From an uncultured Aliiroseovarius sp. (GTDB lineage Bacteria > Pseudomonadota > Alphaproteobacteria > Rhodobacterales > Rhodobacteraceae): a stretch of 64,000 bases of DNA. The notes under the pieces are model-generated. The model searched no databases and was not told the DNA's origin. It saw nothing but the letters and a program-made list of their open reading frames with translations. How positions within the stretch are numbered: position 1 is the stretch's first letter; every line of letters starts with the position of its first letter. The position numbers and the translations under genes were made by a program. Shown here in pieces: positions 1-64,000 of the stretch. Where the stretch lies: positions 124,001 to 188,000 of the forward strand of contig NZ_CANMFT010000005.1 of assembly GCF_947497285.1 (NCBI RefSeq), given 5' to 3'.

Positions 1-2
1 CG

Positions 3-362
3 GCAAGGGCTGAACGCAACTGCGCGCGCTACACATCCGCAGATTTCGCCCAGATCGCGTTTCTTGAAGCTGGCGGCCCCAAGCGCGACAAGAACGGGCT
101 GGACCCAGATGGCGACGGCTTTGCCTGTGGGTGGGATCCCGCGCCTTTCCGCACAGCGCGCGGCGAGACCGCGCCCACCATTGTGACCGAGGAAACAGCC
201 GTCAGCAAGGCTGAGCTTGAAGCGCTTGGCATCGAGACGGACACTCAGGTGCCTGTGGTCGATCCCGCGCTTGCGCCCGCTCCTGCGCCCACCCCCACCC
301 CTCTTCCCGATCCGGACCCTGTGCCGCTGCCGGGTGCGACGCTGAACATCTCGAGCGAATAG
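3..362 (+). CDS. Excalibur-type calcium-binding domain protein, 3' end only
   Basis: Partial gene whose start lies before the window; the frame is open from base 3 to TAG at 360-362. The translated part carries an excalibur-like motif (DPDGDGFACGWDP), an EF-hand-like Asp-rich loop with a nearby Cys, preceded by another Cys in a RNCARYTSADFAQ segment. Such domains occur in secreted or cell-surface proteins and are thought to bind Ca2+. After the domain comes a Pro/Ala/Asp-rich tail (about 30 residues of APAPTPTPLPDPDP type), probably an unstructured linker. The stop codon overlaps the GTG start of the amidase gene that follows, so the two are probably co-translated and both act in the envelope. 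The precise role is unknown. Confidence 0.7.
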   Translation, partial: ARAERNCARYTSADFAQIAFLEAGGPKRDKNGLDPDGDGFACGWDPAPFRTARGETAPTIVTEETAVSKAELEALGIETDTQVPVVDPALAPAPAPTPTPLPDPDPVPLPGATLNISSE

Positions 363-1051
363 TGCGGATCACGCCTTACCCGTCGCCCAATTGTGGACCG
401 CGCCGGGACGGTTTGCGCCCTTCCTTTGTGGTGCTTCACTATACAGCGATGGCCGACCCCGACGACGCGCTGGATCGCTTGTGCGCACCAGAACATGAGG
501 TGTCGGCGCATTACCTGATCCACCGCGCTGGCGGTCTTTTCCAAATGGTCGACGAAGACAAGCGTGCATGGCATGCGGGCGCTGGATCCTGGCGTGGACT
601 GAACGATATCAACTCGCGATCCATTGGTATCGAGCTGGACAATGACGGGATGTCACCCTTTTCGCAGCCTCAGATGGCTTCGCTGGAGGCGCTGCTGCCA
701 GAGATCATGACCCGTTGGGGCATTCCGCCCGAAGCCGTAATCGGGCATAGCGACTTGGCCCCCGATCGCAAGCGCGATCCAGGACGCCGGTTTGACTGGG
801 CGCGTTTGGCGCAGCAAGGTTTGGCGGTTTGGCCGGATCGCGCGGATCATCGCGCGCCTGATGAACAGGCCTTTCTGGCTGACGCTGCGCGGTTCGGCTA
901 TGCGTGCTCGGCCGGGTTGGAGGCGGTTCTGGATGCGATGCGCCAGCGCTTTCGCCCTTGGGCGACCGGGCCATTGGCGCCGCGTGACATGGGGATCATT
1001 GCAGACCTTGCCGCGCGCTTCCCCGTTGACCCGCCCTCTTCCATCGCCTAA
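362..1051 (+). CDS. N-acetylmuramoyl-L-alanine amidase (Amidase_2, AmiD-like)
   Basis: A 229-residue zinc amidase that would cleave the bond between N-acetylmuramic acid and L-Ala of peptidoglycan or of recycled muropeptides. The Amidase_2 fold is visible: the first zinc His in VVLHYTA (H26), the AWHAGAG segment, SIGIEL, and IGHSDLAPDRKRDPG, which holds the second His and the Asp/Lys catalytic region. A C-terminal helical extension of about 60 residues resembles the small domain seen in AmiD/AmpD relatives. No clear signal peptide is present, so cytoplasmic recycling (AmpD-like) is possible as well as export. The start is GTG at 362, overlapping the stop of the upstream gene by one base. Confidence 0.88.
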   Translation: MRITPYPSPNCGPRRDGLRPSFVVLHYTAMADPDDALDRLCAPEHEVSAHYLIHRAGGLFQMVDEDKRAWHAGAGSWRGLNDINSRSIGIELDNDGMSPFSQPQMASLEALLPEIMTRWGIPPEAVIGHSDLAPDRKRDPGRRFDWARLAQQGLAVWPDRADHRAPDEQAFLADAARFGYACSAGLEAVLDAMRQRFRPWATGPLAPRDMGIIADLAARFPVDPPSSIA

Positions 1052-1061
1052 GCCGATCCTC

Positions 1062-1451
1062 GCGCGGATGGCTGGATGGCCGCGGGTGACTGGCAGGGCT
1101 TGCCCTGTCGTGACGCGAGGAAAGTCCGGACTCCACAAGGCAACGGTGCCGGGTAACGCCCGGCCGGGGAAACCCGAGGGAAAGCGCCACAGAGAAGAGA
1201 CGGCCCGCGCATGTCGCAGGCCACGGTGAAACGGTGGGGTAAGAGCCCACCGCGCGCTTGGCAACAAGGGCGGCACGGCAAGCCCCACCGGGAGCAATGC
1301 CTAATAGGGACCTTGCGGGGGCAACCCCAGGGCAGTCTTGGCCCAAAGGTCCGGGTTGGCAGCTTGAGGTGTCTGGTAACAGGCATCCTAGAGGAATGGT
1401 CATCCATGGTGGCAACACCTGGACAGAATCCGGCTTACAGGCCATCCGCGC
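1062..1451 (+). ncRNA. rnpB: RNase P RNA (M1-type, class A)
   Basis: Catalytic RNA that removes 5' leaders from pre-tRNAs. The diagnostic conserved core is present: GAGGAAAGTCCGGACTCC near 1117-1134, GGGTAAGAGCCCACCGCG near 1237-1254, and ACAGAATCCGGCTTACAGGC near 1423-1442. The ends were set from helix P1: GCGCGGATGGC (1062-1072) is perfectly complementary to GCCATCCGCGC (1441-1451). It lies between the amidase gene and rpmG. Any open frames drawn across it are artefacts. Confidence 0.96.
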
Positions 1452-1521
1452 ATAAATTCATGCCGCTTGGGCGCCGTTGCGCGCGTAGTTTCGGAACCCG
1501 CGCGAAAATCCCATTTGCCTG

Positions 1522-1549
1522 TTGACTCGGGGGCCAATGGCGGTAAAAG
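1522..1549 (+). promoter_or_regulatory. Candidate sigma-70 promoter of rpmG
   Basis: TTGACT (1522-1527) and TAAAAG (1544-1549) are separated by 16 bases and lie about 60 bases before the rpmG start. The -35 box is strong and the -10 box is weak. Assigned by inspection only. Confidence 0.4.
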
Positions 1550-1606
1550 GCGGGTTCCAGAGATTTACCCGGGCGGGGTGCGCCCACCCGATGAGGAGCT
1601 GACGAC

Positions 1607-1774
1607 ATGGCGAAGCCGACCACTATCAAAATCCGCCTGAACTCGACCGCGGATACCGGCCACTTCTATGTGACCAAGAAAAACGCTCGCACCATGACCG
1701 AAAAAATGGTTGTGAAGAAATACGACCCGGTTGTGCGCAAGCACGTCGAGTATAAGGAAGGCAAGATCAAGTAA
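1607..1774 (+). CDS. rpmG: Large-subunit ribosomal protein bL33
   Basis: A 55-residue protein matching bL33 in size and sequence ([13 protein letters not shown]..., [27 protein letters not shown]). It binds 23S rRNA near the E site of the 50S subunit. The zinc-binding Cys pairs of the C+ form are absent, so this is the C- form. A Shine-Dalgarno GAGGAG lies 8-13 bases before the ATG. It appears to be a single-gene transcript, with its own promoter and a strong terminator just downstream. Confidence 0.95.
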
Positions 1775-1796
1775 GATCTTGTGACCCTGAACGAAA

Positions 1797-1830
1797 AAGA
1801 GCCGCGCTGAGATGCGCGGCTTTTTTTGTT
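1797..1830. terminator. Bidirectional intrinsic terminator between rpmG and the SGNH hydrolase gene
   Basis: Stem AGCCGCGC (1800-1807)/GCGCGGCT (1814-1821) with a 6-base loop, followed by a T run on the + strand and flanked by an A run on the left, which gives a T run on the minus strand. It can therefore end both rpmG and the convergent hydrolase gene. Confidence 0.85.
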
Positions 1831-1858
1831 GTGCGATTGTAGAGCGAAATTGCCCGCC

Positions 1859-2563
1859 TCAGCGGTGCAGGATCTGCGTCGCCACTTTTTGCCCAATGAG
1901 GTAATAGGCATTCGGACCCGGGTGAAAGCCATCTTCGGCCATCATTTCAGGTGTAAGCGGAACATCGAATGGCATGTATTCCACACCTATTGCTTTAGCT
2001 TGTTCGGCAAGCGCCTTGTCGAAGCGGCGGGCTTGCAGGCCCAGGACCCAGCGCAGCGGGTTGGGCAAAAGCGGAAAGCGATCAATTGGGGGGACCCCGG
2101 TTGCGATGATACGTTTCGCCTGCCAGCTTTCAAACAGCAATGTGTAAAGCTCAGCCCGACAGGCCAGGATGCGGTGTAGTGGCATTTGACTCGTCACGTC
2201 GTTGACCCCAAGAACAACCAGCACCACATCCGCCCTTTGCGGATCTTGTGACCGCAGTATCGGCCGGACGGTGCACGAGGTGGCACCAGAGCGGGCCATC
2301 ACGCGCCACTTCACACGGTATGAGGCACCCAAAAAATTCACCATCTGACCGGACAGTGCCATGGTCTGGTGAGGTGCGCCGACACCCGACGCCGAGCTGT
2401 CGCCAACAATCATCAACGACAAGTCAGGCCCGGTGCCGGTCACACCGCTGCGATGCCCCGGAGGCTCCGGCAGGACTTTCGCCAGTTTGCGGACTTTCAG
2501 TGCTTGTGTGGCCAGATATGGGCTGAGTATCAGCTTAACGATGGTCTCAAAGAAGCGGTTCAT
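1859..2563 (-). CDS. SGNH/GDSL-family hydrolase
   Basis: About 234 residues. Family blocks are visible: block I GDSSASG with the nucleophile Ser, block III GVNDVT with the oxyanion Asn, and block V DGFHPGP with the Asp and His of the triad. Members are esterases, lipases or acyl-thioesterases; the natural substrate cannot be read from the sequence. The N-terminus (MNRFFETIVKLILSPYLA) is hydrophobic enough to be a membrane anchor or signal. The ATG at 2563 was chosen because the only extension upstream begins with TTG and runs into a terminator T run. No good Shine-Dalgarno is visible. It follows the Bax-inhibitor-like gene on the same strand, beyond that gene's terminator. Confidence 0.82.
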   Translation of the reverse strand: MNRFFETIVKLILSPYLATQALKVRKLAKVLPEPPGHRSGVTGTGPDLSLMIVGDSSASGVGAPHQTMALSGQMVNFLGASYRVKWRVMARSGATSCTVRPILRSQDPQRADVVLVVLGVNDVTSQMPLHRILACRAELYTLLFESWQAKRIIATGVPPIDRFPLLPNPLRWVLGLQARRFDKALAEQAKAIGVEYMPFDVPLTPEMMAEDGFHPGPNAYYLIGQKVATQILHR

Positions 2564-2582
2564 GGGACGAGTCTTGGTAAAC

Positions 2583-2610
2583 AAAAAGGGCCGGTCACGC
2601 TGACCGGCCC
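2583..2610 (-). terminator. Intrinsic terminator of the Bax-inhibitor-1-like gene
   Basis: On the minus strand, GGGCCGGTCA (2610-2601) pairs perfectly with TGACCGGCCC (2597-2588) across a 3-base loop, followed by TTTTT (2587-2583). It lies only 20 bases before the ATG of the SGNH hydrolase gene, so it could also limit expression of that gene. Confidence 0.85.
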
Positions 2611-2632
2611 CTTGGGTTTCAGTTGGTTCGCA

Positions 2633-3367
2633 TCACTCACGATTGCCAAGGAACTGCAGCAGGAACATGAACAGGTTGATGAAGTCCAGATACAGGCTCA
2701 GCGCACCCATGATCGCGGATTTCGCCAACCATTCGCTGTCCATCGCGTGCGCGTGAGCGAGATAGTCCGTTTTGATCTTTTGGGTATCCCAAGCGGTCAG
2801 GCCTGCGAAGATCAAAACACCGATCACTGAGATCGCGAAATGCACCATCGAGCTACCGATGAAGATGTTGACGATCGACGCCACGATCAGGCCAATCAAG
2901 CCCATGATCAAAAACGCGCCCATCGGCGACAGATCACGTTTGGTCGTGTAGCCGTAAAGGCTGAGACCGGCAAAGGCGATTGCCGTGATAAAGAACGTCT
3001 GCGCGATCGAGATGCCGGTGAAGGCTGCGAAGATCCAGCTGATGGACAAGCCCATGACGGCTGCGAAGACATAGAAGAAAAGCTGCGCACCTGCGGCTGA
3101 CAAGCGGTTGATGGCCGCACCGAATGCAAACACCATGATCAACGGCAGGAACATTACGATCCAGCCCAGAATGTTGGGCGACAGCGTTGCAGGATCACGC
3201 AGAATCGACAGCAAAGCGTCGTTCGAACCAAACGCCCACGATACCGCACCCGTCAGCAAAACGCCGATGGACATGGTTCCGTAGACCTTGTTCATGTGGG
3301 CGCGAAGCCCTTCATCGATCGCAGCGCGCGTGCCGGCACCTGAGCGAATCGTGTCAAATTCAGCCAT
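2633..3367 (-). CDS. Bax inhibitor-1 / YccA-family membrane protein
   Basis: A 244-residue integral membrane protein with about seven hydrophobic segments after a 30-residue cytoplasmic N-terminus. The family pattern is clear: an N-terminal AFDTIRSG-like start, LLTGAVSWAFG, the middle TWDTQKIK-type block (here LTAWDTQKIKTDY) and the C-terminal YLDFINLFMFLLQFLG. Bacterial TMBIM proteins are pH-sensitive Ca2+ leak channels or modulators of the FtsH protease. Starts at ATG 3367 with a GGAGG Shine-Dalgarno. Probably monocistronic, with its own terminator downstream. Confidence 0.92.
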   Translation of the reverse strand: MAEFDTIRSGAGTRAAIDEGLRAHMNKVYGTMSIGVLLTGAVSWAFGSNDALLSILRDPATLSPNILGWIVMFLPLIMVFAFGAAINRLSAAGAQLFFYVFAAVMGLSISWIFAAFTGISIAQTFFITAIAFAGLSLYGYTTKRDLSPMGAFLIMGLIGLIVASIVNIFIGSSMVHFAISVIGVLIFAGLTAWDTQKIKTDYLAHAHAMDSEWLAKSAIMGALSLYLDFINLFMFLLQFLGNRE

Positions 3368-3408
3368 CTAGACCTCCAGAAAAAGCAATATTCGGCGGCT
3401 CCGAACAG

Positions 3409-3442
3409 AAACCGCCCTTGGCTGTAATATCGGCAAGGGCGG
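3409..3442 (-). terminator. Probable terminator of the DUF1127 gene
   Basis: A perfect 9-bp stem CCGCCCTTG (3412-3420)/CAAGGGCGG (3434-3442) with a 13-base loop. On the minus strand it is followed by TTTCTGTTC, so the T run is weak. Confidence 0.5.
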
Positions 3443-3485
3443 CGCGCTTTTCAAGGGGTATTGGTTTTATCGTTCGAACGGCTGA

Positions 3486-3698
3486 TTAGTGTGTCCAATG
3501 GGCCGGAACATCCCAGATCGGGCGGTTTGCTTCGCGATGCGCTTCGCGATAATTCAAACCGATATCTTCAAGACGCGAAGCATCCAACCGCGCCAGGGCG
3601 CGACGTTCGCGCTGCGTTTCCCATGCGTGGACGAACCAGGCCAAAGGCGAGAAAACGCTTTTGGCGGCGGGGGTGTTGGTGCAGGTTACGGCAGTCAT
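3486..3698 (-). CDS. DUF1127-domain small protein
   Basis: A 70-residue basic protein. The C-terminal half has the DUF1127 pattern (RRALARLDASRLEDIGLNYREAHREANRP shortened here: RLEDIGL, then REAHRE). Members are common in Rhodobacterales; the best studied relative, CcaF1 of Rhodobacter sphaeroides, binds RNA and affects small-RNA-linked stress and metabolic control. The N-terminal 25 residues are less conserved. It is divergent from the LysR gene, sharing a 124-base AT-richer intergenic region. No CcsR-like sRNA array was seen downstream. Confidence 0.85.
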   Translation of the reverse strand: MTAVTCTNTPAAKSVFSPLAWFVHAWETQRERRALARLDASRLEDIGLNYREAHREANRPIWDVPAHWTH

Positions 3699-3822
3699 CT
3701 CGGCTCTCCTTCGTCAAAACGGATAGGTTATCCGCATTGCATCAATTTTCTTGATGTTTATGCTTGTTGGTGAAAGATAAGTAAAATGAATGTTTTTGCG
3801 TCAACCCATCAATAGGTGTGAT

Positions 3823-4677
3823 ATGCCACGAAACCTCGATCTGACAGCAATGCGCAGCTTCGCCACTGTGGCGGATGCAGGCGGCGTGACGCGTGCCGCT
3901 GGTCTTTTGCACCTGACGCAGTCTGCCGTCTCGATGCAGATCAAACGGCTTGAGGACAGCTTGGGACGCACCTTGTTGGATCGCTCCGGGCGTGGCGTGT
4001 CGCTGACTGCAGATGGCGAGCAACTGTTGGGCTATGCGCGACGGATGTTGCGGCTGAATGACGAGGTTTACGCCCGCCTGACCGACCAAGCCTATGAAGG
4101 AGAGGTCGTTATGGGGGTGCCTGCAGATGTGGTCTATCCCGCAATTCCAGAGGTGCTGAAGCAGTTTCACGCTGAATATCCGCGCATGCGCGTTCAGTTG
4201 ATATCCTCCTATACAAGTCGGTTGAAGGCGATGTTCGCGCGCGGTGAATGCGACATCGTGCTGACCACCGAAGACACAATGGACGCCGGGGGCGAAACAT
4301 TGACGACATTGCCCTTGGTGTGGGTGGGCGCCCCCGGTGGGCAGGCGTGGCGCAACCGCCCTTTGCGGCTTGCCTTCGAATACAATTGCATCTTTCGAAA
4401 GGGTGTTCAGCAGGCGCTGGACGAGGCGCGTATACCGTGGGAAATGGGGGTCGAGAGCGACACAACGCGCGCAATCGAAGCCTCACTTTCGGCCGATCTG
4501 GCGGTCTATGCGATTATCGAAGGCACGGTGCAGCCCTATCTTGAGGTGATCGACCATGGCGGCGCCCTGCCGGATCTGGCGGTCACGCAAGTGAATATGT
4601 ATGCGGCGCAAAGCAATGGCGGTCAGGCCGTTGACGATCTGTTGACGATGATCCGAAAGGCCTTTGCGGCGCTCTAA
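3823..4677 (+). CDS. LysR-family transcriptional regulator
   Basis: About 284 residues: an N-terminal winged HTH (residues about 5-64, with AAGLLHLTQSAVSMQIKRLE as recognition region), a linker helix and a periplasmic-binding-like effector domain. The ATG at 3823 has AGGTG just upstream and gives the usual LysR N-terminus (MPRNLDLTAMRSF); an in-frame ATG at 3790 lacks a Shine-Dalgarno. Its target is not obvious. It is divergent from the DUF1127 gene, and its stop codon overlaps the stop of the convergent quinone oxidoreductase gene. LysR proteins usually regulate a divergent neighbour, making the DUF1127 gene or itself the best candidates. The effector is unknown. Confidence 0.9.
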   Translation: MPRNLDLTAMRSFATVADAGGVTRAAGLLHLTQSAVSMQIKRLEDSLGRTLLDRSGRGVSLTADGEQLLGYARRMLRLNDEVYARLTDQAYEGEVVMGVPADVVYPAIPEVLKQFHAEYPRMRVQLISSYTSRLKAMFARGECDIVLTTEDTMDAGGETLTTLPLVWVGAPGGQAWRNRPLRLAFEYNCIFRKGVQQALDEARIPWEMGVESDTTRAIEASLSADLAVYAIIEGTVQPYLEVIDHGGALPDLAVTQVNMYAAQSNGGQAVDDLLTMIRKAFAAL

Positions 4678-5645
4678 CGGGTGGGGTCCATCGTGACAAC
4701 AACCTTGCCGGTCGATTTTCGGTCGCGTAACAGGCTCAGGGCTTCGGGCGCTTGCTCAAGCGGCAGGCTGTGGCTGACATGGGGCCTGATCTTGCCGCTC
4801 TCATACCACGCCAGCAATTGGCGCAGACTGTCGGTCAAAACCTCGGGGCGAAACGTCAGGTATCCCCCCCAATAGAACCCGATCAAGGTGATGTTCTTGA
4901 CCAACATATGGTTTGGGCGAACCTCGGGCAGGTCGCCGCTGGCGAACCCGATCAAAAGAATGCGGGCGTCGGGGTTGCAGGCACGAAACGCATCTGTGAA
5001 TTGGGCGCCTCCGATGGCGTCATAGACCACATCGGCACCGCCAAGCGCTTTGACCGTGGTGCGAATGTCGTCGGTCTGGCTGTCGATCACGTGATCCGCG
5101 CCAGCACGGCGGCAGATGTCCAACTTGTCGGCCCCGCGTGCGCAGGCGATGACACGCGCGCCCATGACTTTGCCAATCTCGACCGCAGTCAGGCCAACCC
5201 CGCCCGCAGCCCCAAGGACCAGAAGTGTTTCGCCGGGCTGAAGCCGCGCCTTATAGTCCAGCGCAACATGGCTGGTGCCATAGGCGACCTGAAACGCGGC
5301 GGCATGTTCATAGCTCATGTTTTCAGGCAGCGGCAGACAGCGATCAGCATCGAAGACGCCTTGGTCAGCCAAGCCATTGCTGCCAGAAAACACAACCACG
5401 CGGGTTCCGGGCTTTGGACCGGTCGTTTCGGGCCCCAGCGCCAGCACAGTCCCCGCAGGCTCCATGCCCAACGAGAACGGAACTGTGGGGGTGTCCTGAT
5501 ATTTGCCCTTCGCCATCAAAAGGTCTGCGAAGTTCAGGCCACATGCGCGGATATCCACAAGCGCCTGACCCTTTGCCGGCACGGGTGGGACGACCTCGGT
5601 CAGGGTGGCGGGATGGTCAAAATCGGTGATGCGATAGGTCTTCAT
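4674..5645 (-). CDS. NADPH:quinone oxidoreductase-family (zinc-free MDR) enzyme
   Basis: A 323-residue medium-chain dehydrogenase/reductase. It has a GroES-like N-domain (GLNFADLLMAKGKY, SLGMEPAGTV) and a Rossmann domain with the nucleotide loop LGAAGGVGLTAVEIGKVMGA around residue 150. The catalytic and structural zinc Cys residues of alcohol dehydrogenases are missing, which places it in the QOR branch; such enzymes reduce quinones or enoyl substrates with NADPH. The real substrate is unknown. It is convergent with the LysR gene and overlaps it by four bases at the stop codons. An AGGAGGC-type site lies before the ATG at 5645. Confidence 0.88.
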   Translation of the reverse strand: MKTYRITDFDHPATLTEVVPPVPAKGQALVDIRACGLNFADLLMAKGKYQDTPTVPFSLGMEPAGTVLALGPETTGPKPGTRVVVFSGSNGLADQGVFDADRCLPLPENMSYEHAAAFQVAYGTSHVALDYKARLQPGETLLVLGAAGGVGLTAVEIGKVMGARVIACARGADKLDICRRAGADHVIDSQTDDIRTTVKALGGADVVYDAIGGAQFTDAFRACNPDARILLIGFASGDLPEVRPNHMLVKNITLIGFYWGGYLTFRPEVLTDSLRQLLAWYESGKIRPHVSHSLPLEQAPEALSLLRDRKSTGKVVVTMDPTR

Positions 5646-5959
5646 GGGGCCTCCTGTTCGGTGTCTTAGGCGGTTCGATCCCGAAAATCGAGAGGCAGCC
5701 AGAAGAATCGCTCAGCGGACTCTCGCTCAGAATCGTTGCAAAATGCAAAGCAATTTGCTAAACAGCTTTTGCGTGTAAAGACTGGGGACACACTTTCGCT
5801 GTGGTGGTGAGGCCGTTTTCACAGGCTTGCCGCCTTAGGGCATTGAATTCAAACCTTTTCCTGCCGACTTCTCCGGATGTCCAAAAAGACAGGTTGAGGT
5901 GTCCCCCGATCACGTTATCTCTGGTTGCGTGATACAATCTTTTAACGAGGAGCTGTTCT
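5646..5959. other. Intergenic region between quinone oxidoreductase and XRE regulator genes
   Basis: About 314 bases shared by two divergent genes. No convincing ORF or RNA gene was found. A -10-like TACAAT lies about 20 bases before the regulator, followed by a GAGGAG Shine-Dalgarno. A TTCGATCCCGA stretch recalls a tRNA T arm, but no cloverleaf can be drawn around it. Confidence 0.5.
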
Positions 5960-6328
5960 ATGAAACATCCTGTAGATGTCCATGTTGGAAAGCGCGTCCG
6001 CCATCGTCGTTGGATGGTCGGAATGACGCAACAGCAACTGGCTGAAAAAGTCGGGATCAAGTTTCAACAGATCCAGAAATACGAAACTGGCATGAATCGC
6101 GTTTCCGCGTCTCGTCTTTGGGATATCGCGGCTGCACTGTCGGTGCCGGTCAGCTTCTTCTTCGAAGGCCTTGAAAGTTCCGCGGCGATTGAAGCAGACA
6201 GCACGGTGCCCGGTGATATTCTGGCCGACAAAGAAGCTTTGGAACTTGTTCGCAGCTATTATGCTATTCCGGACAACCAACGCCGCCGTCTGTTTGAACT
6301 TGCGCGCGTCCTGTCAGACGTCGCCTGA
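5960..6328 (+). CDS. XRE/Cro-type helix-turn-helix regulator
   Basis: 122 residues. The HTH spans residues about 12-65 (VRHRRWMVGMTQQQLAEKVG, then IKFQQIQKYETG and RLWDIAAALSVPVSFFFE). The C-terminal 50 residues hold a small helical module (ADKEALELVRSYYAIPDNQRR). This layout is common in Rhizobiales and Rhodobacterales single-copy regulators of unknown target. GAGGAG lies 8-13 bases before the ATG. The gene is followed after 58 bases by the phosphatase gene, possibly in the same transcript. Regulon unknown. Confidence 0.88.
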   Translation: MKHPVDVHVGKRVRHRRWMVGMTQQQLAEKVGIKFQQIQKYETGMNRVSASRLWDIAAALSVPVSFFFEGLESSAAIEADSTVPGDILADKEALELVRSYYAIPDNQRRRLFELARVLSDVA

Positions 6329-6386
6329 GCTTGACGCTGCCTGCGTCCCCCTGATACCGCGCTGATACAAAGCGTGCGGAGGGGCG

Positions 6387-7193
6387 ATGCTGACCGATCT
6401 GGATCAAGACACCAAAAACGAATTGTGCCACGTGGCAGAGGCTTTGGCCGATGCCGCGCGCGATGCGGTGATGCCCTTCTTCCGCGCCGAGGGATTGACG
6501 GCAGACAACAAGCTGTCCGAGGGGTTTGACCCGGTCACAGAAGGCGACCGCGCGGCCGAGAAAGCCATGCGAGACGTGCTTGCCAAGTTGCGTCCGCAAG
6601 ATGGGATCTTGGGTGAAGAATTCGGCGCGCAAGCGGGCGATAGCGGGTTAACCTGGGTTCTGGATCCGATCGACGGTACCCGCGCCTTTTTGTCAGGCAC
6701 ACCGACATGGGGTGTGCTGATTGCGGTCGGTGACGCCAACGGCCCGCAGTTGGGCATCATTGACCAACCCTATATTGGCGAACGCTTTCTTGGTGGGTTC
6801 GGTTTGGCGCAGGTTGTCGGGCCGCATGGGAAAAGGGTTTTGAAGACCCGCGGCCCCCGCGATCTGTCCGAGGCCATCCTGTTCACCACATTCCCGGAAG
6901 TTGGCACCAAGGCGGAAGGGCGCGCCTTTCAGGCCCTGTCCAGGCAGGTCAAGCTGACTCGCTACGGTCTGGATTGCTATGCCTACGGGCTGGTGGCGTC
7001 TGGCCATATCGACCTTGTGGTCGAGGCCGGTCTGCAAGCTTATGACATCCAGGGACCAATGGCGGTGATTGAAGCGGCGGGTGGGATCGTCACGGATTGG
7101 CAGGGTGGTCCTGCTCACCTTGGTGGCCGCATTGTCGCAGCGGCCAATGCGCAAGTGCACGCCGCCGCGCTGGCTGTGCTGTCGGACGCCTGA
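6387..7193 (+). CDS. hisN: Inositol-monophosphatase-family phosphatase, probably histidinol-phosphatase
   Basis: 268 residues, Mg2+-dependent. The family's metal-binding motifs are intact: GEEFG (Glu pair near residue 75), WVLDPIDGTRAF (Asp-Pro-Ile-Asp-Gly-Thr) and the C-terminal YDIQGPMAVIEAAGG, which supplies the last metal Asp. Histidinol-phosphatases of the HisN type in Alphaproteobacteria have this length and a Thr-Arg-Ala-Phe after the DPIDG motif, which makes the last dephosphorylation before histidinol dehydrogenase in histidine synthesis the best guess. Inositol-1-phosphatase or PAP phosphatase activity is the alternative. Start ATG 6387 with GGAGG upstream. Confidence 0.82.
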   Translation: MLTDLDQDTKNELCHVAEALADAARDAVMPFFRAEGLTADNKLSEGFDPVTEGDRAAEKAMRDVLAKLRPQDGILGEEFGAQAGDSGLTWVLDPIDGTRAFLSGTPTWGVLIAVGDANGPQLGIIDQPYIGERFLGGFGLAQVVGPHGKRVLKTRGPRDLSEAILFTTFPEVGTKAEGRAFQALSRQVKLTRYGLDCYAYGLVASGHIDLVVEAGLQAYDIQGPMAVIEAAGGIVTDWQGGPAHLGGRIVAAANAQVHAAALAVLSDA

Positions 7194-7314
7194 GCCGCGC
7201 AGCAAAGACTTGAGCGACCGGCCCGGTTCATGGCAAGCTGGAGTTGCGCGCGAGTCCTTTGCCCTTTCTGTCGCCGCCGGGTGTGTGTCTCCGAAATGGG
7301 TCGTAGGAGACAGC

Positions 7315-8646
7315 ATGGAATACCTCATTCGCAACGCTAAGACGATTTTGACAATGGACGACGACGGGCGAGAGCTGTCGGCGGCTGACATTCGCATCAC
7401 GGGCGGCCAGATATCGGAAATTGGTGAAGGTCTGCAAACCACAGGCGAGGTTGTCAACGCAGCCAGCGCCGTGGTCACGCCGGGCTTGGTCAACACGCAC
7501 CACCATCTTTATCAAACCCTTACGCGCGCTGTGCCGGGTGGGCAGGATGCGCTGCTGTTTGGCTGGCTGCAAACGCTTTACCCGATCTGGTCACGCTTTG
7601 GACCGGATGAAATGCGGGTGTCCACCCTTGCCGGCTTGGCAGAGCTTGCCTTGTCAGGCTGCACCATGAGCTCCGACCACCTATACCTTTATCCCAACGG
7701 CGCACGGCTTGATGATACGATCGACGGTGCGCGCGAGATCGGACTTCGGTTTCATCCGACGCGGGGCGCCATGTCCATCGGCGAAAGCAAAGGCGGCCTT
7801 CCGCCTGACAGTCTGGTGGAGGCGGAGGCCGCCATCCTCAAGGATTGCATCCGCGTGATTGATGCCTTTCACGACCCTGCCGATGGGGCGATGGTGCGGG
7901 TTGGTGTCGCCCCATGTTCGCCCTTCTCGGTCAGTCGCGATCTGATGCGGGACGCCGCCATTTTGGCGCGCGACAAGGCGGTCATGCTGCACACTCACCT
8001 CGCGGAGAACGACGAAGACATAGCTTACAGCAAGGCGCAGTTCGGGTGCCGCCCCGGACAATATGCAGAAGAATTGGGGTGGGTCGGTGATGATGTGTGG
8101 CATGCCCATTGCGTGAAGCTGGACAGCACCGAGATTGACCTGTTCGCCCACACGCGCACTGGTGTGGCGCACTGTCCTTGTTCAAATTGCCGACTTGGGT
8201 CAGGCATCGCCCCGGTGCGCCAGATGCGGGATGCGGGTGTGAAAGTGGGGCTGGGGGTTGATGGCTCGGCCTCGAACGACCTTGGCAATCTGATGGACGA
8301 GGCCCGCCAGATGATGCTGTTACAGCGCGTTGCGCAAGGGGCCGACAAGATGAGCGCCCGCGAAGCGTTGCGTATTGCCACCCGTGGCGGGGCCGACGTG
8401 TTGGGGCGTGCCGATTGCGGGCAAATCGCGGTGGGCAAACGCGCTGACATAGCGATTTGGGATGTCTCGAAACTGGAAAGTGCTGGCAGTTGGGATCCGG
8501 CGGCTTTGGTTTTGGCCGGGCCTCGGCGCGTGCGCGACCTGTTTGTCGAGGGGCGGCAGGTGGTGCGTGACGGGCAGATCACAACGATCGATTTGCCGCG
8601 CGTCATTGAGGTTCAGAACCGGCTGGCAGCGGGTTTGCAGGGGTGA
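7315..8646 (+). CDS. 8-oxoguanine deaminase (amidohydrolase superfamily)
   Basis: 443 residues. A cytosolic zinc amidohydrolase converting 8-oxoguanine to urate. The metal and substrate motifs are seen: NTHHHLYQTLTRAVPG (HxH near residue 65), MLHTHLAENDED, VWHAHCVKLD, CPCSNCRLGSGIAPV and LGVDGSASND (catalytic Asp). This set, especially the Cys-rich CPCSNCRLGSG, is typical of the bacterial 8-oxoguanine deaminase group; related ethylaminohydrolases (AtzB-like) cannot be fully excluded. The ATG at 7315 has TAGGAGA upstream, and longer frames upstream overlap the phosphatase gene. Guanine deaminase lies 430 bases downstream on the opposite strand. Confidence 0.87.
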   Translation: MEYLIRNAKTILTMDDDGRELSAADIRITGGQISEIGEGLQTTGEVVNAASAVVTPGLVNTHHHLYQTLTRAVPGGQDALLFGWLQTLYPIWSRFGPDEMRVSTLAGLAELALSGCTMSSDHLYLYPNGARLDDTIDGAREIGLRFHPTRGAMSIGESKGGLPPDSLVEAEAAILKDCIRVIDAFHDPADGAMVRVGVAPCSPFSVSRDLMRDAAILARDKAVMLHTHLAENDEDIAYSKAQFGCRPGQYAEELGWVGDDVWHAHCVKLDSTEIDLFAHTRTGVAHCPCSNCRLGSGIAPVRQMRDAGVKVGLGVDGSASNDLGNLMDEARQMMLLQRVAQGADKMSAREALRIATRGGADVLGRADCGQIAVGKRADIAIWDVSKLESAGSWDPAALVLAGPRRVRDLFVEGRQVVRDGQITTIDLPRVIEVQNRLAAGLQG

Positions 8647-8673
8647 TCCACATAGCCTGACGGCACTTCCTTT

Positions 8674-8702
8674 TTGGAGACCGGCACAAACCATGCTATA
8701 GT
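8674..8702 (+). promoter_or_regulatory. Candidate sigma-70 promoter of the small DMT-fold gene
   Basis: TTGGAG (8674-8679) and TATAGT (8697-8702) with a 17-base spacer, about 60 bases before the ATG at 8760. The -10 box matches five of six consensus bases. Confidence 0.5.
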
Positions 8703-8759
8703 GCGCGCTTATTTTAATCACGATATAAGCGGGATTATCCGCGGAAAGGATGGGATTCC

Positions 8760-9083
8760 ATGCTTTCGGTAATGAGTGACAAAACATTTTTAGCTTTGGC
8801 AGCGGCACTTGGTTACAGCATTTCGACCGTTTTGATTAAACAGTATTCGCTAAACTTTGCGTATCTACCGGCAGTTCTTTTGGTCGCGGTCCTTGTTGGC
8901 ACAATCGCGGCAGAAGTATTCCTGTTACGACAGGTCAATCTGGCTTTGGCCTATGTTGCCATCATCGCAACCGAGACCGTATTGGTGTTGTGCTATTCCT
9001 TCGCCATTGGCGAAGGATTGACACGGCAGGAAATGGCGGGCGCGGTGTTCGTATTGGTCGGGATCGCCCTGGTCAGCTTCTAA
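8760..9083 (+). CDS. Small four-helix DMT/EamA-like membrane protein
   Basis: 107 residues in about four hydrophobic helices, the size and topology of small multidrug resistance (SMR/EmrE) proteins. However, the first helix (FLALAAALGYSISTVLIKQY) lacks the membrane Glu that every proton-coupled EmrE-type pump needs, so it is better described as a half-size DMT relative of unknown substrate. AAGGA (8746-8750) sits 9 bases before the ATG at 8760, favouring it over the in-frame ATG at 8772. The last 11 bases overlap the 3' end of guanine deaminase on the other strand. It has its own promoter-like sequence. Confidence 0.75.
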   Translation: MLSVMSDKTFLALAAALGYSISTVLIKQYSLNFAYLPAVLLVAVLVGTIAAEVFLLRQVNLALAYVAIIATETVLVLCYSFAIGEGLTRQEMAGAVFVLVGIALVSF

Positions 9084-10359
9084 GGCATGCGCCATTTGCC
9101 CAGACCGCCTTCACGGCGCGGTCGTCGCCCATCATGATGGTCGGGAAAACTTCCTGCCATATGTCTTCGGCGTGCGCGGCGCGCTGGGCGATGGCGGGTG
9201 TCGAGGCAAGGTCGATTACGGCAAGATCTGCCTCGGATCCAGGGGCAAGCGTGCCTATTCGGTCTTCCAGCCGCAGGGCGCGTGCCGACCCTTCGGTCGC
9301 CAGCCACCATAACTGTGCCGGGTGGATGGGATGGCCGTTCAGTTGCCCAACCTCATAGGCCGCAGCCATCGTGCGCAGCATTGAAAAGGATGACCCGCCT
9401 CCGGTGTCTGTCGCCAATCCAATCCGGTGGCCCTGTTCCATCAAACCGTGCATGTCAAACACGCCGGACCCGATGAACATGTTCGAGGTGGGGCAGTGGA
9501 TCAGGCTCGCGTCCACCTCGCGAATTCGGTCTCGTTCGCGGTCGGTCAGGTGGATGGCATGGCCCAGAAGTGCACCGGGACCAACCAAACCGAAGCGTTC
9601 GTATACATCAAGGTAATCGGTGGCGTCGGGAAACAGGTCTGCGACCCACGCAATTTCCTCATGTTGTTCGCTGATATGGGTCTGCATCAGAAGGTCTGGT
9701 TGTTCGGCCCACAATGCCCCGAGCGCTTCAAGCTGCTCTGGGGTCGAGGTGGGAGCAAAGCGCGGCGTGATCACATACGACAGCCGGTCCTGCCCATGCC
9801 AGCGCGCCGACAAAGCCTTGCTGTCGTCATAGGCGCTTTGGGCCGTGTCGCGCAGGTCGTCAGGGGCGTTGCGGTCCATGCAGGTCTTGCCACCAAGCAC
9901 TCTTAGTCCGCGCTTTCGTGCGGCCGTGAAATAGGCGTCAACGCTTTCGGGGTGAATGGTGCAATAACTGACCGTGGTCGTGGTGCCCGTGGCGGTCACA
10001 AGGTCGAAATAGGTTTCAGCCACCTGAGTCGCATATGTGCCATCACTGAACCGGCATTCTTCGGGAAAGGTATATGTATTCAGCCAATCGATCAGTCGCT
10101 TGCCCCACGACGCGATGATAGCGGTTTGTGGATAGTGCACATGCGTGTCGACAAATCCGGGCGAAATCAGCGCAGCGCCATAGTCGGTCACGGTCGCCTG
10201 TGGGTATTCCGCACGCAGCCGCTCGGCTGTCCCGACATCCGTGATTTTACCGCCCTCAATCGCAACGGCGCCATGGCGTTCATGTGATACACAATCGGCC
10301 AGATCTTCCTTGAACGGGTCCGCCGTATAGATAATCGTCTGTCCCAGAAGCAGGTCCAT
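9073..10359 (-). CDS. guaD: Guanine deaminase
   Basis: 428 residues, zinc amidohydrolase converting guanine to xanthine, which feeds xanthine dehydrogenase (encoded near 58-62 kb). Diagnostic motifs: PGFVDTHVHYPQT (metal HxH), MQTHISEQHEEI, LLGHAIHL, CPTSNMFIGSGVFD and the catalytic Asp in GLATDTGGGSSFSML. The ATG at 10359 gives the normal N-terminus MDLLLGQTIIYTADP; a longer frame up to 10416 lacks support. Divergent from mgtE, and convergent with the small DMT gene with an 11-base overlap. Confidence 0.93.
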   Translation of the reverse strand: MDLLLGQTIIYTADPFKEDLADCVSHERHGAVAIEGGKITDVGTAERLRAEYPQATVTDYGAALISPGFVDTHVHYPQTAIIASWGKRLIDWLNTYTFPEECRFSDGTYATQVAETYFDLVTATGTTTTVSYCTIHPESVDAYFTAARKRGLRVLGGKTCMDRNAPDDLRDTAQSAYDDSKALSARWHGQDRLSYVITPRFAPTSTPEQLEALGALWAEQPDLLMQTHISEQHEEIAWVADLFPDATDYLDVYERFGLVGPGALLGHAIHLTDRERDRIREVDASLIHCPTSNMFIGSGVFDMHGLMEQGHRIGLATDTGGGSSFSMLRTMAAAYEVGQLNGHPIHPAQLWWLATEGSARALRLEDRIGTLAPGSEADLAVIDLASTPAIAQRAAHAEDIWQEVFPTIMMGDDRAVKAVWANGACLRS

Positions 10360-10487
10360 GTCTAACCTCGCTGATACGCCACCGATCAGCCTATGAGGGT
10401 GGTTTTGGTGACGCAACGCCTTTCTTGCGGTTCCATTGGCGCACCGCTTGTCATATGTTCACGCTACAGATCAGGGAGGGCGCCGCG

Positions 10488-11870
10488 ATGCTGGACGATC
10501 ACTATAGCGATGATGCGCCCGAAGACGGGGACTATGAACTTAACGTAAAGACCGTCCGCCCCATTCTGGCGGCTCTAGAAGCAGGTGACGCAGCGGCCTT
10601 GATTGCCGCACTTGAGCCGATGCACGCGGCTGACATCGCCGACCTTCTTGAACAGCTCGGGCAAGAGGACCGGGTCGCGTTGGTGCGCCTTTATGGTCGC
10701 GAACTCGACGGCGAGATTCTATCGGAACTGGACGAAAGCCTGCGCGAAGATGTCGTCGGCGCAATGTCCCCGGAGGTGCTGGCCGAAGCGGTCCGTGAAC
10801 TGGAAACCGATGATGTCGTCGACCTGATCGAAGATTTGGACGAGCCACAGGCCGAAGCGGTGCTTGGGGCACTGGACCAAGATGACCGGGTCGTCGTCGA
10901 GCAGTCGCTGTCGTACCCCGAGGAAAGTGCCGGACGCTTGATGCAGCGCGAGCTGGTCGTCGCCCCGGAGCATTGGAATGTCGGGCAAACCATTGATTTT
11001 CTGCGCAATCAGGATGACCTGCCAGAGCAATTCTATCACGTCATTCTTGTCGATCCGCGTATGCGCCCAACCGGCTATGTGACTTTGGGTCGCTTGATGG
11101 GCAGCGCACGGGGTGTGAAGCTGACCGAGATTGCAGAGGATAGCTTCCGCGTGATCCCTGTGTTGCAGGACGAAGGCGAGGTTGCCTATGCCTTCAACCA
11201 GTACCACCTGATTTCGGCACCCGTCGTGGACGAAGATGATCGGCTTGTCGGTGTCATCACGATCGACGACGCCATGGTCATTTTGGACGAGGAGCATGAA
11301 GAAGACATCATGCGTCTGGCGGGTGTTGGTGAAAGCCGCTTGTCTGACCGGGTGGTCGATACGACCAAACGCCGGTTTCCATGGCTGGCTGTGAACCTGA
11401 TGACCGCGATCCTTGCGTCGCTGGTCATCGCCCAGTTTGAAGACGTGATTGCCCAGTTTGTGGCGCTGGCGGTCCTGATGCCGATCGTTGCCTCGATGGG
11501 GGGCAATGCTGGCACGCAGTCACTGACCGTGGCGGTGCGATCTCTTGCTACGAAAGACCTGACCTCGGCCAACGTTTGGCGGGTGATCCGGCGCGAAGCC
11601 ATTGTTGGGCTGATCAATGGGATCGTCTTTGCTGTGGTGATGGGCATCGTCGGTATTGTCTGGTTCTCGACGCCCTTGCTGGGTGTCGTGATCGCGATTG
11701 CGATGGTCGTGACCATGGTCGTGGCCGGGCTTGCAGGCGTTATGATCCCGGTTGTGTTGGACCGCTTGAATATCGACCCCGCGCTGGCCTCGGGGGCGTT
11801 TGTGACCACCGTCACGGATGTTGTGGGGTTCTTCGCGTTTTTGGGGTTGGCAGCAATGATGCTTTTGTAA
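10488..11870 (+). CDS. mgtE: MgtE-family magnesium transporter
   Basis: 460 residues in the inner membrane. Domains in order: acidic MgtE N domain (residues about 20-130, with repeated AADIADLLEQL and DVVDLIEDLDE elements), a CBS pair (about 135-265, with VDEDDRLVGVITIDDAM) and a C-terminal five-helix pore domain (about 290-460, with the conserved SMGGNAGTQSLTVAVR). MgtE is a Mg2+-gated Mg2+ channel that opens when internal Mg2+ is low. The start at 10488 has AGGGAGGG upstream. Its stop overlaps the ATG of the cyclo-ligase gene, suggesting translational coupling. Confidence 0.94.
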   Translation: MLDDHYSDDAPEDGDYELNVKTVRPILAALEAGDAAALIAALEPMHAADIADLLEQLGQEDRVALVRLYGRELDGEILSELDESLREDVVGAMSPEVLAEAVRELETDDVVDLIEDLDEPQAEAVLGALDQDDRVVVEQSLSYPEESAGRLMQRELVVAPEHWNVGQTIDFLRNQDDLPEQFYHVILVDPRMRPTGYVTLGRLMGSARGVKLTEIAEDSFRVIPVLQDEGEVAYAFNQYHLISAPVVDEDDRLVGVITIDDAMVILDEEHEEDIMRLAGVGESRLSDRVVDTTKRRFPWLAVNLMTAILASLVIAQFEDVIAQFVALAVLMPIVASMGGNAGTQSLTVAVRSLATKDLTSANVWRVIRREAIVGLINGIVFAVVMGIVGIVWFSTPLLGVVIAIAMVVTMVVAGLAGVMIPVVLDRLNIDPALASGAFVTTVTDVVGFFAFLGLAAMMLL

Positions 11871-12439
11871 TGACCGAAAAAGATGATCTGACCGCGATCA
11901 AGGTGGAAGCGCGCAAAGCAGCGTTCGCCCGCCGGAAAGAGGCGCAGAGCGAAGCACGCTCGACCCGCGGCGTATCGCACCTTCTGTCGGTGGTCGCAGA
12001 TCACAAGGGCAAGGTCCTATCCGGCTATATGCCGATACGCACGGAAATTACCCCGGTTCCGGTGATGGCCGCGATGGCCGCCCATGGTCCTGTCTGTGTT
12101 CCTGTGATCGGCAAGGTGGGATTGCCGTTGCGCTTTGCCCGCTGGACACCGGATTGTGAGATGACCAAGGGCAGTTTTGGCGCTGATATTCCCGCAAAGC
12201 TCACGTTCATTGAACCCGAAGTGCTGATCGTGCCATTGCTGGCGTTTGACCGCAAAGGGGGGCGTCTGGGGTATGGTGGCGGATTTTACGATCGCACGTT
12301 AGAGCGGTTGCGCGCCAAACGCCCGACGCTGGCCATCGGATATGCCTACAGTGCGCAAGAGGTCGCGGCGGTTCCGCTTGAGCCAACGGATCAATTGCTG
12401 GATGCGATTGTCACCGACGATGGTGTGCATTGGGTTTGA
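11870..12439 (+). CDS. 5-formyltetrahydrofolate cyclo-ligase
   Basis: 189 residues. ATP-dependent conversion of 5-formyl-THF to 5,10-methenyl-THF in the cytosol. The C-terminal signature RLGYGGGFYDRTLERL is intact, as are the N-terminal basic helix (ARKAAFARRKEA) and the PLLAFDRKG block. The ATG at 11870 shares its A with the mgtE stop TAA, so the frame that extends far back into mgtE is not real. In many Proteobacteria 6S RNA lies beside this gene; nothing resembling it is seen here. Followed after 51 bases by the YmdB-type gene. Confidence 0.92.
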   Translation: MTEKDDLTAIKVEARKAAFARRKEAQSEARSTRGVSHLLSVVADHKGKVLSGYMPIRTEITPVPVMAAMAAHGPVCVPVIGKVGLPLRFARWTPDCEMTKGSFGADIPAKLTFIEPEVLIVPLLAFDRKGGRLGYGGGFYDRTLERLRAKRPTLAIGYAYSAQEVAAVPLEPTDQLLDAIVTDDGVHWV

Positions 12440-12490
12440 ACCAAACGCTTTGGCTTGCCCTTTTCGCCTTTCCGTCCTAGGGCTTGAGCC

Positions 12491-13315
12491 ATGAGGATAC
12501 TTTTTCTAGGCGACATCATGGGGCGCGCGGGCCGACGCGCGGTGACCGAGCAACTCAAGACGTTGCGCGCGGATTGGAAGCTCGATTTCGTTGTGGTGAA
12601 CGGCGAAAACGCGACTGGCGGTGCGGGGCTGACCGCTGCGCACGCGCGCACATTTCTGGAGGCGGGTGCAGACGTTATCACGCTTGGCGACCATGCTTTT
12701 GATCAGCGAGAGATGCTGACCTTCAGCGAACAGGAACCGCGCATCATCCGACCGCTCAACTTTGCCAAGGAAAGCCCCGGCACAGGGGCGCGGGTGTTCA
12801 GCGATGCGCGCGGGCGCAAAATTCTGGTAACGCAGGTGCTGGGGCAAGTGTTCATGAAGCGCCCCTTCGATGACCCATTCTCGGCGGTGGATGCGGTTTT
12901 GAAACGCCACCCGCTTGGGGGCGCTGTGCAAGCCACGCTGGTAGATGTCCACTGCGAAGCCACGTCCGAAAAAATGGCGATGGGCCATTGGTGTGATGGG
13001 CGCGCCAGCGTCGTGGTCGGCACGCACACCCATGTGCCGACAAGTGACGCGCAGATCCTGCCGAAAGGCACAGCGTTTCTGACCGATGCCGGCATGTGCG
13101 GTGATTATGACAGCGTGATTGGTATGCAAAAAGAAGAACCGATGCGCCGTTTCATCACCGGCATGTCGAAGGGACGCTTCACGCCTGCCACGGGCGAAGC
13201 CACATTGTCGGGTCTGTTCGTTGAAACCGACGACCGTTCAGGCAAAGCCACACACATCCAGATGGTCCGCGTTGGCGGCCGGCTGGCGCAATCGACGCCG
13301 CTGGACGGCGCATGA
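12491..13315 (+). CDS. YmdB-type metallophosphoesterase (TIGR00282 family)
   Basis: 274 residues. Family features: MRILFLGDIMGRAGRRAV (metal Asp), VVVNGENATGG (Asn-Glu-Asn), TLGDHAFDQ (Asp-His), VDVHCEATSEKMAMGH and VVGTHTHVPTSDAQILP (HxH). The Bacillus homologue YmdB hydrolyses 2',3'-cyclic nucleotides and influences biofilm and motility decisions; the role in Alphaproteobacteria is not established. No membrane segment. The TGA stop overlaps the ATG of the EamA transporter gene (ATGA), so those two are probably coupled. Confidence 0.92.
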   Translation: MRILFLGDIMGRAGRRAVTEQLKTLRADWKLDFVVVNGENATGGAGLTAAHARTFLEAGADVITLGDHAFDQREMLTFSEQEPRIIRPLNFAKESPGTGARVFSDARGRKILVTQVLGQVFMKRPFDDPFSAVDAVLKRHPLGGAVQATLVDVHCEATSEKMAMGHWCDGRASVVVGTHTHVPTSDAQILPKGTAFLTDAGMCGDYDSVIGMQKEEPMRRFITGMSKGRFTPATGEATLSGLFVETDDRSGKATHIQMVRVGGRLAQSTPLDGA

Positions 13316-14196
13316 CAACCCACGCCGGGTTGATCGGGTTTCTGGCACTTCTCGGGGCTGGGTGGGGGCTGACCGGCGTTTTGGCCAAGCCGATCATCGA
13401 AGCGGGTCATCATCCATTTGGTGTAATCTTTTGGCAGATGGCCATTTGCGTGGTTGTGCTGGGCGTTCTGACCCGTGTTCGCGGCAAGGGGTTGCCGATC
13501 GGGTGGACGCATTTGCCGCTGTATCTGTTCATCGCGCTGGGCGGCACGCTGCTGCCCAATACGGCAAGTTATTTTGCCATCGCCCATTTGCCAGCGGGCA
13601 TCATGGCGATCATCATAGCGGCGGTTCCAATGTTCGCTTTCCCCATTGCGTTGGCGCTAGGGTCGGAGAGGTTTGAGCTTTCGCGCTTTCTGGGTCTGCT
13701 GGCCGGCATGTCAGGTGTCGCGCTTCTTGCCGGGCCGCAAGCGGCCTTGCCAGTGGGGTCCGCGGTCTGGGTGCTGATCGCCTTGATCGCCCCCCTGCTT
13801 TATGCGCTTGAAGGAAATGTGGTTGCGCGGTTTGGGACCGCAGGGCTTGATCCAATCCAGACATTGCTGGGGGCCTCTGCGATTGGTGTGGTTCTGTCTG
13901 CCGGGCTGGCACAGGCAGCGGGCGGGTGGGTCAGCCCGTTCGGGGACTGGTCGCCTGCCAAGAGCTTGATTGTGCTAAGCTCGGTCATTCATGCATTTGT
14001 TTATTCGGGATATGTGTGGCTCGTTGGTCGCGCCGGCGCCAGCTTTGCAGCGCAAGTCAGCTATCTTGTCACCGGATCAGGGGTGGTCTGGGCGATGGTC
14101 TTGCTGGGTGAAAGCTATACAGGTTGGGTCTGGGGCGCGCTGGGCGCGATGTTCCTGGGGCTCTTCTTGGTGCAGCCTCGTGCCTTTCTGGACTAA
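13312..14196 (+). CDS. EamA/DMT-family transporter
   Basis: 294 residues with about ten transmembrane helices in two EamA repeats (for example GFLALLGAGWGLTGVLAKPI at the start and SYLVTGSGVVWAMVLLGES in the second repeat). The family exports metabolites or drugs; the substrate cannot be predicted. Its start overlaps the stop of the YmdB-type gene. It is one of two full-size EamA proteins in the window (the other is at 19916) and they are clearly different in sequence. Confidence 0.88.
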   Translation: MTTHAGLIGFLALLGAGWGLTGVLAKPIIEAGHHPFGVIFWQMAICVVVLGVLTRVRGKGLPIGWTHLPLYLFIALGGTLLPNTASYFAIAHLPAGIMAIIIAAVPMFAFPIALALGSERFELSRFLGLLAGMSGVALLAGPQAALPVGSAVWVLIALIAPLLYALEGNVVARFGTAGLDPIQTLLGASAIGVVLSAGLAQAAGGWVSPFGDWSPAKSLIVLSSVIHAFVYSGYVWLVGRAGASFAAQVSYLVTGSGVVWAMVLLGESYTGWVWGALGAMFLGLFLVQPRAFLD

Positions 14197-14262
14197 AACC
14201 ACGCTTGCCCCGCGTGCCGACTGCAGGCAAAACTGATCCATAGAACAAAACAGGGGCCATAG

Positions 14263-16041
14263 ATGGGGCTTTTCGAGTTTGGCGACACGACACAGGCGGT
14301 TCTTTCACTGCTGATTGTTGTCGGAATGTTCATCATGTTCGTGCGTGAAACCTATCCAACCGAGGTCGTGGCCATCGGTGGGGTAGCTTTCATGTTGCTC
14401 ACCGGCGTTCTGGATTATCAGCAAGGCCTTGCGGTGTTGTCGAACCCTGCGCCCTGGACCATTGCGGCAATGTTCATCGTGATGGGGGGGTTGGTGCGCA
14501 CAGGTGCGCTGCAATGGTTCACCCAGATTGCCGAAAGGAAAGCCGAGAAAAGTCCGCTCGTCGCCCTGTCGGCCCTGATGGGGTTTGTCGTGATCTCGTC
14601 TGCGGTGGTGTCCAACACACCGGTCGTCGTCGTGATGATCCCGGTCTTCGTACAACTGGCCAAGAAGATCGGCACATCGCCGTCAAAGCTTTTGATCCCA
14701 CTCAGTTATGGCGCCATCCTTGGTGGCACACTGACCTTGATCGGCACATCAACCAATTTGCTGGTCGATGGTGTGGCGCGTGCCAATGGGCTTGAGGCGT
14801 TTACGATTTTCGAGGTGACGCCTTTGGGCATCGCACTTGTGGCATGGGGGATGTTCTACCTCTATTTCATCGCCCCGAAGATCCTGCCTGACCGCGACAG
14901 CATGGCGTCGCTGCTGTCGGACCGGTCGCGGAAAAAATTCTTCACCGAAGCCGTCGTTCCGCCTGAAAGCAACTTGATCGGGCGCGAGGTCAATGGCGTG
15001 CAATTGTTCAAGCGCGAAGGTGTGCGGCTGGTCGATGTGGTCCGCGGCGATGCCTCGCTTCGGCGCGATCTAAGCGGTGTCACCTTGCAGGTCGGCGACC
15101 GCGTGGTTCTGCGCACGGCCGTGACCGAGCTTTTGAGCCTGCAGCGCGACAAAAGCCTGAAACGCGTGGATCAGGTGTCAGCGGTCGAAACCACCACGGT
15201 CGAGGTGCTGATCACGCCCGATTGCGGCATGGTGGGCAAGCAACTGGGCCGGATGCGTCTGCGCCGCCGGTATGGTGTTTATCCCTTGGCGGTTCACCGC
15301 AAGAACCAGAATATCGGGCGTCAGTTGGATGACCTTGTGGTTCGGGTTGGCGACACCTTGCTTCTGGAAGGCGCGCCCGAGGATATTCACCGACTTGCAC
15401 AGGACATGAACCTGTTGGATGTCTCCAAACCCTCGGGGCGGGAATACCGCCGGGGCCACGCGCCGATTGCCATCGCGGCCCTGTTCGGGTTGGTGGCATT
15501 GGCGGGGTTTGGCGTCGCGCCGATCTTTCTGTTGGCAATTCTTGCAGTGGCGGTGGTCTTGCTGACCCGATGCATTGACGCCGACGAGGCTTTTGGGTCG
15601 GTTGATGGCCGGCTGCTGGTCCTGATCTTTTCGATGTTGGCCATTGGCGCGGGGCTAGAGAACTCGGGCGCTGTGCGGCTGATTGCCGAAGGTGCAGCGC
15701 CCGTGTTGGGCAAGCTGCCGCCGTTCCTGATCGTCTGGGCGATCTATTTGCTGACCTCGATCCTGACCGAGCTTGTGTCAAACAACGCGGTTGCAGTGGT
15801 AGTCACGCCGATCGCAATCGGTCTTGCCAACGCGTTGGGGTTAGACCCACGTCCCTTGGTGGTGGCTGTGATGGTGGCAGCTTCGGCTAGTTTCGCCACG
15901 CCCATCGGGTATCAGACCAACACGCTGGTCTATGGTCCGGGGGGGTATAAGTTTTCGGATTTCTTAAAGGTGGGTATTCCGCTGAACTTGTCGGTTGGGC
16001 TTCTTGCCTCGGCTCTGATCCCATTCATCTGGCCGCTCTAA
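14263..16041 (+). CDS. SLC13-family permease with two RCK_C (TrkA-C) domains
   Basis: 592 residues. Two blocks of membrane helices (residues about 1-205 and 400-592) flank two cytoplasmic TrkA-C domains (about 215-295 and 305-385, with EVNGVQLFKREGVRLVDVVR and GVYPLAVHRKNQNIG). Family motifs SNTPVVVVMIPVF and SNNAVAVVVTPIA are present, one in each half. Relatives carry dicarboxylates, sulfate or other anions with Na+ and the RCK_C domains may gate by nucleotide or ion binding. Substrate unknown. Convergent with a paralogue 15 bases away. Start ATG 14263 with AGGGG upstream. Confidence 0.88.
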   Translation: MGLFEFGDTTQAVLSLLIVVGMFIMFVRETYPTEVVAIGGVAFMLLTGVLDYQQGLAVLSNPAPWTIAAMFIVMGGLVRTGALQWFTQIAERKAEKSPLVALSALMGFVVISSAVVSNTPVVVVMIPVFVQLAKKIGTSPSKLLIPLSYGAILGGTLTLIGTSTNLLVDGVARANGLEAFTIFEVTPLGIALVAWGMFYLYFIAPKILPDRDSMASLLSDRSRKKFFTEAVVPPESNLIGREVNGVQLFKREGVRLVDVVRGDASLRRDLSGVTLQVGDRVVLRTAVTELLSLQRDKSLKRVDQVSAVETTTVEVLITPDCGMVGKQLGRMRLRRRYGVYPLAVHRKNQNIGRQLDDLVVRVGDTLLLEGAPEDIHRLAQDMNLLDVSKPSGREYRRGHAPIAIAALFGLVALAGFGVAPIFLLAILAVAVVLLTRCIDADEAFGSVDGRLLVLIFSMLAIGAGLENSGAVRLIAEGAAPVLGKLPPFLIVWAIYLLTSILTELVSNNAVAVVVTPIAIGLANALGLDPRPLVVAVMVAASASFATPIGYQTNTLVYGPGGYKFSDFLKVGIPLNLSVGLLASALIPFIWPL

Positions 16042-16056
16042 GCGATCCCGCGCGGA

Positions 16057-17838
16057 TCACAATGGCCAGAACACCAGAATGGCAGGGATCGAGACGGCGA
16101 CCACCAGAACCTCAAGCGGCAGGCCCATGCGCCAGTAATCCCCAAACCGGTATCCGCCCGGGCCAAGGATCAGCGTGTTGTTCTTATGCCCAATGGGGGT
16201 CAGGAACGCACAGCTTGCCGCGACAGCGACAGCCATCAGGAAAGGATCGGGGTTCTTGCCCAGGGTCTGCGCCATCTGGATGCCGACGGGGGCTGCGACG
16301 ATGGTGGTGGCGGTGTTGTTCAGAACGTCCGACAAGGTCATCGTCACGATCATCAGAACCGTCAGAACCGCCCATGCTGGCAGACCTTGGGTCAGGCCGA
16401 CCAACGCGCCTGCAATCAACTCGGTCCCACCCGAAGTCTGAAGTGCCGCGCCCAGTGGGATCATCGACCCCAGAAGCACAACGACCGGCCATTCAATATG
16501 AGTATACAGCTCGGACAGAGGCACGACCTTGGTCAGAACATAACCAACGACGACAAGGCCCAATGCGACAGGCAGGTAAACAAGGCCGAAACTTGCCGCG
16601 GCAACTGCACCGCCAAACAAGCCGATGGCGAGCCAGACTTTTTCGTCTCGCGTTACCTTCAACCCGCGTTCGGCCAAGGGCAGGCCGCCCAGCCATTCGG
16701 TAACATCGGCCTCGGACCCCTGAGGCACAAGCACAAGCAGGATGTCGCCGGGGCGCACTTCGGTTTTACGAACTTGCTTGGTGATCCGTTTGCCCGCGCG
16801 CGAGATGCCAAGCAGGACGGACCGTTGCCGCCAGTTCAGGCCGACGGATTGCGCCGTTTTGCCGACGATCCGCGCGTTTTCCGGCACCACGATTTCGATC
16901 TTTGCCAGCCCGTCGCCTTCTGCGCGCAGCTTTTCTTCGTTGCCTGCTTCGGCGAATGTCAGGCTTAGGGCTGCGCGAAATTCATCCAGCGCCTCGGGCC
17001 GGGCTTCTAGCACCAACGCATCCCCCGCTTGCAGCTTGGTTGCGTGCTGGGTGCCATAACGGCGTTTCCCGCCCCGCACGAGGCCAAGAATGGCGACGTC
17101 ATTCTTTTCCGCCGTTTCAAGCAGGTCTTTCAGTCGCTTGCCGATATGCTTCGAGTCCTCGGGCAGGGTCAATTCGGCGACATAGAGGCCGAATTCCTCC
17201 ATCGGGTCCGAGCCGTTTTCGGTGCTTTCGGGCTGCGGGATCAGGCGCCAGCCGATCAGGGCGACGAAAATCAGCCCGGCAATCGCGGTCACACCGCCGA
17301 CCGGCGCAAAGTCGAACATATGAAAGGGTTCGCCCAACACCTCGCCACGAATGGACGCGATGATGATGTTGGGCGGTGTTCCGATCAGCGTCACCATACC
17401 CCCAAGGATCGTCGCAAAGGATAGGGGCATCAGGCTTAATCCAGGCTCTCGACCAGCCTTGCGGGCGGTTTGGACGTCCACCGGCATCAGCAAGGCCAAG
17501 GCCGCCACGTTGTTCATGAAAGCCGACAGAACGCCGCCTATGGCCCCCATAAGGGCGATATGCGCCCCAAGTGACCGTGAGGCATCAACCATCGTGCGGG
17601 TGATCAGGAACACAGCGCCAGATCGCACCAGCCCCGCCGACACCACCAGCACAAGCGCCACGATCAGTGTCGCAGGGTGCCCAAAGCCGGAAAACGCGTC
17701 CTTGGTCGGGACGACGCCTAATACGACCCCCAACATAAGGGCGGTGAACGCCACAAGGTCATAGCGATACCGGCCCCACAGCAGCATGCCGAACACCGCA
17801 CCGAAAAGCGAAAAGAGGATGATTTGATCTGTTGTCAT
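16057..17838 (-). CDS. SLC13-family permease with two RCK_C domains (paralogue)
   Basis: 593 residues with the same architecture as the gene at 14263: N-terminal helices (MNNVAALALLMPVDV), two TrkA-C domains (residues about 205-290 and 310-395, with RQRSVLLGISRAGKRI) and C-terminal helices (LNNTATTIVAAPVG, then THIGHKNNTLILGPGGYRFGD shortened: NNTLILGPGGYRFG). Almost the same ending (GPGGYRFGDYWRMGLPLEV against GPGGYKFSDFLKVGIPLNL) marks the two as homologues. The substrate is unknown, but two tail-to-tail copies suggest different anions or affinities. Confidence 0.88.
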   Translation of the reverse strand: MTTDQIILFSLFGAVFGMLLWGRYRYDLVAFTALMLGVVLGVVPTKDAFSGFGHPATLIVALVLVVSAGLVRSGAVFLITRTMVDASRSLGAHIALMGAIGGVLSAFMNNVAALALLMPVDVQTARKAGREPGLSLMPLSFATILGGMVTLIGTPPNIIIASIRGEVLGEPFHMFDFAPVGGVTAIAGLIFVALIGWRLIPQPESTENGSDPMEEFGLYVAELTLPEDSKHIGKRLKDLLETAEKNDVAILGLVRGGKRRYGTQHATKLQAGDALVLEARPEALDEFRAALSLTFAEAGNEEKLRAEGDGLAKIEIVVPENARIVGKTAQSVGLNWRQRSVLLGISRAGKRITKQVRKTEVRPGDILLVLVPQGSEADVTEWLGGLPLAERGLKVTRDEKVWLAIGLFGGAVAAASFGLVYLPVALGLVVVGYVLTKVVPLSELYTHIEWPVVVLLGSMIPLGAALQTSGGTELIAGALVGLTQGLPAWAVLTVLMIVTMTLSDVLNNTATTIVAAPVGIQMAQTLGKNPDPFLMAVAVAASCAFLTPIGHKNNTLILGPGGYRFGDYWRMGLPLEVLVVAVSIPAILVFWPL

Positions 17839-17870
17839 GGCTCAAGACTTACCGCCTGTGGGCCGGAACG

Positions 17871-18464
17871 TCACCCGTAGATTACGGGGAAAAGTGTCGC
17901 CACCAACAACAGCGCCATCGTCACGTTGAACGTCCGAAGGCGCACCGGATTGGTCAGGATGACGCGAATTTTCTGACCCAGCATGGTCCAGACCGAAACC
18001 GAAGGCAGGTTCACGATGCCGAAAATCAGGGCGACCAAGATGACGGCCGATATGCCGCGGGTAGGGGCATAGACGCTGATCGCGGTCAGGGCCATCGCCC
18101 ACGCCTTGGGGTTGACCCATTGGAACGCCGCCGCTTGCAGAAAGGTCATCGGCGTGCCGCCCGCCTTGCCCGTGCCGGGTTGCGCGGCGTTTGCGATCTT
18201 CCACGCCAACCACAGCAGATAGACCACGCTGCCGGTTTTCAGGATCGTGTAGCTGACCGGGTAAAGATCAAACAGCGTCATCAGACCGACGCCCACCAGC
18301 ACGATCATGAAGGTAAAGCCAATGCCGATCCCCAGCATATGCGGGACGGAGCGGCGAAACCCGAAATTCGCGCCTGATGCCATCAGCATCAGGTTGTTCG
18401 GCCCCGGCGTGATCGACGAGACGAAGGCGAAGGCCACGAAGGCGGAAAGAAGCTCGATTGACAT
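17871..18464 (-). CDS. LysE/RhtB-family amino-acid exporter
   Basis: 197 residues, about six transmembrane helices. The family N-terminus is obvious: SSITPGPNNLMLMASGANFG, then the WVNPKAWAMALTA segment in the middle. These inner-membrane proteins export amino acids such as lysine, homoserine or threonine. It is divergent from an AsnC/Lrp regulator across only about 73 bases, and an inverted repeat between them is a likely operator. This pairing is typical: the regulator senses an amino acid and turns on its exporter. Confidence 0.9.
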   Translation of the reverse strand: MSIELLSAFVAFAFVSSITPGPNNLMLMASGANFGFRRSVPHMLGIGIGFTFMIVLVGVGLMTLFDLYPVSYTILKTGSVVYLLWLAWKIANAAQPGTGKAGGTPMTFLQAAAFQWVNPKAWAMALTAISVYAPTRGISAVILVALIFGIVNLPSVSVWTMLGQKIRVILTNPVRLRTFNVTMALLLVATLFPVIYG

Positions 18465-18500
18465 AAGTGCAATAATCGCCCCAAATTGGCGCTGAAAGGT

Positions 18501-18541
18501 TGCATTGTTGCAGCTATGGAAGATTGGTTTGCAACAAATGC
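18501..18541. promoter_or_regulatory. Inverted repeat, probable AsnC/Lrp operator
   Basis: TGCATTGTTGCA (18501-18512) and TGCAACAAATGC (18530-18541) form an inverted repeat with one extra A in the right arm and a 17-base centre. It lies between the divergent LysE exporter and AsnC regulator and runs into the regulator's probable start at 18538, so binding would affect both genes. Assignment to the regulator is inference. Confidence 0.55.
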
Positions 18542-18990
18542 TGAAAATGGACCGCGTAAACCGTCAGATATTGCAAGAGCTTTTGCGCGACGGGAGGCTA
18601 CCGAATACCGAGCTTGCGGATAAGGTCGGCCTGTCGCCCTCGGCCTGTTTGCGGCGGGTGCAGGAGTTGGAGCGGCAGGGCGTGATCAAGGGCTACCGCG
18701 CTGTGCTTGATCCGGTCGCGTTGGGTGTTGGTTTTGTCGCCTATGTCACCGTCGGCCTGTCCGATCACACCAAGGCCGCGCAAGAAGGGTTCGAACGGTC
18801 GGTCGCGCTGTATGACGAGGTGCGCGAGTGTCACAACATCACCGGCACGGTCGAGTATCTGCTGAGGGTCGAGGCCGAAGACTTGATCGCCTATAAACGG
18901 TTTCACACCGACAAGCTGGGGACGCTGCCGCAGGTGCACCAGATCGTCACCCATGTGGTGATGGGATCGCCTAAGGATGAGCGCGCCTGA
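18538..18990 (+). CDS. AsnC/Lrp-family transcriptional regulator
   Basis: About 150 residues: N-terminal HTH (DRVNRQILQELLRDGRLPN, then LADKVGLSPSACLRRVQELE) and C-terminal RAM/AsnC ligand domain (VRECHNITGTVEYLLRVEAEDL). The start is uncertain: ATG at 18538 gives MLKMDRVNRQIL; ATG at 18547 and TTG at 18505 are alternatives, none with a clear Shine-Dalgarno. These proteins bind an amino acid and form octamers. It most likely controls the divergent LysE-type exporter through the inverted repeat at 18501-18541. Confidence 0.9.
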   Translation: MLKMDRVNRQILQELLRDGRLPNTELADKVGLSPSACLRRVQELERQGVIKGYRAVLDPVALGVGFVAYVTVGLSDHTKAAQEGFERSVALYDEVRECHNITGTVEYLLRVEAEDLIAYKRFHTDKLGTLPQVHQIVTHVVMGSPKDERA

Positions 18991-19082
18991 ACATCGTGTC
19001 AGCAACGCCCTTGCGGCCCCCCCAACCCCTGCTGTATTGAACCGCGCAACATACCAATATTTGAAATAAATCGGAGGGCGCC

Positions 19083-19823
19083 ATGGCTGGCCACTCAAAA
19101 TGGGCAAACATTCAGCACCGCAAGGGGCGTCAGGACAAACTACGCTCGAAGTTGTTTTCAAAGCTCGCCAAAGAAATTACCGTGGCCGCCAAGATGGGCG
19201 ACCCCGATCCCGATAAAAACCCCCGTCTGCGCATGGCCGTGAAAGAAGGCAAAAGCCAGTCTTTGCCAAAGGACGTGATTGATCGCGCGATCAAGAAAGC
19301 CATCGGTGGGGATGCTGAGAATTACGACGAAATCCGCTATGAAGGTTATGGTCCGAATGGCGTGGCCGTGATCGTCGAGACGATGACCGACAACAAGAAC
19401 CGGACCGCATCCACCGTGCGCTCGACCTTCTCAAAGAACGGCGGGAATCTTGGTGAAACCGGGTCCGTGGGGTTCATGTTCGACCGAAAAGGCGAAGTGA
19501 CCTACCCGGTTGAGGTTGGCGACGCCGACACCGTTATGGAAGCCGCGATCGAGGCCGGTGCTGAAGATTGCGAAAGCTCGGAAGATGGCCACCGGATCGT
19601 CTGCGCTGACACCGACCTGAACGACGTGTCGAATGCATTGGAAGCCGCGTTGGGCGAGTCGGAATCGACCAAGCTGATCTGGCAGCCCAACATGACCACC
19701 GAGCTTGACCTTGACGGCATGCAAAAGCTGATGAAGCTGGTGGATGCCTTGGAGGATGATGACGATGTGCAGCGCGTCACCACCAATTTTGAGGCCACGG
19801 ACGAGGTTTTGGCGCAGCTTTGA
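19083..19823 (+). CDS. yebC: YebC/PmpR-family (TACO1) protein
   Basis: 246 residues. The family N-terminus is textbook: [20 protein letters not shown]; later blocks [15 protein letters not shown] and [11 protein letters not shown] agree. Members act as DNA-binding regulators and, as shown more recently, help the ribosome through polyproline-type stalls. It is usually next to ruvC in Alphaproteobacteria; here it stands alone, followed by an EamA gene behind a terminator. CGGAGG precedes the ATG at 19083. Confidence 0.95.
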
Positions 19824-19847
19824 ACAGGCCCGCAGATTGATAATCTA

Positions 19848-19890
19848 AGACCCCGGCCCGCAAACCCGCGCCGGGGTCTCTTGTCTTTCG
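19848..19890 (+). terminator. Intrinsic terminator after yebC
   Basis: Perfect 10-bp stem AGACCCCGGC (19848-19857)/GCCGGGGTCT (19870-19879) with a 12-base loop, followed by CTTGTCTTT. The EamA gene starts 26 bases later, so it needs its own promoter or readthrough. Confidence 0.75.
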
Positions 19891-19915
19891 CGGCATTCTC
19901 GGGTCAGGTCGCCGG

Positions 19916-20824
19916 ATGAGCATCGCGACCCCAGCCGTTCAACGCCCCCTCTTCGGTATCCTGTGGATGCTGGCGGCCGGGCTGTTCTTTGTTCTGATGA
20001 ATGCGCTGGTGAAGCATGTGGGGCAGGGGCTGCCATCTGCACAAGCGGCGTTTCTGCGCTTTGCGTTTGGGCTGGTTTTTGTGCTGCCAGCACTGGGGCA
20101 GGTGCGACGTGTCCAGTTTTCACGCAAGATCTGGCGGCTGTTTGCCCTGCGCGGGCTGGTCCATTGCGGCGCGGTGCTGTGCTGGTTTTACGCCATGACG
20201 CAGATCACCGTGGCCGAAGTCGTGGCAATGAACTACCTGAACCCGATCTATGTGATGTTGGGGGCCGCACTGTTTCTGGGTGAGACATTCTCGACCCGTC
20301 GCATGATCGCGGTCGCCTTCGCATTTCTGGGTGTGTTGATCATCTTGCGACCGGGTCTGCGCGAGCTTGGGCCGGGCCATCTTTCGATGGTGTTCACCGC
20401 CATATTCCTTGGCGCGTCGTATCTGATCGCCAAGCGGTTGTCGCAGGAAACCACTGCCGCCGTGGTCGTGGCGATGATGTCAATCACTGTGACCATTGGC
20501 TTGGCACCTGTGGCATGGGTGGTGTGGGTCGCGCCGACGATAACCCAGTTGGGATGGCTCGTTTTGGTCGCCTTTTTCGCGACCGCCGGACACTATGCCA
20601 TGACCCGCGCCTTTGCCGAAGCTCCGGTGTCGGTGACGCAACCTGTCACATTCGTGCAGATCATCTGGGCCGCTGCGATGGGAGCGTGGCTGTTTGCCGA
20701 ACCGGTGGACATATGGGTGGTTGCAGGCGCGGGCGTGATCATCGCGGCGGTCAGCTATATCACGTGGCGTGAGGCGATGTTGAACCGACGCATCACGCCC
20801 AACCCCAACGCCGCAAAGTCGTGA
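19916..20824 (+). CDS. EamA/DMT-family transporter
   Basis: 302 residues with about ten transmembrane helices in two EamA repeats (LWMLAAGLFFVLMNALVKHV; VVAMNYLNPIYVMLGAALFL in repeat 1). Similar proteins in Rhodobacteraceae are often listed as putative S-adenosylmethionine or riboflavin-type transporters, but the sequence does not show the substrate. It begins at ATG 19916 immediately after the yebC terminator and is convergent with the orphan binding-protein gene. Confidence 0.86.
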   Translation: MSIATPAVQRPLFGILWMLAAGLFFVLMNALVKHVGQGLPSAQAAFLRFAFGLVFVLPALGQVRRVQFSRKIWRLFALRGLVHCGAVLCWFYAMTQITVAEVVAMNYLNPIYVMLGAALFLGETFSTRRMIAVAFAFLGVLIILRPGLRELGPGHLSMVFTAIFLGASYLIAKRLSQETTAAVVVAMMSITVTIGLAPVAWVVWVAPTITQLGWLVLVAFFATAGHYAMTRAFAEAPVSVTQPVTFVQIIWAAAMGAWLFAEPVDIWVVAGAGVIIAAVSYITWREAMLNRRITPNPNAAKS

Positions 20825-20850
20825 AAAAGGGCGCCGCTGCGGACGCCCTT
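20824..20850 (-). terminator. Intrinsic terminator of the orphan peptide-binding protein gene
   Basis: On the minus strand AAGGGCG (20850-20844) pairs with CGCCCTT (20833-20827), followed by TTTTT. Inner bases CCGC/GCGG can lengthen the stem. On the + strand it may also help end the EamA transcript. Confidence 0.7.
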
Positions 20851-20872
20851 CTCTTGCGAGTTTGTTGCGGGA

Positions 20873-22342
20873 TTAGTCCGCCCAGCTAACCCCGGTCAGG
20901 TCATTGGCTTGTGTGGGCGCGTTTTCCCAAAGACCTTGGATCTTCGCGTTTGCCACACCGGTTTTCGCCAGCTGGAACAAATAACCGTTCACATAATCGT
21001 CCGCGATCATCTGCTGCGCGTCCTTGTTCAGCTGGGACCGCATGGCGGGGTCCGACGTGACCGAGAGCTTGTCGATCAACGCTTGGAAATCCGCGTTGTC
21101 ATACTGGAAATAGTATTCGGGTCGCGCATAGATGTTGATGTCGGCAGGCTCGGTATGGCTGACGATGGTCAGGTCGAAGTCCTTGCCTTTGAACACCTGT
21201 TCGATCCATTGCGCCCATTCAAGGTTCGAAATCTCTGTGTTGATCCCGACATCGCGAAGCTGTGCGGCGATGATCTCGCCCCCGCGACGCGCATAGGCGG
21301 GGGGCGGCAGCATCAGGCGCAGCGTTAGACCCTCGGCCCCAGCGTCCGCCAAAAGGGATTTCGCCATGTCCGGGTCGAAGGCAGAGTTGCCGGTCAAATC
21401 CACATAGTCCGGGTTGTGCGGGGCAAAGTGGCTGCCGATGGGCGTGCCATAGCCATGCATGGCCCCGTCGATGATGTCTTGCCGGTTGATTGCATGGGCA
21501 ATGGCCTTGCGCACGCGGACATCTGCCAACGGGCCGGATTTGTTGTTGATGGACAGGATCGTCTCGCCCTCGGTCGAGCCGACGATCACGTTGAAACGCG
21601 GGTCCACTTCGAACTGCGACAGGGTTTCTGGGGCGGGAAAGTTGGGGAAGGCGTCCACATCCTCGGCCATCATCGCAGCAAAGGCGGCGTTGGGGTCCGA
21701 GATGAATTTGAACGTGGCCGTGGCCAGCGCGGGCGCTTCGCCCCAATAGGCATCGTTGCGCGCGACGGTCACATGATCGCCTTTCGCCCATTCAACGAAG
21801 GTGAAAGGGCCGGTGCCCACGGGCGCGGTGGCGGCGCTGTCGATGCTTTCCGGCGCGACGATCACCGCGTCACCCCACGCCATGTTGAACGGGAAGTTGC
21901 CGTTGGGGGCGGACAGTCTGACCTCGACCGTCAGGGGGTCGGGGGCAGTGACAGCCTCGATATCCTTGAACAATGCTTTCTGGGCGTTGGTCGAATCCTC
22001 AGCGCGGGCGCGATCAAGCGAGAAGATGACGTCCTCCGCATCCATCGTGGTGCCGTCATGGAAGGTCACGCCGTCGCGCAGTTTGAACGTATAGGTCAGG
22101 CCGTCGTCGCTGACCGACCATTCGCTGGCAAGGCCGGGTTGGACCGATCCATCCGGGCCAAATCGGGTCAGACCTTCAAAAATGTTGGCATAGACCACTT
22201 CGTCAATCGCGGCAGCCGCGCCGCCGGTCGGGTCAAGGTTTGGCGGCTCAAGCACCATGCCAAGCGTGATTGCGTCGCTTCCGGCCAGCGCGGTTGACGC
22301 CATAAGCGCCCAAGCGGCGGCGGTGAGTTTCAGATTGGTCAT
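20873..22342 (-). CDS. Extracellular peptide/solute-binding protein, SBP family 5 (orphan)
   Basis: 489 residues with a Sec signal peptide (MTNLKLTAAAWALMASTALAG, cleavage after ALA). Family 5 features follow: ITLGMVLEPPNLDPTGG, NIFEGLTRFGPDGS, LASEWSVSDDGLTYTFKLRD and TFHDGTTMDAEDVIFSLDRA. The protein would capture oligopeptides or a similar solute in the periplasm for an ABC importer. No permease or ATPase gene is adjacent, so it must share membrane components encoded elsewhere. The ATG at 22342 has GGAGG upstream; a longer frame to 22381 lacks this. Divergent from panB. Confidence 0.9.
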   Translation of the reverse strand: MTNLKLTAAAWALMASTALAGSDAITLGMVLEPPNLDPTGGAAAAIDEVVYANIFEGLTRFGPDGSVQPGLASEWSVSDDGLTYTFKLRDGVTFHDGTTMDAEDVIFSLDRARAEDSTNAQKALFKDIEAVTAPDPLTVEVRLSAPNGNFPFNMAWGDAVIVAPESIDSAATAPVGTGPFTFVEWAKGDHVTVARNDAYWGEAPALATATFKFISDPNAAFAAMMAEDVDAFPNFPAPETLSQFEVDPRFNVIVGSTEGETILSINNKSGPLADVRVRKAIAHAINRQDIIDGAMHGYGTPIGSHFAPHNPDYVDLTGNSAFDPDMAKSLLADAGAEGLTLRLMLPPPAYARRGGEIIAAQLRDVGINTEISNLEWAQWIEQVFKGKDFDLTIVSHTEPADINIYARPEYYFQYDNADFQALIDKLSVTSDPAMRSQLNKDAQQMIADDYVNGYLFQLAKTGVANAKIQGLWENAPTQANDLTGVSWAD

Positions 22343-22495
22343 GGTCGGTCCTCCTTTCCCGAAAAGCGGGACAAGCCCCATGAAACGCGGGATTCTTTTT
22401 CAACGCAAGGGGGAGCCGTCGCGGCAACTCCCCTTTGATTTTCTGCGATGCAGCATTATAGTGCTCGAAAGAAGAGGATCAGGGGAGGAGAAACC

Positions 22496-23323
22496 ATGAG
22501 CGCTTCTGCAAAGATTACGGTGCCGACACCGTCGGACATTCGGGCGCGAAAAGGCGGCACGCCCTTGGTCTGTTTGACGGCTTATGCGACGCCGACCGCG
22601 CAGATGATGGACGCGCATTGCGACATCGTTCTGGTGGGCGACAGCGTCGGCATGGTCGTGCATGGCTTGCCCGATACGCTTGGTGTCACGATGGAGATGA
22701 TGGAGTTGCATGGTGCCGCCGTCAAACGCGGGCTGACGCAGGCCATGATGGTCGTCGACATGCCGTTTGGATCGTATGAAGAAAGCCCCGAACAAGCCTT
22801 TCGCAACGCTGCCCGCCTGATGCGCGTGACCGGTGCGGCGGCTGTGAAGCTGGAAGGCGGCGTGGCGATGGCGGACACGATCCGCTTTCTGACCAGCCGG
22901 TCGATCCCGGTGATGGCGCATGTGGGCCTGACCCCGCAGGCGATCAACACGCTGGGTGGCTACAAAGTGCAGGGTCGCGGCGAAGATCGCGCGCGGGTGT
23001 TGGCGGACGCCAAAGCCGTTGAGGACGCCGGCGCATTCTCGGTCGTGCTCGAAAAGGTGCCAGAGAGCCTGTCGGATGAAATCACCCATGCGCTGTCGAT
23101 CCCAACCATTGGAATCGGTGCCTCGGTCGGGTGTGACGGGCAAATCCTTGTGGTCGATGACATGTTGGGCCTGTTCACCGCGTTCAAGCCCAAATTCGCC
23201 AAGCGTTATGGCACTTTGGCGGCTGATGGCGAAAAAGCGATTGAAGCCTATGCAAAAGAGGTGCGCGCGCGGACGTTTCCCGGCCCGGAGCATGTGTTTG
23301 CCGATGAGGTTCCCAAGACATGA
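22496..23323 (+). CDS. panB: 3-methyl-2-oxobutanoate hydroxymethyltransferase
   Basis: 275 residues. First enzyme of pantothenate synthesis: adds a hydroxymethyl group from 5,10-methylene-THF to 2-oxoisovalerate, giving ketopantoate. Motifs: [31 protein letters not shown] (shortened: [11 protein letters not shown] with metal Asp), [31 protein letters not shown] and [19 protein letters not shown] (active-site Glu/Asp region). Start ATG 22496 with GGGGAGGAG upstream. Its TGA overlaps the panC ATG. Confidence 0.96.
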
Positions 23324-24156
23324 AGCTTGTTCGCACGAAAGATGACCTGCGCACGCTGCGCCGTTCTTGGATCTTCAAAGGCGAGCGTGTGGCCGTCGTG
23401 CCCACGATGGGCGCGCTGCATGCGGGCCATCTGTCACTGGTCGAGGTTGCAAAACAGCACGCGGACCGGGTGATCGTCACCATCTTTGTGAACCCCAAAC
23501 AGTTCAACAATCCCGGCGATCTGGATAACTATCCGCGCACTGAAGAAGAGGACGCCGCGAAGCTTGCCCCTTACGGCATTGACGCGCTGTATGTCCCCAC
23601 GCCGGACCAGATTTACCCGGACGGGTTTGCCACCAATGTGCGCGTGAAAGGTTTGACTGAAGACCTGGAAGGCGCACACCGCCCGGGTCACTTTGATGGT
23701 GTTGCGACGGTCGTGTCCAAGCTGTTCCTCCAATCGCGCGCGGACGTCGCTTGTTTCGGGGAAAAGGATTACCAGCAGATGTTGCTGGTGCGCCGCTTGT
23801 CCGAAGATCTGGACATCGAGACAGAGGTGCTGGGTTGCCCGACCATCCGCGAAGAGGACGGCTTGGCGATGTCGTCGCGCAATGTCCGGTTGTCACCGAA
23901 GCAACGTGCGATTGCACCCGTTTTGAAGACCGAAATGGACCGGGCGGCGCGCGCGATCCGTCGCGGTGCGGACATTCGCGTGGTGCTGGACAGTGCCAAG
24001 GCGCAGATAAAAAACGCTGGATTTGACGCGGTTGAATATCTGGAGCTGCGCGATGCGCGCGACCTGACCCCCCTCAAGACGCTGGGCAAACCTGCCCGGT
24101 TGCTGGTCGCGGCAATGCTGGGCGATGTGCGCTTGATCGACAATATCGAGGTCTAG
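23320..24156 (+). CDS. panC: Pantoate-beta-alanine ligase
   Basis: 278 residues. ATP-dependent joining of pantoate and beta-alanine, the last step of pantothenate synthesis. The HIGH-like motif lies in [20 protein letters not shown], and the later [14 protein letters not shown] and KMSKS-equivalent [12 protein letters not shown] are intact. Overlaps panB by four bases (ATGA), so the two form a coupled operon. Convergent with the M20 peptidase gene. Confidence 0.96.
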
Positions 24157-24193
24157 GCCAAGGGGCTTTGTCACCAGCGGCTGCGCCTGCGGT

Positions 24194-25471
24194 TTAGAGC
24201 AGTTCCTTCAGCACCAACGCCATGACACCCGCGCTGTCGACCATGTCCTCGACACCAACCCATTCGTCGGGCTGGTGGGCAAGGTCAAGGATCCCGGGGC
24301 CGTAGGCGATGCAATTCTTGAGCCGCCCAATTCGGTCGATATGTTTCTGGTCATAGGTGCCGGGTGAGACGACATAGGACGGCTGCTGGCCCAGCACTTT
24401 CTCGATGGCGGCAGCGGTGGACGTGACCACGGGGGCATCCTTGTCGGTCATCGTCGGGATAACCTCGTGCATATCGCGGATCTCGTACTCGAAATTGGGC
24501 CGCTCGGCGCGGATGGTTTCGAGCATCCGGTGGACCTCGGCCTTTACCTCGTTCAAATCCTCTTCGATCAGAAAGCGACGGTCGATGATGATGCGGCAGC
24601 GGTCAGCGACACAGGGGGCGGGAAATCCGGTGAAGTCCACGTCTTGTTCAGCCTCGCCGCCATGGATCGAATTGATGTTCAGCGTAGACTGTTTCGCACC
24701 TTCGGGGACGACCGGCATATCGGTGCGTTTGGTGGCGAGAAGCGGGTAAAGATACGTCTCGATCTCTTCCAGCACGGCGCCCATATGGCGGATCGCGCTG
24801 TCGCCTAGGAATGGCATGGACCCATGCGCGATGCGCCCTTTTGTTTCGATCTCGGCCCACCAGACGCCGCGGTGGCCAAGGCAGATGCGGTCTTTATTGA
24901 GCGGTTCGGGGATGATGACGTGTTGCACGCGGTTCGGGTCGAAGTAACCTTTTTCGGCCAGATAGGCGACGCCACCGTATCCGCCGGACTCCTCGTCTGC
25001 CGTTGCGCTGATTTCAACCGCGCCCTTGTGGTTGGGGTAAAGCGCGACGAAGGCTTCCGCCGCAATGATTGAGGCCGCCAGACCGCCCTTCATATCGCAC
25101 GCCCCGCGCCCGTAGATGCGGCCGTCTTCCAACTCGCCGCCGAACGGGTCTTTGGTCCAGCCATGGCCGACTTCGACCACGTCGTGGTGGCTGTTGAAAT
25201 GCACACACTCGCCGGGTGCACCGCCTTCGTGGCGGGCCACGAGGTTCCAACGTGGGTATGTCACGCTGTCGCCAATCGCACCTTCTGCGCGGATCATTTC
25301 CACGGCAAAGCCTGATTTTGCCAGCCGCTCGGCCAGATAGGCGCAGATCGCGCGATAGTTCCTCCCCGGTGGGTTCAGCGTCGGGATGCGGATCAGGTCT
25401 TGGGTCAGCGCGATCAAGTCGTCGCGACGGTTGGTAATCTCAACGAGAAGAGGGTCGTTTTCTTGAGGCAT
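24194..25471 (-). CDS. M20-family deacylase/peptidase (ArgE/DapE-like)
   Basis: 425 residues. Two-zinc M20 enzyme: first metal His in CVHFNSHHDVVEVG with the catalytic Asp two residues later, bridging Asp in YGRGACDMKGGLAASI, catalytic Glu-Glu in ATADEESGGYGG, and the C-terminal His in GILDLAHQPDEWV. The lid domain lies in the middle. Candidates are acetylornithine deacetylase or succinyl-diaminopimelate desuccinylase relatives and N-formyl or N-carbamoyl amino acid hydrolases; the exact substrate is not set. Monocistronic, divergent from the AAA+ locus. Confidence 0.88.
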   Translation of the reverse strand: MPQENDPLLVEITNRRDDLIALTQDLIRIPTLNPPGRNYRAICAYLAERLAKSGFAVEMIRAEGAIGDSVTYPRWNLVARHEGGAPGECVHFNSHHDVVEVGHGWTKDPFGGELEDGRIYGRGACDMKGGLAASIIAAEAFVALYPNHKGAVEISATADEESGGYGGVAYLAEKGYFDPNRVQHVIIPEPLNKDRICLGHRGVWWAEIETKGRIAHGSMPFLGDSAIRHMGAVLEEIETYLYPLLATKRTDMPVVPEGAKQSTLNINSIHGGEAEQDVDFTGFPAPCVADRCRIIIDRRFLIEEDLNEVKAEVHRMLETIRAERPNFEYEIRDMHEVIPTMTDKDAPVVTSTAAAIEKVLGQQPSYVVSPGTYDQKHIDRIGRLKNCIAYGPGILDLAHQPDEWVGVEDMVDSAGVMALVLKELL

Positions 25472-25670
25472 AAGTGAAATCTAGGCAGCTTGCGCCGCGT
25501 AGGCAATGGGAGGTCGCAAGGCGTGCCGATTTCACCGTTAGTGAGAGGGAAAACGCTGTTGTGGGTCTTTAAATCGCGCTATCCTCAACTTAAATGCAAT
25601 GTAACAGTGATTAACTTTACCCAGCTACAGCGAAAAATTATTAGTGTGTTGGTGGAGCCAAGGAGAACAG

Positions 25671-26747
25671 ATGTCCAGTTTTGATAAGCAGATTCGTGAA
25701 AGCCAAACACAGGTTCAGGAAGCGCAGTCCAAGATTGCTGAACTGACCACGCGGATCGAAACCGCACGTGCAAAGGCGGAGGCTGGCGAAGATATCTCGA
25801 TCGATATCGAGAACGCGACGCTGGAAGATGTGCACGCCCATACCGAAGCGATGAACGCCAATATCGCCGAGTTGATCATGGGGCTGGACGATGTGACCTC
25901 GGGCTTTTCGCAGGATTTCGACCAGATGCGGTCGAAAACCGGGTGGGAATCCTTTGTCGGGATCTTCTCGAAGGGGAAGTCGGAAAGCATGCGGCAGGAA
26001 CGGATGCGCACCGCGTCCATAGACGACAAGTTGCAAGAGTTGATCGCGCAGTCGGACAGCATCGTGAACCTGCTGGAAGGCCAGTTGGCGATGCTCAATG
26101 AGCAGAAGGAAAAGGTGGGCGCTAACCTGACCACCACGCTGGACGAGCGTGAAATGACGGTGGGCGAACTGGAAGCCCTACGCGCCGAGATCCTTGGTTT
26201 GGACCCCAAGATCATCGAGCTTGAGGGCAAGATTGCCAACGAACAGGACGCCGCCAAGCGCACGCAGCTTGAAACCCAATTGGCCGATCTGAACACGCAG
26301 TACAACGAGATGGTGCAGGAAGAGCAAGTGAAGCTTGCTAAATCGCAGACGCTTGAGCGGTATATCGAGAAAGGCAAGACCTGGGTCGATTCACTGCAAA
26401 ACCAAGCGGCAACGCAGATGGTGCTGATCAACAAGTTGCAGACAGACACCAAGCAGCGCGTGGTGCTGTATGATGCGCTGACCAAGTCGCTGAAGACCGC
26501 GCAGCAGCAGGACGTGGCGCACCGGATCAACGAGATCGGCGTCGAGACAGACAAGGAAGCCCAAGCCGCGATGGCCGCGATTGGCACGGCAACGAACCAG
26601 CGGATGGCCGACATGATGGAAGCCCACGAAGACCAGATGGTCTTTGCCCGCGACGTGCTGGAGGCGAAGGCCAAGGCAGACGAGCGCTTTGCCCGCCGCT
26701 TTGCCGAGATCGTCGAGAAGCACGACAAGAACCTGTATGGGGCTTGA
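25671..26747 (+). CDS. Long coiled-coil protein, first gene of the AAA+/membrane locus
   Basis: 358 residues, soluble and almost wholly alpha-helical. Heptad-like coiled-coil stretches run from residues about 5-50 (KQIRESQTQVQEAQSKIAEL), 110-240 (LDPKIIELEGKIANEQDAA) and 290-350. No signal peptide or membrane segment. I do not recognise a named family with certainty; the length, charge pattern and a YIEKGK...LQNQAATQ segment faintly recall TelA-type toxic-anion-resistance proteins, which are also coiled-coil and often sit near AAA+ ATPases and membrane proteins. The ATG at 25671 has AAGGAG upstream. It opens the nine-gene run ending at 33538. Confidence 0.75.
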   Translation: MSSFDKQIRESQTQVQEAQSKIAELTTRIETARAKAEAGEDISIDIENATLEDVHAHTEAMNANIAELIMGLDDVTSGFSQDFDQMRSKTGWESFVGIFSKGKSESMRQERMRTASIDDKLQELIAQSDSIVNLLEGQLAMLNEQKEKVGANLTTTLDEREMTVGELEALRAEILGLDPKIIELEGKIANEQDAAKRTQLETQLADLNTQYNEMVQEEQVKLAKSQTLERYIEKGKTWVDSLQNQAATQMVLINKLQTDTKQRVVLYDALTKSLKTAQQQDVAHRINEIGVETDKEAQAAMAAIGTATNQRMADMMEAHEDQMVFARDVLEAKAKADERFARRFAEIVEKHDKNLYGA

Positions 26748-26771
26748 GGCCTTTTGCCCGATCGACAGGCC

Positions 26772-26834
26772 GGGCAGCGCCCGACCCTCCCCACGGGAGG
26801 GCGCTTCGCACCCACCCAGGGTCGGGCGCCGCCC
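26772..26834. repeat. Palindromic repeat, copy 1
   Basis: Outer arms GCGCCCGACCCT (26777-26788) and AGGGTCGGGCGC (26818-26829) are perfectly complementary, extended by GGGC/GCCC. An inner hairpin CCCTCCC/GGGAGGG with loop CAC (26785-26801) can form instead. It shares GCGCCCGACCC, GCACCCACCC and CGGGCGC, in that order, with the copy near 30.8 kb. Its position between two co-directional genes, and the second copy in the same locus, fit a dispersed REP/MITE-like intergenic element. Confidence 0.75.
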
Positions 26835-26854
26835 TGAGTTCTACGAGGCAACCT

Positions 26855-27181
26855 ATGGTTAATCGGCATTTTCACTTGGTTGGCGCACACTATACACAGC
26901 GTCAAAGATTGCGTGTCGTATTCTTTGCCGTTGTTGCGCTGCTTATTCTCGGCGCAGTAGTTGCCGGAGGAACTGGCAATGGGCAGTTGTTCGAGTTCTT
27001 TTCCGTCACTACGTTTGTGGGTTTGATCATGGCGAATCTAGTTATTGGGCGTTTTGGTTCTAGACTATTGTTCGTCCTATCAAACTGGATACCTGTGTTG
27101 ACGAGCTATGCAGTCCTCTTGGAACGCTGGCTGGATTCATCGGCGAAGGGACACTCGACAGGAGATCAATCGGATGCCTGA
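26855..27181 (+). CDS. Small three-helix membrane protein of unknown function
   Basis: 108 residues with hydrophobic helices at about 20-39, 46-65 and 70-90; the first 19 residues are basic (HYTQRQRLR). No family recognised. The ATG at 26855 lies just after palindromic repeat copy 1; the frame is open back through the repeat to a TTG overlapping the upstream stop, but that part looks non-coding. Base use is AT-richer than the neighbours (for example the codons ATA, TTA and TCT are frequent), so it may be a later insertion. It overlaps the next gene by eight bases. Confidence 0.6.
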   Translation: MVNRHFHLVGAHYTQRQRLRVVFFAVVALLILGAVVAGGTGNGQLFEFFSVTTFVGLIMANLVIGRFGSRLLFVLSNWIPVLTSYAVLLERWLDSSAKGHSTGDQSDA

Positions 27182-28340
27182 CATCAAAACCTCCGAACGC
27201 ACCTCGGCTGGCTTCGCCCCGCGCGACCATGCGGAGCTGACCGACACGCGGATCACGCGGCGGTATTTCTCGAAGTTCGAGAAGATCACGGCGCATCTGG
27301 CCCGTGTCGCCGGGCAGATGGAGGTTGAGGGGAAGCTCACCCGTGATGAGGTTGACGTGCTGGCGCGCTACCTCATCAAACTAGGCCTTAGCTTCAAGGC
27401 GCTGGCCAACAAGTATCATATGTCCGACAAAGCCTATGGGCTTGGTGCTGCGACGCTGACCTTTGACCGGCGCGACAGCGGGTTTCCGGTCCATGCGGAG
27501 CTTTTACAGATGGCCTCGGACGCTGCGCAGGCGGGGACGCATCTGAAAGGCATGGCCTCGGTCGATGAACTGAAAAGCCAGATGGTCAGCCAGATCGTGG
27601 GCGACCTGACGGTGCCGAAGGATTTGCAATATTCACTGTCCCAGCGGCTCTATTATGAAGAGCTTGCGAAGGGCGATTTGTTCTGGCCGCAGATGCACCC
27701 GGACGTGATCTGGCAGATGAACAAAGGCGAAGGGCGTGATGCGCGTCGCGTCTATCTGGCGCATTGGGCGGTTTATGACAGCGAGGTGAACCTGCCCACT
27801 GTCTATCTGATGGAGCTGGAGGATACCGGCCGCACCGCGCTGCCCAAGGACGAACGCCGCTGGCCGCAAGTGCAGTCGCATTTGATGGCGCAAAGTATGG
27901 CGGGATTGAAACTGGTGACCATTGCCACCGGGTTCGACAAGGATTTCGACGACCTGCACCCCAAGCGCCTGCGCCGGTTCCATGTGGGGCCGATGTATAG
28001 CCATACGTTCACCCAGCAGACCGGCCCGCTGCGCGAGGTGCTGGCCGAGGCGAAAAGCCCGCCCGGTGAAGATTGGGCGTTGGCCTGGACAGTTGAAGAA
28101 CTGAAAAGCCAAAGCGTCAAGGAAGAGAAATCCGGCTGGTTCGGCAAAGTCGAGCGCGAGATTTTTGCACTGGACCCGTTTGCAGGTTCCGGCTCGAACA
28201 TCGGTGCCACCCGGATGGAACGCGCAATCATCATGCCCCAACGTCCGTTTCAGGTGCTTGCTGAAAAAAACCCCGCTGGGTTCCACGACGTGCGTAAATT
28301 TGTTGTCAGCCCCGGTGGCCGGGTGCTGAGTTACCGTTGA
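27174..28340 (+). CDS. Conserved soluble protein of unknown function in the AAA+ locus
   Basis: 388 residues, no signal peptide or membrane segment. I do not recognise the family. Visible features: a charged helical N-terminal region (residues about 20-75, FSKFEKITAHLARVAGQMEV), a conserved-looking WPQMHPDVIW and YLAHWAVYDSEVNLPTVYLMELEDTGR segment around 160-220 and a C-terminal AIIMPQRPFQVL. Start ATG 27174 with AGGAG upstream. Eighteen bases separate it from the AAA+ gene. Codon use is like core genes, so it belongs to the stable part of the operon and is a likely partner of the ATPase. Confidence 0.72.
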   Translation: MPDIKTSERTSAGFAPRDHAELTDTRITRRYFSKFEKITAHLARVAGQMEVEGKLTRDEVDVLARYLIKLGLSFKALANKYHMSDKAYGLGAATLTFDRRDSGFPVHAELLQMASDAAQAGTHLKGMASVDELKSQMVSQIVGDLTVPKDLQYSLSQRLYYEELAKGDLFWPQMHPDVIWQMNKGEGRDARRVYLAHWAVYDSEVNLPTVYLMELEDTGRTALPKDERRWPQVQSHLMAQSMAGLKLVTIATGFDKDFDDLHPKRLRRFHVGPMYSHTFTQQTGPLREVLAEAKSPPGEDWALAWTVEELKSQSVKEEKSGWFGKVEREIFALDPFAGSGSNIGATRMERAIIMPQRPFQVLAEKNPAGFHDVRKFVVSPGGRVLSYR

Positions 28341-28358
28341 TTTAGGAGTGAGACCCAC

Positions 28359-30293
28359 ATGAGCCTGCCTGCCGACTTGATGGAACTTCGCGAGGAAGAA
28401 ATTCGTGCGCATTACGCGGCGGCTGCCGGGCATCTGGATGGGTTTGACCACACGCCCCGGATTGCCAAACCCAAGGAAGCCGCGCCCGCCCCTGAACGCA
28501 GCCCCGGCATCGCCCGCTCGCGTCGGTTTCGCACCACCACGCCGGGTCTGGTGACGCGTTCGACCGCGCGGCCTGAAGGTGTGCATTTGGCCGAACGGAT
28601 CGAGGGATCGGACGGGGACGACCCGCTGATCTCTCCGCTTCAGGCGACTGTTTTGCATGGGCTGCGCCGCGCGATTGCCGTCGCATTGGCAGTGGGCGAG
28701 GGGTTCGCCGAGCAGACTGAACTGGCTGCTCTGCGTCGCGCCAATCTGGAAGGGCGTCTGGGGGCTGACAAGAAAACCGCCTTCTCGGAGCTTCTGACTG
28801 CCGAGGCGCTGATCGTCCTGCATGTATTCGCCAATGCGACCTCATTCCTGTTGGCAGACCACGCCAGCGAGGCCTCGATCGAGGTCGGCGCGGTCGAGGA
28901 AATCCTGACCGACAATGCGCCGCTCGCCCTGAAAGGCGCGCTGTGGGAGTTGGATCAGGAACTTGCGACCTTTGTGACCTCCGAGGACAAGCTGGTCGCG
29001 ACTGTCTTGGCCTTTGTCGAACAGTTGATGGAAAAGGTCGCCCTGCGCGCCCAGACCGCGTCGCATCTTGGCCCCTTCACATCCGCCAATTACCGGGTCG
29101 AAGCGGACGACCTGACGATTTCCGGCTTCACCCCCGCCCGCGCCCATCGCGGGTCCAAGATCACGATGACGTTCAAGAAGCCGAACGAGGTCGTCGGCAA
29201 CCACATCGCGAAATATCAGGCGATGAAGCTGGCCAAGATGCTGATGGCTTATGATTTCGAGCGGAAACTGAACCCGTTTGCGGAACTGGGTGGCTTCATC
29301 TTCACCTTCATGGGCGACGGCAAGCCGGGAACTGGGAAGACAACGCTGATCCAGATGATGGCCGGGCTGATCAATGATTACTGCGCGGTGGCGGGCTATC
29401 CCTTCCGCTATCAGAATTTCGGCATCGACAATATCGACAGCTATCAGGGCAAGTCGGGCCAGAATGCCAAGGCGTTCATCAACAATGTGCTCGACCCCAA
29501 CGTGATCGGCTTTGGCACCGTGGATGACATCGACCAGATCGCGGGCAAGCGGGGGGATCGGCAATCCAGCGCGGGTCAGCAGGAAGTCACGGCGGTTCTG
29601 ATGGAAAGCTTTTCGGGTGCCAATACGGTGGTGCGCGGGAATTGCACCTTCGGCATGTTCTCGAACTACCCAGAGAATGTGGACGACGCCCTGCGCCAAC
29701 GCGCCGGTGCGCGGTTCCTGGTGGACGGGCCACGGACGCGCGAGGACTATATCGACATCCTGCACCTGCTCATGGGCAAGAACCACGCGATCCCGCTGGG
29801 CGACCACGACCTTTACGCAGCGCAAGAGATCAAGTCTGCCGTGGCGCGCAGCTTTGCGGCGCACGCCCGCCCGCAGGAAAACGGGCTTCTGGCCGTTTTT
29901 GATCGTGTGCATGACAAGATCGGCGAGTTGGATGACATCTCCAAAATGGGCACCTATCTGAAAGCAATTCAGGAGGCGGACGAGCGCTTCACTGGCCGGT
30001 CGATCAAGAACATCACCGACGCCGTGAAAGTTCGCGCGATGGACTTTGAATTGCCCGACGAATGGATGGAAAACCCCGAGCTGTTCCTGTTGAAAGACTA
30101 TGACACCAAGAAAGACATGATCGAGGAGCTGCGCGTGCCCATCACCACGGACATGGTGATCCAAGAGGTCAACCGCTACGCCGATTCAGAATTCCGCTAT
30201 GCCGATAAGTCAGACGAAGCCGCCATCGAGGCGATGGTGCGTGACTTTGGCCGTCAGGAAGAGGCGAAGAAGCGGTATTTGGAGGGGAAGTGA
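28359..30293 (+). CDS. AAA+ ATPase with large N-terminal extension
   Basis: 644 residues. Residues 1-300 are an uncharacterised, mostly helical region. The AAA+ core begins near 300: Walker A GDGKPGTGKTT (Lys327), a Walker B-like strand VIGFGTVDDID (Asp389-Asp390, where the classical Glu position is Asp), a sensor-1-like TFGMFSNYPENV and an arginine-finger-like LRQRAGARF. A C-terminal helical part (about 550-644) follows. The ATPase probably remodels or loads a partner, most likely the soluble or coiled-coil proteins encoded beside it. It does not resemble FtsH, Clp, Lon or MoxR closely. The stop is followed directly by the ATG of a small membrane protein. Confidence 0.85.
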   Translation: MSLPADLMELREEEIRAHYAAAAGHLDGFDHTPRIAKPKEAAPAPERSPGIARSRRFRTTTPGLVTRSTARPEGVHLAERIEGSDGDDPLISPLQATVLHGLRRAIAVALAVGEGFAEQTELAALRRANLEGRLGADKKTAFSELLTAEALIVLHVFANATSFLLADHASEASIEVGAVEEILTDNAPLALKGALWELDQELATFVTSEDKLVATVLAFVEQLMEKVALRAQTASHLGPFTSANYRVEADDLTISGFTPARAHRGSKITMTFKKPNEVVGNHIAKYQAMKLAKMLMAYDFERKLNPFAELGGFIFTFMGDGKPGTGKTTLIQMMAGLINDYCAVAGYPFRYQNFGIDNIDSYQGKSGQNAKAFINNVLDPNVIGFGTVDDIDQIAGKRGDRQSSAGQQEVTAVLMESFSGANTVVRGNCTFGMFSNYPENVDDALRQRAGARFLVDGPRTREDYIDILHLLMGKNHAIPLGDHDLYAAQEIKSAVARSFAAHARPQENGLLAVFDRVHDKIGELDDISKMGTYLKAIQEADERFTGRSIKNITDAVKVRAMDFELPDEWMENPELFLLKDYDTKKDMIEELRVPITTDMVIQEVNRYADSEFRYADKSDEAAIEAMVRDFGRQEEAKKRYLEGK

Positions 30294-30671
30294 ATGGGAG
30301 GAGCAGGAGGATTGGGAGGGTTACTTAGTATCCTGATAGTCGCCAGCATTCCGGTGTTCCTCTTGATACACATCGGCTGGTGGATCGGAAAAAACCGCGC
30401 CTCGCGAACCCTCACCTTGCGCGGTGCGCTGCTGGCGGCACTGTTTTTGTTGTTCATCGCATCAGCTATTTATCCTGCTATTCCGTTCTTCGGCAGTCTA
30501 GATGATGGGCGAGAGTTTTCGTTTGAATTTGTGCGCTTTAAGCGCATCATAAGCTTTTGTTTCGCTACCGCTGGTCTATCAGCGTTGATTTCTTTGGCGC
30601 TAGGCTTAACTGCAAGCGAGCCAGAGGCTGAATCGGGTAAGAAGGATAGTCAAGAGGATGCTGTATTATGA
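30294..30671 (+). CDS. Small three-helix membrane protein of unknown function
   Basis: 125 residues; helices at about 10-30, 42-62 and 87-107, with a Gly-rich start (MGGAGGLGGLL) and an acidic tail (EPEAESGKKDSQEDAV). No family recognised. The ATG touches the TGA of the AAA+ gene, and its own TGA overlaps an ATG at 30668. Its base use is AT-richer than the flanking genes (TTA, ATA, AGT codons), and a palindromic repeat copy lies just downstream, so with the gene at 26855 it may be a later arrival in the operon. Confidence 0.62.
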   Translation: MGGAGGLGGLLSILIVASIPVFLLIHIGWWIGKNRASRTLTLRGALLAALFLLFIASAIYPAIPFFGSLDDGREFSFEFVRFKRIISFCFATAGLSALISLALGLTASEPEAESGKKDSQEDAVL

Positions 30672-30778
30672 CCATCTGGATGCTCCTCAAGTCGGCAGAA
30701 AACCCTGAACTCTTTTTTTGGCGCAACTGGCAGCTTGAAAAAGAAACTTTCGATGTTTTGGTTCCACGCGGCAACGCC

Positions 30779-30845
30779 GCGATGCGCCCGACCCGTCCCA
30801 CAGGGCGGGCGCGTTCCGCACCCACCCTCGGGCCGGGCGCATCGC
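30779..30845. repeat. Palindromic repeat, copy 2
   Basis: Arms GCGATGCGCCCGACCC (30779-30794) and GGGCCGGGCGCATCGC (30830-30845) are complementary with one mismatch. It matches copy 1 at 26772-26834 in its core (30784-30840), with four extra bases. The preceding stretch from 30690 is not obviously coding. It sits between a small membrane gene and the next gene, as copy 1 does. Confidence 0.72.
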
Positions 30846-30883
30846 TTTGTAGGCGTCGAACGCCATGCCAAGGGGATCACGTA

Positions 30884-31225
30884 ATGGAAGGCTCATACGG
30901 TTCGGACACAGGCTCGTTTATCGCGAACGCAATTGCTCTGTTGATCTTTGCGACCCTGCCATGGTTCACGGCGCGGTGGACAACGCATCGCGGCGCACGG
31001 TTTTTCTCGGCCCTACCGGGCGTTTTCGCGTTCACAGCGGCCACGACCGTTTGGGCGATTGACGCTGGTCTAAGCATCATTCCACGAGCGCCCGATATGA
31101 CCCACAATTTCGAATTGGCAATCGGCATGTTGATTGGCAACGGCATGCTTTACTTGCTGGTCTGGTCGGTGGTCTTCACCTTCATCCTGCGCCATGGGGC
31201 ATCAAAGCGGAGTGCCAACATATGA
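30884..31225 (+). CDS. Small three-helix membrane protein of unknown function
   Basis: 113 residues with helices at about 12-31, 41-62 and 77-104 and a basic C-terminus (RHGASKRS). No family recognised. The ATG at 30884 has AAGGGGA upstream at normal spacing. The frame is open back to 30668 through the repeat, giving a 185-residue version, but the added part is repeat-derived and has no hydrophobic pattern. Its stop overlaps the ATG of the next gene (ATGA), indicating coupling. Confidence 0.65.
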   Translation: MEGSYGSDTGSFIANAIALLIFATLPWFTARWTTHRGARFFSALPGVFAFTAATTVWAIDAGLSIIPRAPDMTHNFELAIGMLIGNGMLYLLVWSVVFTFILRHGASKRSANI

Positions 31226-32583
31226 AACGCCTCATCCAACGCGGCCTAATGTTTGGCAATCTCATTCGAGTCGACAGCCCGGCGCTGATCGAACGCTATA
31301 ACCGCGCGCTCAAGGGGCTTTCGGGCAAGCAGACGAAGCTGAAAGAATTTCACATCGACGTCTCTGGGTTTTCGCCCGAGATCGGAGAAGAATTCAAAGA
31401 CCCGCTCTACCTCAACCCCAATGGCTGCAACCGGCAGTTCATCATTCTGACGGTGGACCAGAAGAAGGCGCCGCTTTTGAATGCCTTGTTCTCGACCTCG
31501 CGCGGGATTTTGCGGCAGTTCATTGCGGATAACGAGGCGAAGCTTTTCGCGCTGACCGCCCATGATGCGGTGGCGGGTGAACTGATGGACTCGGTCTATG
31601 ACATCTCGGACCCGTCGCGCCTGTTCGACATCCGCAAGATCGTGATCGAAGCCGACACGACCCAAAGCCACGTCAAGAACGCCCGCCTGCTGGCCGACAA
31701 GATCGACCATTTTCAGACCGCGCCAAACGCTTGGTATGACGACGATCTGATTGGCGAGATGATCGAGTTGGCGCGCGAAACGGGCGACGTCACCCGCGTG
31801 CCGGTGGACCTTGGCGTGCAGGAATACGAGCAGGGCAATTTCTGGACCGCGCATTTTGGCGGGCTGTATGTCTTTCGTGATGTGGAAAGTCCGGCGGTGA
31901 TCGTGTCGGGTGATAAAGATCGACTGCCCACGCCGCCTCTGGGCAAGGTTTTGGACACGTCCGAGGCCAACAGGCTGGCCAGTTTCCTGAGCAAGAACGA
32001 TCTGGTCGAACAGGTTGTTCGTGAACGCGGTGACGCGGGGGCCACGATCCTGCGCCAGAAGATGGAGTTCATTCTGGTGGACGCCGCAACGTCTGCCGGG
32101 CTGGATCTGGGTGACATGTCATCGCGCACCCTGCGCCACGTGGCGCAGCGGTTGGGGTCGCATCTGCCCGCAGCCTTCCACGGCTTGGCGGCGATGGTGC
32201 GCTGGGCGGAAGCGGGCGGGCAGTGGCCGCGGATCGACAGCCGTCATCCGGCCTATTTCTATACCCTGCGCGCGCGGCCAGACCACCCGGATCGCGACCT
32301 GATCAACCGCTTGTTGTCCGAGCTTGCGCCGATGGACTTCCGCCAGCTGTTCATCTGCCACAAGGAGCTTTTCTATGCCGCATATGCCACATGGCCGGAC
32401 GAAAAGCGTGAATTTGTGGCAGAATTCCTGCATCGTGACTATATGGCGAACAAGGCCGGTGCGCGCGAAGCGTTGTTCGGCGGGCGCAAAGACCCGATGA
32501 AAGTGCCGCGGACGGCGCGCAAACGGGCGCGTGAGGATATGATCGAGATTGTCGGCCCGTGGGGCGCAGTGAACAGGAGGTAA
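31222..32583 (+). CDS. Conserved soluble protein of unknown function (DUF6638-like)
   Basis: 453 residues, apparently cytosolic. From memory of Rhodobacteraceae annotation it resembles the family listed as DUF6638, but this cannot be checked here. Features: an N-terminal region starting LMFGNLIRVDSPALIERYNRAL, a GNFWTAHFGGLYVFRD centre, a long helical part (about 260-400, LVEQVVRERGDAGATILRQK) and a basic C-terminus (RTARKRAREDM). No enzyme motif seen. Four-base overlap with the upstream membrane gene and two bases before the next gene place it in the AAA+ operon. Confidence 0.75.
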   Translation: MKRLIQRGLMFGNLIRVDSPALIERYNRALKGLSGKQTKLKEFHIDVSGFSPEIGEEFKDPLYLNPNGCNRQFIILTVDQKKAPLLNALFSTSRGILRQFIADNEAKLFALTAHDAVAGELMDSVYDISDPSRLFDIRKIVIEADTTQSHVKNARLLADKIDHFQTAPNAWYDDDLIGEMIELARETGDVTRVPVDLGVQEYEQGNFWTAHFGGLYVFRDVESPAVIVSGDKDRLPTPPLGKVLDTSEANRLASFLSKNDLVEQVVRERGDAGATILRQKMEFILVDAATSAGLDLGDMSSRTLRHVAQRLGSHLPAAFHGLAAMVRWAEAGGQWPRIDSRHPAYFYTLRARPDHPDRDLINRLLSELAPMDFRQLFICHKELFYAAYATWPDEKREFVAEFLHRDYMANKAGAREALFGGRKDPMKVPRTARKRAREDMIEIVGPWGAVNRR

Positions 32584-32585
32584 CG

Positions 32586-32852
32586 ATGGGATTGGTGCGA
32601 CTAGTCATTTTCGGGTTCATAGGGCTTAGCATCGTTTACGTGCTGGTCAGCTTGTATTCCCGCTCGATCCGGTTGGAAAAGCTGGAGGATCAATGGGCCG
32701 AGGAACACCCCGATGGCGATGTGACCGATCGTGACGCGTGGCTGCGCGAAGGGATGGAAGACTATAAGAAAAGCTTCCGGCCCAAGCTGATCCTGCTGGT
32801 GTATGTGGTGCCAACACTCTTTGTTATCCTTTCGCTTGTCCTAATCAACTGA
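32586..32852 (+). CDS. Small two-helix membrane protein
   Basis: 88 residues: helix at about 4-22 (LVRLVIFGFIGLSIVYVLVS), a charged 40-residue middle rich in Asp and Glu (EKLEDQWAEEHPDGDVTDRD) and a helix at 67-86. Similar proteins lie before DUF1523 genes in Rhodobacteraceae and are sometimes wrongly labelled cation/multidrug efflux pump; the size does not support a pump. The start ATG at 32586 has GGAGG upstream, overlapping the end of the previous gene. Confidence 0.72.
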   Translation: MGLVRLVIFGFIGLSIVYVLVSLYSRSIRLEKLEDQWAEEHPDGDVTDRDAWLREGMEDYKKSFRPKLILLVYVVPTLFVILSLVLIN

Positions 32853-32860
32853 GGTTCACT

Positions 32861-33538
32861 ATGCGCCGTATTCGTATCACCATCCGTATCCTGCTCGCGC
32901 TGATCCTGTTTGGCGTGTTTCACTATGTCTTGCCGCAACATGACGTCGTGCGGGTCGTGAACACCTATCAGGAACGGCAGGATTTGGGGGACTGGACGCG
33001 TATCTTCTGGTCGAAGCCGGATGATCAATCGGCCAACCTGATCAACCGTGACGTTCAGTTTGTTCAGACCGTGAAGAAGAAGACCTATCTTCTGGGCTTC
33101 ATCCGCAGCGATGCGGAAAAGGTGATGGTTTACCGCAACGAGGATACGGGGTGGGGATGGCCGTTCTATTTCAAGTTCGACACCGCGAGCTTGCAGACCG
33201 AAGTGGACGATCTGCGGTCCACGCCTGAGAACCCGAAATGGGCTGTGATCACCCACTACGGCTGGCGAAACGAGCTAATTTCGGCGTTCCCGAACGCGGT
33301 GGCCATTCGTCCAGTGACAGGCCCGGATGTGACCATCATCCCGTGGTTCAACATCATGTTTTTCATCGTGCTGGCTGTCATCATCGGCTTTGTGCGCGCG
33401 TTGTGGCGACAGTTCCGCGAACGCTCGATAGATCCGGCGCTGGAAGATGCGGGCGAGGCGTGGGATGCGGTTGATGCCCGTGCAGACAAAGCGCGGGGCC
33501 GGTTCTCGCGCTGGTTGGGGTCTTGGCGCAAGAAGTAA
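32861..33538 (+). CDS. DUF1523-family membrane protein
   Basis: 225 residues. Signal-anchor-like helix (about 8-25), then a periplasmic domain with the family-specific MVYRNEDTGWGWPFYFKFD and ITHYGWR, then a second helix (about 167-187, WFNIMFFIVLAVIIGFVRAL) and a basic cytoplasmic tail. DUF1523 has no known function; the two helices and periplasmic domain suggest an envelope sensor or scaffold. It is the last gene of the AAA+ locus and is followed by a strong terminator. Confidence 0.85.
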   Translation: MRRIRITIRILLALILFGVFHYVLPQHDVVRVVNTYQERQDLGDWTRIFWSKPDDQSANLINRDVQFVQTVKKKTYLLGFIRSDAEKVMVYRNEDTGWGWPFYFKFDTASLQTEVDDLRSTPENPKWAVITHYGWRNELISAFPNAVAIRPVTGPDVTIIPWFNIMFFIVLAVIIGFVRALWRQFRERSIDPALEDAGEAWDAVDARADKARGRFSRWLGSWRKK

Positions 33539-33550
33539 GATCGACATAAA

Positions 33551-33584
33551 AAAACGCCGCGCAGGATATTCTGCGCGGCGTTTT
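33551..33584. terminator. Bidirectional terminator at the end of the AAA+ locus
   Basis: AAAACGCCGCGCAG (33551-33564) pairs perfectly with CTGCGCGGCGTTTT (33571-33584) over a 6-base loop. A and T tracts on both sides let it stop the locus on the + strand and the ALDH16 gene on the minus strand. Confidence 0.9.
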
Positions 33585-33603
33585 GTCGTTCAATGGTGTT
33601 GGC

Positions 33604-35955
33604 TTATTCGCCGTAGGGCACCCAGATGGTTTTGACTTCGGTGGCGTGGACCAAGAATTCGCGACCTTCACCTGCTGCCCCGAACCAGTCCCGGGCATTC
33701 GCATTGTTGACCCAGCTGCGTTTCAGGTTCCCCGCGCTTTCGCCTTCGACGATGGCCGAGATGTCTGCGCCCGATTGCGCCCAAACAGCGTCCACACCAA
33801 GGTGGCCCGCCAAGGGCGACGCCAGTTCTGCGTGGCTTCCGGTAACGATGTTCACGACGCCCGCCGGCACGTCCGACGTGTCGAGCACCTGATAGAAATC
33901 GGTCGCGGCCAGCGGGAACGGCTCGCTTGCGGCCAGCACCACGCGGTTGCCCATGGCGATGGCCGGGGCCATCAGGGACACCAGTCCCAGAAGGGGGGCG
34001 TCGTCCGGGCAGAAGCCGCCGATCACGCCGACCGGCTCGTTCATCGCCAGCGCCACGCCGCGCATGGGCACGGGCTTTGCGGCGCCGTCGTATTTGTCCG
34101 CCCATGCGGCATAGGTGAACAGGCGGCTGACGGCTGCCTCAACTTCCTTCCTGCCATTGCGCCCGCCCATCATGGCGTCGATCCGGGCGGCGAATTCCTC
34201 CGCACGAGCCGAGAGGTTCTCGCCGACATAATAAAGGATCTGCGCGCGCAGGTGTCCGGTGGTCTTGGACCAGCCGGCGGCCGCGTGCGCAGCCTCAACC
34301 GCGTTGCGGATGTCCTTGCGGTTGGCGATGCCGACATGGCCCAGTAGGTCGCCCTGTTTTGACCAAACCGCTTGGCTGTAACCACCATCGGGCCGCGCCT
34401 GTTTGCCGCCGATGTAGAATTTCGCGGTGCGGTCGAGCGCATCAACTTTCGCCTCTTTCGGGGCGGCAAAGGCGGCGATGGGTTTCAACGACTGCGCCTT
34501 GGCGCGCGGCTTGGTGTAGGTTTGCAAGCCTTCCCAGCCCCCTTCGCGACCAAACCCGCTTTCGCGCACGCCACCAAACCCGGCGGCCGCATCAAACATG
34601 TTGGTGCCGTTCACCCAGACCACGCCAGCCGCCAGCTTGGGTGCGATGTCGAGGGTCAGGTTGACGTTTTCGCTCCACACCGTGGCGGCCAGACCGTAAC
34701 GGGTGTTGTTGGCAATCTCGACGGCCTCGGATGGGGTGCGGAAGGTTGTGGCGACCAGAACCGGGCCGAAGATTTCTTCCTGCATCAGCATGGACGCCGA
34801 CGACAGGCCGGTGATCAGGGTGGGCGGGTAAAAGCAGCCTGTGTCCGGGATCGGGCAGGGGGCTTGGTAAAGTTCGCCGTCACTTGCGCCCGCCTCGACC
34901 AGCTTCGTGATTTGCGCGTGCTGAACAGGGTCCACCACGGCGCCCACGTCAATGGATTTGTCCAGCGGATCGCCCATGCGCAACTTGTCCATCCGAGCCT
35001 TGAGCTTGGCATAGAAACGGTCGGCGATGCCTTCCTGCACGATCAGGCGCGAGCCTGCACAGCAGACCTGACCCTGATTGAACCAGATTGCGTCGACCAG
35101 ACCTTCGACCGCTGAATCCAGATCGGCGTCGTCAAACACGATGTAGGGCGACTTGCCCCCCAGTTCCAATGTCAGGGACTTGCCCGACCCTGCCGTTTCG
35201 CGGCGGATCACCCGGCCAACTTCGGTTGAGCCGGTGAAGGCGATCTTGTCGATATCCTCATGCGTCACAATGGCTTCGCCTACGCGCCCGTCGCCGGTAA
35301 CGATGTTGACCACGCCCTTGGGCAGTCCGGCCTCGTCGCAGATTTGCGCAAACAGAAGGGCGGTCAGCGACGTGTATTCGGCGGGCTTCAGAACCACGGT
35401 GTTGCCCATCGCAATCGCAGGCGCGATTTTCCATGACAGCATGAGCAGCGGGAAATTCCACGGGATGATCTGGCCGCAAACGCCCAGCGCCTCACGGTCG
35501 GGAAGCTCGGCGTCTTGCAACTGCGCCATGCCCGCGTGGTAATAGAAATGGCGCGCGACCAGCGGAATGTCGATGTCGCGGCTTTCGCGGATGGGTTTAC
35601 CATTATCCAGCGTTTCCAGCACCGCAAACAGCCGCGAATGCTTTTGGACCAAACGCGCCAGAGCATAGAGGTATTTCGCTCGTTCGTGGCCCGAAAGTGC
35701 CGCCCATTTGCGCTGCGCCTTGCGGGCGGCGGTGACGGCAGTGTCCACATCGTCAGGTGTGGCCTGCGTGACCTGCGCCAGCACTTCGCCATTGGCGGGG
35801 TTGCGGGTGGCAAACGTGTCACCAACACCAGTCATCCGCCCGCCGATATACAGACCAAACTGGCCCTTGCGTTCGGCAATCCAGCCCAAGGCTTCCTTCG
35901 CGCTTTCCGGGGCGAGGCCATAATCCATCGTGTCAAAGATTTCTTTCACGGTCAT
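33604..35955 (-). CDS. ALDH16-type tandem-domain aldehyde dehydrogenase
   Basis: 783 residues. The N-terminal domain (about 1-490) is a complete NAD+-dependent aldehyde dehydrogenase: PWNFP (Asn167), LELGGKSP (Glu264) and FNQGQVCCAGSR (Cys298). The C-terminal domain (about 500-783) is a second, shortened ALDH-like fold (EPVGVIGGFCPDDAPLL, PAIAMGNRVVL) with no catalytic Cys or Glu motif. This is the layout of ALDH16; bacterial members, including one from the rhodobacteraceal genus Loktanella, keep the Cys in domain 1. It lies ten bases after deoC and probably oxidises the acetaldehyde formed there, or another aldehyde from that pathway. Confidence 0.9.
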   Translation of the reverse strand: MTVKEIFDTMDYGLAPESAKEALGWIAERKGQFGLYIGGRMTGVGDTFATRNPANGEVLAQVTQATPDDVDTAVTAARKAQRKWAALSGHERAKYLYALARLVQKHSRLFAVLETLDNGKPIRESRDIDIPLVARHFYYHAGMAQLQDAELPDREALGVCGQIIPWNFPLLMLSWKIAPAIAMGNTVVLKPAEYTSLTALLFAQICDEAGLPKGVVNIVTGDGRVGEAIVTHEDIDKIAFTGSTEVGRVIRRETAGSGKSLTLELGGKSPYIVFDDADLDSAVEGLVDAIWFNQGQVCCAGSRLIVQEGIADRFYAKLKARMDKLRMGDPLDKSIDVGAVVDPVQHAQITKLVEAGASDGELYQAPCPIPDTGCFYPPTLITGLSSASMLMQEEIFGPVLVATTFRTPSEAVEIANNTRYGLAATVWSENVNLTLDIAPKLAAGVVWVNGTNMFDAAAGFGGVRESGFGREGGWEGLQTYTKPRAKAQSLKPIAAFAAPKEAKVDALDRTAKFYIGGKQARPDGGYSQAVWSKQGDLLGHVGIANRKDIRNAVEAAHAAAGWSKTTGHLRAQILYYVGENLSARAEEFAARIDAMMGGRNGRKEVEAAVSRLFTYAAWADKYDGAAKPVPMRGVALAMNEPVGVIGGFCPDDAPLLGLVSLMAPAIAMGNRVVLAASEPFPLAATDFYQVLDTSDVPAGVVNIVTGSHAELASPLAGHLGVDAVWAQSGADISAIVEGESAGNLKRSWVNNANARDWFGAAGEGREFLVHATEVKTIWVPYGE

Positions 35956-35965
35956 GTCTAAATCC

Positions 35966-36985
35966 TCAGCCCATCGGGTGGCGGTAGGTGGCCGAGTAAT
36001 GGCCGGTCACGTGGTGCTCCAACTGGCGCTCGATATCGCCCAGAAGCGAGCTGGCGCCGAAGCGGAACAGGTCGGGCGTCAGCCAGTCGTCGCCCAGTTC
36101 TTCCTTGATCAGGGCCAGATAGGTGATCGCGTCCTTGGCCTTCGAGATGCCGCCCGCGGGTTTGTAGCCGACGCGGTATCCTGTCGCCTCGTAGTAGTCG
36201 CGGATCGCCCGGATCATGACCAGGCTGACGGGAAGAGTTGCGTTCACGCTTTCCTTGCCGGTGGAAGTTTTGATGAAGTCGGCCCCCGCCATCATGCAGA
36301 CCAGCGAGGCGCGCGCGACGTTGCGCAAGCTGCCAAGTTCGCCCGTGGCAAGAATGGCTTTCACATGCGCGTCGCCGCAGGCCTCTCGGAAGTCACGCAT
36401 CTCGTCGTAAAGCGCCTGCCAGTTGCCGGTCAGCACATGGCGGCGCGAGATCACGATGTCGATTTCCGAGGCCCCGGCGCGAACGCTTTCGCGTATTTCC
36501 TCGATTCGCAGGTGATACGGGCTGAGCCCTGCAGGAAAGCCGGTTGAGACCGCTGCGACAGGCAACGCCACCCCCATATGGCGCAAGGTCTCGACCGCAG
36601 GCGCGATCATGTCGTGGTAAACACAGACCGCCCCGGTTGTTATGTTGCCCACACCCAATGCCGACAGGATTTCCGGGCGCACCGGGTGGGCGGCCTTGGC
36701 GCACAGGCGACGCACCCGTCCGGGCGTGTCGTCGCCTGCAAGCGTGGTCAGGTCGATCATGGTGATGGCTTTTAAAAGCCATGCCGCCTGATGATCCTTT
36801 TTTACACTACGCCGACCGGGCAGCGCGGAGCACCGGCGTTCGATGGCAGATGTATTGGCTTGGGTGGCGCGCACCCAGTCCATATTGAGTTCCATGCCTG
36901 GGTTGCGCGGGTGAGTCACTTGCGGCAACTGCGCCGCCGCCCGATCCCCCCCTTTGGCGCGGGTAGATGTCGCTTCGCTTTTCAC
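35966..36985 (-). CDS. deoC: Deoxyribose-phosphate aldolase
   Basis: 339 residues. Splits 2-deoxyribose-5-phosphate into glyceraldehyde-3-phosphate and acetaldehyde. The Schiff-base Lys lies in GADFIKTSTGKES, the second Lys in GYRVGYKPAGGISKAKDA, and AVSTGFPAGL is family-typical. Longer than the E. coli enzyme because of an N-terminal extension (PRNPGMELNMDWVRATQANT, ERRCSALPGRRSVKKDHQAA) typical of the eukaryote/proteobacterial group. GTG at 36985 has GAGGGA upstream and keeps the PRNPG segment seen in relatives; ATG at 36895 is the alternative. Operon with the ALDH16 gene. Confidence 0.92.
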   Translation of the reverse strand: MKSEATSTRAKGGDRAAAQLPQVTHPRNPGMELNMDWVRATQANTSAIERRCSALPGRRSVKKDHQAAWLLKAITMIDLTTLAGDDTPGRVRRLCAKAAHPVRPEILSALGVGNITTGAVCVYHDMIAPAVETLRHMGVALPVAAVSTGFPAGLSPYHLRIEEIRESVRAGASEIDIVISRRHVLTGNWQALYDEMRDFREACGDAHVKAILATGELGSLRNVARASLVCMMAGADFIKTSTGKESVNATLPVSLVMIRAIRDYYEATGYRVGYKPAGGISKAKDAITYLALIKEELGDDWLTPDLFRFGASSLLGDIERQLEHHVTGHYSATYRHPMG

Positions 36986-37319
36986 GGATTTCCCTCGGAT
37001 GCGTCCATTGGGTTCATGTTGTCACAAGGTTCGCACGGGTGCCCCGAATTGGCAATATTGCAGCCAAAGAACCTTGTTTTCGCCGGCTCTTCCGGCGATT
37101 TGACGAAAAGCGCCGGCATATCTACGATAATCGACCCGTTCGGGCAACTTTTTGCGTGTGTTGGTGGTTGGAAAAACTGTCTCACCGTAATGAGTTGTTT
37201 CGACCGTCACGATGCGCATAGGATGCTGCATCGGTGAGCGCTGGGGGCTGAGTCTCTCTCGGAACGGTTGAGTTCTGTAATAACGCGTCATCCATAGCAA
37301 TAGACAAGGGAGTACCTTC
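36986..37319. other. Intergenic region upstream of deoC and oppA
   Basis: About 334 bases between divergent genes. It holds the promoters of both. A small hairpin CGCCGG/CCGGCG is at 37081-37097 and AAGGGAG before the oppA ATG is the ribosome-binding site. No convincing ORF, RNA gene or complete promoter could be fixed by eye. Confidence 0.5.
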
Positions 37320-38942
37320 ATGAACGTATCCATCAAAGCTGCCCTGCTGAGCTCGGCCTTCGCGCTCGCCAGCCCTGCGCTGGCAGCCGGGACACACCCC
37401 GTGACCGGCGAGACGCTCGCAGACGACCAGACATTCACCTATCGCGTGTTGGACGAACACACGTCGGTTGACCCGCAAATCGTCGAAGACGTTTCCGGCT
37501 CTGAAATCGTGCGCGATCTGTTCGAGGGCCTTTATAATCAGGACGAAAAGGGTAACCTCGTGCCCGGTGTCGCGCTGAGCTACGAGACCAACGACGACAA
37601 GACCGTATACACATTTGCCCTGCGCCCCGAAGCCAAGTGGTCGGATGGCACCCCTGTCACCGCAGGCGATTTCGTCTTTGCATGGCAGCGTTTGGCTGAT
37701 CCCGCAACGGCTTCGGAATACCAGTGGTATGTCGAAATCATGGGGCTGAAGAACGGCGCGGCCGTAAGCGCTGGCGACATGCCGGTCGAAGAGCTTGGCG
37801 TGAAGGCGATTGACGACCACACGCTGGAGGTGACGCTTGAGCAATCGCTGCCTTACTTCGCGAAGACGACCACGCACACCTCGACCTTCCCGGCCCCGAA
37901 GTGGGCGATCGAGAAGCACGGGTCTGACTGGATCAAGCCCGAGAACATCGTGGTTAACGGCGCCTACAAGCTGACCGAGCACGTCGCCAACGAACGTCTG
38001 GTCCGCGAACGCAACGAGATGTATTGGGACAACGACAACACCATCATCGACAAGGTTGTGTCGCTGGTGATCAACGATGAAAACGTCGCCCTGACCCGTT
38101 ACAAAGCCGGCGAACTGGACCGCACCGAAATTCCGGCAGGTCAGTATCCGTCGCTGAAGGAAACCAACCCAGACGAAGTTACGGTCTTCCCGCGCTTGTG
38201 TTCCTATTATTACACAATCAACGTGTCGGACAATGCGCCCGAATTCCTGAAGGATGTGCGCGTTCGTCAGGCACTGTCCTATGCCATCAACCGTGACATC
38301 ATCACCGAGAAGGTGCTGCAAGGCGGACAAACGGCGGCTTATACGTTCACTCCGGCAGCGACTGCAGGGTTTGAAGTGCCTGCCGTTGACTATTCGACCT
38401 GGAGCCAGGACGAACGCAACGCGAAAGCCACAGAGCTGATGTCGGCTGCTGGCTATGACAAGTCAAATCCGCTGGATATTACGCTGATCTACAACACCTC
38501 CGAGGCGCACAAGAAGGTGGCTTTGGCGGTCAGTCAGATGTGGAAGCAGAACCTTGGTGTGAATGTCACCTTGGAAAACCAGGAATGGAAAACTTTCCTG
38601 AACACCCGCGGCGAGCAAAACTACGAAGTTGCGCGCGCTGGTTGGTGTGGTGACTACAACGAGGCGTCGACCTTCCTTGATCTGGTTCAGTCTGGCTCGG
38701 GCTACAACGATGCCAAATATGCCAACGAAGAAGTGGACAAGCTTCTGGCCGATGCCAAGACCATGGACGATCCTCAGCCGAACTATACCAAGGTCGAGGA
38801 AATGATCGCCGCCGACATGCCGATCATTCCGATCTATCACTATGCCGGTAACTACATGATCCAAACCGATCTGAAGAACTGGCCGGTCGAGAACGTAGAG
38901 CAGAACTGGTATTCGAAAAACCTCTACAAGGTTGCCGAATAA
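37320..38942 (+). CDS. oppA: Oligopeptide ABC transporter substrate-binding protein
   Basis: 540 residues with signal peptide (MNVSIKAALLSSAFALASPA, cleavage after ALA) and family 5 fold: RDLFEGLYNQDEKGNLVPG, WSDGTPVTAGDFVFAWQRL, ENIVVNGAYKL and RVRQALSYAINRDII. It is closest to OppA proteins that bind peptides of 2-5 residues in the periplasm. First gene of the oppABCDF operon. A stable hairpin follows it, probably favouring high oppA mRNA over the permease genes. Confidence 0.94.
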   Translation: MNVSIKAALLSSAFALASPALAAGTHPVTGETLADDQTFTYRVLDEHTSVDPQIVEDVSGSEIVRDLFEGLYNQDEKGNLVPGVALSYETNDDKTVYTFALRPEAKWSDGTPVTAGDFVFAWQRLADPATASEYQWYVEIMGLKNGAAVSAGDMPVEELGVKAIDDHTLEVTLEQSLPYFAKTTTHTSTFPAPKWAIEKHGSDWIKPENIVVNGAYKLTEHVANERLVRERNEMYWDNDNTIIDKVVSLVINDENVALTRYKAGELDRTEIPAGQYPSLKETNPDEVTVFPRLCSYYYTINVSDNAPEFLKDVRVRQALSYAINRDIITEKVLQGGQTAAYTFTPAATAGFEVPAVDYSTWSQDERNAKATELMSAAGYDKSNPLDITLIYNTSEAHKKVALAVSQMWKQNLGVNVTLENQEWKTFLNTRGEQNYEVARAGWCGDYNEASTFLDLVQSGSGYNDAKYANEEVDKLLADAKTMDDPQPNYTKVEEMIAADMPIIPIYHYAGNYMIQTDLKNWPVENVEQNWYSKNLYKVAE

Positions 38943-38956
38943 CACCTCGCACTTAA

Positions 38957-38984
38957 TGGGGCACCGCGATCATGCGGTGCCCCA
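38957..38984 (+). other. Hairpin between oppA and oppB
   Basis: GGGGCACCGC (38958-38967)/GCGGTGCCCC (38974-38983), 6-base loop, no T run. It fits an mRNA-stabilising or attenuating structure that lets the binding protein be made in excess over the membrane parts, as in other binding-protein operons. Confidence 0.6.
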
Positions 38985-39123
38985 ACCGTTTACGCGTTTC
39001 TGATCCAGATCAACGATTGCTCGCCCAACTCTTGCGATAGACGCCCGATCTGGCACGTGGCCGGGTCCTGTCAGGGGGGAGAACCAGTCAGGATCACTCA
39101 GCGCCGCATCTCACGGGGAAAAG

Positions 39124-40047
39124 ATGCTAAATTTCATCATACGCAGGGTTGCCGTCGCGATCCCGACACTCATCATTCTTTTGATTGCCTCGTTCTGGTT
39201 GATGCAGACCGCGCCAGGCGGGCCGTTCACATCTGAACGCCCACTGCCGCCGCAGGTCCTTGCCAATATCGAAGCAAAATACGGGTTGGATCAGCCGATC
39301 CTCAAGCAACTGTGGGATTATGTCATTGGCATCATCACACAGTTCGATTTTGGCCCGAGCTACAAATACAAAGACCGGTCGGTGAATGACATTATCGCGC
39401 AGGGTTTCCCGGTCACGCTGACCTACGGCATCATCTCGTTTGTGATTGCGATTGTGGTCGGCGGCATCCTTGGAATGTCCGCTGCGATCCGCCAGAACAG
39501 CATGCTGGATTACTTCGCCGTTGGCGTCACGATCGGTGCACAGGTCTTGCCGAACTTCGTCATGGCGCCGATCCTGATCTTGATCTTCACGCTCTGGCTT
39601 GGCTGGCTGCCGGGTGGCGGCTGGAATGGCGGTCAATGGCAATATCTGGTGATGCCGGTGATCGCCCTGTCCACGTCCTATATGGCGTCGATCGCTCGTC
39701 TTACGCGGTCTTCGATGCTAGAGGTGCTGCGATCGAACTTCATCCGAACCGCACGTGCCAAGGGGCTGCCTGATCGCACGATCATCTGGCGCCACGCACT
39801 TAAGCCCTCACTGTTGCCAGTGATATCGTATCTTGGACCAGCCTTTGTCGGCATGGTCACAGGCTCGTTCATCATTGACTCGATCTTTGGCACGGGTGGC
39901 ATTGGCTATTTCTACGTAAACTCGGCCTTCAACCGCGACTATGCGGTGATGATGGGCCTGACGATCTTGCTGGGATCCATGACGATCATGTTTAACATGG
40001 TGGTTGATATCCTATACGCGTGGATCGATCCGAAAATCCGGTTGTGA
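39124..40047 (+). CDS. oppB: Oligopeptide ABC transporter permease OppB
   Basis: 307 residues, six transmembrane helices. The N-terminus (MLNFIIRRVAVAIPTLIIL) and the long loop after helix 1 (TAPGGPFTSERPLPPQVLA) are OppB-type, and the EAA ATPase-docking loop is seen in RTARAKGLPDRTIIWRHALK. Forms the membrane channel with OppC. Preceded by a 181-base gap after oppA. ATG 39124 with ACGGGG upstream. Confidence 0.94.
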   Translation: MLNFIIRRVAVAIPTLIILLIASFWLMQTAPGGPFTSERPLPPQVLANIEAKYGLDQPILKQLWDYVIGIITQFDFGPSYKYKDRSVNDIIAQGFPVTLTYGIISFVIAIVVGGILGMSAAIRQNSMLDYFAVGVTIGAQVLPNFVMAPILILIFTLWLGWLPGGGWNGGQWQYLVMPVIALSTSYMASIARLTRSSMLEVLRSNFIRTARAKGLPDRTIIWRHALKPSLLPVISYLGPAFVGMVTGSFIIDSIFGTGGIGYFYVNSAFNRDYAVMMGLTILLGSMTIMFNMVVDILYAWIDPKIRL

Positions 40048-40057
40048 GGAGCGCGAC

Positions 40058-41002
40058 ATGACAGACAAACTCGCACAACCATTCCAGCAGGCGAAAACCG
40101 CCGAAATGGCGCAAGGCATGCTGGAACAAGAGGTTCAGGGCCGGTCACTTTGGGCAGATGCGCGCGCGCGTTTCCTGTCCAACAAAGCGGCCATGGTGTC
40201 AGTGGTCGCATTGGCGCTGATTGTGCTCTTTTCCCTGTTTGGCCAGAGCCTCAGCCAATTTGACAATGAAACCATCGACTGGGACATCCTTGGCAACGTG
40301 AAAGAGGCGGGTCGCCCCTCGATCGAGAACGGCCATTTCTTCGGGTTCGATGAGAACGGTCGTGACCTTTACAACCGGGTCGTTCAGGGCAGCCGCATTT
40401 CGCTGGCGGTGGGGATTGTCGGCGCCGTGATCGCGGTTTTGGTCGGCACGCTTTACGGGGCGACGGCGGGCTTCATCGGGGGACGTGTCGATTCGATCAT
40501 GATGCGTCTGGTCGATATCTTCATGTCGATCCCCTATATGTTCGTGCTGATCCTGCTGCTGGTCGTCGCGGGTCGGTCAATCACGATGATCTTCGTCGGC
40601 ATCGGGCTGACGGCCTGGCTTGATATGAGCCGCATCGTGCGCGGCCAGACCCTGTCGATCAAGAACCGCGAATTCGTGGAAGCCGCCATAGCCATTGGTG
40701 TGCCGACATGGCGGATCATCCTGCGCCACATCGTGCCCAACCTTTTGGGTGTGGTCGTGGTCTATGCGACGCTTCTGGTGCCGACCATGATCCTGACCGA
40801 AAGCTTCATTTCGTTCCTCGGCCTTGGCGTGCAAGAGCCGCTGACCAGCTGGGGCGCGCTGATTTCGGAAGGCGTGAAAAGCATGAACTATGGGACGTTG
40901 TGGCATCTGGGTTTCCCACTCTTCTTCTTTGTGGTCACAATCTTCTGTTTCTTCTTCATCGGTGACGGTCTGCGCGATGCGTTGGACCCGAAAGACCGCT
41001 AG
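40058..41002 (+). CDS. oppC: Oligopeptide ABC transporter permease OppC
   Basis: 314 residues, an N-terminal cytoplasmic extension, then six helices. EAA loop: FVEAAIAIGVPTWRIILRHI. The N-terminal region with LWADARARFLSNKAAMVS is typical of OppC. The ATG at 40058 has GAGGA upstream, 10 bases after the oppB stop. Partner of OppB. Confidence 0.94.
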   Translation: MTDKLAQPFQQAKTAEMAQGMLEQEVQGRSLWADARARFLSNKAAMVSVVALALIVLFSLFGQSLSQFDNETIDWDILGNVKEAGRPSIENGHFFGFDENGRDLYNRVVQGSRISLAVGIVGAVIAVLVGTLYGATAGFIGGRVDSIMMRLVDIFMSIPYMFVLILLLVVAGRSITMIFVGIGLTAWLDMSRIVRGQTLSIKNREFVEAAIAIGVPTWRIILRHIVPNLLGVVVVYATLLVPTMILTESFISFLGLGVQEPLTSWGALISEGVKSMNYGTLWHLGFPLFFFVVTIFCFFFIGDGLRDALDPKDR

Positions 41003-41014
41003 GGGTTTTGCGAT

Positions 41015-41989
41015 ATGGCACTTCTTGAAGTACGCGACCTGAGCGTGCATTTCGACACGACCGACGGGACTGTGACCGCGGTGGACAAGATCAGCTTTGA
41101 TCTTGAGGCCGGTGAAACGCTTGGCGTCGTTGGTGAAAGCGGATCAGGCAAAAGCCAGACGGTGTTTGCGATCATGGGCCTGCTGGCCCAGAACGGCAAC
41201 GCGACGGGGTCCGTGAAGCTGGCAGGTGACGAGATTCTGAACATCCCGACCAGCAAACTGAACAAAATCCGGGCCGAAAAGATCGCGATGATCTTTCAAG
41301 ATCCGATGACCTGTCTGAACCCGTTCCTGCGCGTCTCGGACCAGATGGCCGAGGTGCTGACCCATCACAAGGGCATTTCGAAATCTGAGGCCGTGCGACA
41401 ATCGGTCGAGCTGCTGGACGCGGTGCGTATCCCCGAAGCGAAGAAACGTATCACCATGTATCCGCACGAGTTTTCGGGCGGGATGCGCCAGCGGGTCATG
41501 ATTGCCATGTCCCTGCTGTGCAAGCCGGATATTCTGATCGCGGACGAACCGACAACGGCACTGGACGTGACTGTTCAGGCGCAGATCATGCAATTGCTTG
41601 ATGATCTGAAAAAAGATTTCGGGATGTCGATCATCCTGATCACCCATGACCTTGGCGTCATTGCAGGATCGTGCAGGGAAACCCTGGTCATGTATGGCGG
41701 GCAGCAGATGGAATACGGCACCACACGGGGGCTGTTCGAGATGCCGACCCATCCCTATACGATGGGCTTGCTGAAGGCCGTGCCGCGGCTTGATATCGAA
41801 ACAGAGCGTCTGGCGACCATCCCCGGCAGCCCGCCCAACATGATGAACATGCCCAAAGGGTGCCCGTTTTCGCCGCGGTGTGAGTTTGCTGACGAACGCT
41901 GTTCCACCACGCGTCCGACACTGGATGGTGTCGTGGGGCGCAAAGTGCGCCGCCGGGCGTGCCTCAAATCCTTGGAGGAGCTGGTATGA
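41015..41989 (+). CDS. oppD: Oligopeptide ABC transporter ATPase OppD
   Basis: 324 residues. Walker A GESGSGKSQT, signature SGGMRQRVMIAMSL, Walker B ILIADEPTTALD and H-loop ITHDLGV. The C-terminal oligo_HPY region has the Cys-containing GCPFSPRCEFADERC, which in some family members holds an iron-sulfur cluster. Powers peptide import with OppF. Ends in an overlap with oppF. Confidence 0.95.
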   Translation: MALLEVRDLSVHFDTTDGTVTAVDKISFDLEAGETLGVVGESGSGKSQTVFAIMGLLAQNGNATGSVKLAGDEILNIPTSKLNKIRAEKIAMIFQDPMTCLNPFLRVSDQMAEVLTHHKGISKSEAVRQSVELLDAVRIPEAKKRITMYPHEFSGGMRQRVMIAMSLLCKPDILIADEPTTALDVTVQAQIMQLLDDLKKDFGMSIILITHDLGVIAGSCRETLVMYGGQQMEYGTTRGLFEMPTHPYTMGLLKAVPRLDIETERLATIPGSPPNMMNMPKGCPFSPRCEFADERCSTTRPTLDGVVGRKVRRRACLKSLEELV

Positions 41990-42972
41990 ACGACCAATCC
42001 CCCCTGCTGTCGGTTCGTGATCTGAAGGTCTGGTTTGACGTTAAACCCCAAGGCGCGATGCCTTGGACGGCGGCCGATAAGCTGAAAGCTGTTGATGGTG
42101 TCGATTTCGATCTGATGCCGGGTGAAACTTTGGGGATCGTGGGGGAAAGCGGCTGCGGCAAATCCACGCTTGCCCGCGCCATCATGCGCATGGTCCCGTC
42201 CGAGGCTGGCACGGTTTTGTGGTTGGGAAATGACCTTCTGACCCTGAGCAAACGTGACATGCGGGTGCACCGCAAGGAAATGCAGATGATCTTTCAGGAT
42301 CCTCTGGCGTCTTTGAACCCGCGCATGACAATTGGGCAGATCGTGTCCGAACCTCTGAAAACCCACCACCCCAACCTGTCGCCCTCTGAGGTCAAAGAGC
42401 GGGTGCGAGAGGTGCTGGACCGTGTGGGCATCCTGCCCAACATGATCAACCGTTACCCACATGAGTTTTCCGGCGGCCAATGCCAACGGATCGGGATCGC
42501 GCGGGCGCTGATTGTGAAGCCGCAACTTATCATCTGTGACGAACCGGTGTCAGCGCTGGATGTGTCCATTCAGGCGCAGGTGATCAACCTGTTGATGGAA
42601 ATTCAGGAAGAAATGGGGCTTAGCCTTATTTTCATTGCGCATGACCTGTCGGTCGTGAAGCACATCTCGACCCGCGTGATGGTGCTTTATCTTGGAAATG
42701 TGGTCGAAATCAGCGAGGCCGCGCAGCTCTATCGCGCGCCGGGTCACCCTTATACGCAGGCGTTGATCTCGGCGGTTCCGATCCCCGACCCCAAGGCGCA
42801 TGAAAACAAGGAAGTTCTGATCCTTGATGCCGATCTACCCTCACCGCTTGACCCACCTTCAGGATGTGTGTTCCGCACGCGCTGCCCGCATGCCATCGCG
42901 GAATGCGCGCAATCAAAGCCGCCATTGACGGAACGCGGCAACGGACAACAAGTGGCGTGTTTCGTGCTCTAG
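41986..42972 (+). CDS. oppF: Oligopeptide ABC transporter ATPase OppF
   Basis: 328 residues. Walker A GESGCGKST, signature SGGQCQRIGIARAL, Walker B LIICDEPVSALD and H-loop IAHDLSV, with a C-terminal oligo_HPY region (GCVFRTRCPHAIAEC). The ATG at 41986 overlaps the oppD TGA by four bases, so the two ATPases are translated together. Last gene of the operon, convergent with copZ. Confidence 0.95.
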   Translation: MNDQSPLLSVRDLKVWFDVKPQGAMPWTAADKLKAVDGVDFDLMPGETLGIVGESGCGKSTLARAIMRMVPSEAGTVLWLGNDLLTLSKRDMRVHRKEMQMIFQDPLASLNPRMTIGQIVSEPLKTHHPNLSPSEVKERVREVLDRVGILPNMINRYPHEFSGGQCQRIGIARALIVKPQLIICDEPVSALDVSIQAQVINLLMEIQEEMGLSLIFIAHDLSVVKHISTRVMVLYLGNVVEISEAAQLYRAPGHPYTQALISAVPIPDPKAHENKEVLILDADLPSPLDPPSGCVFRTRCPHAIAECAQSKPPLTERGNGQQVACFVL

Positions 42973-42994
42973 GCCTTCACGCGCCGGTGCGGCT

Positions 42995-43186
42995 TCATGC
43001 CACCGTCGCAGGAAACCCGATCTGGTCCAGCAGGGTGATGACGGTTTTCGTGTCGATACCCGTTACGGAAACGGTGCGCGCCTCCATGTCGAAGCTTAAA
43101 GCGTCAGCGCCATTGGTGTTCAGCGTTGCGGTAATCGACGCTTTGCAGTGGCCGCAGCTCATATCGGGAACATGGAAAATAGCCAT
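42995..43186 (-). CDS. copZ: Heavy-metal-associated copper chaperone
   Basis: 63 residues, a single HMA domain with MSCGHCKAS (CxxC for Cu+ binding). The ATG at 43186 gives the usual short HMA N-terminus (MAIFHVPDMSCGHC), with AAAGGA upstream; the longer frame to 43213 is unnecessary. It is expected to hand Cu+ to the CopA ATPase encoded divergently 150 bases away. Confidence 0.9.
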   Translation of the reverse strand: MAIFHVPDMSCGHCKASITATLNTNGADALSFDMEARTVSVTGIDTKTVITLLDQIGFPATVA

Positions 43187-43223
43187 CAAGCTGTCCTTTC
43201 GGTGGGCGCGCATTCCAGCTTTC

Positions 43224-43251
43224 TGAATACGCTTCGCCCCGCTCAGGTCAA
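43224..43251 (-). promoter_or_regulatory. Candidate sigma-70 promoter of copZ
   Basis: On the minus strand TTGACC (43251-43246) and TATTCA (43229-43224) with a 16-base spacer, 38 bases before the copZ ATG. Unlike the copA promoter it has no CueR palindrome, so copZ may be constitutive. Confidence 0.4.
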
Positions 43252-43281
43252 GCGGGATGTGCTTTTCATTGTGCCACCCCC

Positions 43282-43312
43282 TTGACCTTCCAGTAACTGG
43301 AAGCCCTATCTA
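43282..43312 (+). promoter_or_regulatory. CueR-type copper operator and promoter of copA
   Basis: TTGACC (43282-43287) and TATCTA (43307-43312) are 19 bases apart, the long spacer used by MerR-family activators. The spacer carries the perfect palindrome CTTCCAG-TAA-CTGGAAG (43287-43303), matching the known CueR/HmrR operator pattern (ACCTTCC...GGAAGG-like). Confidence 0.88.
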
Positions 43313-43338
43313 CAAGAGGAACGATCGGAGTCTCCTCT

Positions 43339-45804
43339 ATGACCGCTGCACAAACATTGACTTTGGAGCTTGAAAACCTGTCCTGCGCGTCCTGCGTCGG
43401 TCGAGCTGAACGCGCATTGGAGGGGGTTGAAGGCGTCTCGGATGCCCCTGTCAATCTTGCGACCGAAACGGTGCGCGTGTCATTTGAGGCACCCGCGACG
43501 CCAAGTGGCATGGCTCAGGCGTTGGATCGGGCAGGCTATCCAGCGCGGCGCGACACTGTGGTGCTGGATGTCAGTGCAATGTCTTGTGCGTCTTGCGTTG
43601 GCCGGGTCGAGCGGATGCTTGCGTCGATCCCCGGCGTGCTTGAGGCACGGGTGAACCTTGCCTCGGAACGGGCGTTTGTCACCTATCTGGCCGGGGCGAC
43701 AACGCCTCAAGCCCTGTCCGAGAAAGTGACGAAAGCAGGATTTCCCACGCGACCGCGCGACGACGGCCCATCAACTGGTCCACGCGACAAGGCGCAGGAA
43801 GCGGCAACGCTCAAGCGCAAGGCATTGCTGGCGGCCGCTTTGACCGCTCCAGTGTTCATTCTTGAGATGGGCGGGCACCTGTTTCCGGCCTTTCACCACT
43901 GGATAGCCCGAACCATTGGACTTGGCACCTCGCACTGGATCCAGCTTGTCTTGACTAGCATGGTTCTGGCAGGCCCGGGACGGCTGTTTTATGCGAAGGG
44001 CATTCCTGCCCTGTTACGCGGCGCCCCTGAAATGAATGCGTTGGTCGCGTTGGGCACTTCGGCAGCATATCTTTATTCTATGGTGTCAGTTCTGGCGCCC
44101 GGTGTGCTGCCCGCCGGCACCGCGAATGTCTATTTCGAGGCAGCTGCGGTGATCATCGTGTTGATCTTGGTTGGTCGCTGGATGGAAGCCCGTGCAAAAG
44201 GCCAAGCGGGTGAAGCGATCCGCGCGCTGGTCGCCCTGACCCCAAGCGAGGCCGTGGTCGAAGCCGACGGCCGCGCGATTACACGCCCGGTTGCACAGAT
44301 CGTGACCGGTGAAGTCATCCTGATCCGCCCCGGCGCCCGCGTTCCGTTGGACGGCGAAGTTATCCAAGGTGAAAGTTTCATTGATGAAAGCATGATAACG
44401 GGCGAACCTGATCCGGTGGCAAAGGCGCCCGGCGACGCGGTCACTGGTGGGACGGTGAACGGGACCGGGGTGCTTAAAGCGCGGGTCACCGCCGTGGGGC
44501 CGGACACGATGCTTGCTCAAATTGTGCGCATGGTTGAAGACGCGCAAGGCGCACGGCTGCCCATTCAGGCGCTGGTGGATCGTATCACACGGGTGTTCGT
44601 GCCCATTGTGCTGGCAATCGCGGCGATCACTATTTTGATCTGGCTGGCATTCGGACCTGACCCTGCTTTGGGTCTGGCGTTGGTTGCGGGGGTGTCTGTG
44701 CTGATCATTGCCTGCCCTTGTGCGATGGGCTTGGCCACGCCGACATCGATCATGGTTGGCACCGGACGGGCGGCACAGCTTGGCGCGCTGTTTCGCAGCG
44801 GAGATGCGCTTCAATCGCTGCAAGCCGCGCGCGTCATCGCTTTCGACAAAACCGGCACGCTGACGCAAGGCCGCCCTGAATTGACGGCTTTTGATGTGGT
44901 CGATGACTGGGACCCTGACGCGGCTTTGTCATTGGTCGCCGGGGCCGAAGCGCAAAGCGAACACCCGCTGGCGCAGGCGATATTACGCGGCGCCGAAGCG
45001 CGCGGCGTCGACCCTGCCTCGGTAAGCGATGTCCAGTCGGTCACGGGGTTTGGGTTGCGGGCCAGGAATGGGGACCGCGATATCCTGATCGGGTCACAAA
45101 GCTTCATGGCCCGCGAAGGTATTGCGCTTAGCGATCTGGTTGATCAGGCCAAGGCGATGCGCAGCCGGGGGCATACCGTGTTCTTTGCCGCAATTGATGG
45201 GCGGTTGATCGCCCTGATCGGCGTCTCTGACCCCATCAAGCCAGAAGCCGCCGCAGCACTTGCCGCACTCCGAGACATGGGAAAAGAGCTTGCAATGATC
45301 ACCGGTGATGATCCGGCCACAGCCGCCGCGATTGCCGATCAGCTTGGCATTGCGAGCGTCGACGCCGGGGTGTTGCCCGATGGCAAAGTCGCTGTGATCG
45401 AGGCGTTGCAGGCGAAATACGGGTCGGTCGCCTTTGTCGGTGACGGGATCAATGATGCGCCGGCCCTTGCGCATGCCGATGTGGGTCTGGCCATTGGCAC
45501 CGGCACGGATGTCGCGATCGAAGCCGCCGATGTTGTGCTGTCTTCAGGCGCCCTGTCGGGGGTTGCCAACGCGGTCCAGATCAGCCGCCGCACGATGACC
45601 AATATCCGGCAGAATTTGTTTTGGGCGTTCGGCTATAACGTGATCCTAATTCCAGCGGCGGCTGGGGCTTTGTATCCCGCATGGGGAATATTGTTGTCGC
45701 CCATGCTTGCGGCGGCGGCGATGGCGGCGTCGTCGGTGCTTGTCGTGACCAACGCCCTACGGCTGAGCTATGTGCGACCTGTCCTGAGTGAGCAGTCGTC
45801 ATGA
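43339..45804 (+). CDS. copA: Copper-exporting P1B-type ATPase
   Basis: 821 residues in the inner membrane; pumps Cu+ to the periplasm. Two N-terminal HMA domains with CxxC at Cys16/Cys19 and Cys83/Cys86, then eight transmembrane helices, the membrane metal site CPC (459-461), the actuator motif TGEPDPV (from the ITGEP region), the phosphorylated Asp503 in DKTGT, HP in SEHPLAQAI and GDGINDAPAL. The tail ends in an ATGA overlap with cueR. Expression should be switched on by Cu+ through the CueR operator 27 bases upstream. Confidence 0.96.
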   Translation: MTAAQTLTLELENLSCASCVGRAERALEGVEGVSDAPVNLATETVRVSFEAPATPSGMAQALDRAGYPARRDTVVLDVSAMSCASCVGRVERMLASIPGVLEARVNLASERAFVTYLAGATTPQALSEKVTKAGFPTRPRDDGPSTGPRDKAQEAATLKRKALLAAALTAPVFILEMGGHLFPAFHHWIARTIGLGTSHWIQLVLTSMVLAGPGRLFYAKGIPALLRGAPEMNALVALGTSAAYLYSMVSVLAPGVLPAGTANVYFEAAAVIIVLILVGRWMEARAKGQAGEAIRALVALTPSEAVVEADGRAITRPVAQIVTGEVILIRPGARVPLDGEVIQGESFIDESMITGEPDPVAKAPGDAVTGGTVNGTGVLKARVTAVGPDTMLAQIVRMVEDAQGARLPIQALVDRITRVFVPIVLAIAAITILIWLAFGPDPALGLALVAGVSVLIIACPCAMGLATPTSIMVGTGRAAQLGALFRSGDALQSLQAARVIAFDKTGTLTQGRPELTAFDVVDDWDPDAALSLVAGAEAQSEHPLAQAILRGAEARGVDPASVSDVQSVTGFGLRARNGDRDILIGSQSFMAREGIALSDLVDQAKAMRSRGHTVFFAAIDGRLIALIGVSDPIKPEAAAALAALRDMGKELAMITGDDPATAAAIADQLGIASVDAGVLPDGKVAVIEALQAKYGSVAFVGDGINDAPALAHADVGLAIGTGTDVAIEAADVVLSSGALSGVANAVQISRRTMTNIRQNLFWAFGYNVILIPAAAGALYPAWGILLSPMLAAAAMAASSVLVVTNALRLSYVRPVLSEQSS

Positions 45805-46208
45805 ATATCTCGCAAGCCGCAAAACGGGTGAACCTGCCGTCCAAGACCATCCGCTATTACGAAGAAATCGGCCTGGTCAAACCCCTGCGCGACAGCAATG
45901 GGTATCGCGTCTTTTCAGACAGGGATCTGCACAAACTGACCTTTTTGGCTCGATCCCGCGCGCTTGGCTTTTCGATCGAGGATTGCCGCGCGCTGCTGGC
46001 ATTATACGAGGATCAATCGCGCGCAAGCGCCGATGTAAAGCGCATTGCGCGTGGTCACTTGGGCAAGATCGAGACCAAGATAGAGGACTTGATTGCCATG
46101 CGCGATACGCTGTCGGATCTGGTGCGCGCCTGTGCGGGTGATCAGCGACCGGATTGTCCGATCCTAAAAGGTATCGAAAACGCCACAGACCCAGTGTCAG
46201 AAGATTGA
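45801..46208 (+). CDS. cueR: CueR/HmrR-family copper-responsive regulator
   Basis: 135 residues, MerR family. The HTH (MNISQAAKRVNLPSKTIRYY) and a long dimer helix are followed by Cys111 and Cys119 with seven residues between (CAGDQRPDC), the Cu+-binding loop of CueR. The start overlaps the copA stop. It would bind the copA operator and unwind its 19-base spacer when loaded with Cu+. Confidence 0.93.
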   Translation: MNISQAAKRVNLPSKTIRYYEEIGLVKPLRDSNGYRVFSDRDLHKLTFLARSRALGFSIEDCRALLALYEDQSRASADVKRIARGHLGKIETKIEDLIAMRDTLSDLVRACAGDQRPDCPILKGIENATDPVSED

Positions 46209-46310
46209 GTTACATCAAAGACGACCGCCCCAAAGACGTTATGAACATCCCCAAGGAGGAGAGTTTCCGGGTCAGCCGTCAGGTGATCCATGCGCGAAGG
46301 ACCGTTTCCG

Positions 46311-48992
46311 ATGGACAAAAGTCCCCTTAGCCCTCTGTTTGATCCGACCTCGATCGCTGTTTTCGGCGCGAGTCCGACAGGCGATTCCGTAGGCGCGATG
46401 GCCTATGCCAACCTTGTTGCAGGCGGGTTCAAAGGGCCGATCTATCCGATCAACCCGAAATACCAGAAAATTGGGTCGACCGACTGCCACGCGCGCATCA
46501 CCGACCTTTCCGAGGAAGTCGATCTGGCCGTGATCGCCACACCAGCGCGCACTGTGCCTGGCATCATGCGCGATTGCGTCGAGGCGGGTGTGAAAAGTGC
46601 TATCATCCTGTCTGCAGGTTTCAGCGAAGGCGATGGGCGTGGCAAGGATTACGAAGCGCAGGTCATACATGCCGCCCGCAAAGGCAACATTCGCTTCATG
46701 GGGCCGAACTGCGTTGGCTTGGTGCGTCCGTGGATCGGGTTGGATGCCACTTTCTTGCGGTCTACGACACCTAAGGGCCGTCTGGCGTTGGTTTCGCAGT
46801 CCGGCGCGCTCGTCTCGGCGATTTCCGATTGGGCCGGGCCGCATCATTCCGGGTTTTCGGCCATGGTGTCGCTGGGAAACTCGACCGATGTCGATTTTGG
46901 CGACACGCTGGACTATCTGGCCAATGACCCGAAAACGGACGCCGTTCTGCTATATATCGAAGGAATCAAGGACGCGCCGAATTTCATGTCGGCCTTGCGC
47001 CGCGCCGCGCGTCTGAAGCCGGTCGTGGTGCTGAAATCTGGCCGCCACGCCGCAGGCTCCGAGGCCGCCCACACCCATACCGGCGCCTTGATCGGGTCTG
47101 ATGAGGTGTTTGACGCGGCGTTAGAGCGGGCGGGTGCTGTGCGCGTCAGCACGCTTGGGCAATTGTTCGCTGCCGCCGAGCTTTTGGCCAACACCAAGAA
47201 AACGACCGGCGATAGGCTATGCATCATCACCAATGGTGGTGGTGCGGGCGTTCTTGCCGCAGATCGCGCGGGCGATTTGGGCCTGTCATTGCCACCGCTC
47301 TCTGCGGAAACAAGCAAGGCGTTGGACAAGCTGTTGCCACCCTATTGGAGCCACGCCAACCCCGTCGATATCCTGGGTGATGCGTCGGCAGACGCTTATG
47401 CGCTGGCGGTTAAGGCCGCTGTTGCTGACCCTGAAAACGATGGCGTTCTGGTGATGCTGACACCGCAGGCCATGACCGATGCGACAGCCGCCGCTCAGGC
47501 CGTCATTGATGCCCTGCCAGTGCGTCGCAAGAAGCCCGTCTTGGCGTGCTGGATGGGTGAAAGCGCGGTGGCCGAAGGCCGTGCGCTGCTGTCCAAAGCT
47601 GGCGTGCCGGAATTCGATACGCCCGAACGGGCGGTTGAGGGCTTTTCCTATCTGGCTCAACACCATCGCAACCGCCGACTGTCACTTGAAGTGCCGCGCG
47701 CGCGCGCCTTTGAAAAGGGGCTTGATCTGGACGGTGCGCGCATGATCATTTCCAGCGCGTTGTCGGAAGGGCGCAAAATGCTGTCGGATGTCGAAAGCAA
47801 GGCGCTTTTGCGCGCTTTCAACATCCCCGTGAATATGACGATCGAAGCGCGCACAGCACAAGATGCGTTGGTCGCGGCTGAAACACTGGGCTTTCCGGTC
47901 GCCATGAAGATCTCGTCGCCTGACGTATCGCACAAGACCGATGTCGGGGGGGTGAAGATCAACGTGGCGCATGCCGCTTCAGTCTCGCGCGCCTTTCACG
48001 AGATTACCAACAGCGTCAAAGCGGCGCTTCCCGAGGCTCAGATCTCGGGTGTGACGGTTGAACCAATGGCCCAGTTGCGTCAGGCCCGTGAGCTGGTGAT
48101 CGGGTCCAGCCGCGACAAAGTGTTTGGACCGACGATCCTGTTTGGGGCAGGCGGCACCATGGTCGAAATTATGAAAGACAGCGCGGTTGCGCTGCCGCCA
48201 TTGAACGCCGTGCTGTCAGAACGGCTGATCAATCGGACCCGTGTGTCCAAGGCGTTGGACAGCTTTCGCGACTATGACCCGGTGGACAAGGCGGCGCTGA
48301 TCGACGTGCTCAAACGGGTGTCGATCATCGTCAGTGAACTGCCTGAGATCGTCGAATTGGACATCAACCCGCTGTTCGCCGGTCCAGACGGCGTCTTGGT
48401 GGTTGATGCGCGCATTTCGATCACGCGTCCCCCGGCTTGTGATGGGCATTATGACCACATGGCGATCCACCCCTATCCGCGCCACCTTGCGCGTGAGACC
48501 TATCTGTCCGATGGCACGCCCTTGTTGATCCGCCCGATCCGCCCGGAAGATGCAGAGAACGAAAAGGAATTCATGCGCGACCTGTCGGACGAGGCGAAGA
48601 TGATGCGCTTCATGGGGTCGGTCAATGAACTCAGCCCCGAAATGCTGGCCCAGTTTACGCAAATTGACTATCGCCGTGAGATGGCGCTGGTCGCTATGGC
48701 TGAAATCGACGGGCGTTCAGTGCAGGTTGGCGTTGCGCGCTATGTGATCAACCCCGATTGGAAAAGCTGTGAATTTGCCGTGGTCGTGTCTGACCGCATC
48801 CAGCATCAGGGAATTGGAACGAAGCTGATGAAGGGGCTGTTTGGCGCCGCGCAGGACCATGGGCTTGAGGTGATCGAAGGCACGGTGCTGAAGAAGAACG
48901 CGCCCATGTTGCGCTTGATGAAAGAGCTGGGCTTTACCCAGCGCCCTGATCCTGACGACCGTGACGTGGTCATCGTGGAACGGTGGTTGTGA
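46311..48992 (+). CDS. Acyl-CoA synthetase (NDP-forming) fused to GNAT acetyltransferase (Pat-like)
   Basis: About 893 residues. Domains in order: CoA-binding and succinyl-CoA-synthetase-like domains (1-470), ATP-grasp (about 480-700, FPVAMKISSPDVSHKTDVGG) and a C-terminal GNAT domain (about 725-890, LIRPIRPEDAENEKEFM and QHQGIGTKLMKGLF). This is the build of the protein acetyltransferase Pat/YfiQ, which acetylates lysines, often on acetyl-CoA synthetase. The His of the HTGAL motif (His256) is kept, so the synthetase part may still work. ATG at 46290 is another possible start. Followed after 24 bases by an AcuC-like deacetylase gene. Confidence 0.9.
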   Translation: MDKSPLSPLFDPTSIAVFGASPTGDSVGAMAYANLVAGGFKGPIYPINPKYQKIGSTDCHARITDLSEEVDLAVIATPARTVPGIMRDCVEAGVKSAIILSAGFSEGDGRGKDYEAQVIHAARKGNIRFMGPNCVGLVRPWIGLDATFLRSTTPKGRLALVSQSGALVSAISDWAGPHHSGFSAMVSLGNSTDVDFGDTLDYLANDPKTDAVLLYIEGIKDAPNFMSALRRAARLKPVVVLKSGRHAAGSEAAHTHTGALIGSDEVFDAALERAGAVRVSTLGQLFAAAELLANTKKTTGDRLCIITNGGGAGVLAADRAGDLGLSLPPLSAETSKALDKLLPPYWSHANPVDILGDASADAYALAVKAAVADPENDGVLVMLTPQAMTDATAAAQAVIDALPVRRKKPVLACWMGESAVAEGRALLSKAGVPEFDTPERAVEGFSYLAQHHRNRRLSLEVPRARAFEKGLDLDGARMIISSALSEGRKMLSDVESKALLRAFNIPVNMTIEARTAQDALVAAETLGFPVAMKISSPDVSHKTDVGGVKINVAHAASVSRAFHEITNSVKAALPEAQISGVTVEPMAQLRQARELVIGSSRDKVFGPTILFGAGGTMVEIMKDSAVALPPLNAVLSERLINRTRVSKALDSFRDYDPVDKAALIDVLKRVSIIVSELPEIVELDINPLFAGPDGVLVVDARISITRPPACDGHYDHMAIHPYPRHLARETYLSDGTPLLIRPIRPEDAENEKEFMRDLSDEAKMMRFMGSVNELSPEMLAQFTQIDYRREMALVAMAEIDGRSVQVGVARYVINPDWKSCEFAVVVSDRIQHQGIGTKLMKGLFGAAQDHGLEVIEGTVLKKNAPMLRLMKELGFTQRPDPDDRDVVIVERWL

Positions 48993-49016
48993 TCCAGACG
49001 CTCAGGAGGAAACCAG

Positions 49017-49940
49017 ATGCTGTCCATCATTTCGCACGCGGAGTGTAGAAACCACGATGCAGGCCCTCTGCATCCCGAAAGCAAAGCGCGGCTGGACGCG
49101 ATCAATAACCAGTTGATCATGTCTGGCATGGACTATGTGGTGCAGCATCGCGACGCGCCCCTTGTCGAACGCACGCAGCTGCAACGGGTGCATGACAGCG
49201 ATTATCTGGATCGCGTCTATGCCCTGGCACCGGGGCAGGGGATGGACAGCGTCGAGGTGGACGGCGACACAGTCATGAGCCCCGGCACGTTGCGCGCGGC
49301 CGAACGCGCCGCCGGTGCAGGCGTTCTGGGCGTCGATCTGGTGATGTCGAAAGAGGCGAACCCGGTTTTCTGCATGGTGCGCCCGCCGGGCCATCACGCC
49401 GAACGCGACAAGGCCATGGGGTTTTGCCTGTTCAACAACATTGCCGTGGCCGCTGCTCATGCGCTGGATGGTCACGGATTGTCTCGCGTGGCGATCATCG
49501 ACTTTGATGTGCACCACGGCAATGGCACCGAAGAAATCTTCAAGTCCGACAATCGCGTGCTGTTCTGTTCCAGCTTCCAACATCCGTTCTACCCCTTCAC
49601 CGGGCACGAGAAGGAAAACGACAACCTTGTCGACATTCCCCTGTCAGCCGGGGCGGGCAGCGCCGAATTTCGCGACGCCGTCAGCGCTCATTGGGTGCCA
49701 CATCTAAAGGCGTTCAAGCCGGAGTTTATCTTCATCTCTGCCGGGTTCGACGCCCATGTGGCAGATGATATGTCCAGTGTTCAGTTGACCGATGCAGACT
49801 ATGAGTGGGTCACGCGTGAGCTAAAAGCGGTGGCCGATGAGTTTGCGGATGGACGCATCGTGTCGATGCTGGAAGGTGGCTATGAACCAGATGTGCTGGC
49901 ACGCTCGGTCGTGAAACATCTGGACGTATTGCTTGGCTGA
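49017..49940 (+). CDS. Class II histone-deacetylase-family protein (AcuC/HdaH-like)
   Basis: 307 residues. Zinc amidohydrolase motifs: VRPPGHHAERDKAMGFCLFN (His pair), IIDFDVHHGNGTEEIF (zinc Asp and His), SAGFDAHVADDM (zinc Asp) and LEGGYEPDVL. It would remove acyl groups from lysines of proteins or from acetylpolyamines. AGGAGG lies 7-12 bases before the ATG. Operon partner of the Pat-like acetyltransferase, which suggests reversible protein acetylation, as with AcuA/AcuC in Bacillus. Confidence 0.92.
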   Translation: MLSIISHAECRNHDAGPLHPESKARLDAINNQLIMSGMDYVVQHRDAPLVERTQLQRVHDSDYLDRVYALAPGQGMDSVEVDGDTVMSPGTLRAAERAAGAGVLGVDLVMSKEANPVFCMVRPPGHHAERDKAMGFCLFNNIAVAAAHALDGHGLSRVAIIDFDVHHGNGTEEIFKSDNRVLFCSSFQHPFYPFTGHEKENDNLVDIPLSAGAGSAEFRDAVSAHWVPHLKAFKPEFIFISAGFDAHVADDMSSVQLTDADYEWVTRELKAVADEFADGRIVSMLEGGYEPDVLARSVVKHLDVLLG

Positions 49941-51014
49941 TCAGGCGAAACGCGTGGGGCTAAGCGTTGCCACGATTGCTTGATCCAGAGCGGGCGTCGT
50001 GCCTGTGACCAAGTCGGCCAACAACTGCGACGCAGCAGGGCTGGTTTGAAAGCCATACCCGCCTTGGCCTGCGCACCAAAGGAAATCCGCGTCCTCAGGC
50101 GCAGGTCCGATCACAAGATTGCGGTCGGGGGCAAAGCTGCGAAGCCCTGCCCAGTTTGTAATCATCCGATTGACAGGCTCCGTCACCATCTCTTCGTATC
50201 GCGCAAGGCCTTCCGCCAGAACCATGTCATCTGCCCAAGCGTCGTGAGCGTCCATCGGGTCAGCTTCGGCAGGCGACACGATTAACGCGCCCGCATCGGG
50301 CTTTGCATACCAGCTTTCGCCAGCCCCCATGAACAGAGGCCATGTTGTGACGTCTCGTCCACCCGGTGCCGGGATGCGCGCCATTGAGCGGCGATAGGGC
50401 TGAATGCCGATCGGTGGTATACCCGCCAGTGCTGCGATCTGGTCCGCCCAAGCGCCGGCTGCATTGACCAGCGACCTTGCCGCGAAGACGCCTTTGGGCG
50501 TCGTGACCTCCCATCGGTCTGGCAGCCGTGTGATCTTGGTGACTTTCGCGCCACTGACCACTTTGCCGTTGGCGCGGATATCGCGTGCGAAATTCTGAAT
50601 CAGAAGGTCTGTGTCGATATCCCAAGCATCCGCGTGATAGCCCGCACCAGCAAAGTTTTTCAAATTCAGGATCGGCACCAAAGCCAATGCTTCGTCCGCT
50701 GTGACCCGATCCAGCCGCATGTCGACAAGGTCTTGCGCCAGCGTGTCTTCCTGCCCCTTACGTGCGACGATCAACAGCCCGCGCGGGCTGAGCACGCCGC
50801 CATTTGCGGTTTCGTGAAACTGGCGTGACGCCCGGTTGAGCTCAACCACGCTGGGCGCGCCATAGCTTTGTTCAAAAACCGCCGCCGACCGACCAGAGGC
50901 ATGATAGGCCAGCGCGCCTTCCGCCTCCAGAAGCGTGACAGTGCCAAGTTGCGACAGGCGCGCGCCAGCAGATACCCCTGCAATGCCTCCGCCAATAATG
51001 ATGAAATCGTCCAT
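49941..51014 (-). CDS. FAD-dependent amino-acid/amine oxidoreductase (DAO family)
   Basis: 357 residues. FAD-binding GGGIAGVSAGARLSQLG at the N-terminus, the second strand motif LLEAEGALAYHASGRSAA, and C-terminal FLWCAGQGGYGFQTSPAASQL. It is closest to D-arginine or D-amino-acid dehydrogenase-like and glycine oxidase-like members, which oxidise amino acids to imino acids; the substrate is not set. Convergent with the deacetylase gene, only one base between stops. Confidence 0.85.
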   Translation of the reverse strand: MDDFIIIGGGIAGVSAGARLSQLGTVTLLEAEGALAYHASGRSAAVFEQSYGAPSVVELNRASRQFHETANGGVLSPRGLLIVARKGQEDTLAQDLVDMRLDRVTADEALALVPILNLKNFAGAGYHADAWDIDTDLLIQNFARDIRANGKVVSGAKVTKITRLPDRWEVTTPKGVFAARSLVNAAGAWADQIAALAGIPPIGIQPYRRSMARIPAPGGRDVTTWPLFMGAGESWYAKPDAGALIVSPAEADPMDAHDAWADDMVLAEGLARYEEMVTEPVNRMITNWAGLRSFAPDRNLVIGPAPEDADFLWCAGQGGYGFQTSPAASQLLADLVTGTTPALDQAIVATLSPTRFA

Positions 51015-51082
51015 GCCCGTGCCTCGCAGACCTACGTATTCATTTGGGGGAAACCCCGTGCGCAGACCCTGACATGCGGCTT

Positions 51083-51117
51083 AAAAAAGGAAAAGGCCCT
51101 GATCCGATCAGAGCCTT
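51083..51117 (-). terminator. Probable terminator after the EF-hand gene
   Basis: On the minus strand AAGGCTCTGATC and GATCAGGGCCTT (51117-51093) pair with one mismatch, followed by TTCCTTTTTT. It ends the EF-hand gene transcript before the FAD oxidoreductase gene. Confidence 0.65.
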
Positions 51118-51148
51118 CCTTACTTTGTGCACCTAATGCCGGGTCACG

Positions 51149-51655
51149 CTACATCCGACCAAAGTCTTCTGCCGTCAGAACGCCATCGCCGTTTCGGTCC
51201 TGTTGTGGGAACCACAGATCGACGCCTTCAAGAAACTCGGCGCGCGTGACCTCTCCGTCGCCGTTCAGGTCAGCGTTTTCAAGGGCCATGGACATCGCGG
51301 CGTTTTGCTGGCCCATACCTTGGCCACCGCCTTTACCTTGGCCTTTGCCTTGGCCCATGCCTTTGCCGCCACCTTGCCCCATACCCTTGCCTTGCGCGAT
51401 GCCGTGTTCCTGCATGTCCGCCTCGCGGGCCTCATCAAACTGGACGTATTCATCGGCGGTCAGGATGTCGTCTTCGCTGGTGTCAAACGTGGTGAAGATG
51501 TCGCCGCGCCGTTCGCGCACCTCTTCGATCGACACGGACCCGTTTTCATCCAGATCCCAGTTTTCAAGGAAGTGAGCGCCAGGTTGGTTCTGGGCGATGG
51601 CTGGTAAGGCCAAGGCAATGGCGATACTGGCGACGAGAAGGGAAGTTTTGCGCAT
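51149..51655 (-). CDS. Secreted EF-hand protein with Gly/Gln/Lys-rich linker
   Basis: 168 residues with a signal peptide (MRKTSLLVASIAIALALPAIA). Four EF-hand-like Ca2+ loops: DLDENGSVSIEE, DTSEDDILTADE, DLNGDGEVTRAE and DRNGDGVLTAED. Between pairs lies a low-complexity spacer of about 30 residues made of G, Q, K and M repeats (KGMGQGGGKGMGQGK). Probably periplasmic or exported calcium-binding protein; role unknown. ATG 51655. Confidence 0.88.
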   Translation of the reverse strand: MRKTSLLVASIAIALALPAIAQNQPGAHFLENWDLDENGSVSIEEVRERRGDIFTTFDTSEDDILTADEYVQFDEAREADMQEHGIAQGKGMGQGGGKGMGQGKGQGKGGGQGMGQQNAAMSMALENADLNGDGEVTRAEFLEGVDLWFPQQDRNGDGVLTAEDFGRM

Positions 51656-51727
51656 GATATGCTCCGTTCATGTATATATGCGTTAAACGGAATGCCTTCG
51701 AAGTTCCGTCGCTAAAAGTTTCACTTT

Positions 51728-51759
51728 CAAAAAAAAAGACCCCGCCCGAAGGCGAGGTC
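51728..51759 (-). terminator. Terminator of the xdh-nucleoside transporter operon
   Basis: On the minus strand GACCTCGCC (51759-51751), TTCG loop, GGCGGGGTC (51746-51738) with one G-T pair, then TTTTTTTTT. The stable UUCG tetraloop and long U run make this a strong end signal. Confidence 0.92.
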
Positions 51760-51783
51760 CCGTCAGATCTTACGATCTGGTGA

Positions 51784-52863
51784 TCAGTTCGAGGGGATTT
51801 CACCTTCGATGCCTTCGACATAGAAGTTCATGCCAGCCAGTGTTCCGTCATCTGCGGTCTCACCTTCGGCAAGCCAGGCTGATCCGTCTTGCTTGTTCAG
51901 CGGGCCGGTGAAGGCGTGGTATTCGCCCGAACCCAGCGCGTCACGCAGCGCTTCGGCTTCGGCCTTCACGTCGGCAGGCACGGCGTCCGTGATCTCGCCG
52001 ATGCCAACCATGCCAGAACCGATGCCGTCCCATGTCGATACGCTTTCCCATGTGCCGTCCATAACGGCCTTGGTGCGGGCGATGTAATAGGGTGCCCAGT
52101 TGTCGATGATCGACGACACACGCGGCATCGGCGCATAATCTGACATGTCGGATGCCTGCCCGAAGGTGATGATGTTCCCGGCTTCTTGCGCGGCGGCTTG
52201 CGGCGCGGTCGAATCCGTGTGTTGCAGGATCACGTCGGCACCCTGTTCGATCAGCGCTTTGGCGGCGTCTGCTTCTTTGGCCGGATCAAACCAAGTGTAG
52301 GCCCAGATGATCTTGAACTGAACGTCCGGGTTCACCTTCTTGGCGTGGATATAGGCCGAGTTGATGCCACGGATAACTTCCGGGATCGGGAATGACGCGA
52401 TGTAGCCGATGACGTTCGACTTGGTCATCTTGCCAGCGATATGGCCCTGAACGGCGCGACCTTCATAGAAACGTGCGGAATAGACCGACACGTTCGGCGC
52501 TGTCTTATAGCCGGTGGCGTGTTCAAACTTGATGTCCGGGAACTTCTCGGCCACGGCCACGGTCGCGTCCATATAACCAAACGACGTGGTGAAGATCAGG
52601 TCTGCACCCGCCAGCGCCATTTGCGTGATCGCACGTTCGGCGTCTGCACCTTCCGGCACGCTTTCTTGATAGATCGTTTCGACGCTATCGCCGAACTCTT
52701 CTTCTACGGCCAGACGGCCTTGGTTGTGTTCGTAGGTCCAACCACCGTCGCCGACGGGGCCGACGAAAATAAAGCCGACCTTTGTCTTGTCTTGGGCCTG
52801 GGCCGCACCGGCCAGGCCAGCCGCCAAGGCCACACCGGCCAATAGTGTTTTTACTGCACGCAT
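51784..52863 (-). CDS. BMP-family nucleoside-binding protein
   Basis: 359 residues with signal peptide (MRAVKTLLAGVALAAGLAGA, cleavage after AQA). Family features: KVGFIFVGPVGDGGWTYEHN, GADLIFTTSFGYMDA, FEHATGYKT and DVILQHTDSTAPQ. In other bacteria BMP proteins bind nucleosides or purine derivatives. It is the last gene of the operon with the matching ATPase and permeases, and it starts one base after the channel gene. ATG 52863 with GGGAGA upstream. Confidence 0.93.
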   Translation of the reverse strand: MRAVKTLLAGVALAAGLAGAAQAQDKTKVGFIFVGPVGDGGWTYEHNQGRLAVEEEFGDSVETIYQESVPEGADAERAITQMALAGADLIFTTSFGYMDATVAVAEKFPDIKFEHATGYKTAPNVSVYSARFYEGRAVQGHIAGKMTKSNVIGYIASFPIPEVIRGINSAYIHAKKVNPDVQFKIIWAYTWFDPAKEADAAKALIEQGADVILQHTDSTAPQAAAQEAGNIITFGQASDMSDYAPMPRVSSIIDNWAPYYIARTKAVMDGTWESVSTWDGIGSGMVGIGEITDAVPADVKAEAEALRDALGSGEYHAFTGPLNKQDGSAWLAEGETADDGTLAGMNFYVEGIEGEIPSN

Positions 52864-52864
52864 A

Positions 52865-53659
52865 TCATTCTCCCTTGATGGATTGAGCAGATTTCGGGTT
52901 TTCAGTTTCGGGTTCGCCCTCGTCTCCGTTTTCGGCGTTCTCACGGATACGACGTTGAATATTTGTTTCGCTTTCAAGCAGCGCGGCGGTCACGATGGCC
53001 GACGGCACGGCGATCACGCCAAGCCCGATGAACAGCACGAAGGTGGTGAAAATCCGGCCACCCGGCGTGATCGGGAACATGTCGCCATAGCCCACCGTCG
53101 TGAAGCTTGCGACGGCCCACCACAGGCTGTTTGGGATCGACGAGAATACCTCGGGTTGGGCGTCATGTTCGAACACATAGATGCCCACGGCAGATACATA
53201 GAGCATCAGGCCAGCAATCACGCCGAACACCGCCAGCTCTCCTCGGACTTGCCCAAAAGCAACCACGAGGCGCTCCATCGCGTGAGAGCCGCGAAAGAGC
53301 TTCAACAAGCGCACAAGACGCAGCAGCCGGAAGGTCCGAACGACCTGCCACTGCGGGGTCAGAAACGCGATGGCCGGTGCGATGCTCAGCAGATCTATGA
53401 TTCCCCAGAAGCTGAATGCATAGCGCAACGGGCGCGGGGCAGACACAAGACGCACAATGTATTCGACTGAAAAGACGGCCAACAAGCCGATCTCGAACGT
53501 GAACAGCAACCGGCGCAAGTTGGCTGGCAATTCCGGCATGGTTTCAAGCGCGATCGCGACGGCAGATAAAACGATCAACCCGTCCATGATGCGGCCAACA
53601 TTCACGCGGCCCAAGGGCTTGTGTCCGTCAAGGATCTCGTGAATGTCGGGTTTGATCAT
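52865..53659 (-). CDS. Voltage-gated potassium-channel-like ion transporter
   Basis: 264 residues. Six-helix (S1-S6) layout: an S4-like basic helix RTFRLLRLVRLLKLFR, the pore helix and selectivity filter SFTTVGYGDMFP, and a charged C-terminal tail (about 240-264). The TVGYG filter is that of K+ channels. It lies inside the nucleoside transporter operon, between a permease gene and the BMP-binding protein gene (nine bases and one base away), which is unexpected for a channel. Inner membrane. Confidence 0.9.
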   Translation of the reverse strand: MIKPDIHEILDGHKPLGRVNVGRIMDGLIVLSAVAIALETMPELPANLRRLLFTFEIGLLAVFSVEYIVRLVSAPRPLRYAFSFWGIIDLLSIAPAIAFLTPQWQVVRTFRLLRLVRLLKLFRGSHAMERLVVAFGQVRGELAVFGVIAGLMLYVSAVGIYVFEHDAQPEVFSSIPNSLWWAVASFTTVGYGDMFPITPGGRIFTTFVLFIGLGVIAVPSAIVTAALLESETNIQRRIRENAENGDEGEPETENPKSAQSIKGE

Positions 53660-53668
53660 AAGGGAAAC

Positions 53669-54592
53669 CTAGTGCGTCGCGTGGAAGATGCGCCCAAGTG
53701 ATCCGGGCGCGCCGTGTTGGCCACGCAAAGAGATAACCACAAGCACAAGAATTGTCACGACATAGGGGCTCATCGCCAATATCTCGACGGGGATGGCGGC
53801 GCCCGCGGCCTGCAGGTTCAGTTGAAGCACGGTGATCCCGCCAAACAGATAGGCCCCGAGTAGCACGCGCCACGGCCGCCAACTGGCGAACACGACGATG
53901 GCAAGGGCGATCCAGCCGGCCCCGGCGGTCATACCTTCGACCCATTGTGGCACCCGGACAAGGCTGACATACGCCCCGCCCAACCCTGCACACGCGCCGC
54001 CAAAGGCAATGGCCATCAGACGCACACGCACCACTTTGTAACCCAGCGCGTGGGCTGCATCGTGGTTTTCGCCAACCCCCCGCAGGATCAGACCCGCGCG
54101 GGTGCGCGTCAGCACATACCACGTGGCCGTCACGATGATCAGGCTGACATAGACCATGGGATCATGGCGAAACAGGATGGGCCCAAGCACCGGGATGTCG
54201 CTGAGCAGCGGGATGTCCCATTTGGCCATACTGGGCGCTTTCATCCCCTCATAGGGTTTGCCGATCAGCGATGACAGGCCCAGTCCGAACAGGGTCAGCC
54301 CCAGCCCAGTGGCGACCTGATTGGACATAAGATACAGCACCAGAACGCCAAACAGCATCGACAGTGCGGCCCCGGCAACGGCGGCAGCGACAAAACCCAC
54401 AGCGGGGCTGCCGGTATTCACGCCGATGGCGAAGCCCACCACAGCCCCGGTTATCATCATGCCTTCGACCCCAAGGTTCAGAACGCCTGCCTTTTCGACC
54501 ACCGCTTCGCCAATGGCGGCCAGCAGGATTGGCGTAGCTGCAACCATCAAAGACGCCAGAAGAAGAAGCGGGTTGATTTGACTAAGATCCAT
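53669..54592 (-). CDS. Nucleoside ABC transporter permease (NupQ-like)
   Basis: 307 residues, about eight to nine helices, BPD_transp_2 family. Typical segments: AAIGEAVVEKAGVLNLGVEG near the start, a pattern of the ribose/nucleoside permeases, and GLILRGVGENHDAAHALGYK in the middle (coupling loop). Pairs with the permease encoded 11 bases upstream. Confidence 0.92.
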   Translation of the reverse strand: MDLSQINPLLLLASLMVAATPILLAAIGEAVVEKAGVLNLGVEGMMITGAVVGFAIGVNTGSPAVGFVAAAVAGAALSMLFGVLVLYLMSNQVATGLGLTLFGLGLSSLIGKPYEGMKAPSMAKWDIPLLSDIPVLGPILFRHDPMVYVSLIIVTATWYVLTRTRAGLILRGVGENHDAAHALGYKVVRVRLMAIAFGGACAGLGGAYVSLVRVPQWVEGMTAGAGWIALAIVVFASWRPWRVLLGAYLFGGITVLQLNLQAAGAAIPVEILAMSPYVVTILVLVVISLRGQHGAPGSLGRIFHATH

Positions 54593-54603
54593 CGTCGTTC
54601 TCC

Positions 54604-55689
54604 TTACGCCGTCGCGGTTTTGTTGAAGCGGATGCGGTAATGCGACAGCACGTCCATCGCCAGAAGGAAGAACATCAGCATGCCTTGGAACATCTGTATG
54701 GCCGCGCCGGGCAGGCCCAGCATCAGTTGTGCCAGTTCTCCGCCAATGTAAGTCAACGCCATCAGAAGCCCGGCCAGCAGGATGCCGATGGGATGCAAGC
54801 GTCCAAGGAAGGCCACGATGATCGCGGTGAACCCGTAACCGGAATTGAAGTCGATGGTGACTTGCCCTGAGGGGCCAGAGACCTCGAACAGCCCCGCAAG
54901 CCCAGCCAACGCCCCCGATGTGCCAAGGCAGAACAGGATCAAACGGGTCGGATTGACCCCGGCAAAACGTGCGGCACGGGGGGCTTCACCCGTCAGGCGC
55001 ACCTGAAAGCCCAACATGTGCCGGGTCAGCAGCACATAGGCGAAAATGACGGCCACGAAAGCTGCCGCCACACCCCAGTGCATCCCTGTGCCGCTGATCA
55101 GCTCGGTGTTATAGGCAGCGGGGAAATCGCGAAAGTTGCGTGAGCCGGGAAAACCCATGCCTTCGGGGTTCTTCAACAGGCCTTGGCTTACGGATGCCAA
55201 GAGGTTTTCGGCCACATAGACCAGCATCAGACTGACGAGGATTTCGTTCGTGCCAAAGCGAACTTTCAAAAGCCCCGGGATCATCGCCCAGGCCCAGCCG
55301 CCAAGCGCGCCCGCCAAAACCATGGCGGGAAAGATCAGAATGCTTTCGGACGGATAAAAAGCCAGCCCAACCCCAGCCCCGCAAATGGCCCCCATGATGT
55401 ATTGGCCTTCAGCGCCAATGTTCCAGATGCCCGCGCGAAACCCAAGGCTGAGCCCGACGGCAATCAGGATCAGAGGGGCAGCTTTCACCAGAAGCTGCGG
55501 GCGCGAATATGGGCCAAAGGTTTCGTGAAACAGGGGATCCCAGAAAATCGTGCGGATCGCCTCAAGGGGTGCCTTGCCCAGCATCCAGAACATGAACCCG
55601 CCCGCGATCATCGTTGCGATGACCGCCAGAACAGGGGTTAAGCCCGCCCAGAATTTCGATGGCTGTGGGCGCTTTTCCAAATGGATCAT
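54604..55689 (-). CDS. Nucleoside ABC transporter permease (NupP-like)
   Basis: 361 residues with ten or so helices. FRAGIWNIGAEGQYIMGAI is diagnostic of the NupP/YufP group, and FQVRLTGEAPRAARFAGVNP is the coupling loop. Its start overlaps the stop of the ATPase gene by four bases. Confidence 0.92.
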   Translation of the reverse strand: MIHLEKRPQPSKFWAGLTPVLAVIATMIAGGFMFWMLGKAPLEAIRTIFWDPLFHETFGPYSRPQLLVKAAPLILIAVGLSLGFRAGIWNIGAEGQYIMGAICGAGVGLAFYPSESILIFPAMVLAGALGGWAWAMIPGLLKVRFGTNEILVSLMLVYVAENLLASVSQGLLKNPEGMGFPGSRNFRDFPAAYNTELISGTGMHWGVAAAFVAVIFAYVLLTRHMLGFQVRLTGEAPRAARFAGVNPTRLILFCLGTSGALAGLAGLFEVSGPSGQVTIDFNSGYGFTAIIVAFLGRLHPIGILLAGLLMALTYIGGELAQLMLGLPGAAIQMFQGMLMFFLLAMDVLSHYRIRFNKTATA

Positions 55690-57215
55690 GCTGCCGTCTC
55701 CTGTTCGCCGCCGCCCATCATCAGACCGATCGTTTCGACATCCAACCCCTGGGTGGAGACAGGGTCGGCAAGCCGGCCTTCGTTTAGGGCAGTAAAGCGG
55801 TCGGCGATTTCCATGAGCTCATCCAGATCCTGACTGATGACAATGACTGCAGCCCCATGATGAGCCAAATCCAGCAAAGACTGGCGGATCGCCGCGGCGG
55901 CGGAAGCGTCGACGCCCCATGTCGGTTGATTGACCACCAGCACTTCGGGGTCTTGCAGCACCTCGCGGCCGATGACAAATTTCTGCAAGTTGCCACCCGA
56001 CAGCGACCCGGCTGCGTTGTCTGGCCCGGGTGTGCGCACATCAAACTCGGCAATGATCGTTTTCGCGAATGCTTCTGTCTTGCCCCAGCGCAGAAAGCCC
56101 CGGTCAACCAACTGTTTGCGCACAGCGCCGGTCAAAAGCGCGTTTTCGGTCAGGCTCATGTCGGGCGCGGCAGAGTGGCCAAGCCGTTCTTCGGGCGCCG
56201 TCAGAAGGCCACGGGCGCGGCGCGCGTTTGGATAGAGCGCTCCGATATCGTCGCCCGCCAGCGTGATTGTGCCGCTTTGCGCGCGTCCTTCGCCCGACAA
56301 AACCGCAAGAAGTTCGTCTTGCCCGTTGCCTGCGACGCCGCCGATGCCCAACACCTCGCCCGCGCGCACCTCGACCGAGATGTTGTGTAGGTTGGTTCCG
56401 AAGGCGCTGGGTGATTTCATCGATACGTCATTCATCGCAAGCACGACCGGACCCGGGGTGGCCGCTTCGCGCGACGGCACATGCAACGTGTCACCAACCA
56501 TCATTTCGGCAAGTTCGCGCGCGGATTTCTCGCGCGGGTCGCAGGTGTCGACAACATGACCCAGACGCAGCACTGTCGCGTGTTCGCACAGGCTTCGTAT
56601 CTCCTCAAGCTTATGAGAAATGTAAAGAATTGCGGTTCCTTCGGCGGTTAGCTTGCGAAGAGTTTCAAACAGGATGTCGACCTCTTGAGGGGTCAGAACC
56701 GAGGTCGGTTCGTCCATGATCAGAAGCTTGGGGTCTTGCAAAAGACAGCGAATGATCTCGACCCGCTGGCGTTCGCCGGCGGACAGGTCGCCCACCACGC
56801 GCTCAGGATCAAGCGGCAGGCCGTAGGCGTTGCTTACCTCGCGGATGCGGGCGGACAGCGCGCGCGCATGCGGCGGGTTGTCCATTCCAAGGGCGATATT
56901 TTCCGCAACACTCAGCGCGTCGAACAAGCTGAAATGCTGAAACACCATCGCCACGCCTGAACTGCGCGCAGCTGCGGGATTTGTTGGTGAAAAGGGCGCG
57001 TTGTTCAGGATCATACGTCCTTCGTCTGGTTTGACGAGGCCATAGATCATCTTTACCAACGTGGATTTGCCGGCCCCGTTTTCGCCCAGCAAAGCATGCA
57101 CTTCACCTGGAAGAATCGAGAATGAAACCTTATTGTTTGCGATGACTCCCGGATAGGCTTTGGTCAGCCCGTCAAGTGTCAGTAGCGCTTCGTTTTCGCG
57201 CGTATCCCCTGTCAC
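55686..57215 (-). CDS. Nucleoside ABC transporter ATPase, two nucleotide-binding domains (NupO-like)
   Basis: About 509 residues with two ABC domains. Domain 1: Walker A GENGAGKSTL, signature LSAGERQRVEIIR and Walker B LLIMDEPTSVL. Domain 2: a degenerate Walker A (GVAGNGQDEL), signature LSGGNLQKFVIGR and VLVVNQPTWGVD, where the Walker B Asp/Glu are Asn/Gln, as in other fused sugar/nucleoside ATPases. The start was placed at GTG 57215 because AGGGG lies at the right distance; GTG at 57224 is possible. It overlaps the end of xdhC by 44 bases. Confidence 0.9.
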   Translation of the reverse strand: MTGDTRENEALLTLDGLTKAYPGVIANNKVSFSILPGEVHALLGENGAGKSTLVKMIYGLVKPDEGRMILNNAPFSPTNPAAARSSGVAMVFQHFSLFDALSVAENIALGMDNPPHARALSARIREVSNAYGLPLDPERVVGDLSAGERQRVEIIRCLLQDPKLLIMDEPTSVLTPQEVDILFETLRKLTAEGTAILYISHKLEEIRSLCEHATVLRLGHVVDTCDPREKSARELAEMMVGDTLHVPSREAATPGPVVLAMNDVSMKSPSAFGTNLHNISVEVRAGEVLGIGGVAGNGQDELLAVLSGEGRAQSGTITLAGDDIGALYPNARRARGLLTAPEERLGHSAAPDMSLTENALLTGAVRKQLVDRGFLRWGKTEAFAKTIIAEFDVRTPGPDNAAGSLSGGNLQKFVIGREVLQDPEVLVVNQPTWGVDASAAAAIRQSLLDLAHHGAAVIVISQDLDELMEIADRFTALNEGRLADPVSTQGLDVETIGLMMGGGEQETAA

Positions 57216-58191
57216 GTGCAGCACCCCTGTTGGATTTATTGTTTATTGATACACCTTTAAGCAAGGCGCAAGCTACCCCTAGCGCGATGGCTTGGGGCGT
57301 CTTTCCCAGACCCGGATCACCGATCGGGCACTGAATTTTCTGGATGTCCGCGGTGCCATGGCCCAGCGCGGTCAATCGTTTCTGAAACCGTGCCCACTTG
57401 GTGGCCGAGCCGATAAGGCCAGCACCGACAAAGGGTCTGGACAGAATGGTGTGACACAAGTCCAGGTCCATGCTGTGACTATAGGTCAGCACAAGATGAT
57501 GGGCGTCGTCCGGCGCAAACCGAACAGCGTTAGCTGGATTTGCCGCGGGAAGGCAAGTGACAGAGGCGGGCACCTCCGCCGGAAATCGGTCCGGACCGGT
57601 GTCGACCCAAGTGATCGCAAGGTCACCGATCGGGGACAGGACGTTGATCAGCGCCCGACCAACATGACCAGCCCCATAGATCCAAAGCGGCACAGATGGG
57701 TGGGATATCGGTTCAATCATCCATCCCTGCAGCAGTTTCGGAGATGGCCGCTGCCCTTGAGCGCGCGCGCGATCCAAGATGCGCTTGACGGATAGCGGCA
57801 TGGAGGGCAGGGGCGTCGCGGAGTGTGACACGGATCGCCCATTGGCGGGGCGGGCGAAGACCTGTGCTTGTTCAAGCTTTGGCTGGTCACGGTCGGTGAA
57901 GATTTCAGTAAGAAGGGTCACCGCCCCGCCGCAGCACTGACCAAGCTCTGGCCCCAGCGGCAGGCGTGCAAGGGTTGATCCAGCGTCCGCTACCAACTGG
58001 ATGCGCGCGGCCTTCGTGGCGCGCAGTTCCAGCTCGCCGCCTCCGATCGTGCCAATCTGGCCTGTGTCCCAGACCAACATCGCAGCGCCGACCTCGCGTG
58101 GTGTTGACCCAGCGGTCTCTGCGACGACGACGCGGGCAACCCTGCGGTGCTGTTTGATCGCGTGAACAAGCTGGGCGAGGTCAAAGCTCAT
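57172..58191 (-). CDS. xdhC: Xanthine dehydrogenase accessory protein XdhC
   Basis: 339 residues. Family motifs: AGSTPREVGAAMLV and LGQCCGGAVTLL in the N-terminal CoxI-like domain, and a Rossmann-like C-domain (WIYGAGHVGRALINVL). XdhC binds molybdenum cofactor, helps sulfurate it and inserts it into XdhB. ATG 58191 overlaps the xdhB stop. The last about 20 residues (NNKSNRGAARDRGYARKRS) run into the ATPase gene in another frame and may be non-conserved. Confidence 0.92.
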   Translation of the reverse strand: MSFDLAQLVHAIKQHRRVARVVVAETAGSTPREVGAAMLVWDTGQIGTIGGGELELRATKAARIQLVADAGSTLARLPLGPELGQCCGGAVTLLTEIFTDRDQPKLEQAQVFARPANGRSVSHSATPLPSMPLSVKRILDRARAQGQRPSPKLLQGWMIEPISHPSVPLWIYGAGHVGRALINVLSPIGDLAITWVDTGPDRFPAEVPASVTCLPAANPANAVRFAPDDAHHLVLTYSHSMDLDLCHTILSRPFVGAGLIGSATKWARFQKRLTALGHGTADIQKIQCPIGDPGLGKTPQAIALGVACALLKGVSINNKSNRGAARDRGYARKRSATDT

Positions 58192-60464
58192 GCGGTGCGG
58201 ACCCTGCCGACGGCCTTCAGTATTTCTTCGGGCGTCGCCGGAGCGTTCATGTCGTGATACCCCTCGCCGCATGCGGCGACCGCATCGGCCAACGCCAGCC
58301 AGACTGATATTCCCAGCATCAAGGGCGGCTCGCCCACCGCTTTTGATCTGAACACGGTGTCTTCGTGGTTTGGCTGATCCCAAAGGGAGACATTGAAGAC
58401 GCGCGGGCGATCCGAACAGGCCGGGATCTTGTAGGTCGACGGCGCATGCGTTCTAAGCACGCCCTTGGTATCCCAGACCAACTCCTCGGTGGTCAGCCAG
58501 CCCGCGCCTTGCACATAGCCGCCTTCGACCTGCCCGATATCCAGTGCGGGGTTCAGGCTTGAACCGGCGTCATGCACGATGTCCGTGCGCAGGATGCGAT
58601 TTTCTCCGGTCAGCGTATCGATCACCACTTCGCTCAGCGCGACGCCATGGGCAAAGTAAAGAAACGGTCGCCCTTGCCCCTTCACCCGGTCCCAAGTGAT
58701 GCGCGGTGTTTTGTAGAACCCGGTGGCTGACAAGCTGATGCGCGCTTCATAGGCGGCCTTGGCTGCGGCGGCAAACGACATGTTCTGACCGTTCGGAGCC
58801 GACACCGTGTCGTCGGTGAATGTTATTTCGGACGCGCGCGCCTGCCAGATTTCTGCGAGGTAAGCGGCAATACGCTCACGTATGGTTATGCAGGCTGCCT
58901 GAACCGCCATTCCATTCAAATCCGACCCGGAAGATGCGGCCGTCGCCGATGTGTTCGGCACTTTCGCGGTATCGGTCGCAGTGATCTTCACGACGTCCAG
59001 CGACACTCCAAAACAGCTTGCCGCAACCTGGGCGACCTTCTGGAACAGGCCTTGACCCATTTCGGTCCCGCCATGGTTCATATGGATCGAGCCATCCTGA
59101 TAGACATGCACCAGAGCCCCGGCCTGATTGAGGTGGGTCAGCGTGAAGCTGATCCCAAACTTCACCGGTGAATAGGCCAGCCCTTTCTTGAGGATAGGGT
59201 TTTCGGCGTTGAACCGATCAACCTCGGCACGACGCGCGGCGAAGTCGGCGCGATCAAGCAAGGCCATCGTCATCGCGGGAATATGGAAGCCTTCAATCGT
59301 TTGCCCGTAATGCGTTGTCTGCCCGTTGTCGTAAAAATTTACCGTCCGAACGGCGACCGGGTCCAAATCAAGTTTGGCGGCAACGTGGTCCAAAATACGT
59401 TCAATCCCGAACACGCCTTGCGGTCCGCCAAAGCCACGGAAAGCAGTGGCAGAGGCGGTGTTGGTCTTCAGTCGATGGCTTTCGATCCTGACGGCCGGCA
59501 GATGATAGGCGTTGTCTGCGTGCAGCATGGCACGGTCCGCGACGGGCAAAGACAGATCTTGCGACCAGCCACAGCGTGCAAGCTGTGTGACCTCAAGCCC
59601 AAGCAGGCGCCCGGCGTCGTCAACGCCCACGCGATAGGTGATGCGGAAGTCATGGCGCTTGCCGGTGATGACCATGTCATCGTCGCGGTCATAGCGCATC
59701 TTGCAAGGCCGCCCGGTGCGTTTGGCGGCCACGGCACAGGCCACCGCCAAGGCGTTGCCTTGGCTTTCCTTGCCGCCAAAACCGCCCCCCATGCGGCGCG
59801 TCTCTACGCGAATGCCGTGCATCGGCACGCCCAAGGCGTCCGCAACTTTGTGCTGAATTTCGGTCGGGTGCTGGGTCGAGCTGTGGATCAGCATGTCGCC
59901 AGCTTCCTGCGGCACGGCCAAAGCGGCCTGACCTTCAAGATAGAAATGCTCTTGTCCGCCCAGTTCAACCGATCCGTCGAAAACATGCGGCGCCGTATGG
60001 ATAGCTTCGGCAGCCTTGCCGCGTGCCCAGACCACTGGTCCGCCCTCAAACCGGCTGTCGGCGGCTATGGCATCGTCGATGGACAGGATGGCGGGGCGTG
60101 GATCGATGGTGATCTTGGCCCGCCGTGCCGCCTTGCGCGCCGCCAGATGCGAGGTTGCGGCGACCAGAAAAATCGGTTGGCCGTGGTAAAAAACCTCGCC
60201 TTTGGCAAGCAAAGGTTCGTCGTGGACCGAAGGCGATACGTCATTGGCATGCGGCAGATCAATCGCCGTCAATACAGCCACCACGCCCGGTGCCTGACGC
60301 ACGCCGGACAGGTCTGCATGGGTGATGACACCGCGCGCAATGTCGCTGAGGCCAAAGGCAAGGTGCAGGCAATTTGCTGGTGTTGGAATGTCATCGACGT
60401 ACCGCGCCGCGCCGGTCACATGCAGGCGGGCGGCATCGTGTGGAAGGGGCTTCCCGACGCTCAT
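58188..60464 (-). CDS. xdhB: Xanthine dehydrogenase molybdopterin-binding subunit
   Basis: 758 residues. Oxidises hypoxanthine to xanthine and xanthine to urate. Moco and active-site motifs: GGGFGGKE, AFRGFGGPQG (substrate Arg), GTEMGQGLFQK, and the catalytic Glu in KAVGEPPLMLG. Works with XdhA. Overlaps xdhA and xdhC by four bases each, so translation is coupled. Confidence 0.95.
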   Translation of the reverse strand: MSVGKPLPHDAARLHVTGAARYVDDIPTPANCLHLAFGLSDIARGVITHADLSGVRQAPGVVAVLTAIDLPHANDVSPSVHDEPLLAKGEVFYHGQPIFLVAATSHLAARKAARRAKITIDPRPAILSIDDAIAADSRFEGGPVVWARGKAAEAIHTAPHVFDGSVELGGQEHFYLEGQAALAVPQEAGDMLIHSSTQHPTEIQHKVADALGVPMHGIRVETRRMGGGFGGKESQGNALAVACAVAAKRTGRPCKMRYDRDDDMVITGKRHDFRITYRVGVDDAGRLLGLEVTQLARCGWSQDLSLPVADRAMLHADNAYHLPAVRIESHRLKTNTASATAFRGFGGPQGVFGIERILDHVAAKLDLDPVAVRTVNFYDNGQTTHYGQTIEGFHIPAMTMALLDRADFAARRAEVDRFNAENPILKKGLAYSPVKFGISFTLTHLNQAGALVHVYQDGSIHMNHGGTEMGQGLFQKVAQVAASCFGVSLDVVKITATDTAKVPNTSATAASSGSDLNGMAVQAACITIRERIAAYLAEIWQARASEITFTDDTVSAPNGQNMSFAAAAKAAYEARISLSATGFYKTPRITWDRVKGQGRPFLYFAHGVALSEVVIDTLTGENRILRTDIVHDAGSSLNPALDIGQVEGGYVQGAGWLTTEELVWDTKGVLRTHAPSTYKIPACSDRPRVFNVSLWDQPNHEDTVFRSKAVGEPPLMLGISVWLALADAVAACGEGYHDMNAPATPEEILKAVGRVRTA

Positions 60465-61831
60465 GGCTGAACCTCCAACACCGATGTCGCGGTGCCTTGG
60501 TCGTCATGCCACGCCCGCACAAGAAGATTCTGCGCCACTTGCAACCGGTAGCTGGCCGAGGCGCGCATATCCGACATTGGATCGAAATCCTGTGCAAAGG
60601 CGGGCAAAGCGGCCTTCACGCTGTCAAGGGTCCAGGGTCGGCCAATCAAGGCGTTTTCGACATGTGTTGCGCGTTTCGGGGTGCCGGCCATGCCGCCAAA
60701 AGCGATGCGGGCGTTGGCGACTTCACCATTCGACACCGAGATGTTGAAAGCGCCCAGCACCGCCGAGATGTCCTGATCAAACCGCTTAGACAGTTTGTAG
60801 ACACGCAGACGATCGGGCTGGCGTTTGAAGGATACCGCTTCGACGAATTCGCCAGGGCGTCTGTCCTGCTTGCCGTAGTCAATGAAGAAGCTCTCAAGAT
60901 CAATCGCGCGGGTTTCAGTGCCGCGCCGCAAGTGCAGAGTGGCATCAAGCGCGATCAGGGCCGGAGGGGCGTCGCCGATGGGCGACCCGTTGGCGATGTT
61001 TCCGCCAATCGTCGCAACGTTACGCACCTGCAGCGAGGCGAAGCGGCGCAACATTTCCGAAAAATTCGGATGATACGGCGCCAACGCAAGTCGAAGTGCT
61101 TCGATGGTGACGCCCGCGCCCACGCGGATTTTTTCATCGGTTATGTGGATGTCGTGCAAGGCTTTGACGCCATTGATAAAAACGACTGGCCCCAAATCTT
61201 TCAGCGACTTGGTTGCCCACAGCCCGACATCGGTTGCGCCTGCGATCAGGGTTGCGTGTGGCGTGGTCATCAAAGCCTGCGCAAGCGCGTCTATTGTCGC
61301 GGGGCGGGCAGGGTCAGGATCCTGAGCACTGCCGGGCAAGTTGCCGGCCAATGGGGCGAAGCCTTCTGGGACCAGAGCTTTGGCAGCCCGGTCGGCAGAG
61401 CGTATGATTGGCGCATATCCGGTGCAGCGGCAAAGATTGCCTGCCAGCACGTCGTCATGGTTTTTGTTGCCATTCAACTGCGCGGTTGCCAGCGACACAG
61501 CAATGCCCGGTGTGCAAAAACCACATTGCGAGGCGTGTTCTTCGACCATCATTTGCTGAACCGGATGAAGGTCGTCTTGCGTGGCCAGACCTTCGACAGT
61601 TGTTAAAGCGCGCCCATTAATCTGCCCAAGAAACAAGATGCAGGCATTGACTGCTTTGGCGCCGGTTTCGTCTGTCACCATGACGGTGCAAGCGCCGCAA
61701 TCACCTTCGTTGCAGCCTTCTTTGGTGCCAGTCAGTCCCTGTGTTTCGCGCAGCCAGTCCAGCGTGGTTCGTTTCGGATCCACGTCGTGCAGAGTCACAC
61801 TCTCTCCGTTCAGAAGAAAGGCGATATCCAT
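60461..61831 (-). CDS. xdhA: Xanthine dehydrogenase FeS/FAD subunit
   Basis: 456 residues. Plant-type [2Fe-2S] cluster Cys40, 45, 48 and 64 (GCNEGDCGACTV), second cluster Cys103, 106, 134 and 136 (QCGFC, CRCTGY), then an FAD domain (about 190-365, LIAGATDVGLW and TIGGNIANGSPIGD) and a C-terminal CO-dehydrogenase-flavoprotein-like domain. Carries electrons from XdhB to NAD+. First gene of the long minus-strand operon that ends with the BMP protein. ATG 61831. Confidence 0.95.
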   Translation of the reverse strand: MDIAFLLNGESVTLHDVDPKRTTLDWLRETQGLTGTKEGCNEGDCGACTVMVTDETGAKAVNACILFLGQINGRALTTVEGLATQDDLHPVQQMMVEEHASQCGFCTPGIAVSLATAQLNGNKNHDDVLAGNLCRCTGYAPIIRSADRAAKALVPEGFAPLAGNLPGSAQDPDPARPATIDALAQALMTTPHATLIAGATDVGLWATKSLKDLGPVVFINGVKALHDIHITDEKIRVGAGVTIEALRLALAPYHPNFSEMLRRFASLQVRNVATIGGNIANGSPIGDAPPALIALDATLHLRRGTETRAIDLESFFIDYGKQDRRPGEFVEAVSFKRQPDRLRVYKLSKRFDQDISAVLGAFNISVSNGEVANARIAFGGMAGTPKRATHVENALIGRPWTLDSVKAALPAFAQDFDPMSDMRASASYRLQVAQNLLVRAWHDDQGTATSVLEVQP

Positions 61832-62024
61832 GTAATCGTCCCGCCGCGTTACCCTGTCATGCCCCGGTTTTGCGCGTCCTCGATGCGGCGTAGAAAACGC
61901 GCGGGGTTTATTATTCTATCGACCGAGCAAACCCGAGAATCACGTTTGACGCAAGAAAATCTTCGCCTATTTCCCGTGTGCAATGGTATACTGGTCGAGC
62001 CTTCACGATCTCAGGGACCAACCC

Positions 62025-62387
62025 ATGCTTAAAAAAATCCATCACGTGCAACTGGCTATGCCAATCGGGCAAGAGCAACTTGCGGCGACTTTCTATCGTG
62101 ACGCGCTGGGGTTTGTGGTGGAACCGAAGCCACCCAAGCTCGCGGCGCGGGGTGGAATTTGGTTTTGCTGTGACGGAATTCATTTGCATCTTGGGGTCGA
62201 AACACCATTTCGCCCCGCAAAGAAAGCGCATCCTGCCTTTGAATGTGCGGAGATCGCTGCGCTTGCGGAGCGTCTTGAGCGCGCTGCGTTCAAGGTTCAA
62301 TGGGATGACGCCTTGCCGGGATACCGTCGCTTTTTCACCCATGACCCGTTTGGCAACCGGATCGAGATACTGGAGCCAACCGCATAG
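62025..62387 (+). CDS. VOC-family (glyoxalase-like) protein
   Basis: 120 residues with a vicinal-oxygen-chelate fold: KIHHVQLAMPIGQEQLAATF at the start, FYRDALGF, IHLHLGVE and the terminal FFTHDPFGNRIEILEP with the metal Glu. Family members isomerise or cleave small molecules or bind antibiotics; the substrate is unknown. AGGGA precedes the ATG at 62025. Divergent from xdhA. Confidence 0.85.
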   Translation: MLKKIHHVQLAMPIGQEQLAATFYRDALGFVVEPKPPKLAARGGIWFCCDGIHLHLGVETPFRPAKKAHPAFECAEIAALAERLERAAFKVQWDDALPGYRRFFTHDPFGNRIEILEPTA

Positions 62388-62398
62388 CGCGTCGTCTC

Positions 62399-62416
62399 TT
62401 CCCCCCGGCGGGGGGC
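62399..62416 (+). other. GC-rich hairpin between VOC gene and dnaE
   Basis: CCCCCC (62401-62406)/GGGGGG (62410-62415) with a GGC loop and no T run. Possibly part of a terminator or of the dnaE leader. Confidence 0.35.
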
Positions 62417-62433
62417 TCGTCTAGGTTACCCCC

Positions 62434-64000
62434 ATGACGAACCAACCACGATTCATTCACCTTCGCGTTCACTCTGAATATTCGCTGCTGGAAGGCGCGG
62501 TGCCGGTGAAGAAATTACCGGGGCTCTGTGCCGCTCATGGGATGCCGGCAGTCGCCTTGACCGACACGAACAACATGTTCGCCGCACTTGAGTTTTCGGT
62601 CACAGCTGCCGGGGAAGGCATCCAGCCGATCATGGGGTGTCAGGTCGATCTGGCCTTCGAAATCCCTGCGCCGGGCGAAAAACAACGCGCGCCTGCCGCC
62701 CTTGTTCTGTTGGCTCAGAACGAGCAGGGCTATGAACACCTGATGAAGCTCAATTCCTGTCTATATATCGACAAGAAAGGAGAGCTGCCGCAGGTTCAAC
62801 TGGACGAGCTTGAAAGCAATTCGGAGGGGCTGATCTGTCTGACCGGGGGCGCCGAGGGGCCAGTGGGTCAGCTGCTTCAGGCGCGTCAGCGACCGAAGGC
62901 CGAAGCATTGATGAAGCGGCTTCACCAATGCTTTGGTGACCGGCTGTATGTGGAGCTGCAACGCCACCCCGGTGAAGGTGGCCAGCCGACGAATGGTGAA
63001 CGCGCGACGGAGCGTGGATTTGTTGAAATGGCCTATGAGATGGGCCTTCCATTGGTCGCCACCAACGATGTCTATTTCCCGAAACAAAAGCTTTACGAGG
63101 CACATGATGCGCTGATCTGCATTCGGGACGGCGCTTATGTCGATCAACAAGAAGGCCGTCGCCGCCTGACGCCTCAGCATTATTTCAAAAGCCCCGAAGA
63201 AATGATCACGCTGTTTGCGGATTTGCCGGAAGCTATTGATAATACTGTTGAAATTGCGCAACGCTGCGCCTTCATGGCCTATCGGCGCGATCCGATCTTG
63301 CCGAAATTTGCAGATGATGAGGTTCAGGAACTGCGCCGGCAGGCCAATGCAGGATTGCAGGCGCGTCTGGCGGTGATCCCGCACGCGGTGTCCGTGGAAG
63401 AATACCAGAAACGGTTGGAATTCGAGCTGAATATCATCGAGGGCATGGGGTTTCCGGGCTATTTCCTGATCGTGGCCGACTTCATCAAATGGTCCAAGGA
63501 CAACCACATTCCGGTGGGACCGGGGCGGGGCTCCGGCGCGGGGTCGCTGGTGGCGTATGCGCTGACGATCACCGACCTTGATCCGTTGCGCTATTCACTG
63601 CTGTTCGAACGCTTTCTGAACCCGGAACGTGTGTCGATGCCGGATTTCGACATCGACTTTTGCATGGACCGGCGCGAAGAGGTGATCCGCTATGTCCAAG
63701 AGAAATACGGACGCGACAAAGTTGGGCAGATCATCACCTTTGGTGCGCTCTTGTCGAAGGCCGCCGTGCGCGATGTGGGGCGCGTGTTGCAGATGCCCTA
63801 TGGACAGGTTGACCGGCTGTCGAAACTGATCCCGGTTGAAGGGGTGAAACCCGTCTCGATCGAAAAGGCTCTGGCTGACGAACCCCGCCTTCGCGAAGAG
63901 GCACGCGCAGAAGAGGTCGTCGACCGGCTGTTGACCTATTGCCAACAGATCGAAGGGTTGTTGCGCAATGCGTCGACCCACGCGGCGGGGGTGGTGATCG
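62434..64000 (+). CDS. dnaE: DNA polymerase III alpha subunit, 5' part
   Basis: The first about 522 residues of the replicative polymerase; the gene continues past the window. The PHP domain is at the start (HLRVHSEYSLLEGAVPVKKL, ALTDTNNMFAALEF), followed by the polymerase palm with VGPGRGSGAGSLVAYALTI and the catalytic Asp pair D404 and D406 in PDFDIDF. ATG 62434 gives MTNQPRFIHLRVHSEYS. Several PHP metal His and Asp positions appear to be kept. Confidence 0.95.
   Translation, partial: MTNQPRFIHLRVHSEYSLLEGAVPVKKLPGLCAAHGMPAVALTDTNNMFAALEFSVTAAGEGIQPIMGCQVDLAFEIPAPGEKQRAPAALVLLAQNEQGYEHLMKLNSCLYIDKKGELPQVQLDELESNSEGLICLTGGAEGPVGQLLQARQRPKAEALMKRLHQCFGDRLYVELQRHPGEGGQPTNGERATERGFVEMAYEMGLPLVATNDVYFPKQKLYEAHDALICIRDGAYVDQQEGRRRLTPQHYFKSPEEMITLFADLPEAIDNTVEIAQRCAFMAYRRDPILPKFADDEVQELRRQANAGLQARLAVIPHAVSVEEYQKRLEFELNIIEGMGFPGYFLIVADFIKWSKDNHIPVGPGRGSGAGSLVAYALTITDLDPLRYSLLFERFLNPERVSMPDFDIDFCMDRREEVIRYVQEKYGRDKVGQIITFGALLSKAAVRDVGRVLQMPYGQVDRLSKLIPVEGVKPVSIEKALADEPRLREEARAEEVVDRLLTYCQQIEGLLRNASTHAAGVVI

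Follow-up and report, generated by a model that had tools for sequence, protein, structure and literature searches.

Nine open reading frames follow one another on the plus strand at 25671..33538 of the window, the whole 64,000-nucleotide stretch of DNA analysed here, and pose the question whether they encode a single machine and, if so, of what kind. The first-pass annotation had described the run as beginning after a divergent gene and ending at a terminator, and both points were borne out. All nine plus-strand frames were verified, and upstream of g1 lies a gene on the minus strand (24194-25471). Downstream of g9, a hairpin of 14 pairs with A/T flanks (33551..33584) stands between convergent genes. 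It is probably a bidirectional terminator common to g9 and the convergent gene, although terminator-like and promoter-like sites in the whole scan showed no excess over shuffles. The uniformly tight spacing that had been claimed was not found. The g1-g2 gap measures ∼107 nt and contains one copy of a dispersed palindromic repeat (26757..26842), which occurs at five genomic places at E ≤ 0.001, the query copy counted. With g6 starting at 30884, the g5-g6 gap measures ∼212 nt; it holds a second copy (30776..30840) that falls within a long open reading frame with its start at 30668.

The first-pass annotation had expected all nine genes to be kept together in other genomes. This holds for four of them and fails for g2, g5 and g6, and g8-g9 proved to be a separate pair. 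The four core genes are, in order, g1 (25671..26747, plus strand), encoding a coiled-coil protein of 358 aa; g3 (27174..28340, plus), a soluble protein of 388 aa without a Pfam family; g4 (28359..30293, plus), a classical AAA ATPase of 644 aa; and g7 (31222..32583, plus), a soluble DUF6638 (PF20343) protein of 453 aa. They occur in this one order and on one shared strand in 97 of 99 sequences, Rhizobiales and Vibrio among them, and the arrangement is also found in one distant genome from another class. The core genes co-travel across many marine and soil bacteria. Among 149 genomes of the order, 89 contain both the AAA protein and DUF6638, 60 contain neither and none is discordant; in one genome (G123) both are in pieces. 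The g1-g3-g4-g7 set is a conserved four-gene module, whose AAA and DUF6638 components are jointly present or absent; it encodes a classical AAA ATPase, a coiled-coil protein and a pair of soluble proteins.

Within the order sample of 292 genomes, 162 encode the ATPase of the module, 161 of them with a single match, and the core recurs within a few chromosomal neighbourhoods. Across 68 loci, g1 and g4 are the most conserved (mean pairwise distances of 0.24 and 0.26), followed by g3 and g7 (0.38 each) and g9 (0.50); within g1, conservation peaks at about residues 225-295. Distance correlations over the same loci were 0.85 for g3-g7, 0.74 for g4-g7 and 0.61 for g4-g9; for the correlation with the neighbouring aldehyde dehydrogenase, 10 loci were usable. 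Pfam, NCBIfam and PADLOC provided no system name for the core. In the literature searched, DUF6638 goes unmentioned, the function of the module is without record and no published counterpart of the locus was recognised; DUF1523 appears in four papers and DUF2333 in one. For the core, the earlier statement that the set matches no described system was therefore upheld.

Of the core proteins, g4 is the most readily placed. It matches PF00004 at residues 321-454 with 44.8 bits against a cut-off of 21.2. It contains a Walker A motif (GKPGTGKT), a Walker B motif with Asp-Asp, a pore-loop-like SYQGKS and a second region of homology (NYPENVDDALRQRAGAR). The best solved-structure profile matches of its AAA module are VCP-like proteins, Cdc48, AFG2 and proteasomal ATPases, and the alignment (profile 325-452) extends from Walker A to where the second region of homology begins. 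Walker A, the pore-loop position and the start of the second region of homology are thus shared with classical AAA ATPases. In these enzymes, a glutamate usually follows the Walker B aspartate, a feature that lies outside the family cut-off. In g4 an aspartate replaces it, and this Asp-Asp pair (D389 D390) is present in 20/20 members examined. Unlike classical AAA ATPases, g4 also combines a single AAA module with the fixed neighbours g1, g3 and g7, and its N-terminal part of ∼300 residues is without a Pfam family. The long N-terminal part and the Asp-Asp Walker B had both been read correctly in the first-pass annotation.

We tentatively propose, as a reading that is possible but falls short of probable, that the locus encodes an ATP-driven machine that works close to the inner membrane on a coiled-coil partner and is accompanied by exchangeable accessory genes. 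Here, g4 would assemble into a hexameric ring and thread or pull its partner via an aromatic pore loop, and the Asp-Asp Walker B would suggest slowed or switch-like ATP turnover. As slow-evolving as g4, g1 would be the obligate substrate or adaptor, and an assembly of g1 may be disassembled by g4 as ESCRT-III is by Vps4. The one line of evidence that points to g1 as the substrate is co-conservation, from which we infer this putative role. The g3 and g7 proteins may be co-subunits that govern loading. The machine would operate on the cytoplasmic side of the inner membrane, where membrane proteins encoded nearby would anchor it or supply its inputs. The slot proteins, each of which is a small membrane protein in the window, would be lineage-specific accessory or output parts.

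Another reading is that the locus diverged from a stress system already known, either TelA/Ter or a phage-shock system in which PspA/ESCRT-III proteins are paired with an AAA ATPase. AAA ATPases near bacterial PspA are reported in PMC11237479. Vps4/ESCRT-III and the PspA-AAA neighbourhoods resemble our locus in that a classical AAA ATPase adjoins a coiled-coil protein and in that membrane action is expected, whereas nothing corresponding to g3 or g7 appears in the passages considered. The g1 protein of the window, to which its counterparts are 68-83% identical in Rhodobacterales-type loci, 42-44% in Rhizobiales-type loci and 36% in Vibrio, matches no Pfam family above cut-off and does not match PF05816 (TelA) at E ≤ 1. 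For 35 g1 relatives, the 25 families shown out of 34 include neither TelA nor the PspA (PspA_IM30) and Snf7 families of the phage-shock and ESCRT-III systems.

TelA, like g1 a long helical protein in which helices come after a W-motif, shows a weak profile likeness to g1 that lies below every accepted threshold. Probabilities from hhalign were 0.6% (35 versus 4 sequences), 10.7% (96 versus 22) and, after column filtering, 17.3%, the highest value with unpermuted profiles. In the filtered alignment, 146 columns around the W-motif are in register. Its score of 31.6 exceeds those of 20 column shuffles (12-17) and of reversed profiles (16-22), and circular permutations retain it when the stretch is whole (31.6-33.0) and lose it when the stretch is broken (19.7-28.8). 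However, reversed PspA reaches 28.1 against g1, so coiled coils by themselves can produce scores near this level. TelA was not accepted as a parent of g1. PspA was rejected, its probability of 5.5% being below the 8.6% of reversed PspA. The genome encodes its TelA elsewhere, away from the locus, and has no PF04012 match at E ≤ 0.001; the nine proteins include neither a PspA_IM30 nor a Ter family member. The kinship with TelA that had been put forward for checking, like one with PspA or Snf7, was thus not shown, and we regard descent from one of these stress systems as very unlikely.

The two soluble proteins had been described as lacking recognised domains. This is correct for g3, but g7 is a full-length member of DUF6638 (697.8 bits, positions 1-439 of 439), a family of 'unknown function' in Pfam. 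AlphaFold2 gave confident models for both, with a mean pLDDT of 90.9 for g3 and 87.0 for g7. The structure search for known folds that had been suggested for them returned no Foldseek match at E 0.001, and neither protein shows a fold that explains a co-factor role. A kinship between g3 and g7 was unsupported (hhalign probability 0.2%).

What follows the core bears on the proposed placement of the machine at the membrane. In the window, this is g8 (32586..32852, plus), a small protein with two predicted membrane helices that adjoins g9 (32861..33538, plus). As had been noted from the sequence, g9 is a DUF1523 protein. It matches PF07509, another Pfam family of 'unknown function', over its full length (222.6 bits, positions 1-176 of 176), with predicted helices at residues 6-24 and 157-175 and ∼130 residues between them. 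In 93 of 96 distinct loci, a protein of DUF1523 or DUF2333, bearing predicted membrane helices, is encoded downstream of the core, and never both: Rhodobacterales-type loci have g8-g9 there, and Rhizobiales-type loci have DUF2333. In both Vibrio records, mfd lies directly after g7. DUF1523 is, however, found independently of the core. Of the 149 genomes sampled from the order, 143 encode it, most core-less members included; therefore the envelope link of the core may be positional only. Core-less sites carrying g8-g9 exist, g8-g9 is a pair separate from the core, and the idea of a nine-gene envelope operon was dropped on this ground. The 'envelope-linked remodelling machine' of the first-pass annotation thus stays an interpretation: the membrane protein after the core speaks for it, and the link is weaker than had been held because DUF1523 also occurs without the core.

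The remaining genes occupy two slots within the core. Slot 1 holds g2 (26855..27181, plus; 108 aa, three predicted membrane helices), and slot 2 holds g5 (30294..30671, plus; 125 aa, three predicted helices) and g6 (30884..31225, plus; 113 aa from the likely start at 30884, two predicted helices). Three three-helix proteins and one two-helix protein had been counted previously; by hydropathy, three helices stand for g2 and g5, and g6, g8 and g9 have two each. The g1-g3 and g4-g7 gaps contain different genes even in congeners with a 97% identical AAA protein. No relatives of g2 or g6 were found in the other 98 sequences, and g5 has one, in another locus (L082). The g2, g5 and g6 genes are replaceable local genes. 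Across loci, 150 cargo ORFs of at least 75 aa fall into 93 families, 75 of them singletons.

This turnover would fit an anti-phage or similar conflict system in which a fixed ATPase core acts as sensor or regulator and the effectors in the slots, whether toxic or protective, can be exchanged (they would be small membrane proteins, nucleases, HEPN, Fic and Abi-like proteins). The patchy presence of the core and the cargo families DUF559, DUF2971, PIN_10, AbiJ_NTD4 and Fic, with weak HNH and DUF4145 matches, are in line with this. PADLOC models matched at least 10 of 63 cargo proteins and none of 63 flank ORFs comparable in length; the former figure, made up of seven PDC-S37 members and proteins of L095, L151 and L110, which lack PDC-S37, is a lower bound because members were counted per model and not in union. 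The cargo proteins were chosen by hand, being longer ones with small membrane proteins in the minority; 46 came from g9-type loci, 16 from loci lacking g9 and one from L205. The controls were drawn at random with at most one per locus. Against an anti-phage role, the seven PDC-S37 matches fall under one model and are probably DUF559 genes, mostly in Rhizobiales-type loci, and most of the 63 proteins have no Pfam match. On the core itself, PADLOC returned no specific model and only weak, generic matches to LmuB (coiled coil) and TRIP13/IetA (AAA). The core is also slow-evolving, single-match and confined to few neighbourhoods, in which typical defence genes differ. We consider such a system rather unlikely.

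Alternatively, the slots may be a neutral or selfish hotspot, where inserts persist at two tolerant junctions and the job of the operon, for example protein quality control, is unrelated to the cargo. The palindromic repeats within the window slots point this way, as do an IS4-family transposase with a DUF559-type gene in one Sinorhizobium g4-g7 slot and the lower G+C of cargo compared with g4 (0.525 versus 0.605 in g9-type g4-g7 slots). The strand of the inserts argues otherwise. ORFs of at least 60 aa with two or more helices lie on the operon strand of the two slots in 22 and 26 of 68 g9-type loci, and on the opposite strand in 0 and 0. An ATG-only count over narrow intervals gave a longer minus-strand ORF in 8 of 53 g9-type g4-g7 gaps, of which at least four (L071, L073, L076 and L158) are artefacts of the narrow interval because long plus-strand ORFs are present there; loci without g9 gave 4 plus, 4 minus and 3 ties. 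Many cargo ORFs moreover abut g4. Of the 56 occupied g4-g7 slots, 17 contain an ORF with a 4-nt overlap with the g4 stop, an arrangement to be expected within an operon; some of these ORFs are probably spurious because they were called by length. By eye, the commonest small membrane cargo also has a relative next to g8-g9 in L221, where the core is absent. A mere hotspot thus appears unlikely.

A broader formulation of the proposed ATP-driven machine would be a fixed four-protein AAA engine of Proteobacteria, made largely of uncharacterised families, with two exchange slots whose strain-swapped, co-translated genes are its outputs. In that reading, a constant ATPase core with strain-swapped slot genes would make up a modular envelope or conflict system, which we hold to be somewhat doubtful. 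Should the slots prove to hold its outputs, the machine would be unusual in pairing an ATPase core that evolves slowly with partners that change fast. Slot-gene swaps between near-identical cores make the role of the slots directly testable, and the presence or absence of the core at one site beside a constant g8-g9 provides natural empty sites for comparison. Of 48 pattern matches in a viral collection, a single one proved to encode a relative, on a putatively viral 359-kb contig (L220) that carries all four core genes.

The conserved core of the locus consists of four genes: g1, which encodes a coiled coil, g3, g4 (the AAA ATPase) and g7 (DUF6638). Iterated profiles of all nine window proteins were run against 99 sequences, each longer than 9 kb, namely the window, 20 genome regions, two plasmid-collection records and 76 loci from a search for relatives (the best 80 of 529, minus four that were too short), which biases the sample toward Alphaproteobacteria; L063/L099, L068/L106 and L080/L120 are duplicates, each pair representing a single place. 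Order and strand of the core genes are identical in 97 of the 99. The exceptions are L125, truncated by the contig start, and the Roseovarius locus L092, where g7 is absent from the available sequence. L086 and L111 each have a core gene split into two pieces. The downstream genes g8 and g9 were detected in 65 and 70 of the 99 sequences, a relative of g5 in one other (L082), and relatives of g2 and g6 in none of the other 98 by the same profiles. In Vibrio parahaemolyticus the core stands bare, its DUF6638 protein reaching 201.6 bits; V. vulnificus, by annotation, has the same gene layout. A profile search also recovered all four core genes, in the same order and at low similarity, in a distant genome from another class of the phylum, with E-values of 1e-12 (g1), 3e-9 (g3), 3e-66 (g4) and 1e-48 (g7) that refer, as in all our locus profile searches, to a small ORF set. 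At this distant locus, more ORFs follow g7 (L177:4752-7391), some of them membrane-anchored by eye.

In the window, which belongs to an assembly of 3.37 Mb in 21 contigs, nine plus-strand ORFs (g1 to g9) lie between a divergent M20-type peptidase gene upstream (24194-25471, minus strand) and a convergent aldehyde dehydrogenase gene downstream (33604-35955, minus strand). These two names, as well as panC and deoC, are what we take the genes to be from reading their translations. Pfam searches assigned g4 to AAA (44.8 bits), g7 to DUF6638 (698 bits) and g9 to DUF1523 (223 bits), and returned no family above cut-off for g1, g2, g3, g5, g6 and g8. NCBIfam and PADLOC gave only weak generic matches for the nine proteins; in PHROGs, g4 had three matches, one to a clamp loader and two to unknown families, whereas g2 had a single weak one. 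Hydropathy predicts three helices each in g2 and g5, two each in g6, g8 and g9, and a single borderline hydrophobic segment in g4. We class g4 as a classical AAA protein, g7 as DUF6638 and g9 as DUF1523, and assign the module to none of the named systems.

Core and cargo, the latter being the genes in the g1-g3 and g4-g7 gaps, form a presence/absence module beside a persistent g8-g9 pair. The g4 protein has a match in 162 of 292 genomes of an order sample, in 5 of 289 class-wide (four of the five in the window's family) and in 2 of 369 from another class, and DUF6638 in 26 of 398 genomes of a phylum sample and 89 of 149 of an order sample. Both occur together in the same 89 genomes and neither alone, as judged by eye from the handles of the 149 genomes and assuming that 40 of the 60 DUF6638 negatives came from the same draw as the DUF1523 search. 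In one genome (G123) both genes are fragmented, from decay or assembly. Unlike g4 and DUF6638, DUF1523 is present in 143 of the 149 genomes. All 20 core-less genomes fetched contain g9, with an adjoining g8 in 18. Four of these loci (L222, L223, L230 and L240) share the window's neighbours, with the peptidase gene upstream and aldehyde dehydrogenase and deoC-like genes downstream, and are thus sites without the core; the peptidase gene lies ∼70 to 530 bp from g8, versus ∼7 kb in the window. A small hydrophobic ORF separates the two in L223 and L240.

In a second type of locus, a DUF2333 gene directly follows g7 in place of g8-g9. Among 96 distinct loci, g9 occurs in 68 (Rhodobacterales-type), DUF2333 in 25 (Rhizobiales-type), neither in 3 and both in 0. 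The g9 loci include a few from other alphaproteobacteria, e.g. Roseibium, Hellea and Aestuariispira. One genome lies outside the window's class (G341, locus L066), yet has a Rhodobacterales-type locus with g8 and g9, an indication that the set as a whole was transferred horizontally.

The nearest solved structures to the g4 profile (141 sequences at E ≤ 1e-5) are VCP-like, AFG2, Cdc48 and proteasomal ATPases. In the alignment, Walker A, a pore-loop-like YxGxS segment, the Asp-Asp of Walker B and the beginning of the second region of homology fall on the corresponding stretches of those proteins. In the family, 20 of 20 members have the Asp-Asp, and these include the one from the distant class. 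By analogy with classical AAA proteins, the pore loop would thread a protein and the Walker B Asp would slow hydrolysis. Of five proteins compared, g1 and g4 evolve most slowly, which we read as a sign that they may be in close working contact. On this basis, we favour an ATP-driven remodelling machine that has the coiled coil as its partner and works near the inner membrane, a tentative reading to which we give somewhat less than an even chance. The confident models of g3 (pLDDT 90.9) and g7 (pLDDT 87.0) had no Foldseek match at E ≤ 0.001, and a second structure comparison gave low-Z rows only.

The Vps4/ESCRT-III and PspA-AAA neighbourhoods (PMC11237479) resemble the module in arrangement only, since neither PspA nor ESCRT-III is among the families listed (25 of 34) for 35 g1 relatives and PspA_IM30 was not found at E ≤ 0.001 in the window genome (G000). 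The same search was negative in 18 of 20 other congeners, some of them incomplete genomes. The likeness of the g1 profile to TelA is suggestive, yet near coiled-coil noise, and the window genome has its own TelA copy elsewhere. A search of 10 congeneric genomes, G000 among them, found TelA in all 10. As a defence system, the core matched no PADLOC model specifically.

The content of the two gaps varies freely. Among the 68 g9-type loci, gaps of at least 150 nt occur between g1 and g3 in 39, g3 and g4 in 9 and g4 and g7 in 57. On the operon strand, 22 (g1-g3) and 26 (g4-g7) of the 68 have ORFs of at least 60 aa with at least two hydrophobic helices, versus none in either slot on the opposite strand, and in 0 and 2, respectively, of 26 loci without g9. 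Within the window's genus, the five genomes compared (the window, L070, L071, L205 and L206) share no cargo except one family in L071 and L205, and the L205 g4 is 97% identical to that of the window. Overall, 150 cargo ORFs of at least 75 aa, called by length without annotation and thus likely including spurious ones, fall into 93 families, 75 of them singletons. In 32 of the 56 g9-type loci where cargo follows g4, the start of an ORF lies within an interval from 10 nt upstream to 40 nt downstream of the g4 stop; in 17, an ORF overlaps that stop by exactly 4 nt.

A family search of 63 chosen larger cargo proteins identified DUF559 in nine, DUF2971 in two, and PIN_10, AbiJ_NTD4, Fic, DUF433 and thioredoxin-like families in one each; at least 10 of the 63 matched a PADLOC model, versus 0 of 63 flank ORFs. 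A slot protein in L070 (10103-10813; genome G012) is HEPN/DUF4145-like below cut-off (E 0.0025), and there is a 4-nt overlap between its start and the stop of g4. The window slots hold small membrane proteins only, together with two copies of a palindromic intergenic repeat (26757-26842 and 30776-30840) that occurs at five places in the genome (E ≤ 0.001). Translated strings resembling this repeat were seen by eye in cargo gaps of L089 and L206.
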